35,652 bases of DNA from Candidatus Tantalella remota (GTDB lineage: Bacteria > Omnitrophota > Gorgyraeia > Tantalellales > Tantalellaceae): contig JAVCCB010000045.1 in NCBI GenBank assembly GCA_030765685.1, positions 1-35,652 on the forward strand, written 5' to 3'. This document shows positions 1-35,652 of this stretch, in pieces; position 1 is the first letter of the stretch, and every line of letters starts with the position of its first letter. Under the pieces are notes generated by a model that did no database searches, was not told the origin of the DNA, and saw only the letters and a list, made by a program, of their open reading frames with translations. The translations under genes and the position numbers were made by a program.

Positions 1-102
1 AAACAGGATCAGCAGGATAAACAGGACCAGCAGGGCAAACAGGACCAGCAGGATAAACAGGACCAGCAGGATAAACAGGACCAGCAGGATAAACAGGACC
101 AG
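1..102 (+). repeat. In-frame 18-bp tandem repeat
   Basis: Five full copies plus a partial one of an 18-bp unit (aaacaggaccagcaggat with one- or two-base variants) run from the window edge to about base 102. Since 18 is a multiple of three, each unit adds six residues (KQDQQD or KQDQQG) without shifting the frame. The array continues to the left of the window by an unknown number of copies. Confidence 0.9.
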
Positions 103-318
103 GGGGACCAGCCCAGACGCGGCGGCGGCGAACCCGGAGAGGGGGATCCCGGACCTCAGCCTCAGCCGGGAGACGGCAATGAACCCATTGAAGGTCAGAT
201 GTCAGAGGAAGAAGCTGAGATGCTTTTAGCGGGACAGGAGGAAGAGGAAAGCCGGATGAGAGCGGAAAAACGAAATGTCAGTAAAGGACGAAGGCCACCG
301 GTGCTGCGCAATTGGTGA
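1..318 (+). CDS. BatC-like TPR protein, C-terminal part only (5' end outside window)
   Basis: Frame 1 is open from the first base to a TGA at 316-318, giving the last 105 residues of a protein that begins upstream. The visible part is a hydrophilic Lys/Gln/Asp repeat (unit KQDQQD), a Pro/Gly-rich linker, and an acidic end with EEEAEMLLAGQEEEE followed by a basic stretch ending PVLRNW. In BatC-like proteins (TPR, or VWA plus TPR) a tail of the type eAexLLxaLxxeE...kdW is usual, and the next two genes are BatD and BatE, so I assign it to the Bat operon by tail plus context. BatC-type proteins are thought to work in the envelope with the VWA proteins BatA/BatB. The TPR region itself is not in the window, so the assignment is partial. 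Confidence 0.7.
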   Translation, partial: KQDQQDKQDQQGKQDQQDKQDQQDKQDQQDKQDQGDQPRRGGGEPGEGDPGPQPQPGDGNEPIEGQMSEEEAEMLLAGQEEEESRMRAEKRNVSKGRRPPVLRNW

Positions 319-348
319 TCGATATTTAGTATTCAGTTTGGAGAGAGA

Positions 349-2190
349 ATGAAAAAAATAGCAGTTAGCTTATTAATAGTAGGTCTTTTGATGTCGGCTC
401 ATTCCGGAGCCGCGGCGGAGGACAGGTTTGAAGCCAGGATAGAGCGAGGCAGAGTATCCGTAGGGAACCCGTTGTATCTATATCTTACATTCAAAGGCGT
501 GCAGAACGTCTCGCGTCCCAAGGTCCCGGATGTGAACGGTGTAAAGATAAAATTTGTAGGGCCTTCGACGGAGATGTCTATAGTAAACGGTGTCGTCTCG
601 CAATCCGTTACTTTTACGTATCTTGTGATCCCCATGAAAGAAGGACGGTACAATTTGGGTCCTTTTTTCCTGACTTACCAGGGACAGTCTTACCGGGCGG
701 ACGCGGTGACTCTGATAGCTAGCGATCAGCCGGCCCCCGCGTCATCGTCATCGGGGCGAACATCATATTCCGCGTCGGGAGGCAGCGCGCCCTCAGGAGG
801 GTCCGTCCCCTATGTGAGCGACCGGATATTTCTTACGATGGAGACAGGTTCCAGGACCATGTATATTAACGAAGTCGTTCCGCTGATAATAAAAGTATAC
901 GTGAACAACATGGGGTTAAGGGACATAGAATACCCGTATTATGAGCATGAAGGGTTCTCTACCGGAGAATTCGATAAGCCTCTAAGAAGGACGGAAAGAT
1001 TTAAAGGTGTATCGTATGACCTCTTGGTGTTCAGGCAGGAGATCTTCGGTATCAAGGAAGGGAAATACACCCTCGGTCCGGCCAGGCTGAGCTGTAAGAT
1101 GGTGGTCAGGAGGAATGTAGGTAACCGGTCGTCCCTTTTTAGTATATTCGACGACGACAGCCTGAGCAACAGGTTCGGGTTCAAGACGTATCCCATAGAA
1201 CTTGAGTCGGACGCTATTCCCGTTATTATCCTTCCGTTCCCGGAAGAAAATAAGCCGGCATATTTTCACGGGGCTGTGGGCGACTTTGATATGGATGTAA
1301 ACGTAAGCCCGCGTAAAGTCAAGGTCGGGGACCCCATTACCGTACGAATAAGTATAAGCGGCAGAGGTAACCTTGACACGGTGACGGCGCCGCAGATAGA
1401 GACGGACGAGAATATAAAGATATATGAGCCGCAGGTGACGAAAAAAGGCAACAAGAAGATATATGAGCTCATACTTATACCGAAGAACACAAAAGTCAAA
1501 GAGACCCCGGCTGTAAACTTCAGTTTCTTTGATCCGACGCGAAAGAAATATAAGACTATAACCAAAGCTCCGGTGGCGATTGAAGTGCTGGAGCAGCCGG
1601 AATCCCAACGCGCCGTCAAGATGGTGTCTATGGCGGGAGAAAGTCATATGTTCTACCCGCAGGAGAAACTCGGGGAGGATATAGTTCATATCAAAGAGAA
1701 TATCGGCAAGTTGACCGAACGCGGGAAATACCTTTGTAACAACGGGATGTTTCTGGGGGCGCAGGCGGTTCCGCTGCTGCTTCTTATCGGATTTTTTGTG
1801 ACTTATCGCAGGAAAGAGCGCATGATGACGGATAAGAGTTATGCCAGGTTCCTGAAAGCTCCGAGAAAAGCGCGTTCAGGGATGGCGAAGGCAAAAGCGT
1901 ATCTTCGCAAAGGGGAGACAGCCCCGTTCTACGATACTATTTTCAAGACGCTTCAGAGCTATCTAAGCGGCCGGTTCGCTCTGCCTAAAGGTAACGTGAC
2001 GACAAGGGTGGTAGAGGAACGGTTGAAGCCGGCAGGATGTGATGAAAAGATACTTGAGATGCTGAAGGAAGTATTCCAAAGGTGCGAAATGGCAAGATAC
2101 GCTTCATCCGCCTTCGGAGAGGACGACGCCGAAGACATATTGGACAAAGTTAAACGGATAATCGATTATATGGAGAAGGTAAGAATATGA
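349..2190 (+). CDS. batD: BatD-family aerotolerance protein
   Basis: A 613-residue protein that fits BatD (oxygen-tolerance/BatD family). Residues 1-24 form a signal peptide (MKKIAVSLLIVGLL core, AAA-E cleavage). The large periplasmic part has repeated beta-sandwich-like segments with the family feature of 'rPkvPDvnGv' near residues 60-70. One transmembrane helix lies near residues 470-487 (VPLLLLIGFFVTY), followed by a basic cytoplasmic tail of about 125 residues. GAGAG precedes the ATG as a ribosome site. The stop overlaps the batE start in ATGA, so the two are translationally coupled. Known for the family: Bat proteins are linked to stress or aerotolerance and to MoxR/VWA systems; the biochemical role is not settled. 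The family assignment is firm, the role is inferred. Confidence 0.88.
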   Translation: MKKIAVSLLIVGLLMSAHSGAAAEDRFEARIERGRVSVGNPLYLYLTFKGVQNVSRPKVPDVNGVKIKFVGPSTEMSIVNGVVSQSVTFTYLVIPMKEGRYNLGPFFLTYQGQSYRADAVTLIASDQPAPASSSSGRTSYSASGGSAPSGGSVPYVSDRIFLTMETGSRTMYINEVVPLIIKVYVNNMGLRDIEYPYYEHEGFSTGEFDKPLRRTERFKGVSYDLLVFRQEIFGIKEGKYTLGPARLSCKMVVRRNVGNRSSLFSIFDDDSLSNRFGFKTYPIELESDAIPVIILPFPEENKPAYFHGAVGDFDMDVNVSPRKVKVGDPITVRISISGRGNLDTVTAPQIETDENIKIYEPQVTKKGNKKIYELILIPKNTKVKETPAVNFSFFDPTRKKYKTITKAPVAIEVLEQPESQRAVKMVSMAGESHMFYPQEKLGEDIVHIKENIGKLTERGKYLCNNGMFLGAQAVPLLLLIGFFVTYRRKERMMTDKSYARFLKAPRKARSGMAKAKAYLRKGETAPFYDTIFKTLQSYLSGRFALPKGNVTTRVVEERLKPAGCDEKILEMLKEVFQRCEMARYASSAFGEDDAEDILDKVKRIIDYMEKVRI

Positions 2191-3035
2191 AGATGCTTTT
2201 TTGTTCCGGAAAGGCCGCGCACTTGCGCTTAGCGGCATCAGCGTGCCTGTTGTTCGCTTGTTTCGCGGGAATATGCGCGGCTGGAGACGCCACAGACACG
2301 GGCGACAGTTCCCTGAAATTGTTCAACCGCGGGAACGTTTTCTATGAAAGAGGCGAGTATGACGCGGCAATAGGAGAATATGAAAAGATACTGGCCCGGG
2401 GGGAAGAGAGCGGAGCCGTTTGTTATAACCTCGCGGACTCTTATTTTAAGTCGGGCCAGCTGGGGCGGGCGATATTGAACTACGAGCGTGCGCTTGAGTT
2501 GCTCCCGCGGGACGCGGACGTTAACGCGAATTACAGGTTCGCCAGAGCCCGGATAAAAGGAAAAATAGTGCCCGAAAAAGGGTTCTGGGCCTGGTGGGCC
2601 CTGAGAGTGTATGACAGGAACTTTACCGTCGATGAACTTACTATGCTTTCGTCCGGGATGTACGTGTTCGCGCTTTTGTTCCTGACGGTGGCGCTTATAC
2701 GGGTAAACGGCCGGACATACTTTTTGGCCGGTACGGCTCTTTTAGTTGTTTTTATAGTCTTCAATTCGGCCGTTATATGGCACAAATACGACCGCATGAA
2801 GACCGGCGGGGTGATGGTCAAGTCCCGGGTGGAAGCGATGTTCGGTCCTTTTGAATCGGCTACCAAGTTCTTTGATCTTTATGAAGGGATGAGGGTGGAC
2901 GTTCTCAAAAAGAAAGAAGACTGGTATAAAGTGCGGCGAGCCGACGGCAAGGCGGGATGGGTAAGGGAAGACACAGTTGAAAAATTACAGGGATACGGCA
3001 ACGACCCGGCACCGCGGGCCATGCTTAAGATGTAA
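2187..3035 (+). CDS. batE: BatE-like protein: TPR, two membrane helices, SH3 domain
   Basis: A 282-residue envelope protein. Residues 1-31 are a signal/anchor segment. TPR units cover about residues 44-125 (NRGNVFYERGEYDAAIGEYE, then YNLADSYFKSGQLGRAILNY). Two hydrophobic helices follow at about 153-173 and 178-198, then a bacterial SH3-like module at about 208-268 (VKSRVEAMFGP, DWYKVRRADGKAGWV). TPR-TM-TM-SH3 is the standard BatE order. It starts inside the batD stop (ATGA) and ends 13 bases before metH, so the unrelated methionine synthase may be read from the same transcript. SH3 modules of this type usually bind peptidoglycan or peptides; the ligand here is unknown. Confidence 0.85.
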   Translation: MKMLFCSGKAAHLRLAASACLLFACFAGICAAGDATDTGDSSLKLFNRGNVFYERGEYDAAIGEYEKILARGEESGAVCYNLADSYFKSGQLGRAILNYERALELLPRDADVNANYRFARARIKGKIVPEKGFWAWWALRVYDRNFTVDELTMLSSGMYVFALLFLTVALIRVNGRTYFLAGTALLVVFIVFNSAVIWHKYDRMKTGGVMVKSRVEAMFGPFESATKFFDLYEGMRVDVLKKKEDWYKVRRADGKAGWVREDTVEKLQGYGNDPAPRAMLKM

Positions 3036-3048
3036 GGAGAAAGTGGAC

Positions 3049-6000
3049 ATGGGGATGACTTTAAGAGAAAAATTGCGTACGGAAACAGTGCTTCTTGACG
3101 GGGCTTTCGGGACCTACGCGCAGTCTCTCGGGCTGGCCGAGAAACATTTTAAGGACAGGCCTGGCTGTATGGAATACCTGTCTATCGCGAGTCCGGACTT
3201 TGTTACCAGGATACACTCTGATTATCTGGAAGCCGGGTCGGACGCGGTGGGAACAAATACTTTCGGCGGGAACGAGCTTAAGCTTGCCGAGTATGGACTC
3301 GGGAAAGAGGTCTATGAGGTGAATCTGGCCGCGACCAGACTCGCGCGTTCCGCCGCGGACAGTTTTTCCACTGAAAAAGCTCCCAGATACGTTCTTGGCA
3401 GTATAGGGCCTACCGGAAAGCTGCCGTCTTCTTCTGATCCGTCTCTTGGAAATATAAGTTATGAAGAGCTTAAAAGGATCTTTAGAGAGCAGGCTTACGC
3501 TATTATTGACGGCGGCGCGGACGCCATAATCATCGAGACCGGCCAGGATCTTTTGGAGATGAAAGCAGCGGCCAGTGGAGCTCTCGCGGCTATCCGCGAG
3601 AGGGACAGGGATCTTGTCCTTATAGCTCAATGTACGCTGGCCAATAACGGTCGTATGCTTCTTGGGACAGAGGTCTCGGCTGTCGCGGCTACGCTTGGGT
3701 ACCTTGATGTCGACATGATAGGTCTTAACTGCAGTACCGGCCCGCTCGAGATGGAACCGGCGGTATCTTTTCTCAGCGAAAACGCGTCTACTTACATCTC
3801 CTGTGTACCCAACGCGGGATTGCCTTTTGAGTCTGACGGGCAGACCGTTTATCCGCTGGGTCCCGAAGAAATGGCTGAGATAATATCAAGATTCATGAAG
3901 AAGTACCGGCTGGACGCGGTTGGCGGATGCTGCGGTACGGGTCCTGAGCATATAAAGTGCATACGCGAAGTATTGGGACGGTCCAAAAAAAGGAAAAGGA
4001 TCGTCAATAGGTCGTTTTCATCCTTTTACAAAGGTTATGATCTCGAAAGCATAAAGAAGCCGGTGGTGATAGGCGAACGTATTAACACCCAGGGATCGCG
4101 TAAGACGAAAAATATGCTTATCGACCGGGACTATGACGGCATAGTCGAACTGGGCAAGTATCAGCAGTCATCAGGCGCTCAGGTTCTTGACGTATGCAGC
4201 GTTCTTACCGAACGGCCCACCGAAGAGACGGACGCGGTTATCATCTTCAGGCGTCTTGCCGAGAGCGTTCAGGTGCCGCTTATGATAGATTCGACCGATG
4301 AAAAAGTAATAAAGGCCGCCCTGGAGAGTTATCCCGGCACGGCTTTTATAAATTCAGTTAATCTTGAGGATGGCGGGGATAAGGCGGGAAGAGTTTTTGC
4401 TCTCGCGAAAGAGCACGGCGCTTTTATAGTATGTCTGGCAATAGACGAGAAGAGTATGGCAAAGACGGTAGATGATAAACTCCGGATCGCCGAAAGATTA
4501 TATAAGACGGCTGTCGAGGGATACGGGATAGAACCGGGCAGGCTGCTCTTTGATCTGCTTACTTTCACATTGGGTACCGGAGAAAAAGAATATGAAGCTG
4601 CCGGCATAAATACCTGTGAAGCGATAAAAAGGTTCAAGAAAAAGTTTCCTGAAGCGCTTACGGTACTGGGAGTCAGTAATATATCTTTCGGACTTTCGAA
4701 AGAAGCGAGAAAAGCGCTTAACATGGTGTTCCTGTACCACGCGGTCCGCGCGGGACTGGACATGGCTATCGTCAACCCGTCCGAATTCGTCGAATATAAG
4801 GACATCCCGGCGAAAGACCGCAAATGCGCGGAAGACCTTGTCCTTAACGCTTCGAAAGGCGCCCTGGAAAAGGTGATCGATCATTTTTCACATAAAGCCC
4901 CCGAAACAGGGAAAACTGACGTATCTGAGGCAACCGACCTTTCGATAGAGGAGAGGCTCAAGAAATGTATTTTTGACAGGAATAAGACAGGTATCATCCC
5001 GCTCGTGGATGAGGCACGGGAGACTATTAAACCGGAGGATATTATAAACGATGTCCTTATGGTGGCCATGCGCGAGGTGGGAGACAGACTGGACTCAGGC
5101 GAGATGGTTTTGCCGTATGTCCTTCAGTCCGCTGAAGTGATGAGAAAAGCTATCGAATACCTTGAGGAATTCCTTCTCGTTTCTTCCGCGGGTTCCCGCG
5201 GGAAAGTGCTTCTCGCTACGGTCGCGGGCGACGTCCACGATATAGGGAAGAATTTGGTTAGGATGATACTCCATAATAACGGTTTTGAGATCCTGGACTT
5301 GGGAAAACAGGTGCCGGTGGAAAAAATAGTTGAAGAGGCAAGAAAGAACAATGTGGACGCGGTGGGCATGAGCGCTCTTCTTGTTTCGACAGCGCGTCAC
5401 ATGAAGACCTGTGTCCAGTCTATGCACGACGCCGGCCTGGATTATCCGATACTTATCGGCGGCGCGCCGGTGAACGAGAATTTCGCTAAAGAGATCTCGT
5501 ATCTCAATGACAGCAGTATTTACAAAGGGGGAGTGTTCTATGCCCGGGACGCTTTCACGGGTCTCAAGATAATGCAGGCGCTTATGGATCCTCCCTCGAA
5601 AGCCCAGGCGCTGGAGGAATACCTGGAACGGCCCGAAAGAGGTGCCGCGGACAGCGGCGCGGAAAAAGCGGTGGCGTCCGTGTCGGCGAGGAAGTCAGGC
5701 AGCGGGGATGTCCCGATCCCGCCTTTTTACGGAGCGCGCGCAATAAAGAATATCCCGGCGGACGCTGTTTTTGATCATCTTAATGAGCGCGCGGTGTTCG
5801 ACCTCGCATGGGGGTCGGATATCAAGGACAAGAAAGAAAAAGAACGGCTGATCACCGAGGAATACAGGCCGCTCCTGAAAGAGCTTAAAGAAGAGGCGCT
5901 GAGGGAAGGATGGCTGGACCTCAAAGCGGTTTACGGGTATTTTAAGTGCCGCCTCTCGGGTGATGATATGGACATACTGGACGAGAGCGGAAAGAAAGTG

Positions 6001-6432
6001 ATCTCGGAGATACATTTCCCCAGGACAGAAAAAGGCAATAGCGTTGCCGATTATTTCTCGGGTGAAAAAGATATTGTCGCGTTTCAGGCGGTGACGGTAG
6101 GCGGCAATATGAACAAAGCTATCGAAAAGATGACAGCCGCTAAAGAGGATACACGGGCGTTCCTTCTGCACGGAGTAAGCGTTCATCTCGCTGAAGCGCT
6201 AGCGGCGTATCTTCACGACAGGATAAGGGACGAACTCGGTATCGGGAAGAAGCAGGGGAAGAGGTATAGTCCCGGTTACCCATTATGGGGCGACCTCGCG
6301 GACCAGAAAAAGATATTCAAACTGCTGGACGTAGAAAAGCGTATCGGCGTAAGTTTGACGAAAGACTATCAGATGATACCCGAGCAGAGTACGACGGCGA
6401 TGGTAGTGCACAGCGATAGAGCCGAATATTGA
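3049..6432 (+). CDS. metH: Cobalamin-dependent methionine synthase
   Basis: Transfers the methyl group of 5-methyltetrahydrofolate to homocysteine through cobalamin, in the cytosol. I chose the ATG at 3049 because AAGGAG sits 9 bases upstream; an earlier in-frame ATG at 2977 would overlap batE by 59 bases. From 3049 the protein has 1127 residues. Order: homocysteine domain (1-300) with zinc ligands Cys228 (GLNCSTGP) and Cys294/Cys295 (GGCCGTGP); pterin domain (about 335-590, GERINTQGS, DVCSV); cobalamin cap (about 625-705); B12 domain with DVHDIGKNLV, the His ligand near residue 730; and a C-terminal AdoMet-dependent reactivation domain ending in RYSPGYP and YQMIPEQST. All modules are present, so the protein should be self-reactivating. 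It is somewhat shorter than the roughly 1227-residue E. coli enzyme. No cobalamin riboswitch lies upstream, because batE fills that space. Confidence 0.96.
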   Translation: MGMTLREKLRTETVLLDGAFGTYAQSLGLAEKHFKDRPGCMEYLSIASPDFVTRIHSDYLEAGSDAVGTNTFGGNELKLAEYGLGKEVYEVNLAATRLARSAADSFSTEKAPRYVLGSIGPTGKLPSSSDPSLGNISYEELKRIFREQAYAIIDGGADAIIIETGQDLLEMKAAASGALAAIRERDRDLVLIAQCTLANNGRMLLGTEVSAVAATLGYLDVDMIGLNCSTGPLEMEPAVSFLSENASTYISCVPNAGLPFESDGQTVYPLGPEEMAEIISRFMKKYRLDAVGGCCGTGPEHIKCIREVLGRSKKRKRIVNRSFSSFYKGYDLESIKKPVVIGERINTQGSRKTKNMLIDRDYDGIVELGKYQQSSGAQVLDVCSVLTERPTEETDAVIIFRRLAESVQVPLMIDSTDEKVIKAALESYPGTAFINSVNLEDGGDKAGRVFALAKEHGAFIVCLAIDEKSMAKTVDDKLRIAERLYKTAVEGYGIEPGRLLFDLLTFTLGTGEKEYEAAGINTCEAIKRFKKKFPEALTVLGVSNISFGLSKEARKALNMVFLYHAVRAGLDMAIVNPSEFVEYKDIPAKDRKCAEDLVLNASKGALEKVIDHFSHKAPETGKTDVSEATDLSIEERLKKCIFDRNKTGIIPLVDEARETIKPEDIINDVLMVAMREVGDRLDSGEMVLPYVLQSAEVMRKAIEYLEEFLLVSSAGSRGKVLLATVAGDVHDIGKNLVRMILHNNGFEILDLGKQVPVEKIVEEARKNNVDAVGMSALLVSTARHMKTCVQSMHDAGLDYPILIGGAPVNENFAKEISYLNDSSIYKGGVFYARDAFTGLKIMQALMDPPSKAQALEEYLERPERGAADSGAEKAVASVSARKSGSGDVPIPPFYGARAIKNIPADAVFDHLNERAVFDLAWGSDIKDKKEKERLITEEYRPLLKELKEEALREGWLDLKAVYGYFKCRLSGDDMDILDESGKKVISEIHFPRTEKGNSVADYFSGEKDIVAFQAVTVGGNMNKAIEKMTAAKEDTRAFLLHGVSVHLAEALAAYLHDRIRDELGIGKKQGKRYSPGYPLWGDLADQKKIFKLLDVEKRIGVSLTKDYQMIPEQSTTAMVVHSDRAEY

Positions 6433-6436
6433 TCGC

Positions 6437-6520
6437 GTAGTTAGATTCTAGATTCTTGATTCTCGTCCAGATTTAACTAGTAACTAGTATCTAGCATCAA
6501 GCATCAAGCATCGAGCTGAA
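6437..6520 (+). repeat. Heptad-phased intergenic array (copy 1 of a duplicated block)
   Basis: Five bases after the metH stop begins a run of degenerate 7-bp units: gtagtta, gattcta, gattctt, gattctc on the left, and agtatct, agcatca, agcatcg on the right, all in one phase from 6437 to about 6513. The left gattct(c) units are near reverse complements of the right (g)agcatc units, so the block can fold back on itself with G-U pairs. A second copy lies at 6720-6790. Confidence 0.8.
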
Positions 6521-6530
6521 TATTGACATG

Positions 6531-6617
6531 AGGACTGCAAGGTGCCCCGTGCTCAAACATGCTTTAACCTCGCTTCGCTCCGTTAAAGAACTGCGCGCGG
6601 GACAACCTTGCAGTCCT
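6531..6617 (+). repeat. Nested hairpin element between metH and the DUF6485 gene
   Basis: Exact 13-base arms aggactgcaaggt (6531-6543) and accttgcagtcct (6605-6617) enclose a second exact inverted repeat, ctttaac / gttaaag, whose loop is ctcgcttcgctcc. The 87-bp unit could be a structured RNA, a terminator lacking a T run, or a mobile palindrome. A truncated copy at about 6799-6873 keeps the inner hairpin but has lost the outer right arm, and its left arm has changed bases. Confidence 0.7.
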
Positions 6618-6654
6618 TGAGACGAGGCTTTTTCAGGTCCGACTAAAAGAGTAG

Positions 6655-6691
6655 TGTGTGTTTTTGGCACATCGAGTCCCAAAAACACACA
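6655..6691 (+). repeat. 13-bp perfect hairpin
   Basis: Arms tgtgtgtttttgg (6655-6667) and ccaaaaacacaca (6679-6691) pair perfectly around an 11-base loop. No T run follows on either strand, so a classical intrinsic terminator is unlikely. It lies between the two copies of the duplicated metH-downstream block. Confidence 0.65.
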
Positions 6692-6719
6692 TGCGGTAAG
6701 GCGGAATACTGAGCACGTA

Positions 6720-6873
6720 TCTATATTCTTGATTCTGGATTCTTGATTCTCGTCCAGATTTAACTAGTATCTAGCATCAAGCATCGAGCTGAATATTGAC
6801 ATGAGGATTGCGAGGTGCCCCGTGCTCAAACATGCTTTAACCTCGCTTCGCTCCGTTAAAGAACTGCGCGCGA
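6720..6873 (+). repeat. Second copy of the heptad array plus hairpin block
   Basis: Repeats the metH-downstream block: the phrase cgtccagatttaactagta occurs at 6464 and 6751, and the gagctgaatattgacatgag junction at 6513 and 6786. The second copy lacks 14 bases present in the first, one heptad in each of two runs. Similarity stops after gcgcgcg at about 6872. Confidence 0.8.
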
Positions 6874-6884
6874 CATTAGGAACA

Positions 6885-6958
6885 GTATTGAGTTATGGGT
6901 ATAGAGTATTGAGTAAAAAAGGAGCTCAAGAAAAACCCAATACGCAATACCCAATACC
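6885..6958 (+). repeat. Heptad-phased hairpin upstream of the DUF6485 gene
   Basis: Left units gtattga, gttatgg, gtataga, gtattga occupy 6885-6912; right units caatacg, caatacc, caatacc occupy 6938-6958. The halves are reverse-complementary, separated by an A-rich loop that contains ggagctc. The next bases lead into the aggagg ribosome site of the downstream gene. Confidence 0.75.
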
Positions 6959-6983
6959 TGATATTATTTTTAGGAGGAAAACC

Positions 6984-7190
6984 GTGGATTGTAAAAAAGA
7001 TGAAAATATGGAATTTTGCAACTGTTCGTATTCGTCATGTTCGCATACGGGCGTGTGCTGTGAATGTCTTCAATATCATTTAGGTTTAAGCCAGTTTCCA
7101 GCGTGTTTCTTCCCCGACGACATCGAAAAGACATACGACCGTAGCGTCGCTAACTTTGTGAAAGTCTGGCAAGAGAGAAAGCATATCTAA
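6984..7190 (+). CDS. DUF6485-type small cysteine-rich protein
   Basis: A 68-residue protein read from GTG at 6984, preceded by a strong TAGGAGGA ribosome site six bases upstream. The frame is open further upstream, but that part merely translates repeat DNA. The chain is rich in Cys (CNCSYSSCSHTGVCCECLQYH) followed by LPACFF-like (FPACFFPDDIEKTYDRS), the pattern of the DUF6485 family of small cytosolic proteins in anaerobes. The seven clustered cysteines suggest metal or Fe-S binding; the function is unknown. An alternative ATG at 7008 would drop the first eight residues but keep every motif. Confidence 0.8.
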   Translation: MDCKKDENMEFCNCSYSSCSHTGVCCECLQYHLGLSQFPACFFPDDIEKTYDRSVANFVKVWQERKHI

Positions 7191-7196
7191 AAGAAA

Positions 7197-7265
7197 GTAT
7201 CGGGTCCTGAGTACCGAGTATCGAGTTTTTGATACCCGATACCCGGTCCCCGATACTCGGTACTA
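7197..7265 (+). repeat. Heptad-phased hairpin ending three bases before the mnmG start
   Basis: Left units gtatcgg, gtcctga, gtaccga, gtatcga (7197-7224) and right units gataccc, gataccc, ggtcccc, gatactc, ggtacta (7231-7265) flank a six-base loop (gttttt). A 14-base exact inverted repeat joins 7210-7223 and 7251-7264. The array fills the gap between the DUF6485 stop and the mnmG ATG almost completely. Confidence 0.85.
7229..7257 (+). promoter_or_regulatory. Candidate sigma-70 promoter for mnmG inside the heptad array
   Basis: TTGATA at 7229-7234, a 17-base spacer, and GATACT at 7252-7257 resemble a -35/-10 pair. Transcription would start about 5 bases before the mnmG ATG at 7269, which has no Shine-Dalgarno sequence. 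The hexamers are made of the repeat units themselves, so the match could be incidental. Confidence 0.4.
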
Positions 7266-7268
7266 ATC

Positions 7269-9119
7269 ATGGCGAACAAATACTCAGTTATAATTGTCGG
7301 CGGAGGTCATGCCGGATGCGAGGCGGCTCTCGCGTCCGCGCGGATGGGTCTTTCTACGCTTCTTATTACGATGAAGAAAGAGGCGATAGGGTACACTTCG
7401 TGCAACCCGTCTATCGGAGGCGTAGGTAAGGGGCAGCTCGTCAAGGAAGTGGACGCTCTCGGCGGCGAGATGGGAAAAGCGGCTGACGCGGCCTGTATAC
7501 AATACCGCATGCTCAATTCTTCCAAAGGATATGCCGCGAGGTCTTCCAGGATGCAGATAGACAGGAAAGTATACAACGCGTACATGAATGATAAGATCCT
7601 CGCGCAGGAAGGGCTTGATGTCGTCGAAGACGAAGTCGAAGAGGTGATAGTAGCGGCCGGTAAGTGCGAAGGAGTGCGGGTGGCGTCAGGGGAGGAGTTT
7701 CTTTCTTCTAATGTCGTTCTTACGACGGGCACGTTCATGAACGGGACCATACATATTGGCCTGAAACATTCGCCGGGCGGGCGCATAGGCGAGGAGCCTT
7801 CCGGGAAGCTTTCGGGAAACCTGGCCGGCCTCGGGTTCGAGATAGGGACGCTTAAGACCGGGACCCCCGCGAGGATCGACGGCAGGACGATAGATTTTTC
7901 CCTTACGGAAGAGCAGCCCGGAGACGCGGCGGTGATCCCGTTTTCTTTTTCTTCGCTGGCGGTGCCGCTTGAGCAGAAGCCCTGTTATCTTACCCGGACC
8001 AATGCCGAAACTCACGAGATAATCCGCGGAGCGCTTGACCGGTCGCCGCTTTATTCGGGAAAGATACAGTCAACCGGTGTGAGATACTGTCCGTCAATAG
8101 AAGATAAGGTGGTCAGGTTTCCCGAGAGGGAGTCTCACGTTGTGTTCCTGGAACCCGAAGGCCTGGATTCGGACGAATATTATCCCAACGGTATATCCAC
8201 AAGTCTCCCGGTGGACGTACAGGAGAGTCTTATCCATAGCATAAAAGGCCTGGAGAACACGAAAATAAATACTCCGGCATATGGCATAGAATATGATTAT
8301 GTGGAACCGACACAGCTAGACGCTATGCTACAGACAAAAAAAGTCGAAGGACTTTTTATAGCCGGCCAGATAAACGGTACTACCGGATATGAAGAAGCGG
8401 CGGCGCTGGGGCTTATGGCGGGGATAAATGCCGCACGCAAGGCAAAAGGGGAAGAGCCAGTGGTCCTCGAAAGGTCACAGGCATATATCGGAGTACTCAT
8501 AGACGACCTGGTAACAAAAGGAACAAAAGAACCGTACAGGATGTTCACTTCGCGTGTGGAATACAGGATAGTGATACGTGAAGATAATGCTGATACCCGT
8601 CTTTCCAATATCGCGTATGACCTGGGACTCTCGGGAGAAGATGCTGTGGCGAAGGTAAAAGAAAAAGAGAAGAATGTGGCAAGAGAGATAAAGAGGCTGA
8701 ACTCCACTGAAATAAAGGCTGATAGCGCTCTCCTTAAGGAAAAGGGTATAGAGATCGACGGCCGTATTTCTCTGGGAAAACTATTGAAAAGGCCTGACGT
8801 AAGTTATGACGATGTCTCCGGAGATAGAGAGGGTGAAGAGCTGTCTTATTACGAGAAAGTACAGCTGGAAGTCGACATCAAATACGCGGGGTATATTGAG
8901 CGGGAGCTTGCCAGGATAAAAAAGTTCTCTGACCTGGAAAAGATACGGGTATCCGAGGATATGGATTATTCAGGTATAGAAGGTCTTTCAAACGAGATAA
9001 AAGAGAAACTGACAAGTGTAAGGCCTGTTACTCTGGGGCAGGCGTCGCGTGTCTCTGGCGTCACCCCGGCGGCGATATCGATTCTTATGGTGAAGATTAG
9101 CGCGATGAGGAGGAGATAA
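7269..9119 (+). CDS. mnmG: tRNA uridine-5-carboxymethylaminomethyl modification enzyme MnmG (GidA)
   Basis: FAD enzyme that with MnmE modifies U34 of certain tRNAs; cytosolic. The 616-residue length is normal for the family. The N-terminal dinucleotide fold is GGGHAGCEAALASARMG (from residue 10). Next are the family signatures CNPSIGGVGKGQLVKEVDALGG and YRMLNSSKGYAARSSRMQID, then GTFMNGTIHIG, FEIGTLKTGTPARIDG, GIEYDYVEPTQL and LFIAGQINGTTGYEEAAALG. The C-terminal helical domain ends with a typical 'qAsRisGvtPAais.l' segment. No ribosome site precedes the ATG: a heptad hairpin runs to three bases before it. mnmE is not in the window. Downstream the gene is separated from the radical SAM gene only by another heptad array. 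Confidence 0.97.
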   Translation: MANKYSVIIVGGGHAGCEAALASARMGLSTLLITMKKEAIGYTSCNPSIGGVGKGQLVKEVDALGGEMGKAADAACIQYRMLNSSKGYAARSSRMQIDRKVYNAYMNDKILAQEGLDVVEDEVEEVIVAAGKCEGVRVASGEEFLSSNVVLTTGTFMNGTIHIGLKHSPGGRIGEEPSGKLSGNLAGLGFEIGTLKTGTPARIDGRTIDFSLTEEQPGDAAVIPFSFSSLAVPLEQKPCYLTRTNAETHEIIRGALDRSPLYSGKIQSTGVRYCPSIEDKVVRFPERESHVVFLEPEGLDSDEYYPNGISTSLPVDVQESLIHSIKGLENTKINTPAYGIEYDYVEPTQLDAMLQTKKVEGLFIAGQINGTTGYEEAAALGLMAGINAARKAKGEEPVVLERSQAYIGVLIDDLVTKGTKEPYRMFTSRVEYRIVIREDNADTRLSNIAYDLGLSGEDAVAKVKEKEKNVAREIKRLNSTEIKADSALLKEKGIEIDGRISLGKLLKRPDVSYDDVSGDREGEELSYYEKVQLEVDIKYAGYIERELARIKKFSDLEKIRVSEDMDYSGIEGLSNEIKEKLTSVRPVTLGQASRVSGVTPAAISILMVKISAMRRR

Positions 9120-9122
9120 GTC

Positions 9123-9241
9123 GTAAACAGTAAACTGTAAACAGTGAACAGTATCCAGATGCTAGATGCTGGATTCTAGATGCTCGTAAAACTCAACGAG
9201 TATCTAGCATCGAGAATCGAGTATCAAGATAAGCGAGCACA
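9123..9241 (+). repeat. Fully phase-locked 17-unit heptad array between mnmG and the radical SAM gene
   Basis: Seventeen consecutive 7-bp steps run from 9123 to 9241, the base before the next ATG. They pass from gtaaaca/gtaaact units through gatgcta, gatgctg and gattcta to gtatcta, gcatcga and gtatcaa without losing phase. The central part folds back around a loop near 9186-9197: the left gatgctcgt matches the right acgagtatc with one G-U pair. The four gtaaaca-type units recur at 13790-13817, at the end of the rlmD gene. Confidence 0.85.
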
Positions 9242-10141
9242 ATGAGCTATTATTTATTCAGCAAATATCTAAAAGAACAATTCGGACAGAAAGTTCGCCG
9301 GATAAGTCTGGACGCGGGGTTTACCTGTCCTAACAGGGATAGCTCAGGCGGGGGCGGTTGTATTTACTGCAACGAGCTGGGGTTTATCGAGGCGAGGGAA
9401 AAGGTTATCTCTTTAAAGGAACAGATAGAAGAGGGAATTCTTATAGCGCGTAAAAAGGGCGTAAACAGGTTCATGGCATACTTTCAGAACGCTACAAGCA
9501 CTAACGCTCCGGTCGAAGAACTTAAGAAGGCTTATGACAGTATCATCGGATACGATGATATAGTGGCACTGAGCATATCGACCCGTCCGGATTGTGTTGA
9601 AGATGTCAAGCTTGACCTGATAACGGGATACGCGAAAGACCGTGAAACGTGGATAGAGTACGGGCTTCAGACGATACATAACAGAACGCTGGAGAGGATA
9701 GGTCGCGGACATACGTTCGAACAGACAAAAGACGCTATTGAAAGGACCGCTGCCAGAGGAATTAAAGTCGGCGTACATGTAATACTGGGGCTCTCCGGGG
9801 AATCGCGGGAAGATATGATAGCTACGGCCAGGGAAGTATCACGGCTTCCCGTCAACGGCGTGAAGCTGCATGTTTTTCAGGTTCTCTCGGACACCCCGCT
9901 GGAGAAGATGTATGCCGACGGAGAAATAGACCTTATGACACGCGACGAATATGTCGCCGCCGCTTGCGATTTTTTGGAGAACATTTCTGCCGACCGTGTC
10001 ATTTTGAGGCTTGTCTCCGACTCCAGGGAGGAATATTTGATAGGGCCGGAATGGACGAACGATAAGCTGTCAGTAATAGCGGAGGTAAAGAAAGAATTTG
10101 CTTCACGGGGTACTTATCAGGGGAGCTCTTCCACTGTCTAA
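9242..10141 (+). CDS. TIGR01212/YhcC-family radical SAM protein
   Basis: A 299-residue radical SAM protein of the YhcC group (TIGR01212), which is related to Elp3-like enzymes. The cluster cysteines are Cys29, Cys40 and Cys43 in CPNRDSSGGGGCIYC, a CX10CX2C spacing typical of this group. Other signatures are YFQNATSTNAP, ALSISTRPDCV, WIEYGLQTIHNRTLERIGRGH and GVKLHVFQVLSDTPL. The substrate is not established. The ATG has only a weak GCGAG-like site upstream because the leader is a heptad array that ends at the start codon. About 100 bases separate its stop from the next gene. Confidence 0.92.
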   Translation: MSYYLFSKYLKEQFGQKVRRISLDAGFTCPNRDSSGGGGCIYCNELGFIEAREKVISLKEQIEEGILIARKKGVNRFMAYFQNATSTNAPVEELKKAYDSIIGYDDIVALSISTRPDCVEDVKLDLITGYAKDRETWIEYGLQTIHNRTLERIGRGHTFEQTKDAIERTAARGIKVGVHVILGLSGESREDMIATAREVSRLPVNGVKLHVFQVLSDTPLEKMYADGEIDLMTRDEYVAAACDFLENISADRVILRLVSDSREEYLIGPEWTNDKLSVIAEVKKEFASRGTYQGSSSTV

Positions 10142-10160
10142 GAGGCTTTTTATTTTGTAT

Positions 10161-10192
10161 TTTACGTTGCAGGTATTATATGCTACTATAAT
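10161..10192 (+). promoter_or_regulatory. Candidate promoter for the glycine-zipper protein gene
   Basis: A perfect TATAAT at 10187-10192 lies about 50 bases before the ATG at 10243. The -35 is weak: TTTACG at 10161-10166 or TTGCAG at 10167-10172, with poor spacing in either case. The call rests on the -10 box. Confidence 0.4.
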
Positions 10193-10242
10193 CGGGAACA
10201 GGATAATATGACATATCAATGCTCTCGCGAAGGAGGAAGCTC

Positions 10243-10665
10243 ATGAATAAGACCACGAAATTAATAATATGTTCGTTGATACTGATCGGTATAATGGTGC
10301 TGTCTGTCTCTCAGGGGTTTGCTCAAAGCAAGTCTTCTACCTGGCTTAAACGGGGGCTTTTAGGAGCCGGTTCAGGTGCCGCGGGTGCCGCCGCGGGCGG
10401 CGGAAACGCGGGAACAGGCGCGCTTGTCGGCGCCGGAGTAAATATGCTCGGCGGGGCTCTTCTTGACGATATGACAGCGGATAACAGCGCGCCGCAGCAA
10501 CAGAATTACCAGCAGCAGAATTACCAGCAGGCGCAGCAGCAGGGGCATTCAGAGTCCGGAAGTGCGTATTCTGACGGCTATGAGGCCGGATATTCGAACG
10601 GTTATAAAAAAGGTTATACCGACGGATACAAAGAGGGCCTTAAGGAAGCATACAAAGAAAATTGA
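10243..10665 (+). CDS. Secreted glycine-zipper protein with Gln-rich linker and GY-repeat tail
   Basis: A 140-residue protein from the ATG at 10243, which has AAGGAGGAAGC just upstream; an in-frame ATG at 10219 lacks a site. Residues 1-27 form a signal peptide (LIGIMVLSVSQGFA) with cleavage near GFA-Q. Residues about 36-75 are Gly/Ala-rich with small residues every four positions, a glycine-zipper pattern seen in outer-membrane or envelope proteins. A Gln/Asn/Tyr linker (QQNYQQQNYQQAQQQ) follows, then four tandem YxxGY-type steps (DGYEAGYSNGYKKGYTDGYK) at the C-terminus. It is flanked by a TATAAT box and a hairpin terminator, so it is probably a single-gene unit. I do not recognise a named family; a structural or surface role is inferred. 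Confidence 0.75.
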   Translation: MNKTTKLIICSLILIGIMVLSVSQGFAQSKSSTWLKRGLLGAGSGAAGAAAGGGNAGTGALVGAGVNMLGGALLDDMTADNSAPQQQNYQQQNYQQAQQQGHSESGSAYSDGYEAGYSNGYKKGYTDGYKEGLKEAYKEN

Positions 10666-10688
10666 TACTTATCCGCAATGAACAGGGA

Positions 10689-10722
10689 GAAACCTGCCTC
10701 TAATACGGGCAGGTTTCCTTAT
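10689..10722 (+). terminator. Hairpin terminator after the glycine-zipper gene
   Basis: A perfect 10-bp stem, gaaacctgcc (10689-10698) with ggcaggtttc (10708-10717), closes a nine-base loop and is followed by a short, weak T run (ctt att). It lies 23 bases after the stop. Confidence 0.7.
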
Positions 10723-10791
10723 TATACGGACTGTTTTGAAGTACATCCCTGTTGAGCATAGGGCCACCAAAATCAAAAAAGAGGCATTGTC

Positions 10792-12003
10792 ATGAAAAAG
10801 AATAAAGAACTCGCATCCGGGAAAAAGGGGAAAGCCGCGAAGAGCGCGAAAACCTCTTCCTCAAAACTGTCGTTTGGCGCGGGTGAAAATACGGACATGC
10901 TGCTGAGATCCCTTATGGACAAGGAGCGCGAGATACTTGAAGCGGAAGACGCTCTTGTCGAATCGATGAGGCGGTTCAGGGACCTTTTCGAGCAGTCTCC
11001 TATAGGTGTCGGAATACACGATCCCAAGGGGGAACTTCTTATAGTCAACAAGGCATATCTTGATATATTCGGGTTTAAAACATTCGGACAAATAAAAACT
11101 CAGAATCTTTTTTCGGATTTCAGGATAACGGCAAAAGATGCCAAAAAGATCCGGGCCGGACAGACTATACAGTTCCACGCCCGCTGTGATTTTGAGGCCG
11201 CGGATCTTCACAGTACGAATGAGAACGCCGGTTACGCGATGTTCACCATTTCCCCGCTTCAGAGGGAAGAAGATATTATAGGTTATCTCGTCCAGGTACA
11301 GGATATAACGCAGCACAAAAAAATAGAAGAGTCGCAGAGATTGGCGCAGCTGGGGAGGCTTATATCCGATATGGCCCACGAGGTCAACAATCCGCTCATG
11401 ATAATATCCGGCAGGGCGGAGATGGCTCTCTTGGGCGATATACAGGACGAAAAAATAAAGAATACTTTCGAGGTAATACTCGACCAGTGTTTTATGGCAA
11501 AGGAGATAATACTCAGGCTGCTCAAGTATTCGCGCCTCGGAAAGGTCGAAAAGACGTCCGTGGACGTCGTCAAGATACTGGATCTTATTGTTGAGATATT
11601 GAACCACCATTTTAAAATATCCAACATTGTCGTAGAGACGGATATCGAACGCGGCATTCCTCCGGCTATCGGCAATGAAAAACAGCTTCAGGAAGTGTTT
11701 ATGAACGTTCTTCGGAATTCGGCTGACGCTATGCCCGAGGGAGGAAACATAAAGATCGAAGGCGTGAAGGAAAAAGATTTTCTAAAGATAATTGTAAAGG
11801 ATAACGGCGACGGGATGTCGGAAGAAGTGCTTGCCAAGATATTCGAACCTTTTTTTACTACGAAGCAGAAAGGTACCGGGCTTGGCCTGGCTGTGTGCCA
11901 TACCATAATAGAGGATCACGGTGGAAAGCTTTTATATGAAAGTAAACCCGGAAAAGGAACAACGGCTACGATCTTACTCCCATGTGAGAATGTGCTGATA
12001 TAG
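10792..12003 (+). CDS. Soluble PAS-domain sensor histidine kinase
   Basis: A 403-residue cytosolic kinase with no membrane segment. A Lys/Ala/Ser-rich tail of about 25 residues (KKGKAAKSAKTSSSK) leads into a short coiled coil (about 40-60) and a PAS domain (about 62-175: FEQSPIGVGIHDPKG, ending in VQDITQHKK). The dimerisation/phosphoacceptor helix carries His196 in DMAHEVNNPL. The ATPase domain has the N box (VLRNSADAMPEGG), G1 (DNGDGM), F box (FEPFFTTK) and G2 (GTGLGLAV). The receiver gene 35 bases downstream is its likely partner. The signal sensed by the PAS domain cannot be told from sequence. Confidence 0.93.
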   Translation: MKKNKELASGKKGKAAKSAKTSSSKLSFGAGENTDMLLRSLMDKEREILEAEDALVESMRRFRDLFEQSPIGVGIHDPKGELLIVNKAYLDIFGFKTFGQIKTQNLFSDFRITAKDAKKIRAGQTIQFHARCDFEAADLHSTNENAGYAMFTISPLQREEDIIGYLVQVQDITQHKKIEESQRLAQLGRLISDMAHEVNNPLMIISGRAEMALLGDIQDEKIKNTFEVILDQCFMAKEIILRLLKYSRLGKVEKTSVDVVKILDLIVEILNHHFKISNIVVETDIERGIPPAIGNEKQLQEVFMNVLRNSADAMPEGGNIKIEGVKEKDFLKIIVKDNGDGMSEEVLAKIFEPFFTTKQKGTGLGLAVCHTIIEDHGGKLLYESKPGKGTTATILLPCENVLI

Positions 12004-12038
12004 AGCGCGCTTTTCGTGGCGGGGAGGAAAACGATAAA

Positions 12039-12404
12039 ATGAGGAAAAAGACCATACTTTTAGTGGATGACGAGGCGGAAATACTGGAGATCCTTCATAA
12101 CTTTCTCCATGCCGAAGGATTCGAGACTATGCAGACCAAAGACGGCCAGGAGGGCCTCGATGTTTTTAAAAAAGGGCAGCGTCCGGATATGGTTATCCTT
12201 GACGAAAAGATGCCGCGGATGAGTGGCTCGGAGTTTTTGCGGAACCTCAAAGAGCTCAAAATAGATGTTCCCGTTGTGGCATTAACGGGGTCGATAAATC
12301 TGGAGCATTTGAATCCGACTTTAAAAGAAGAATGCGAGCACATCCTCATAAAACCCGTGCGCCTTTCCGAGCTTTTAAAATTGATAAATAAAATATTGCT
12401 GTAG
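12039..12404 (+). CDS. Stand-alone response-regulator receiver (CheY-like)
   Basis: A 121-residue receiver domain with no output domain. Acid pocket Asp10-Asp11 (LLVDDEAEIL), phosphoacceptor Asp55 (VILDEKMPR), the conserved Thr in VALTGS and the Lys of IKPVR are all present. GGGAGGAAAA precedes the ATG. The gene is paired with the soluble PAS kinase just upstream, so signalling probably goes by protein contact or a phosphorelay and not by direct DNA binding. The target is unknown. Confidence 0.93.
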   Translation: MRKKTILLVDDEAEILEILHNFLHAEGFETMQTKDGQEGLDVFKKGQRPDMVILDEKMPRMSGSEFLRNLKELKIDVPVVALTGSINLEHLNPTLKEECEHILIKPVRLSELLKLINKILL

Positions 12405-12412
12405 TAGCAAGC

Positions 12413-12615
12413 GTCATCCCCGCATGCTCTAAGCGGGGATCTCGTAAGAATGACCACTTTTATGTGATCCCGGATATCCGCTATCCTCCTTCGTTAAAAC
12501 TATGGCGGACAGGAAGCGGATTCCGGGATGACGTCTTGATTCCCGCTTCGCCGAAGCCCTCTGGCTTTTGGCACTTCCTCGGGGGCCTTTACCCCTTGGT
12601 CGCGCGGGAATGACG
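12413..12615 (+). repeat. Dispersed palindromic repeats between the receiver and rlmD
   Basis: Two abutting palindromic units. The first, about 12413-12533, begins cgtcatccccgc and ends ccgggatgacg. The second, 12538-12615, has ends gattcccgc and gcgggaatgacg. The second occurs inverted at 13933-14010 on the other side of rlmD, with 72 of 78 bases the same. No gene is visible in this gap. Confidence 0.8.
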
Positions 12616-12640
12616 TCTGCTACTCTAACTTAGGAGAAAT

Positions 12641-13807
12641 ATGACACAACAATTAACAACAGAAATATATTCGCTGGCATTCGGCGGGCAGGGCGTAGGC
12701 AAGGTAGACGGGAAAGTCTGTTTTGTGACAGGAGCTCTTCCCGGAGAGAAAGTCGTTTTCGACGTCGAGAAGGACACAGCCCGGTACGCTTCGGGGAAAG
12801 TCGTCGAGATATTGACCCCATCAAGCGACAGGACGGAACCCGAGTGTCCTTATTACGGCAGATGCGGGGGGTGTCAGCTGCAGCATATTACTTATGAAAA
12901 GGAACTTTTCTATAAGAAGCAGCAGGTGGCTGAACTCCTGGGCCGTATCGGAGGAATAAAGGATATAGAGATACCCGAGATCGTAGCGTCGAAAGAGCCG
13001 TATAATTACAGGACCTCTGTTACTTTGCATGACGCGGGAGGCGGGTGCGGTTATTACGCGATAGACGGAAAGACCGTTATGAAGATAGACAGGTGCTCGG
13101 TAGCTACAGAGGCGATAAACAGCTATCTGGAGGGAATGACTAATGAGAAAAAGGCGGAGAGGGTCACCCTGAAATCTGATCATGCCGGCAAAGTCTGGTC
13201 TTCGGAAAGTACCGGGGAACGGTTCTTTTTTGATGAGTTCAGGGGAAATGAGATCTGTCTGTCTACAAAAGGGTTCTCCCAGCCAAATAGGCACATAGCC
13301 GAGAAAATAGTTGAGACTATCGAGGAATGGATCGGCCCGGACTGCGGCGATACCGTTTTTTTCGACCTCTATTGCGGCGTCGGGTTCTTCAGTTTTCTTC
13401 TTAAGAACGACTTTCATTCACGTATCGGTATAGATTCGAGCCGGATATCGATCGATTGTGCCAAGACGACATCGGCGAAGAACGGCAGAAAGGACGTGAA
13501 GTTTTACAAGTCCGACGCCGAAGAAGCTTTTTTCTCGTTATTCGAACGCTCGAAACGTGAGAGGAACATGATCCTTATAGATCCGCCGAGAAAAGGGCTC
13601 AACGGGGATTTCATAAAGAAGCTTAAAGAGATGACCGGAGCCGAGAAGATGTATTATCTTTCATGTGATCCCGCGCGTCTCGCGAGGGACATAAAGGTGA
13701 TCACGGATGAAAACGCGTGGAAGCTTGGCAGGATACGCGTTTTTGATATGTTCCCGAGGACGAAGCATATTGAGACGTTGGTGGAGTTGGTAAACAGTAA
13801 ACTGTAA
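12641..13807 (+). CDS. rlmD: 23S rRNA (uracil-5-)-methyltransferase, RlmD/RumA type
   Basis: A 388-residue SAM-dependent methyltransferase of the TrmA/RumA family; cytosolic, acts on rRNA (or tRNA for TrmA-like members). An N-terminal TRAM domain (1-60) is followed by the 4Fe-4S ligands Cys69, Cys75 and Cys78 (CPYYGRCGGC) and a fourth Cys near residue 152. The SAM site is DLYCGVGFFS, then DPPRKGL, and the catalytic Cys342 is in YLSCDPARLARD; the terminal HIETLVEL carries the conserved Glu. The TTAGGAGA ribosome site is clear. RlmD and TrmA cannot be separated with certainty from sequence alone; the TRAM plus Fe-S layout favours the RumA branch. The last residues (VNSKL) are encoded by intergenic-type heptad units. 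Confidence 0.9.
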   Translation: MTQQLTTEIYSLAFGGQGVGKVDGKVCFVTGALPGEKVVFDVEKDTARYASGKVVEILTPSSDRTEPECPYYGRCGGCQLQHITYEKELFYKKQQVAELLGRIGGIKDIEIPEIVASKEPYNYRTSVTLHDAGGGCGYYAIDGKTVMKIDRCSVATEAINSYLEGMTNEKKAERVTLKSDHAGKVWSSESTGERFFFDEFRGNEICLSTKGFSQPNRHIAEKIVETIEEWIGPDCGDTVFFDLYCGVGFFSFLLKNDFHSRIGIDSSRISIDCAKTTSAKNGRKDVKFYKSDAEEAFFSLFERSKRERNMILIDPPRKGLNGDFIKKLKEMTGAEKMYYLSCDPARLARDIKVITDENAWKLGRIRVFDMFPRTKHIETLVELVNSKL

Positions 13808-13929
13808 ACAGTGAAATGGAGTAGGGTACCGGGAATCGAGTACCGGGTATCGGGGGAGCGGGATCCCAGGGTATCAGAGGATCAGGGTATTGGGGACTAG
13901 GTTATCGGGATATCAGGGACTGAATACTC
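13790..13929 (+). repeat. Heptad array that begins inside rlmD, then shifts to an 8-bp step
   Basis: Units gtaaaca, gtaaact, gtaaaca, gtgaaat start at 13790, within the last codons of rlmD. The run continues as ggtaccg, ggaatcg, agtaccg, ggtatcg to about 13852. From 13861 the step looks like eight bases (ggatccca, gggtatca, gaggatca, gggtattg) to about 13923. No coding sequence is seen here. Confidence 0.7.
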
Positions 13930-13932
13930 GAA

Positions 13933-14059
13933 CGTCATTCCCGTGCGACCGAGGGGCAAAGGCTCCCGAGGAAGTGCCGAAAGCCAGAGGGCTTCGGTGA
14001 AGCGGGAATCACATAGAAGTAATAATTTTTATTGGATCCCCGCTTCCTCGGGGATGACG
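13933..14059 (+). repeat. Inverted copy of the 12538-12615 palindrome plus adjoining unit
   Basis: Bases 13933-14010 are the reverse complement of 12538-12615 with six differences, all transitions. A second short palindromic piece (ggatccccgcttcctcgggg) follows to 14059. Confidence 0.85.
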
Positions 14060-14080
14060 ATTATCCTTTTTACTTTAAGA

Positions 14081-14375
14081 GTGATCTAGATCCTTCGACT
14101 TGCTTCCGCCTTCGCTAAAGCTACGGCGGACAAGCCGGTCCCGACTTCGCCGAACTATTTTAGATCTATTTGGCTACGTCGGGCTTCGCGCTCGGGATGA
14201 CAGCACTTCTGTCATCCCGAGCGGAGTGCCCGACAAGTCCGCCGACTCATCCGCCGTAGCCAGATGAAACCTGAACAGCTTGGCGAAGGAGGAAGGCGGG
14301 ATGGCACGTAGTCGAGAAATCTAATATCGTCGGGTTCGGGTTATGTTCAGCCCCAACCGTAAACCCCTTTAACGA
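14081..14375 (+). repeat. Dispersed GTCATCCCGAGCGG-type repeat, copy 1
   Basis: Contains atgacagcacttctgtcatcccgagcggagtgcccg and, after an extra stretch, cacgtagtcgagaaatctaat and ccccaaccgtaaacccctttaacg (given here only in part). The same blocks recur in the same order at 24345-24555 without the extra 14245-14310 stretch. Each copy precedes a short gene. This 620-base gap holds repeats only; I see no gene in it. Confidence 0.8.
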
Positions 14376-14384
14376 TTCCAAAGA

Positions 14385-14428
14385 CGTAACCGTACAACGA
14401 AAAACGATATACGAAACCCGGAGGCTAC
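14385..14428 (+). repeat. Short ACG-ending heptad run before the secreted protein gene
   Basis: Seven-base steps tacaacg, aaaaacg, atatacg, aaacccg run into the gaggct ribosome site. A related run (gtaaccg, attaacg, attgacg) precedes crcB at 24536-24556. Confidence 0.55.
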
Positions 14429-14429
14429 T

Positions 14430-14801
14430 ATGGTTCGTTTTATTAAGCTTGTTGTCATTTTCGCACTAAGCCTGCAAATATGCGCGGGAGGTTACGCTGA
14501 AGAGTACAAGATGTCCGAGGATCCGCGTCTTGTTGACGCCCTTGAGAGTTTTTATCAGGCTGAAGAGTATATGGTCAAAGGGAACAATGAGTTTGAGCGG
14601 CGTCCCGGTCTCGCCCAGAAGATGTTCGAACATGCCGAGGATTATTTTACCAAGGCCGCGTTTCTTTACAGGGAGCATGCCAGGATCGAAGGCATAGACA
14701 CAAGACGCGAAGAAGTCATATGTGAAAAAAGGGACCGTGAAGCCCACGTCATGGTGACCAAGTCTAGAAAACGCAAAAGACGGACAGACGGGCGGAAGTA
14801 G
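14430..14801 (+). CDS. Small secreted helical protein of unknown function
   Basis: A 123-residue protein with a signal peptide over residues 1-23 (LVVIFALSLQICAGGYA-E). The mature part is predominantly charged and helical, with a TPR-like stretch (LVDALESFYQAEEYM, KMFEHAEDYFTKAAFLYREHARIEG) and a very basic end (KSRKRKRRTDGRK). CCGGAGG provides a ribosome site 7 bases from the ATG. It stands alone between repeat blocks and converges on the minus-strand kinase gene. I do not recognise the family. Confidence 0.65.
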   Translation: MVRFIKLVVIFALSLQICAGGYAEEYKMSEDPRLVDALESFYQAEEYMVKGNNEFERRPGLAQKMFEHAEDYFTKAAFLYREHARIEGIDTRREEVICEKRDREAHVMVTKSRKRKRRTDGRK

Positions 14802-14815
14802 GGGGTCGGAAAATA

Positions 14816-14995
14816 GCGTTTAGATAGACCACGGACGACAGACGACGGATTACCCATCAGGTAAAATCCAAATTACAAAATCCAAATGACAAATGAAATC
14901 CAAATCGTTAAACCCAAAATAGCTACTTTGGATTTTTGATTTTTGTGATTCTTTTGGATTTTGGGTTTAGAATTTTGGATTTATATTTCAACAGG
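14816..14995 (+). repeat. Heptad array plus C-type hairpin (copy 1) between convergent genes
   Basis: Units gcgttta, gatagac, cacggac, gacagac, gacggat run from 14816 and pass in phase into aatccaa, attacaa, aatccaa, atgacaa. After a loop (tagctac, about 14920) the other arm repeats ggattt-type units to about 14990. The 60-base arms pair imperfectly. Three more copies of the hairpin are at 22014, 26380 and 27243. Here it lies between convergent genes and could serve as a two-way terminator. Confidence 0.8.
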
Positions 14996-15009
14996 CATTC
15001 ATTGGTGAG

Positions 15010-16344
15010 CTAAGATCTGCTTTCCAAATACTCCACCACCGGCGCTACGCCTTGCTCTTTTGCCAACGCTTCTGTACGGGCGAGTACCTGCGGTGTGACA
15101 GTTTGGGTTCCTTCCATAGAAGCCGTTGAGGCTCCGAAAAGATTTCCGGTATGGACAGCTTGTTCAAATGTTTTTCCGTTAGAAAGCGCGTAAAGGACTC
15201 CCGCTTTAAGTGAATCTCCGGCGGCAGTATGACATGCCGGTATTATTTTGATACCCTTCTCCTGTATAATTTTGTCCCGCATGACCAGAATGAGTCCGTT
15301 CTTATCCAATGAAACAAGGACTCCTAGGAGATCGTATTTGTCCCTTAATTTTACCGCGTATTTTTTAACGGTATCTTCGGTGATCGTGTTTTTATCCAGA
15401 ACGCCTTTTTTAACGAGGCCGCTTGATGTCAGTATCTGTATGAATTCTTCGACGTTCGGTTTGATGATATCCTGAGGCGTTTTCCTGGAAATGTCCAAAA
15501 CTGACATGGCTTCCTTAGGCGCGGACATATGCCAGAAATCTATTAAGAGTTCCACCTTGTCTCGGTATTTTTCCTTAACCAGTTTTACCAGTGAAGAATA
15601 ATAGGGGAGAGATCTGTTATACCTGATGGGTCCCCCTGCCGAGATCACCATCCAGACAGTGCTTGAGCCCGCTTTGAACATCTCATCAAGCATTGTCATG
15701 GTCTCGCGATTGAGATCCTCAACCGTCTTTTCTGAGAGCTCCTCTGCCCACCCATGCATCACGGGAAGGGCTTCTGAGTCGACTATGTTCAGGACCTCTA
15801 CCTGTTTATTTTCTTTGTCGCGTACCAGGACACAAGAGATGTTGCCGTTCAAAAAATCTTTTTCCCAGACATTGGTGATCTCGTCTTCCGCTTTTCCTGA
15901 CAGCGCCACCAGAGCTATATTTTTATTAAAATTGCTGAATACCTTCGATACATTGATCTGGTCTCCGCCCGGATCCATTCGGTATCTTGCCAGAGTAAGA
16001 CTGCCGTCCGGTCCGGTCTTCCATTCGATCGTAACATCAAGAGGTCCGGCATGGTTTACCCCCAGGACATTGGTGCCCGATAAAGACGCAACTTTGGCCG
16101 TATTTGCGGGTTTCTCGGTATCACCGGAATCTTTTACGGCTGCTATGACCCACTGGGCGATCTCACGGTTTACGCGTCTTTTCTCAGCATCGGCCAGTTC
16201 TTCATTATGGCGAGTGATGGCTTCCCTGAGAGACGGGCCCGTAAGGTCGTTTATGCCAAGATCCTTTAATACAATGCCTTTAATATCCACTGGTACATTA
16301 TAAGCCGTACTGGTTCTGAAATCAAAGCTAAACCTGTTTTGCAA
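15010..16344 (-). CDS. PfkB-family sugar kinase with a 90-residue N-terminal extension
   Basis: A 444-residue ribokinase/PfkB-type enzyme, closest in pattern to 1-phosphofructokinase/tagatose-6-phosphate kinase: GVNHAGPLDVTIEW near 95-108, GGDQINVSKVFSNF from 126, KPNVEEF at 295-301, GVLVSLDKNGLIL near 341 and AAGDSLKAG with catalytic Asp377. The canonical fold begins near residue 93; the first ~90 residues (LREAITRHNEELADAEKRRV, charged helix) have no counterpart I know in bacterial members of 310-320 residues. The first usable start is a TTG at 16344, and the region upstream is repeat DNA, so the true start is uncertain. It is the only minus-strand gene in the window and is divergent from the HAD-GH130-symporter run, which suggests a shared sugar pathway. 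The substrate is not known. Confidence 0.8.
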   Translation of the reverse strand: MQNRFSFDFRTSTAYNVPVDIKGIVLKDLGINDLTGPSLREAITRHNEELADAEKRRVNREIAQWVIAAVKDSGDTEKPANTAKVASLSGTNVLGVNHAGPLDVTIEWKTGPDGSLTLARYRMDPGGDQINVSKVFSNFNKNIALVALSGKAEDEITNVWEKDFLNGNISCVLVRDKENKQVEVLNIVDSEALPVMHGWAEELSEKTVEDLNRETMTMLDEMFKAGSSTVWMVISAGGPIRYNRSLPYYSSLVKLVKEKYRDKVELLIDFWHMSAPKEAMSVLDISRKTPQDIIKPNVEEFIQILTSSGLVKKGVLDKNTITEDTVKKYAVKLRDKYDLLGVLVSLDKNGLILVMRDKIIQEKGIKIIPACHTAAGDSLKAGVLYALSNGKTFEQAVHTGNLFGASTASMEGTQTVTPQVLARTEALAKEQGVAPVVEYLESRS

Positions 16345-16565
16345 GTAATCGTCATCCCGGAGAAACTGAACCTTGTGAGGTTTGATCCGGGATCACATAA
16401 GGCTAAAAATGGTAACATATTAGAAAAAGCTGACCCCGTAAAGGGGGAGAATATGGCTGTTGGGGGGGGTTTTAGGTAAAAAGTGGCCTATATAGAGGAA
16501 ATATATTGTTATTTGAGCGTTCGAGTGGTAAACTGATTATTCTAAATATGCCGGAATAGTCAGTT

Positions 16566-16593
16566 TTGAGGCTGTTTTCGGTTGTGATAATAC
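16566..16593 (+). promoter_or_regulatory. Candidate promoter for the HAD-GH130-symporter operon
   Basis: TTGAGG at 16566-16571, a 16-base spacer, and TAATAC at 16588-16593, about 40 bases before the HAD start. The rest of the 276-base divergent spacer holds a gtcatcccg-type palindrome (about 16350-16398), a short cccc/gggg hairpin, and a run of eight G at 16462-16469. Confidence 0.35.
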
Positions 16594-16632
16594 TACAAGA
16601 AAAAAAGGATTGGATTCAAAGTGGAGAAAAAA

Positions 16633-17400
16633 ATGCTTTTTGTCTCTGATTTTGACAAAACTCTTTCAACGGGGGATATGGGGTATATCCTGAGCGCAAA
16701 GCTTGGGATATCTGCGGAGCAGTTCGACCAGAAGATCGAAGAGATAAAACGCAGAAATATCGTCCAGCTCGGCGGAGAACTCGCGCACCTTATAATAAGG
16801 GATCCTGATTATGTCGGGAAAGTGACTAAAGACCTCCTTTATGAGGTCGGCAATGAAGTCGAGCTTAAAAAGGGTGTTCCGGATCTTATGAAGATCCTGT
16901 TTGAAGGGATAGATAATTGCAGTTTTGGCACGTATATCGTATCCGCTGCCCCAAAAGAATGTGTTGATAAGGCGATGGAGGGCATCTTCCCGGCAGAGAA
17001 CATCTATGGCACAACTTTTCTTTTTGAAAACGGCGTAGTCCAGGATGTTATAGGGACCAATGCCGGACACGCGAAAGTATCCACTCTTGACATGTTGAAG
17101 CAAAAAGAGAATGTCACCAGATACGCCATAATATATGTGGGGGATGGATCAAGTGATGTTCATGTGATGCTGCATGTCAAATCTTACCAGGGATATACGA
17201 TAACCGTATCCCCGGCGCCTTATATGGGGCATATCTGCCGGAGAAGCGTAATATCAGACAATGTTCTTTCTATTTTGGTACCGATCCTTCAAGACCTTTT
17301 AAAGTACGATGAAGGCAAGGTCCGGAAGTTTTTTGAGGATAGAGGACACGCGGTTTTAGAGTGGAACAGAGCCGATACAGAGTGGCTGGATATAGTTTAA
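16633..17400 (+). CDS. HAD-superfamily phosphatase (PSP-like)
   Basis: A 255-residue HAD hydrolase of the phosphoserine-phosphatase/MtnX type. Motif I is DFDKTLS near the N-terminus (nucleophile and acid Asp), motif II the Ser of VSAAPK, and motif IV GDGSSDVH near residue 170. A helical cap lies between I and II. I chose the ATG at 16633 because TGGAG lies six bases upstream; a GTG at 16621 would add four residues. It leads a three-gene run with a GH130 enzyme and a sugar symporter, so a sugar-phosphate substrate is more likely than phosphoserine, but this is inference. Confidence 0.85.
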   Translation: MLFVSDFDKTLSTGDMGYILSAKLGISAEQFDQKIEEIKRRNIVQLGGELAHLIIRDPDYVGKVTKDLLYEVGNEVELKKGVPDLMKILFEGIDNCSFGTYIVSAAPKECVDKAMEGIFPAENIYGTTFLFENGVVQDVIGTNAGHAKVSTLDMLKQKENVTRYAIIYVGDGSSDVHVMLHVKSYQGYTITVSPAPYMGHICRRSVISDNVLSILVPILQDLLKYDEGKVRKFFEDRGHAVLEWNRADTEWLDIV

Positions 17401-17457
17401 GAAAAACATACGGACGAAAGGTTGTTAAATATGAATACAAAATCGGAGGTGTTAGGC

Positions 17458-18399
17458 GTGAGTACAAGCAAATTTCCAATATGTAAGAGGTACGACGGTA
17501 ATCCTGTATTGACGGGTAAGGATTTTCCCGTTGAAGCCGACATTAAGAACGTTTTTAATTCCGGCATCATAAAATACAATGATGTTTATCTGATGGTCTG
17601 CAGGGTGGAGGATTCCGCGCTCGTCGACCGTTTCTGGATCGCGGAGAGTAAAGACGGCTATAATTTCACACCTTGGCCTGAGCCGGTTGAGATGCCCCAT
17701 GATGATCCGGAGTTCAAGGAATATACCGCGGGTATGTATTATGACCCTCGCGTGACAAAGATAGGGGACGATTATTATATCGTTCACGCGGCCCACTCAG
17801 GCCACACCTGCCGTCTCAGCCTGGTAAAGACGGACGACTTCAAGAAATTCGAATGGAAGGGTTTTATTTCCGAGACGGATAACCGTAACGGCGTACTTTT
17901 TCCGGAGAAGATCAACGGGCTGTACGCGCGTCTCGACAGGCCGAATACCGGATCTGACACAGGCGATGTCTGGGTATCGTATTCTCCGGACCTGACATTT
18001 TGGGGAAAAGCGAGCTGCGTATTCAGGAACTATGAAGGTATAGGCTGGGCATGGACAAAGATAGGCCCGGGAGCCGCTCCCATTAAGACTGATGAGGGAT
18101 GGTTGACCATCTTTCATGGTGTACGCACACAGTGTAAACAGCATTTTATCTATCAGCTGGGTGTATGTCTTCTGGATCTGGATGATCCGTCAAAGGTGAA
18201 GGCTATGAGCAAAAAGGCCATTCTCATACCCGAAGAGGACTACGAACTTGTGGGGCAGACTCCCAGCGTGGTGTTTACCTGCGGAGCCGTGGCCGAAGAT
18301 GACGGAGAGATAAAACTTTATTACGGCGGTGCCGATACAGTGCAGTGCGTGGCTACTACGACCGTAGATAGACTTATTGATGCCTGTTATAATCGATAA
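17458..18399 (+). CDS. GH130-family glycoside phosphorylase/hydrolase
   Basis: A five-bladed beta-propeller enzyme of family GH130, whose members mostly phosphorolyse beta-mannosides to mannose 1-phosphate; some hydrolyse. The signatures are KRYDGNPVLTGKDFPVEA, FNSGIIKYNDVYLMVCRVED, YYDPRVTKIGDDYYIVHAA, RLDRPN, KIGPGAAPIKTDEGWLTIFHGV and LYYGGADTVQC. The GTG at 17458 has GGAGGT eight bases upstream; an ATG at 17431 with a weaker AAAGG is an alternative adding nine residues. The protein has no signal peptide, so it acts in the cytosol on sugar brought in by the symporter encoded downstream. The mannoside specificity is a family expectation, not shown. Confidence 0.88.
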   Translation: MSTSKFPICKRYDGNPVLTGKDFPVEADIKNVFNSGIIKYNDVYLMVCRVEDSALVDRFWIAESKDGYNFTPWPEPVEMPHDDPEFKEYTAGMYYDPRVTKIGDDYYIVHAAHSGHTCRLSLVKTDDFKKFEWKGFISETDNRNGVLFPEKINGLYARLDRPNTGSDTGDVWVSYSPDLTFWGKASCVFRNYEGIGWAWTKIGPGAAPIKTDEGWLTIFHGVRTQCKQHFIYQLGVCLLDLDDPSKVKAMSKKAILIPEEDYELVGQTPSVVFTCGAVAEDDGEIKLYYGGADTVQCVATTTVDRLIDACYNR

Positions 18400-18469
18400 G
18401 TTCAGTTCTGAAGATATCCGCCTTGTCAGTTGTAGAAGTTATGGTCTCATTAAATAAGGAGAAAACAGA

Positions 18470-19924
18470 ATGCAGGAAGGTAATGTAGCTACGGAGAAGA
18501 AACCTTTGCGGGATCGGCTTCCGGTACCCACAAAGTTGTTCTACGGTCTTGGCACGGCAGTCGACATGTGGGGCATATGGCTCTACCCGTCTGTCGCTTT
18601 TGCTCTTTTTAACATGTATCTGGGCGTCTCACCGTGGCTGGTGGGTTTGGCCCTTACATTGATCCGGGTATTTGACGCCATAGTCGATCCTGTGGTGGGG
18701 TGGGTATCCGATAACCTGCGTACCAGACACGGACGCCGGCGTCCCTTCATCCTGATAGCCGGTATTTTGAGCGGACTGATGCTGCCGATCCTGTTTTGGA
18801 TATCGCCGTCATGGATAAATATAAAGTTTCTCGGCGTATCCGTGATATTCTGGTACATGCTGGGTTCCAACCTGATCTATATACCCATAATCAGTTCTTT
18901 TACGGTGCCTTACTACAGCTTGAGTAATGAGATGACGCCTGATTATGAAGAGCGTACCTCCATCATGGCCTATCGTAGCATGGCCCAAAAGGTCTTCGAA
19001 TTAGGGAATTTTTACGCACTCAGGTTTACCAACCTGGCCTGGTTTCTTATCCCGGGGACAGGAGAAAAGAATGTGCTTCTGGGGCTTAAGGTATATTCAT
19101 CTATCCTGGGCCTGGTAATGGTTGTTTTTGCTGTAATTATTTTCTTTAAGACTAAAGAACGGTATTATGACACGGTAGTCGTGAACGTTAAAGAAAAGAT
19201 CTCCTTACTGAGCTCATATGGTGAGACCTTGAGATGTAAGCCGTTCCGTCAGATGGTAATCGTCGGTGCCTCTTTTATCATAGGTACCAGTATGGTCGGT
19301 TCACTCGGTTATTACGCCACGGTTTTTTATGTATCAGCCGGGAATAAAGTTATGGGAGATAACTGGCAGTTCTTTATGGGTATAGCGTTTATGCTTGGAG
19401 GCGTTATAGGCGTTCCGCTTCTTTCGACTATCGCTCATCACATAGGCAAACGGCGCGCGGTAGTTGTAGCTTGCTGTATAGGTATTCTGGGTTACGGCGG
19501 TTCCTGGTTCCTCTATACGCCGAAGATCGTATGGCTGCAGACGGTGGCATCGGGGCTTATGGGTATGGCCGCGGCGTCTCTCTGGATGCTTCATAGCTCT
19601 ATCGGTGCCGACATCATTGACTACGATGAACTTAATACGCATGAAAGAAGAGAAGGTTCTTTTACCGCGTGCGCTTCATATATTCTTAAGCTGGGGAACT
19701 CATTAGGTTATTTTTTCTCCGGCCTTATTCTTTCATGGGTTGGTTTTACCTGGGATCGCCAGGTTCAGCTTCCCTCGACTATACTCGGGATCCGCGTGTC
19801 GCTGGCTTTCCTGCCGATCGCGGGTATGATCCTGGCTATAATCTTTGTTTTGAAGATGCCCATTACGAAACAGATAGCTCAGGAAAACCGCAGGAAGCTC
19901 GAAGAGCGAAGGGGGGCGGTGTAA
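18470..19924 (+). CDS. GPH-family (MelB-like) sugar:cation symporter
   Basis: A 484-residue, 12-helix major-facilitator protein. The GPH signature is DAIVDPVVGWVSDNLRTRHGRRRPFI near residues 65-90, with a second family feature SSIGADIIDYDELNTHERREG near 380-400. Long hydrophobic helices fill the rest (for example MGIAFMLGGVIGVPLLS). GPH carriers import glycosides with Na+ or H+ through the inner membrane. AAGGAG is the ribosome site. It closes the HAD-GH130 operon and is followed by a strong terminator, so the set probably takes up and splits a disaccharide or small oligosaccharide. Confidence 0.93.
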   Translation: MQEGNVATEKKPLRDRLPVPTKLFYGLGTAVDMWGIWLYPSVAFALFNMYLGVSPWLVGLALTLIRVFDAIVDPVVGWVSDNLRTRHGRRRPFILIAGILSGLMLPILFWISPSWINIKFLGVSVIFWYMLGSNLIYIPIISSFTVPYYSLSNEMTPDYEERTSIMAYRSMAQKVFELGNFYALRFTNLAWFLIPGTGEKNVLLGLKVYSSILGLVMVVFAVIIFFKTKERYYDTVVVNVKEKISLLSSYGETLRCKPFRQMVIVGASFIIGTSMVGSLGYYATVFYVSAGNKVMGDNWQFFMGIAFMLGGVIGVPLLSTIAHHIGKRRAVVVACCIGILGYGGSWFLYTPKIVWLQTVASGLMGMAAASLWMLHSSIGADIIDYDELNTHERREGSFTACASYILKLGNSLGYFFSGLILSWVGFTWDRQVQLPSTILGIRVSLAFLPIAGMILAIIFVLKMPITKQIAQENRRKLEERRGAV

Positions 19925-19959
19925 ATTATATAAGTGCTGGTAGCAAAGTAGGTTACAAT

Positions 19960-19990
19960 AAAAAAGCCACTCAAAAGAGTGGCTTTTTTA
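19960..19990 (+). terminator. Strong intrinsic terminator of the sugar operon
   Basis: aaaaagccactc (19961-19972) pairs exactly with gagtggcttttt (19977-19988) around an AAAA loop, and the T run is built into the stem end. It is symmetrical, so it could act on both strands. Confidence 0.93.
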
Positions 19991-20070
19991 TTGCTCCCCC
20001 ACGTCTTAACCTGGTCGAACCTAACCTGGTTATATTTGCAGACCTACCTTGATGTTTTATCAAATGTAAA

Positions 20071-20225
20071 CGGTAAGCTGGGAATAGATAATTGGGAATT
20101 GGGAATGGTGAAAAGCCGGGAATTGAGAATAGTGCCCCTGTTACAATTCCCTATTCCCCATTCACCCTTCCCCAAAATAGCTGCCTAGTGCTCCGCAACT
20201 GAATTCTATGTACTGAATACTGAAA
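20071..20225 (+). repeat. D-type heptad repeat, copy 1
   Basis: Units such as attggga, atggtga on the left and attccct, attcccc, attcacc on the right form a foldback (gggaattg at 20118-20125 with caattccc at 20144-20151). A second module of ctgaatt/ctgaata units follows. The same two modules in the same order occur at 25313-25431. No gene is seen between 19925 and 20326 apart from the terminator, this repeat and a promoter. Confidence 0.8.
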
Positions 20226-20250
20226 TAGTTCCCCCAATCCGCAAATCTCC

Positions 20251-20279
20251 TTGCCCAAACCCGGCTTTTCGTATATCAT
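20251..20279 (+). promoter_or_regulatory. Candidate sigma-70 promoter for the aldolase pair
   Basis: TTGCCC at 20251-20256, a 17-base spacer and TATCAT at 20274-20279 lie about 50 bases before the ATG at 20327, which has an AAAGGAGA ribosome site. Confidence 0.5.
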
Positions 20280-20326
20280 ATGAAGACTAAATAATATTAA
20301 GTATGATCAAGTAAAAGGAGATTAAA

Positions 20327-21277
20327 ATGTACAGAGAAGAGATAAAGGTCCTTGACTGCACAATACGTGACGGTGGACTCATAAACGACCATTTTTTTGA
20401 GGATAATTTTGTTCGCGAGGTCTATAAAGCGGTATCGGCCGCTGGCGTGGACTATATGGAAATAGGGTACAGGGCTTCAAAAAATATTCTGTCGCCCGAT
20501 GAATTCGGTAAATGGAAATTTAGCGAAGAGGATGAAATAAAACGGGCTATCGACGGTATAGAGTCGCGGACGAAACTTTCGGTAATGGTCGATATCGGGA
20601 GGGTCGAGAAGCATGACATACTGCCGTGTAAGGATAGCGTTCTGGATATGATACGTGTAGCTACGTATGTGAAGGATATTGATAAGGCTATAGACCTGGC
20701 CAATGAGGCATTATCGAAAGGGTATGAGACCACCATAAACATAATGGCGATATCAGCGGCCATAGAAACGGAACTTGACGAGGCGTTGGCACAGGTGGAG
20801 TCAGAGACCAAGGTTTCCGCGGTATACATAGTGGACAGTTTTGGATCTCTTTATTCCGAGAACGTAACTCATTTGGTGAACAAATATAAGAAGTTTATTA
20901 AGACCAAAGAGGTGGGCATGCACGCTCATAATAACCAGCAGCTAGGGTATGCCAATACCATACAGGCGATCATAGATGGGGTGAATTTTGTTGACGCGAC
21001 CATTTATGGTATAGGAAGAGCTGCCGGCAACTGTCCTCTGGAGCTTCTTATGGGTTTTCTCAAAAACCCAAAATTTGATCTCAAGCCCATACTGGACGTC
21101 ATATCAAAAGAGTTTATTCCCCTGCGTAAAGAGATAGAATGGGGATACCTTATCCCTTACGCCATAACCGGGATGCTCAACGAACATCCCAGAATGGCGA
21201 TGGCTCTGAGAAAAACGGAGAACAAGGACGACTATCTCGAATTTTTTAAAAGTATGTCTGCTACGGAGATAGATTAA
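20327..21277 (+). CDS. HMGL-like (DRE-TIM) aldolase, related to 4-hydroxy-2-oxovalerate aldolase
   Basis: A 316-residue metal-dependent TIM-barrel lyase. The DRE motif region is LDCTIRDGGLIND near residues 9-21, the metal ligands are in HAHNN (near 204), and YGIGRAAGNCPLELLMG near 232 is the usual product-side loop. The family (HMG-CoA lyase, isopropylmalate synthase, DmpG) makes or breaks C-C bonds of oxo acids. It lacks the C-terminal domain of isopropylmalate/citramalate synthases, so a lyase is more likely. It sits just before KDPG aldolase, with a heptad array as the only spacer, so both may act on sugar acid breakdown; that link is inference. Confidence 0.85.
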   Translation: MYREEIKVLDCTIRDGGLINDHFFEDNFVREVYKAVSAAGVDYMEIGYRASKNILSPDEFGKWKFSEEDEIKRAIDGIESRTKLSVMVDIGRVEKHDILPCKDSVLDMIRVATYVKDIDKAIDLANEALSKGYETTINIMAISAAIETELDEALAQVESETKVSAVYIVDSFGSLYSENVTHLVNKYKKFIKTKEVGMHAHNNQQLGYANTIQAIIDGVNFVDATIYGIGRAAGNCPLELLMGFLKNPKFDLKPILDVISKEFIPLRKEIEWGYLIPYAITGMLNEHPRMAMALRKTENKDDYLEFFKSMSATEID

Positions 21278-21282
21278 CAGCA

Positions 21283-21359
21283 GTACCGGGTTGTGGGTGT
21301 CGGGTACCGGGCAAGATCTCACGGTACCTGATCCTCGATACTCGATACTCGGTACAAAA
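21283..21359 (+). repeat. Eleven-unit phase-locked heptad array before the KDPG aldolase gene
   Basis: Units gtaccgg, gttgtgg, gtgtcgg, gtaccgg, then tcctcga, tactcga, tactcgg follow each other in one phase from 21283 to 21359; the ATG is at 21361. The left and right halves are partly reverse-complementary (gtaccg / cggtac at the ends). The last 13 bases, cgatactcggtac, are the same as those before mnmG. Confidence 0.85.
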
Positions 21360-21360
21360 T

Positions 21361-21993
21361 ATGGATATTAAAACGTTTAAAAAAACGCCTCTTATGGGTA
21401 TCGTAAGAGGTGTTTCTATTAAAGACATAGAGCCTCTTCTGGAGACGGTGATCTCTGCGGGTCTTGAGACTATAGAGATCACGATGAACACTCCTTCCGC
21501 GGCGGATATTATAAAAAGAGTGTGTGAACTTTCCGCGGGAAGGATAGAGGTCGGCGCCGGGACAGTCCTTGGCATGGGATCGCTGGAAGAGGCGGTAGGC
21601 GCGGGTGCCGGATTTATTGTTTCTCCGGTAACCGAAGAAGATGTCCTGGTCCATTGCGTGAAGAACAAAATACCGGTGTTTCCCGGGGCGCTTACTCCTC
21701 AGGAAGTATTCAATGCCTGGGATATGGGAGCGTCCATGGTGAAGATATTTCCGTCGAGCCTGTTTGGGCCAAAGTATTTCAAGGAACTTAAAGCCCCGCT
21801 TGACAAAGTGGAACTTATGGCCGTAGGCGGCGTGCGTCCCGAGAACATAAGCGAATATTTTTCCTGCGGCGCGAATGCCGTAGCGTTCGGTTCCAGCGTT
21901 TTTAAAAAAGAACTTCTGGAATCGGGAGACTTCGCCGCGATTGGCGACCTTGTCAGGCAGTATGTGGACGGGGTGAAGAGGGCGATAGGGTAG
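21361..21993 (+). CDS. eda: 2-dehydro-3-deoxyphosphogluconate (KDPG/KHG) aldolase
   Basis: A 210-residue class I aldolase that splits KDPG to pyruvate and glyceraldehyde 3-phosphate. The Schiff-base Lys128 lies in ASMVKIFPSS and the catalytic Glu39 in GLETIEITMNTP; VGAGTVLG and FPGALTPQEV are typical. The length is normal for the family. No Shine-Dalgarno precedes the ATG: the leader is a heptad array ending one base before it. No KDPG-forming dehydratase gene is in the window, so the exact oxo-acid substrate is open. Confidence 0.93.
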   Translation: MDIKTFKKTPLMGIVRGVSIKDIEPLLETVISAGLETIEITMNTPSAADIIKRVCELSAGRIEVGAGTVLGMGSLEEAVGAGAGFIVSPVTEEDVLVHCVKNKIPVFPGALTPQEVFNAWDMGASMVKIFPSSLFGPKYFKELKAPLDKVELMAVGGVRPENISEYFSCGANAVAFGSSVFKKELLESGDFAAIGDLVRQYVDGVKRAIG

Positions 21994-22013
21994 TTGACCA
22001 TAATGTAAGAGTA

Positions 22014-22191
22014 AAACCCAAATGTCAAAATCTAAATGACAAATGAAATCCCAATGACAAAATTCAAAACGCAGCGTCTTTGGATTTTTATGATTCCCTT
22101 GGATTTTGGGTTTAAGATTTAGGATTTAAATTTCAGCTAACGGCTGATCACTGATTACTGATGACTGATGACTAAAAATAGAGAGCTCAAG
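22014..22191 (+). repeat. C-type hairpin (copy 2) plus heptad array before exonuclease III
   Basis: aaacccaaatg...caaaatc arms fold back on ggattttgggttt arms around the loop gcagcgtc (about 22070-22080), ending near 22130. From 22136 a phase-locked run follows (gctaacg, gctgatc, actgatt, actgatg, actgatg, actaaaa) to the base before the ATG. Confidence 0.8.
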
Positions 22192-22192
22192 T

Positions 22193-22951
22193 ATGCGACT
22201 AATTTCCTGGAACGTTAACGGTATAAGAGCCATAAAGGGAAAAGGATTCCTGGAATGGTTCGAAAAAGAGTCACCGGACATATTATGTGTCCAGGAGACA
22301 AAAGCTTTGCCCGAACAGCTGGATACTGATCTTCTTGAGCCAGACGGATATAAGACATACTGGAACAATCCGAACCGTAAAGGTTATGCCGGGGTGGCGG
22401 TTTTCAGTAAAAAAGAACCGTTATCCGTTGAAACAGACTTTTCATCAGGCCGACTGGATACCGAAGGACGGTGTCTGACGCTGCATTTTAAGGACTTTGT
22501 CCTTAAAACTTGCTATTTTCCCAACGGCGGGGGGAGCCCGGAAAGACTTAAGTACAAACTGGATTTTTATAAGAAGTTTTTGAAGCATGTGGACGGGATA
22601 AAGAACAGGAACATCATCATATGCGGTGACGTCAATACCGCGCATAAAGAGATCGACCTGGCGCGCCCCAAACAGAACGAGATGTTTTCGGGTTTTCTTC
22701 CGGAAGAGAGGGCGTGGATGGACAAGTTCGTCTGTCACGGGTATGTGGATACTTTCAGGGAATGCTGCGCTGAAGGCGAGAACTATTCGTGGTGGGATTA
22801 TAAAACGCGTTCGAGGGAAAGGAACGTTGGCTGGAGAATAGATTATTTTTTTATTACAGAGAAGCTTAAAGGACGCCTTAAAGACGCTTTTATAATGACG
22901 GACGTTTTTGGAAGTGATCATTGTCCGGTGGGGATAGAGATCGCATTGTAG
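22193..22951 (+). CDS. xthA: Exodeoxyribonuclease III
   Basis: A 252-residue AP endonuclease/3' exonuclease of the exonuclease III family, used in base excision repair. Metal and catalytic residues are visible in ISWNVNGIRA, CVQETKA, GYAGVAVFS, CGDVNTAHKEIDLARPK, WRIDYFFIT and GSDHCPVGI. The length matches the bacterial enzyme. The leader is a heptad array; the only ribosome site is a weak GAGAG 9 bases upstream. Confidence 0.96.
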   Translation: MRLISWNVNGIRAIKGKGFLEWFEKESPDILCVQETKALPEQLDTDLLEPDGYKTYWNNPNRKGYAGVAVFSKKEPLSVETDFSSGRLDTEGRCLTLHFKDFVLKTCYFPNGGGSPERLKYKLDFYKKFLKHVDGIKNRNIIICGDVNTAHKEIDLARPKQNEMFSGFLPEERAWMDKFVCHGYVDTFRECCAEGENYSWWDYKTRSRERNVGWRIDYFFITEKLKGRLKDAFIMTDVFGSDHCPVGIEIAL

Positions 22952-22979
22952 GGAATTGAGAACAGGGAATAGGGAATAG
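22952..22979 (+). repeat. Four heptads filling the gap between exonuclease III and the next gene
   Basis: Units ggaattg, agaacag, ggaatag, ggaatag run from 22952 to 22979, and the next gene starts at GTG 22981. The words match the D-type repeats at 20071 and 25313. Confidence 0.7.
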
Positions 22980-22980
22980 A

Positions 22981-24291
22981 GTGAAGAGGGAAATACCAAA
23001 ATTATTGATAGCCGACTCTAAAGGCAGAGTATACGACTCGCCGTATCTTGAGGCGACGGGGATGAAGGGCGGAGAATATTTCCGACTGAGGCCGTCGGAT
23101 CTCGTGGAGCTGCATCCGGACAGTGAGCTTTTCCTTCTTCCCGATCGGGCTCCGATAGGGTACAACCCGGATTCGGAGACATTTGTGGATATCGCCGAAG
23201 ACCCGTTCTGGCCGGGAGGGGAACAATATTCGGCCGTAGCGGCTTTTGTCGCCCCGGGATTTACCTCCACATACAGCGCTTCGTATCGTGAGATCGGCCG
23301 GCCGAAGATGCTTCCGCTTTTCAGTTATTCCGCGGTGGCTTTATACAAAGAGAAGTTTTTCGTCGCCGCGACCCGGGTGGACACGGAAAAACGTCAGGAA
23401 CTGGCAGGTATGAGCGTTAAGCTTTTGTCGAAAAAGGTGAAAGCGTTCAGGAAGACGTTTCCCGATAACAGGCTTGTTCGTCATCTGGAAAGATGCGCTC
23501 TTGAGTACGGATGTCCCGCCGCGAAGAACTTTTTTCTTGAAAGATACGAAGGCCCTTTGCCGACATCGCCGAAGTGTAACGCGAGATGTATAGGGTGTAT
23601 ATCGCATCAGCCCGGAGGTGAATGTTCTATAACCCAGCCGCGCATAACTTTTGTTCCCACACCGGAGGAGATCGCGGAAGCGGCGCTTTATCATATATCC
23701 AGTGTTGCCGACCCGGTGGTCAGCTTCGGACAGGGCTGTGAAGGCGAACCTCTTATGGTGGGGAATACACTTATCGAAGCCGTACGTATTATCCGAAAGG
23801 TTACGACAAAAGGCGTCATCAACCTGAACACCAACGCGAGCCGCCCGGATGTCATAAAACAGCTTTTTGATGCGGGGCTTGATTCTATCAGGGTAAGTAT
23901 GAGCAGCGTTCGTGAAAAGTATTACTCGGCTTATCATCTTCCGAAAGGCTACGCGTTCAGGGACGTTGTAAAGTCCATAAAGAACGCTAAAAAAGCCGGA
24001 GGGTTCGTCTCGGTAAATTATTTTGTAGTGCCGGGTTTTACCGATTCGAAAGGGGAATACGCGGCGTTCAGGAAATTTCTTGATAAGACTGGTATTGACA
24101 TGATACAGTGGCGTAACCTGAATTTCGACCCTAGGGCATATTTTAGGAAACTGAAAATAAGCGTAAAACAGAGCGATATGATAGGGGTAAAAGAGGTCAT
24201 AAAAGGTATAAAAAATGATTATCCCGATATGATGCACGGGTATTTCAATCCGTCGAAGAGAAGGGTTAAGCGAAGTAGGAGCTCGGCGTAG
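22981..24291 (+). CDS. Uncharacterised radical SAM protein with an N-terminal beta-rich domain
   Basis: A 436-residue protein. Residues 1-190 form a separate domain (LIADSKGRVYDSPYLEATGMKGG, LPDRAPIGYNPDSE). The radical SAM core follows, with Cys199, Cys203 and Cys206 in CNARCIGC, then GGECSITQPR, VSFGQGCEGEPLMV (GEP motif), LNTNASRPDVI and SIRVSMSS. The C-terminal tail is basic. It starts with GTG at 22981 directly after a heptad run that supplies only an AGGGA-like ribosome site. The substrate is unknown; I do not recognise a named enzyme. The GEP-type core is shared with pyruvate formate-lyase activase-like and anaerobic maturase branches. Confidence 0.85.
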   Translation: MKREIPKLLIADSKGRVYDSPYLEATGMKGGEYFRLRPSDLVELHPDSELFLLPDRAPIGYNPDSETFVDIAEDPFWPGGEQYSAVAAFVAPGFTSTYSASYREIGRPKMLPLFSYSAVALYKEKFFVAATRVDTEKRQELAGMSVKLLSKKVKAFRKTFPDNRLVRHLERCALEYGCPAAKNFFLERYEGPLPTSPKCNARCIGCISHQPGGECSITQPRITFVPTPEEIAEAALYHISSVADPVVSFGQGCEGEPLMVGNTLIEAVRIIRKVTTKGVINLNTNASRPDVIKQLFDAGLDSIRVSMSSVREKYYSAYHLPKGYAFRDVVKSIKNAKKAGGFVSVNYFVVPGFTDSKGEYAAFRKFLDKTGIDMIQWRNLNFDPRAYFRKLKISVKQSDMIGVKEVIKGIKNDYPDMMHGYFNPSKRRVKRSRSSA

Positions 24292-24344
24292 GTTGAAGGG
24301 TTACGGCTAGAGAAACGGTTGTCGTCATAGGGTTGCGTTTAAAC

Positions 24345-24555
24345 CATGGGCGCTTGTTAGATCCCTCGACTCGCTTTCGCCTTCGCTGAAGCTACGGCGG
24401 ACAAGCCGCTCGCTCGGGATGACACTACTTCTGTCATTTCGAGCGGAGTGCCCGAAAGGGCACGTAGTCGAGAAATCTAATATTGCTTGGTTGTGGTTTG
24501 GCCCCAACCGTAAACCCTTTAACGATTCCAGAGACGTAACCGATTAACGATTGAC
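24345..24555 (+). repeat. Dispersed GTCATCCCGAGCGG-type repeat, copy 2
   Basis: Begins tagatccctcgactcgc and its inner arm returns as gtagtcgagaaatcta, a long imperfect palindrome; then gccccaaccgtaaaccc and ttaacgattcc, and a short ACG heptad run (24536-24556) before the crcB leader. Colinear with 14081-14400. Confidence 0.8.
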
Positions 24556-24570
24556 GTAAGTTGAGGAACT

Positions 24571-24945
24571 ATGGTAAAGATTTTATACTTGATAATAGGG
24601 GGTACGATAGGGACAGTCTCCAGGTATGGAGTATCCGGATTTGTTCACCGCGTTCTCGGGGCGAATTTTCCATACGGGACGCTTACGGTGAACTTCGCCG
24701 GATGTTTTCTGATAGGACTTCTGGCCGCGCTGGCTGATAAAAAGTTTTTATTGAATGTGAATGCCAGGGTGTTCCTGATGATAGGGTTTTGCGGGGCGTT
24801 TACCACATTTTCCACTTTTATGCTTGAGACCTCCAACCTTATAGACAACGGCGAGACTATGCGCGCCTTTATGAATCTGTTTTTGAGTGTTGTTGTAGGG
24901 TTTGCTGTTTTCAGGTTAGGGCTTTTGATGGGAGAGATCCTTTAA
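24571..24945 (+). CDS. crcB: CrcB/Fluc fluoride exporter
   Basis: A 124-residue, four-helix inner-membrane protein of the Fluc family, which exports fluoride as a dual-topology dimer. Signatures: GGTIGTVSRYGVSGF, GTLTVNFAGCFLIG and GFCGAFTTFSTFMLET. A single copy suggests a homodimer. GAGGAAC is a modest ribosome site. The DUF190 gene follows 18 bases later and is very likely cotranscribed. I saw no fluoride riboswitch in the leader, which is occupied by dispersed repeats. Confidence 0.95.
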   Translation: MVKILYLIIGGTIGTVSRYGVSGFVHRVLGANFPYGTLTVNFAGCFLIGLLAALADKKFLLNVNARVFLMIGFCGAFTTFSTFMLETSNLIDNGETMRAFMNLFLSVVVGFAVFRLGLLMGEIL

Positions 24946-24963
24946 GAGGAAGGGAAGATTAAA

Positions 24964-25299
24964 ATGAAGATACCGGCAGATGGGAAATTACTCAGGATTT
25001 TTGTGGGAGAAGCTGACAAATGGCAGGGACGACCGCTTTACGAAGAACTGGTAAACCTGGCAAGAGAAAAAGAATTAGCGGGCGCGACCGCCATAAAAGG
25101 GTTTTTGGGATTTGGATGTAAAAGTCATATGCACTCGTCCAAGGTCTTACGCCTTTCCGAGGATCTCCCGGTCATAATCGAGATAGTAGACAGCGCGGAA
25201 AAGATCGAACAGTTCCTCCCGCATCTTGATGAGATGGTGAAAGAGGGGCTTGTTACAATTGAAAAAGCCAATGTGGTCATGTATCGAGCGTCGGAGTAG
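24964..25299 (+). CDS. DUF190 family protein, partner of CrcB
   Basis: A 111-residue cytosolic protein of the DUF190 (COG1993) family, with LRIFVGEADKWQGRPLYEEL, GATAIKGFLGFG and LPVIIEIVDSAEKIEQFLP. This family has a GlnB-like ferredoxin fold and is often found next to crcB; a regulatory or accessory role in fluoride export has been suggested but is not proven. GAGGAAGG lies upstream of the ATG. The gene pair is isolated by repeats on both sides. Confidence 0.9.
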   Translation: MKIPADGKLLRIFVGEADKWQGRPLYEELVNLAREKELAGATAIKGFLGFGCKSHMHSSKVLRLSEDLPVIIEIVDSAEKIEQFLPHLDEMVKEGLVTIEKANVVMYRASE

Positions 25300-25312
25300 A
25301 GGAGAAGGGAAT

Positions 25313-25431
25313 AGAGCCGGAAGCTGGGAATTGAGAATAGTGCCCATGTTACAATTCCCTATTCCCCATTCACCCTTCCCCCAAATAGCTCCCGGTGCTC
25401 AGCAACTGAATACTTAATACTGAATACAAAC
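25313..25431 (+). repeat. D-type heptad repeat, copy 2, reaching the DD-carboxypeptidase start
   Basis: Shares the core from 25326 (gggaattgagaatagtgccc onward) with 20118-20175, then the ctcagcaactgaat module. The last four heptads, aactgaa, tacttaa, tactgaa, tacaaac, fill 25404-25431 and the ATG follows directly at 25432. Confidence 0.85.
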
Positions 25432-26337
25432 ATGGCAAGCAAAATACTATCATTCATACTTATCGGATCAATACTCCTCTCTGGTTGCGCTCCACAGCCG
25501 CCGGAGATAGACGTTACCGTGGGCGGAAGCGCGGCGGTAATCATCGATGCCCGTAACGGGAACGTCCTGTTCGAGAAGAATCCCGGAGCGAAATACCCGC
25601 CCGCGTCGACGACAAAGATCATGACGGCTATTGTAGCGATAGAGACGCTTTCTCTGGATACCGAGGTCGTTCCTACGGCTAAAGCGCTTTACGTCGAGCC
25701 GACGATAGCGGGACTTAAACCGGGTGTTAAGTACAAGCTCAGGGATCTTATATCCGCCATACTTATCAAGTCAGCGAATGACGCCGCCCGGGCTATAGCA
25801 TTTGAGATATCAGGCAGCGAGAAGGATTTTGCGATCGTTATGAACAAAAAAGCCGAAAGAATAGGTATGGAGAACACGCACTTTGCCAGTGCGTCGGGGC
25901 TGCCGACCGGGGAAAAGGATTCCCAGTATACCACGGCTACGGACCTCGCGAAGATGATAAGGTACGCTTCCAGGTACCATGTGATACTGGATGCTATGTC
26001 CAAGGAGGACGCGGTCATATACGGAAGCGACGGGAAACGAATATATCTTAAAACACATAATAAAAGCCTGTTTAAATATCCGGACGCTCCGTGGGGAAAG
26101 ACAGGGTACACTATAGAGGCGCGGCGTACTTTTGCCGGCGTGGATCCTTCGTATGAACCCCGGATAGCTTTCGGGCTCCTGAGGTCTAACGATCTTTGGA
26201 ACGATATAATGACTCTCAAGAACAAGGGCCTCGAGCTGTACGAGATGTCCAAACGCACCCGCCTGTTCGAGTTTCTCAAGTGGATGAGCGGGCAGCGGGA
26301 GAGAGGGCGTGAAGGAGCAATAGCGTATAGCGGATAG
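25432..26337 (+). CDS. Lipoprotein D-alanyl-D-alanine carboxypeptidase (DacA/PBP5-like)
   Basis: A 301-residue serine-type penicillin-binding protein that trims the terminal D-Ala of peptidoglycan stem peptides, in the periplasm. Residues 1-19 form a lipoprotein signal (ILLSGC, lipidated Cys19). Catalytic motifs: Ser59-x-x-Lys62 (PPASTTK), Ser114-Ala-Asn116 (KSAND) and Lys223-Thr-Gly (GKTGYT). It ends soon after the transpeptidase fold, so the C-terminal beta domain and membrane helix of PBP5 are missing; the lipid anchor may replace them. No Shine-Dalgarno precedes the ATG, because the leader is heptad repeat. The last residues (IAYSG) are encoded by heptad units. Confidence 0.92.
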   Translation: MASKILSFILIGSILLSGCAPQPPEIDVTVGGSAAVIIDARNGNVLFEKNPGAKYPPASTTKIMTAIVAIETLSLDTEVVPTAKALYVEPTIAGLKPGVKYKLRDLISAILIKSANDAARAIAFEISGSEKDFAIVMNKKAERIGMENTHFASASGLPTGEKDSQYTTATDLAKMIRYASRYHVILDAMSKEDAVIYGSDGKRIYLKTHNKSLFKYPDAPWGKTGYTIEARRTFAGVDPSYEPRIAFGLLRSNDLWNDIMTLKNKGLELYEMSKRTRLFEFLKWMSGQRERGREGAIAYSG

Positions 26338-26505
26338 CGTTTAGTCGACAGACCGCAGATGACGGACCACCTGCCATATTAAATCCAAATGAAAAAATCC
26401 AAATGACAAAAGAAATCCAAATGACAAAACTCAAAAGTAGCGTTTCTTTAGGATTTTGGATTTTTAAGATTCCTTTGGATCTTGGGCTTAGGATTTTGGA
26501 TTTAT
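26323..26505 (+). repeat. Heptad array starting inside dacA-like CDS, plus C-type hairpin (copy 3)
   Basis: Units gcgtata, gcggata, gcgttta, gtcgaca, gaccgca, gatgacg, gaccacc run in one phase from 26323, the first 15 bases being the end of the carboxypeptidase gene. They lead into the aaatccaaatg arm of a C-type hairpin with loop agtagcgt (about 26435-26445) and return arm to about 26505. Confidence 0.85.
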
Positions 26506-26562
26506 GTTCGGGCTATCATGTAGGATATGGTAGAATATTCGATAAATAAGGGAAGGTGAAAA

Positions 26563-27168
26563 ATGGCTACTAAAAAAACAAAAGCAAAAGCAAAAGCAAA
26601 ATCAAAAACTGCAAAAAAGAAAAAAGTGGCAAAGAAGATAAGCATGGAAGACCTGCTGGGTGAATTGCAGGCGAGGTTTGATGTCATCGAGCAAAAGCTT
26701 GACGCGATTTTGTCAAAATCTACAAACCTATCCCGCATGGTAAGTGCGGAACGCGATCTGGGGTTCAAGACCCATGCTACCGTGGCAAAAAAATTCCCTG
26801 TGCCGCAAGACAGACCTCCCAGAGAAAGAAAGATGTATAAAGCCGTTTGCGCGGACTGCAAAAAAGACTGCGAAGTACCTTTTGTACCGAGAGAGGGTCG
26901 TCCGGTATATTGCAGGACATGCCACGCTGACCGAAGGAACGGTAACATTTCCAGGCCTCTTCCGCCGAACACCGAAGAGATAGTGTCGGAAATAGCCAAG
27001 ACGCTTAAGATCGATATACCCGGACCGACAAAGGCTAAATCTAAGAAAGCTAAAGCCACGGTCGCTTTGGCGAAGAAGACTAAAGCTAAGCCCAAGGCCA
27101 AGAAACTGGCAGCGAAAAAGCCGGCGGCTAAGAAAACGAAGGCGAAGAAAGCCAAGGGTAAAAAGTAG
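26563..27168 (+). CDS. CxxC-x17-CxxC zinc-ribbon protein with Lys/Ala-rich tails
   Basis: A 201-residue protein. The N-terminus is a Lys/Ala tail (TKAKAKAKSKTAKKKKV) followed by a short coiled coil (about 30-52, LLGELQARFDVIEQKLDAIL). The centre is a CxxC-x17-CxxC zinc ribbon (CADC, 17 residues, CRTC) as in the family of that name. The C-terminal 60 residues are histone-H1-like Lys/Ala repeats (KKLAAKKPAAKKTKAKK). GGGAAGG is the ribosome site, and TAGAAT at 26531 may be a -10 box. Nucleic-acid binding is likely from the charge, but unproven. Confidence 0.8.
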   Translation: MATKKTKAKAKAKSKTAKKKKVAKKISMEDLLGELQARFDVIEQKLDAILSKSTNLSRMVSAERDLGFKTHATVAKKFPVPQDRPPRERKMYKAVCADCKKDCEVPFVPREGRPVYCRTCHADRRNGNISRPLPPNTEEIVSEIAKTLKIDIPGPTKAKSKKAKATVALAKKTKAKPKAKKLAAKKPAAKKTKAKKAKGKK

Positions 27169-27182
27169 GCGTTCATCAGGCT

Positions 27183-27390
27183 CATAGCTGATAGGTGATA
27201 GGATTCGTCCGCAGGTCACGGTTCACGGACCACCTGTCAGATCAAATCCAAATGTCAAAATCCAAATGAGAAATGAAATCCAAATGACAAAACCCAAAAG
27301 TAGCGTTCCTTTAGGGTTTTGGATTTTTATGATTCTTTTGGATTTTGGGCTTAGGATTTTGAATTTCAATTTCTACGAGCATCTAGAATC
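27183..27390 (+). repeat. Heptad array plus C-type hairpin (copy 4)
   Basis: Units catagct, gataggt, gatagga lead, in phase, through acggttc, acggacc, acctgtc to atccaaa, tgtcaaa, atccaaa and the C-type hairpin (loop agtagcgt near 27300). The return arm ends near 27370, then a gagcatctagaatct fragment of the metH-type repeat. The promoter of the glycogen gene starts 26 bases later. Confidence 0.8.
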
Positions 27391-27415
27391 TACTTTCGGT
27401 TACATAAAAATCCCC

Positions 27416-27444
27416 TTGACTCATACTACTATTACTATTATAAC
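27416..27444 (+). promoter_or_regulatory. Sigma-70 promoter placing the start of transcription at the ATG
   Basis: TTGACT at 27416-27421, a 17-base spacer and TATAAC at 27439-27444. The ATG of the GH57-GlgA gene is at 27451, seven bases after the -10 box, where transcription is expected to begin. No ribosome site lies between, so the mRNA would be leaderless. Confidence 0.75.
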
Positions 27445-27450
27445 TTAGCT

Positions 27451-30400
27451 ATGCATCGCAAACTTCCAATAGCATTTTTGTGGCACATGCACCAGCCCCT
27501 GTATAAGGATCTGGTATCGGGCAAATATCATCTCCCGTGGGTGAGGCTGCATTCGACGTATTCATACCTTGATATGGCGGCTATTATTGATAAGTATCCC
27601 AAGGCAAAATGCACTTTTAATATTACTCCTTCGCTTATCTGGCAGCTTAAGGACATCTCTTCCGGAGAGCCGGTAGACGATGTTTTTCTCGAGTTGACTG
27701 CCAAAAACGCCGACGGTATAAGTGAGGATGAAAAGATCTTTATCCTCAGGAACTTTTTTTCCTGCGACTGGAAAAGGGCGGTAGCGTCATCGCGAAGGTA
27801 TGTTGAACTTCTGGAAAAAAGAGGCGAAGACCCGGCCGAGGGAGCTCTCAGGGTGAAGTCGCCGGAGTTCAGTTCGCAGGATATGCGGGACCTGCAGGTA
27901 TTGTTCAATCTCGCATGGTGCGGGTTCACGCTTAGGGGGAAAGATCCGCTGATAAAAGAACTCGTCGAGAAGGGGGCCGGCTATACCGAAGATGATAAAA
28001 AGAACCTGCTGGAACATCAGGCAAAAACGGTGAAGTCCATACTGCCGTTGTATAAACGCCTGCAGGACGAGGGGAAAATAGAGATATCCACTACGCCGTT
28101 CTATCATCCTATTTTGCCTCTTTTGTGCGGGGACTCATCCGGCAGGGGGATAGACCATAAAGATGACGCGAAGGTGCATGTCAAAAAGGCGATAGCTCTG
28201 TATGAAGAGGTCTTCGGAAGGAAGCCCGAAGGTATGTGGCCGGCTGAGGGAAGCGTAAGCCAGCAGATAATACCGATCCTTGCCGACGAGGGAATAAAGT
28301 GGATAGCTTCCGACGAGGGTATAGTTATCGAGTCTTTTCGCGGAGAAGATATTCCCCGTGGCGAACTTATTTATAATGCTTTTACCGCGGAAGAAGACGG
28401 CAGATCTATTGATATAGTTTTCAGGGATATAAATATATCCAATGCTATAAGTTTCAAGTATTCGAACTTCTCGGGTAAAAAAGCTTTTCACGACATGTAC
28501 GCGGATCTTAAGGGAATAGCAAAAAGTTTTTCTCACGATAAACGGGAGCATCTGGTTCCTGTTATACTCGACGGGGAGAACCCCTGGCCGTATTATCCGG
28601 ACGGTGGGCAGGGTTTTCTCGCGGCGACATATAAAAAGCTGTCCGCTTCAGACAGTATGGAGATGGTGACGATAGGGCAGTACCTCAAGAATAACGGCGA
28701 AAGAAAACGTATAGGGAAACTTTTCAGCGGTTCGTGGATAAACAGGAATTTTGATAAATGGTCCGGGTCTCCGCAGAAAGACAAAGCCTGGGAATACCTG
28801 CAGAAAGCCAGGGAAGCGGCTTTCGCGGATGGAGTACCTTCGCCTGAAGTCCTTGAAGAGCTTTATATCGCGGAAGGCAGCGACTGGTTCTGGTGGTACG
28901 ACGAGTTCGGCACGGAGCTTAACCTCGTATATGACGATCTGTTCAGGCTGCATCTTTCCAACGTGTATAAGCTTATGGGTCAGGAAGAGCCGCATTACCT
29001 GAAGGAAGCAGTTCCTTCGACGCCGGGCGTAAGGAAGCTGCCTGCCGGCGGCGCGCGCGCCGAGATGGCTAGTATGCCGAATGTGCTTTTTGTTTCTTCA
29101 GAAACGGTGCCTTTTTCCAAGACGGGAGGATTGGCGGACGTAGCCGGGAGTCTTCCGAGAGCGCTGGCGGAGCTGGGCTGCGACGTTAGAGTGGTAACGC
29201 CGCTTTACAGATGTGTCACCGACCTTGATTTTGAATTGATAAAAGAGGCGGAGAATGTTAAATGTCCTTTTCCTGACGGGACGGAACGGTTCGATGTGTA
29301 TTCTGCCCGGGAAAACGGAGTGACTTTTTATTTCGTCCGTAACAAAAAATATTATGACCGCGCGGGGCTGTATGGTACCGCCAGTGGCGACTATCACGAC
29401 AATGCCTGCCGGTTCAGTTTTTTCTCCAAGGCGGCTCTGGGCACAGCGGACGTTATGGGGTTTCGTCCGGACGTCATACACTGTAACGACTGGCAGTCGG
29501 CGCTCATCCCGTTCTATCTAAAGTACAAACTTACCGATAGCAGCATTTTCAGGCATGTCAAAACGCTTTTCACTATACACAACATGGCGTACCAGGGTGT
29601 CTTCAAAAAGAAGATGATGAAAAAGGCGGGTATCCCTGAAAAGTTCTTTAACATGAACGATCTGGAGTTTTACGGCAAGCTGAATTTTATGAAGGCGGGC
29701 ATACTTTATTCTGACGCCATCAATACGGTAAGCTACCGGTATGCGGAGGAGATCATGACTTCCCAGTACGGCGCCGGTCTTGACGGACTGGTGCGGTCAA
29801 GAAAAGACGTGCTCTACGGGATACCGAACGGTGTCGATTATTCGGTGTGGAGCCCTAAAAATGACAGTCAGATAAAAGCCAACTATGACCTGTCGGACGT
29901 CAGTGGAAAGGTGGAATGCAAGAAAGATCTTCTCGAATACACAGGACTCGACATATCGATGGACGCCCCGCTTATAGGTTCGGTGACGCGTCTGGCTGAG
30001 CAGAAGGGCATGGACCTGGTGGCGAAGATAATGGACAGGATAACGGCGTTAGGAGCCGGAGTCGTGGTTCTTGGTAACGGTGACGCGAGATATAACAGGA
30101 TATTTGCTGACCTGGTATCGAAGTATCCCGGCAAGGTATACGTATGCAATTCTTTTAATGACGAATTGGCGCATAAGATAGAATCAGGCTGTGACATGTT
30201 TCTTATGCCGTCAAGGTACGAACCGTGCGGACTTAATCAGATGTACAGCACCAAATACGGGACTATCCCCATCGTCAGGGCTACCGGGGGGCTTGATGAC
30301 GCCATAGTGGACTATGACGCGGAGAGGGAACTGAGTAACGGGTTCAAGTTCGGTCCGGCTGATCCCGAAGCTTTGTATAAGGCCATAGAACGGGCAGTCA

Positions 30401-30519
30401 CTCTTTATAAAGATAAAGACGAGTGGAAAGCTCTGATAAAAAGAGCCATGAAATGTGATTTTTCATGGGAAAGATCGGCCGGGCAGTATCTTTCTTTGTA
30501 CAACAAACTTACATCTTGA
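27451..30519 (+). CDS. Fusion of GH57 glycoside hydrolase and GT5 glycogen synthase
   Basis: A 1022-residue cytosolic fusion. Residues 1 to about 525 are a GH57 (alpha-amylase/4-alpha-glucanotransferase type) domain: HMHQPLY, nucleophile Glu266 in WPAEGS, acid/base Asp374 in LDGENPWPYYP, and GSWINRNFDKWSG. A short linker follows, then a complete GT5 glycogen synthase of about 481 residues (542-1022): FVSSETVPFSKTGGLADVAG with ADP-glucose Lys557, HCNDWQSALIP, TIHNMAYQGVF, GIPNGVDYSVWSP, and SRYEPCGLNQMYS. Both halves keep their catalytic residues, so the protein should elongate and also transfer or trim alpha-1,4 chains. It leads a glycogen locus with a GH57 branching enzyme and GlgC. Start is leaderless-type. 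Confidence 0.93.
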   Translation: MHRKLPIAFLWHMHQPLYKDLVSGKYHLPWVRLHSTYSYLDMAAIIDKYPKAKCTFNITPSLIWQLKDISSGEPVDDVFLELTAKNADGISEDEKIFILRNFFSCDWKRAVASSRRYVELLEKRGEDPAEGALRVKSPEFSSQDMRDLQVLFNLAWCGFTLRGKDPLIKELVEKGAGYTEDDKKNLLEHQAKTVKSILPLYKRLQDEGKIEISTTPFYHPILPLLCGDSSGRGIDHKDDAKVHVKKAIALYEEVFGRKPEGMWPAEGSVSQQIIPILADEGIKWIASDEGIVIESFRGEDIPRGELIYNAFTAEEDGRSIDIVFRDINISNAISFKYSNFSGKKAFHDMYADLKGIAKSFSHDKREHLVPVILDGENPWPYYPDGGQGFLAATYKKLSASDSMEMVTIGQYLKNNGERKRIGKLFSGSWINRNFDKWSGSPQKDKAWEYLQKAREAAFADGVPSPEVLEELYIAEGSDWFWWYDEFGTELNLVYDDLFRLHLSNVYKLMGQEEPHYLKEAVPSTPGVRKLPAGGARAEMASMPNVLFVSSETVPFSKTGGLADVAGSLPRALAELGCDVRVVTPLYRCVTDLDFELIKEAENVKCPFPDGTERFDVYSARENGVTFYFVRNKKYYDRAGLYGTASGDYHDNACRFSFFSKAALGTADVMGFRPDVIHCNDWQSALIPFYLKYKLTDSSIFRHVKTLFTIHNMAYQGVFKKKMMKKAGIPEKFFNMNDLEFYGKLNFMKAGILYSDAINTVSYRYAEEIMTSQYGAGLDGLVRSRKDVLYGIPNGVDYSVWSPKNDSQIKANYDLSDVSGKVECKKDLLEYTGLDISMDAPLIGSVTRLAEQKGMDLVAKIMDRITALGAGVVVLGNGDARYNRIFADLVSKYPGKVYVCNSFNDELAHKIESGCDMFLMPSRYEPCGLNQMYSTKYGTIPIVRATGGLDDAIVDYDAERELSNGFKFGPADPEALYKAIERAVTLYKDKDEWKALIKRAMKCDFSWERSAGQYLSLYNKLTS

Positions 30520-30542
30520 CGATTTAAGCATAAATATTTCTG

Positions 30543-30572
30543 TTGACAGAGGTTAGGGGGAGAGGGTACAAT
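30543..30572 (+). promoter_or_regulatory. Sigma-70 promoter for the DUF4912-branching enzyme-glgC operon
   Basis: TTGACA (perfect) at 30543-30548, an 18-base spacer and TACAAT at 30567-30572, in the 127-base gap after the glycogen synthase fusion. The first gene starts at 30647 with a CAGGAAAGG ribosome site. Confidence 0.75.
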
Positions 30573-30646
30573 TTATTCTCGTTTCTTAATATAATATTAT
30601 TTATGTTTCGTCATATATAATATACTAAATCAGGAAAGGTTACCAA

Positions 30647-31294
30647 ATGGGGAATTCGGACGCGGTAAAAGATACAAACCGTAATGAAGATGCTGAGGCG
30701 ACTTCTCAGTCGCCGGAGGCAAACGTGTGTCCGGCGAGAGTTTTCGATATTCCTCAGAGTTACGGAGACAACCGTATAACTTTGATGGTCAGGGACCCCT
30801 GGACCGTTTATTCCTATTGGGAGATAAGCAAAGATGTAGAGGGCGGCGTCCGCGGGCAGATCGAGCGTGACGGACTCACCGTTTCAAAAAGCGTTCTCAG
30901 GGTATCTGAAGTATCAGGAGAAGGCGATGACTCCGAAGAGAAGAAGGCCTTCGAGATCACGTTGAAGGACTGGGCGGACAGCTGGTATCTGCATGTGGGT
31001 GATCCGGGCAAAAAGTGGGTCGCCGAAGTGGGTATAGTCTGTGAGACCGGAGAATTCTTCTGCCTCGCGAAGTCCAACCCTGTCAGCACACCTACCAACT
31101 CTATGTCGGATGTATGCGACGGCGACTGGATGGGATCCGATCTGCTTTACTATAAGATGCTGTCTTACGGTCTTGGTGAAAGTTCTTTTGAGGTCAGAGA
31201 ACAGGTGGACAGCCATCTGCGCAAATGGCTCTTTTCCGGCGGGATGACTTCAGGCATGTTCGGCAGAGAAAGCCTTGACGGAGGTAAAGAGTGA
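30647..31294 (+). CDS. DUF4912 protein
   Basis: A 215-residue cytosolic protein. The DUF4912 hallmark is MVRDPWTVYSYWEI (about residues 46-59), followed by beta strands typical of an immunoglobulin-like fold (SWYLHVGDPGKKWVAEVG) and a C-terminal segment with SSDLLY-like (MGSDLLYYKML). DUF4912 proteins often sit next to GH57 enzymes and glycogen genes; their role is not known, and carbohydrate or enzyme binding is a reasonable guess. Its stop overlaps the start of the branching enzyme (GTGA), so the two are coupled. Confidence 0.88.
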   Translation: MGNSDAVKDTNRNEDAEATSQSPEANVCPARVFDIPQSYGDNRITLMVRDPWTVYSYWEISKDVEGGVRGQIERDGLTVSKSVLRVSEVSGEGDDSEEKKAFEITLKDWADSWYLHVGDPGKKWVAEVGIVCETGEFFCLAKSNPVSTPTNSMSDVCDGDWMGSDLLYYKMLSYGLGESSFEVREQVDSHLRKWLFSGGMTSGMFGRESLDGGKE

Positions 31295-32877
31295 ACGATC
31301 CCAAAGGTTACCTCGCACTGGTCCTGCACGCGCATCTTCCTTTTATACGCCATCCGGAACACGAGACTTTCCTGGAAGAGAACTGGCTGTTCGAAGCGAT
31401 ACAAGACACATACATACCATTAATAGAGGTTTTCGACAGGCTTATAGACGACGGCGTGGATTTTCGCATGACCGTATCTCTGAGTCCCACACTCCTCAAT
31501 ATGCTCAGGGACGAACTTCTTGTTTCCAGATATCTGAAGCATTTGGATAAACTTACCACTCTGGCCCGGATGGAGGTCGAGCGTACTAAGTCCGACGAAC
31601 GCGTAAATAAGCTTTCCGTCATGTACCTCGAAAGATACACGCGCGCCAAACATGTATTTTCGGAAAAATATAACAACGACCTCGTGTCGGCGTTCAAACG
31701 TTTTCAGGATCTGGGCAAGGTAGAGGTAATAACCTGCTGTGCCACGCACGGATACCTGCCACTTATGGACCTGTACAAACCCGCTATAAAAGCGCAGGTA
31801 AAAGTGGCTGTTGATACGTACGCGGAGATGTTCGGGAAGCCGCCTAAAGGTATATGGCTGCCCGAATGCGCTTACCAGCCGGGACATGATGAGATACTGG
31901 CGGAGTTCGGGATAAGCTATTTTTTTGTGGAGACACACGGCATAATGTTTGGTACGCCCAGGCCGCGTTACGGAGTTCACAGCCCGTATCTGTGCGATTC
32001 GGGTGTGGCTGCATTCGGACGCGACATGGAAAGTTCGAAGGCCGTATGGAGTTCCAAGGAAGGGTATCCCGGAGACCACAGTTATCGCGAGTATTACAGG
32101 GACCTGGGTTTTGACCTGGATTACGACTACATCAAGCCGTTCATAAACGGAGACGGGACAAGGATCAACACAGGCATAAAGTATCACAGGATAACCGGAG
32201 ACTCGGATTTTAAGGATATATATGACCGCCAGGCGGCCATGGATACGGCGGACAGTCACGCGGGTAATTTTGTTTTCAACAGGGAAAAACAGATCGAGCA
32301 TCTTTCGGGGCTGATGGATCGCAAACCCATAATTGTATCTCCATATGACGCGGAACTTTTCGGTCACTGGTGGTTCGAAGGTCCGGAATGGCTGGAAGCA
32401 TTCCTGAGAAAGATGGACCATGACCAGGATACCGTCAAGACAACCACTCCCGGAGAATACCTGGAACTTTACGACAAATATCCCGTAATGAAACCGTCCA
32501 TGTCCAGCTGGGGATACAAGGGCTACAGCGAGGTCTGGCTTGACGGCTGTAATGACTGGATATACAGGCATCTTCATAAAATAGCGGAACTCATGATAAC
32601 CGCCGCGAGAGAACATGAGAATGCTACGGGTATGGAGAAGAGGGTACTGAACCAGATGGCGAGGGAGCTGCTTCTGGCGCAATCCAGCGACTGGGCTTTT
32701 ATAATCAAAACAGGGACGTTCACCGAGTATGCTGTTAACAGGACGAGAGAGCATATAGGCCGTTTTCTGGCGCTTCACTCGCAGCTTAAAGACGGCAATA
32801 TCGATACCGGTATGCTTGAGGACGCCGAAAAGAAATATAATGTTTTCAAAGGAATAGATTACAGTATTTACGCGTGA
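31291..32877 (+). CDS. GH57 1,4-alpha-glucan branching enzyme
   Basis: A 528-residue cytosolic GH57 enzyme of the branching type (TK1436/TTHA1902-like, with the DUF1957 C-terminal region), which makes alpha-1,6 branches in glycogen. Signatures: LHAHLPFIRHPE, CCATHGYLPLM, nucleophile Glu192 in GIWLPECAYQPG, acid/base Asp353 in SPYDAELFGHWWFEGP, and SSWGYKGYSEVWLDGCNDWIYRH. GTG start at 31291 with GGAGGT six bases upstream, overlapping the DUF4912 stop. It takes the place of a GH13 GlgB, none of which is seen here. Confidence 0.93.
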   Translation: MNDPKGYLALVLHAHLPFIRHPEHETFLEENWLFEAIQDTYIPLIEVFDRLIDDGVDFRMTVSLSPTLLNMLRDELLVSRYLKHLDKLTTLARMEVERTKSDERVNKLSVMYLERYTRAKHVFSEKYNNDLVSAFKRFQDLGKVEVITCCATHGYLPLMDLYKPAIKAQVKVAVDTYAEMFGKPPKGIWLPECAYQPGHDEILAEFGISYFFVETHGIMFGTPRPRYGVHSPYLCDSGVAAFGRDMESSKAVWSSKEGYPGDHSYREYYRDLGFDLDYDYIKPFINGDGTRINTGIKYHRITGDSDFKDIYDRQAAMDTADSHAGNFVFNREKQIEHLSGLMDRKPIIVSPYDAELFGHWWFEGPEWLEAFLRKMDHDQDTVKTTTPGEYLELYDKYPVMKPSMSSWGYKGYSEVWLDGCNDWIYRHLHKIAELMITAAREHENATGMEKRVLNQMARELLLAQSSDWAFIIKTGTFTEYAVNRTREHIGRFLALHSQLKDGNIDTGMLEDAEKKYNVFKGIDYSIYA

Positions 32878-32942
32878 TCCCGGGGCCATGGTGGCCGTCG
32901 GGGAGGGCAGTTCACCTAAGATAAAGGGGGGTGTATCCGGGG

Positions 32943-33173
32943 ATGATGAAACGAGTAATCAAGAAATTTACGAAGAAAGCAACAGCAAAAAAAGCCACTA
33001 CTACCGCAAAGACTAAAAAAAGAACTACTAAAAAAACTAGCAAAGACGATCTCTTTTCTTTGATCGAGAAAAAAGCTTATGAGTTCTACCAGGAACGCGG
33101 CTATAACCACGGCGAAGACCAGAACGACTGGCTCGAGGCCGAGAAGATAGTTCTGAAAAAAGCGAAAGTATAA
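32943..33173 (+). CDS. DUF2934 protein with Lys/Thr-rich N-terminal tail
   Basis: A 76-residue protein. The first 35 residues are a basic low-complexity tail (KKFTKKATAKKATTTAK and on); the rest is a DUF2934 domain (LIEKKAYEFYQERG, then DWLEAEKIV). ATG at 32943 follows AAAGGGGGG; a second ATG at 32946 is equally possible and a GTG at 32931 has no site. DUF2934 is a short helical domain of unknown role, often found near glycogen genes. The basic tail resembles those of the zinc-ribbon protein and the histidine kinase in this window. Confidence 0.8.
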   Translation: MMKRVIKKFTKKATAKKATTTAKTKKRTTKKTSKDDLFSLIEKKAYEFYQERGYNHGEDQNDWLEAEKIVLKKAKV

Positions 33174-33186
33174 ATTAAGTCTCGCG

Positions 33187-33210
33187 GGCGGGGGACTTCG
33201 GTTCCCCGCC
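33187..33210 (+). other. Ten-pair hairpin with a UUCG tetraloop before glgC
   Basis: ggcggggGAC (33187-33196) pairs with GTTccccgcc (33201-33210), one G-U pair included, closing a TTCG loop on a C-G pair. There is no T run after it, so it is probably an mRNA stabiliser, processing point or attenuator between the DUF2934 gene and glgC, not a full terminator. Confidence 0.7.
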
Positions 33211-33242
33211 TAGGGCATGATCGAAACGGCAGGGAGATAATC

Positions 33243-34496
33243 ATGAAAGAAGTATTATGCGTTATCCTCGGAGGAGGAAGAGGAAGCCGGCTTTCTCCGC
33301 TTACAAATGAAAGATGTAAACCTGCCGTACCGCTTTTCGGGAAATACAGGCTTATAGATATTCCTGTAAGTAACTGCCTGAATTCCGGATTCAACCGTAT
33401 TTATATTCTTACCCAGTTCCTCTCAGAGTCACTTAACAAACATATAAATCGTACATACAAAATGGACCCTTTCACCAAGGGCTTCGTGGATATCATGGCG
33501 GCCGAGCAGTCCATGGACGATACCGACTGGTTCCAGGGAACGGCGGACGCCGTTAGGCGGTGTCTTAAGCACTTTAACGATCCTGCGTTGAAGCATATTT
33601 TTGTTCTGTCGGGCGACCAGCTGTACAAGATGAACTTGCGGGACATGTATCGCAGCCACGTAGAGAAGAACGCTGACCTGACGGTTGCGTGTAACCCCGT
33701 ATCAGCCGACGCGGTTTCCGGACTAGGGATAATGGGGATGGACAAGAACTCCAAAATAAACAAGTTCGTCGAAAAACCCAAAGAGCTTTCAGAGGTAAAA
33801 GACGTCGCGATGAAACATAACGGCGAGACGATGTATCCCGGATCTATGGGGATATACCTTTTCAATAAAGACACGCTTATAGAACTTCTCACTAAGGACA
33901 AGAAAGTCGATTTCGGGGGAGAGATAATCCCGGATGCCATAAACGTCAAAGAAACGTACGCTTACCTTTTTGACGGGTACTGGAGGGACATCGGTACCAT
34001 AAAGAACTTTTACGAAGAGAACCTTACCCTTACGGGGTCGATGCCGCCGCTTGACATGTTCGACGAAAGGTGGCAGATATTCACTCGCAGCAGACACCTT
34101 TCGCCGGCAAAGTTCGAAGACAGCGTCTTGTGCGAAAGCATAGTCTCCGAAGGCGCTATCGTGATGTCGTCAAAGATAAAGAATTCCATTATAGGCCTGA
34201 GGTTCAGGGTGGGAGCCGGTTCTGAGATCAACGATACGGTCGTTATGGGCTGCGATTTTTATGAGACAGTGAAAGAGATAGAGGAGAACACGCTTAAAGG
34301 GGTGCCGCCTCTGGGTGTGGGAAAAAACTGCCGCATACAGAAAGCGATACTTGATAAGAATGTAAGGATAGGCGACAACGTAAAAATAATCAATCCCAAA
34401 AAACTTGATAATTTCGAGGGGTCGAATTATTACATAAAGGACGGTATCACGATCATATGTAAAAATACCGTTATCCCTTCGGGAACGGTCATCTGA
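33243..34496 (+). CDS. glgC: Glucose-1-phosphate adenylyltransferase
   Basis: A 417-residue ADP-glucose pyrophosphorylase, supplying ADP-glucose for the synthase half of the fusion upstream; cytosolic. Nucleotide-binding loop GGGRGSRLSPLTNERCKPAV (residues 10-29), RLIDIPVSNCLNSG, FQGTADAVRR, SGDQLYKMN, KFVEKPKE, YPGSMGIYLF and YWRDIGTI. The C-terminal third is the left-handed beta-helix. AGGGAGATA is the ribosome site. It is the last glycogen gene of the run. Confidence 0.96.
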   Translation: MKEVLCVILGGGRGSRLSPLTNERCKPAVPLFGKYRLIDIPVSNCLNSGFNRIYILTQFLSESLNKHINRTYKMDPFTKGFVDIMAAEQSMDDTDWFQGTADAVRRCLKHFNDPALKHIFVLSGDQLYKMNLRDMYRSHVEKNADLTVACNPVSADAVSGLGIMGMDKNSKINKFVEKPKELSEVKDVAMKHNGETMYPGSMGIYLFNKDTLIELLTKDKKVDFGGEIIPDAINVKETYAYLFDGYWRDIGTIKNFYEENLTLTGSMPPLDMFDERWQIFTRSRHLSPAKFEDSVLCESIVSEGAIVMSSKIKNSIIGLRFRVGAGSEINDTVVMGCDFYETVKEIEENTLKGVPPLGVGKNCRIQKAILDKNVRIGDNVKIINPKKLDNFEGSNYYIKDGITIICKNTVIPSGTVI

Positions 34497-34536
34497 GCGC
34501 GGTATTGCGGCGTTCATATCCAGGAAAGAAAATATT

Positions 34537-35310
34537 ATGCCGGACACATTTTTGATAACGATAATTTTTATTGTACTATGCACTGTGATAGGGGCGTTCA
34601 TCAGTGGGCGGTCAAAAGACAGCTGTCTTAAAAGTTTCTCCGGCAGTTCTGTCGTCCTCGCGGAGAACGACGGGAAGCTGGTGTGGGGGACACTGAGGGT
34701 AGAGAACTCGGCCCTGGAACTGGCCTATGCCGAGCCGTACACCGACGCCGAAGGGCACCTGGAGACGAGTTATATAGTTTACAAGAACGAATACGAAAAT
34801 ATAAAGATGATAGTGCGCTACACGGACGATCTTGATCCCCGCATGGCGGCGGCAAGAGAGAAAAAGCTCAAAAAAGTATGTCATCCGGGTATTTGTTCCC
34901 GGCTGGCGAGACACACCCGTAATTTTTTCGGCACAGTAAGGGATTCTCTTCTTGAAGTGGTGGATCTCTTGATAGGCAGGATGAAGACCGCGACCCCCGC
35001 CGGTATGGTACTTAAGGGGCAGGAAAAATATACTTCCACACTGCAGAAACAGCTTGTGACTTCCACCGGAACGTCGTATGAACCCATTCTTGAAAGATAT
35101 CTTGGCAAAAGGATCGTACTTTTAGTTATGTATGGTGAAAAAAAGAAGGAATATTCCGGTATTCTCAAAGAATATACTTCTGAATTCATAGAGATATATG
35201 GGTCGCAATGCCGAGACGGGCGTACGGAACAGGTGCGAGAAGCGGATATGGTGACCTCCCGCGCGACTGGGATAGTAAGGCACGCAGGTGATCAAGGGGA
35301 GGCAAAATGA
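34537..35310 (+). CDS. Membrane-anchored protein of unknown function
   Basis: A 257-residue protein with one N-terminal helix (residues 4-24, TFLITIIFIVLCTVIGAFISG) and a mixed soluble part. Two similar beta-rich stretches are visible: SSVVLAENDGKLVWGTLRVENSALEL and RIVLLVMYGEKKKEYSGILKEYTSEFIEIY, each with a 'G.L..y...f.ei' shape, perhaps a duplicated small barrel. A basic region with CHPGICSRLARH lies between. AGGAAAG precedes the ATG. It overlaps the next gene by ATGA. No family is recognised; the glgC proximity may be accidental. Confidence 0.75.
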   Translation: MPDTFLITIIFIVLCTVIGAFISGRSKDSCLKSFSGSSVVLAENDGKLVWGTLRVENSALELAYAEPYTDAEGHLETSYIVYKNEYENIKMIVRYTDDLDPRMAAAREKKLKKVCHPGICSRLARHTRNFFGTVRDSLLEVVDLLIGRMKTATPAGMVLKGQEKYTSTLQKQLVTSTGTSYEPILERYLGKRIVLLVMYGEKKKEYSGILKEYTSEFIEIYGSQCRDGRTEQVREADMVTSRATGIVRHAGDQGEAK

Positions 35311-35652
35311 AGGTCCTTGGCATAAGCGGCAGTCCGAGAAGGGGCGGCAACACCGACCTGGTACTCGATAAGGCTCTCAAAGGCGCCACTTCTTCCGGCG
35401 CGGATACTGAAAAGATAGTGCTGGAAGACCTTGATATCTCTCCCTGCGCCATCGAAGAGTACGAGAAGGTAAACGATGAGGGTTTTTCTGTTGTGGATGA
35501 TGACATACATATCATTTTCAGGAATATACAGGAAGCCGACGCTGTCATACTGGCGTCACCTGTTTTTTTCGGCAGCATAAGCGCCCAGATGAAGATCATG
35601 ATAGACCGGTTCCAATGCGTATGGCTGGCTAAATACACGCTCCAAAAGGATC
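35307..35652 (+). CDS. NADPH-dependent FMN reductase/flavodoxin-fold protein, N-terminal part
   Basis: Starts at ATG 35307, overlapping the stop of the previous gene (ATGA), with AGGGGAGG upstream, and runs off the window after 115 codons. The FMN loop is MKVLGISGSPRRGGNTD, and ADAVILASPVFFGSISAQMK with RF is the usual second FMN segment. The family includes NADPH-dependent FMN reductases and iron-sulfur flavoproteins. Only one Cys (SPC) is seen where iron-sulfur flavoproteins carry several, so a plain flavin reductase is more likely. Confidence 0.88.
   Translation, partial: MKVLGISGSPRRGGNTDLVLDKALKGATSSGADTEKIVLEDLDISPCAIEEYEKVNDEGFSVVDDDIHIIFRNIQEADAVILASPVFFGSISAQMKIMIDRFQCVWLAKYTLQKD

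Follow-up and report, generated by a model that had tools for sequence, protein, structure and literature searches.

Intergenic heptamer repeats are already a known kind of bacterial sequence (PMC4679880, PMC4692102 and PMC6344855). Heptamers are the most abundant intergenic tandem repeats, and the dominance of period 7 among bacterial intergenic repeats is a published puzzle, with no clear clue to function (PMC6344855). In Xanthomonas, a preference for arrays of four units has been attributed to G-quadruplexes (PMC4692102). The hypothesis that heptamers arise by slippage goes back to Mrazek 2007, as cited in PMC4679880 and PMC4692102, and cold-shock-type proteins have been suggested as heptamer readers (PMC4679880).

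Here we describe a spacer of this kind between mnmG and mnmL in a 35,652-nt stretch of DNA from Candidatus Tantalella remota, referred to here as the window. Upstream, mnmG (7269-9119; TIGR00136 equivalog, 815 bits) ends in a TAA stop codon at 9117-9119, and downstream, also on the forward strand, lies the tRNA-modification radical SAM gene mnmL/ytqA (9242-10141; TIGR01212 equivalog, 332 bits). The 122 nt between them (9120-9241) divide into 3 + 28 + 7 + 28 + 12 + 28 + 16. After a GTC lead-in (9120-9122) comes a first block of four GTRAACW units (GTAAACA, GTAAACT, GTAAACA, GTGAACA; 9123-9150), recognised by its lag-7 identity and by its recurrence throughout the genome. It is joined by the 7-nt linker GTATCCA (9151-9157), which is 6 or 7 nt long in other copies of the element, to a second block of four GATNCTN units (GATGCTA, GATGCTG, GATTCTA, GATGCTC; 9158-9185), identified from the sequence and from word counts. 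This second block is the 5' arm of a predicted stem-loop, which spans 9152-9231 in the fold of the spacer. Its loop region, GTAAAACTCAAC (12 nt; 9186-9197), differs in length among copies, and its 3' arm, placed by the fold and by comparison of loops, consists of four GATNCTN units on the reverse strand (9198-9225; GAGTATC, TAGCATC, GAGAATC and GAGTATC when read on the forward strand). A 16-nt tail, AAGATAAGCGAGCACA (9226-9241), contains no repeat word and reaches the start codon. Lag-7 identity across the spacer is 0.59, compared to a mean of 0.26 over lags, and the lag-7 score of its first 37 nt was matched in none of 2000 shuffles; as in other heptameric tandem repeats, units of seven stand well above chance. 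The spacer has a minimum free energy of -42.6 kcal/mol (z = -6.24), equalled by none of 200 shuffles.

An earlier note on this DNA had read the spacer as 17 heptads in a single phase from stop codon to start codon, carried across the loop and through three word families. The arithmetic is correct, as 9123-9241 comprises 119 nt, or 17 × 7, and directly abuts the ATG at 9242. Twelve of the 17 steps do lie in the repeat blocks (4 + 4 + 4), but the other five (GTATCCA, GTAAAAC, TCAACGA, GATAAGC and GAGCACA) are made up of linker, loop and tail, and the supposed third family, gtatcga, is GATNCTN on the opposite strand, leaving two. As a run of period 7 may be divided in seven ways, depending on the frame chosen, being ‘in phase’ is meaningful for two different words only if the connector between them is constant. 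In this genome, five copies of the element have linkers of 6, 7, 7, 7 and 6 nt between GTRAACW and GATNCTN, and eight GATNCTN hairpins have inner distances of 14, 14, 15, 15, 15, 19, 22 and 23 nt; in homologous copies, then, the single frame breaks at both the linker and the loop. Phase does survive a change of word within some arrays, where one word drifts into another in step, by substitution (for example TTCCCTATTCCCTGTTTACCGTTTACAG, locus L046, 9380-9453), but not across connectors. G occupies frame position 1 in 16 of the 17 steps. Among 60 heptad-containing co-directional spacers, length modulo 7 shows no preference (counts of 8, 6, 9, 9, 15, 5 and 8; chi-square p = 0.30). Tail and loop (16 + 12 nt) add up to 28 by coincidence, and a flush end at the ATG has a chance of 1 in 7. 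The continuous 17-step frame is thus largely coincidence, an accident of connector lengths.

We also compared orthologous spacers. In the 14 other genomes that we found to have mnmG next to mnmL, the gap between the two genes ranges from -23 nt (an overlap) to 290 nt, and in none of these 14 does the spacer have a heptad block in common with ours. On this ground a conserved local element was rejected. Behind mnmG in three relatives (loci L011, L014 and L021), stretches that may resemble heptads are weak and reach only p of about 0.04-0.11, with p = 0.009 at L015; we make no claim for them. As the two genes overlap or stand 2-25 nt apart in several genera, the ancestral operon was probably tight, and the 122 nt would have been inserted in this lineage. 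Near the end of mnmG, AGGAGGAG (9108-9115) may be the former Shine-Dalgarno/ribosome-binding site of mnmL, now about 126 nt from the ATG and separated from it by the inserted spacer.

Relatives within the family have few heptads, and four consecutive GTRAACW units occur in only 2 of 145 genomes of the phylum, at 20 sequence windows in this genome and at one in the other. Outside the phylum, the matches listed, assigned to groups by their record titles, come from Cyanobacteria, Bacteroidetes, Chloroflexi, Acidobacteriota, Planctomycetota, Thermodesulfovibrionales, Elusimicrobia, Spirochaetaceae, Proteobacteria and others. These distant loci hold many other heptad words, and period 7 is found there 119 times versus at most 19 for any period that is not a multiple of 7; their four-unit mode is weaker, in small samples. 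In a distant phylum, a Chloroflexi MAG (L074, 6321-6401) has a hairpin whose two heptad arms, each of 36 nt, are fully complementary (AATTGGGAATTGGAAG... / ...CTTCCAATTCCCAATT).

We sampled the genome in stretches. In a first sample of 371 kb, which was chosen by hits and is biased accordingly, intergenic tandem segments number 89 at lag 7, 10 at lag 8 and none at lags 4, 5, 9, 10 and 13; lags 14 and 21 show harmonics, and coding DNA has 10 lag-7 arrays against the 89 in intergenic DNA. A second sample, of contigs picked without hits, gave 13 segments at lag 7 versus 0-2 at every other lag in the range 4-13; two of its contigs (L242 and L249) each produced one spurious whole-contig segment, look masked, and were left out of the word-based counts of array length. 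Sevens independent of sequence are a genome-wide fact here; the pattern is unusual, but the mnmG-mnmL spacer is an ordinary instance of it. As with heptameric simple-sequence repeats, the arrays are intergenic and occupy many sites per genome. They fall into about ten word families, and each family varies at only two or three of its seven positions. In 29 of 30 GTRAACW arrays these are positions 3 and 7; in GATNCTN they are 4 and 7. By simple ORF calls, which make the placement counts approximate, arrays lie after stop codons more often than before start codons (33/222 versus 15/220, p = 0.009), and those nearer a stop are purine-rich on the sense strand (0.66 versus 0.52, p = 4e-4).

The window itself contains more heptad spacers with other words, among them GTATCGG, AAATCCA, GGGAATA and CTGATGA (7191-7268, 14802-15009, 20079-20173, 21278-21360, 21994-22173, 25300-25431, 26338-26501 and 27186-27366). 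Many of these have inverted arms, and the AAATCCA hairpin occurs four times. A GTAAACA array at 13790-13815 overlaps the 3' end of a TRAM/tRNA (uracil-5-)-methyltransferase gene (12641-13807), whose TAA stop codon falls inside the array. A different dispersed repeat family, with ends GTCATCCCG / GGGATGAC and CGCCTTCGCTAAAGCTACGGCGGACAAG-like cores, occupies 12405-12640, 13808-14429 and 24292-24570.

The two words of our spacer also recur together. BLAST finds six copies of a composite of the GTRAACW and GATNCTN blocks, and we read five of these from end to end. The sequence after the composite depends on the site and may be an inverted block, an array of octads or something else. GATNCTN blocks at different sites share the flanks TTA/TCA...GTA and a similar order of units. 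Two duplicate hairpins in the window, about 280 nt apart (6433-6620 and 6710-6880), have nearly identical 3' flanks and differ by gaps of 7 and 14 nt in their heptad arms. Judging from this one duplicate pair, arrays can change by sevens; connectors do not. Between older, strongly diverged paralogs, gap lengths are not clearly in sevens. Elsewhere in the genome, a 117-nt unit is repeated in five tandem copies (L268, 1413-2004; G000:C1), in each of which a single GATNCTN block of four units precedes octad-like GGGGATCA/GGATATCA sequence, and another repeat, CTCCTTTGCCAAGGCTACGGCGGACAAG, apparently splits a GATNCTN block between its third and fourth unit (L272; G000:C30:4237).

We favor, with moderate confidence, a model in which the spacer consists of dispersed repeats, namely four-heptad modules that entered or grew in the conserved mnmG-mnmL operon. 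It draws on the dominance of lag-7 arrays in intergenic DNA, the peak of array length at four units, the recurring GATNCTN blocks and composite, the duplicate hairpins, the lack of the blocks in orthologous spacers and the preference of arrays for sites behind stop codons. Specifically, the GTRAACW and GATNCTN blocks, together with the inverted GATNCTN block, would have entered or grown in a short operon gap. Modules would be copied from site to site within the genome, roughly four heptads at a time, and would afterwards gain or lose whole heptads. The 7-nt step would then be a property of the process that makes or maintains arrays, not of the mnmG-mnmL locus, where the spacer would have no essential function. 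Against this model, neither a target-site duplication nor a moving enzyme could be tied to the modules, and the gaps between older paralogs do not clearly come in sevens. A reverse transcriptase was considered as heptad generator and rejected, as the genome has no RVT_1 match.

If heptads instead arise at each site by replication slippage, with a polymerase that favors 7-nt steps, then the spacer would have grown in place. This is a possible though unlikely origin. It fits the lead of period 7 for many unrelated words in many phyla, the duplicate pair that differs by 7 and 14 nt, and the Cyanothece strains with indels in 7-nt increments (PMC4679880). However, slippage predicts broad or decaying lengths. 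Across all families, we counted 67, 116, 27 and 10 arrays of three, four, five and six units, and in families whose words lack G-runs (GTNAACN, GATNCTN, AGTATNN and ACGANAT) arrays of three, four and five units number 19, 48 and 17; as array copies are not independent, the p-values of this four-unit peak (about 1e-4) can serve only as a guide. An exception at G000:C87:9192-9365, where GATACTN runs for about 25 units, is the sole long array of that word in the genome-wide listing. Slippage also sits poorly with variation that is restricted to two or three positions per word, and with GATNCTN blocks that have flanking bases and unit order in common between sites, as copies would.

A strict two-unit word count in another genome (G182) resembles simple decay, and the sharp four-unit mode is thus established only for the genome studied. 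For GATNCTN it could reflect a founder effect, yet other words share it. Our arrays prefer four units, as G-quadruplex heptamers do, but do not have a G-run in every unit; neither GTRAACW nor GATNCTN contains GGG. As G-run-free words peak at four too, a G-quadruplex cause of the preference fails here, and the sole published reason for four units that we found, G-quadruplex formation (PMC4692102), cannot hold for GTRAACW or GATNCTN. It is conceivable, if improbable, that the four-heptad block (about 28-31 nt), and not the single heptad, is the natural unit of bacterial heptamer DNA, and that some widespread machinery, tolerant of sequence, produces or reads 7-nt steps in sets of four. Such machinery would explain why arrays share a length, why the variable positions are fixed and why unrelated phyla have words in common.

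Another reading makes the spacer a functional RNA hairpin in the mnmG-mnmL transcript (an attenuator, an RNA-stabilizing stem or a control of mnmL translation, for example). The strength of the predicted fold, the placement of arrays after stop codons, and the lack of a Shine-Dalgarno-like sequence directly before the mnmL ATG all speak for such a role. Nevertheless, an Rfam search of the window gave no match, and no intrinsic terminator-like site (stem plus T-run) lies within the spacer. Heptad spacers as a class fold no more than other spacers (p = 0.21), the variable positions of hairpin arms show no excess of compensatory pairing (12/56 observed versus 14.3 in shuffles), and the hairpin is missing from relatives. 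A general hairpin function was rejected on the class folding and the lack of covariation between arms, and we give a local RNA role in this transcript a slim chance.

A further rival is a binding array, in which a putative protein would read one heptamer per protomer over four steps, and selection would preserve both the length of four units and the roughly five positions in contact with the protein. The fixed and free positions within each word do look like a footprint, as does the four-unit mode in unrelated words. But about ten very different words would require a highly tolerant reader or many readers, and one array has about 25 units; we consider this account very doubtful. A continuous seven-base ruler running from stop codon to start codon has the exact 17 × 7 and the recurrent G at frame position 1 in its favor, but we rejected it as almost certainly wrong on the single-base differences in linker and loop among copies and the absence of any modulo-7 skew, to which the five steps without a repeat word can be added.

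Collectively, our data are most consistent with dispersed four-heptad modules, and this genome, given its roughly ten words, its composites and its inverted pairs, is well suited to testing slippage, module copying and protein binding against one another. Among known mobile repeats, REP/REPIN palindromes are mobilized by Y1 (RAYT) transposases. Like the modules, they are small dispersed intergenic elements able to form hairpins; unlike theirs, the arms here are tandem heptads. The genome has two Y1 genes, around which we found no GATNCTN or GTRAACW block, but only an AGTATTY-type array near one of them. Thus, no cognate Y1 (RAYT) transposase is flanked by the element as in REP/REPIN, and no link between Y1 and the modules was found.

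Other close systems are found among described heptamers. The heptanucleotide repeats of Calothrix (STRR; reference 39 in PMC4692102) and the SPADE heptamer class (PMC6344855) resemble ours in being of period 7, intergenic, widespread and unexplained in function; in the available parts of these two sources, the accounts do not include the present lineage, the composite module or a four-unit mode in G-run-free words. The TAACTGA direct repeats of Beggiatoaceae, Cyanobacteria and Bacteroidetes (MacGregor 2015, PMC4679880) are likewise short intergenic heptamer arrays in distant lineages. Between strains, they vary by 7-nt increments; here, one duplicate pair within the genome differs by 7 and 14 nt. 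TAACTGA, however, is one word found mostly just upstream of start codons (PMC4679880), whereas here many words lie more often after stop codons.

Another close match is to the GGGNATC / GGGGAYT repeats of Xanthomonas and Nostoc (Rehm et al., 2015; PMC4692102). These, too, are intergenic heptamers that prefer four units, with conserved and variable positions in each unit, inverted pairs (in Xanthomonas) and a location near stop codons on the sense strand; the stop-codon placement and sense-strand purine richness that we observe agree with the Xanthomonas report (PMC4692102). What sets the present repeats apart from these is that their words are mostly without G-runs, that about ten families coexist in one genome, and that their blocks combine into composites.
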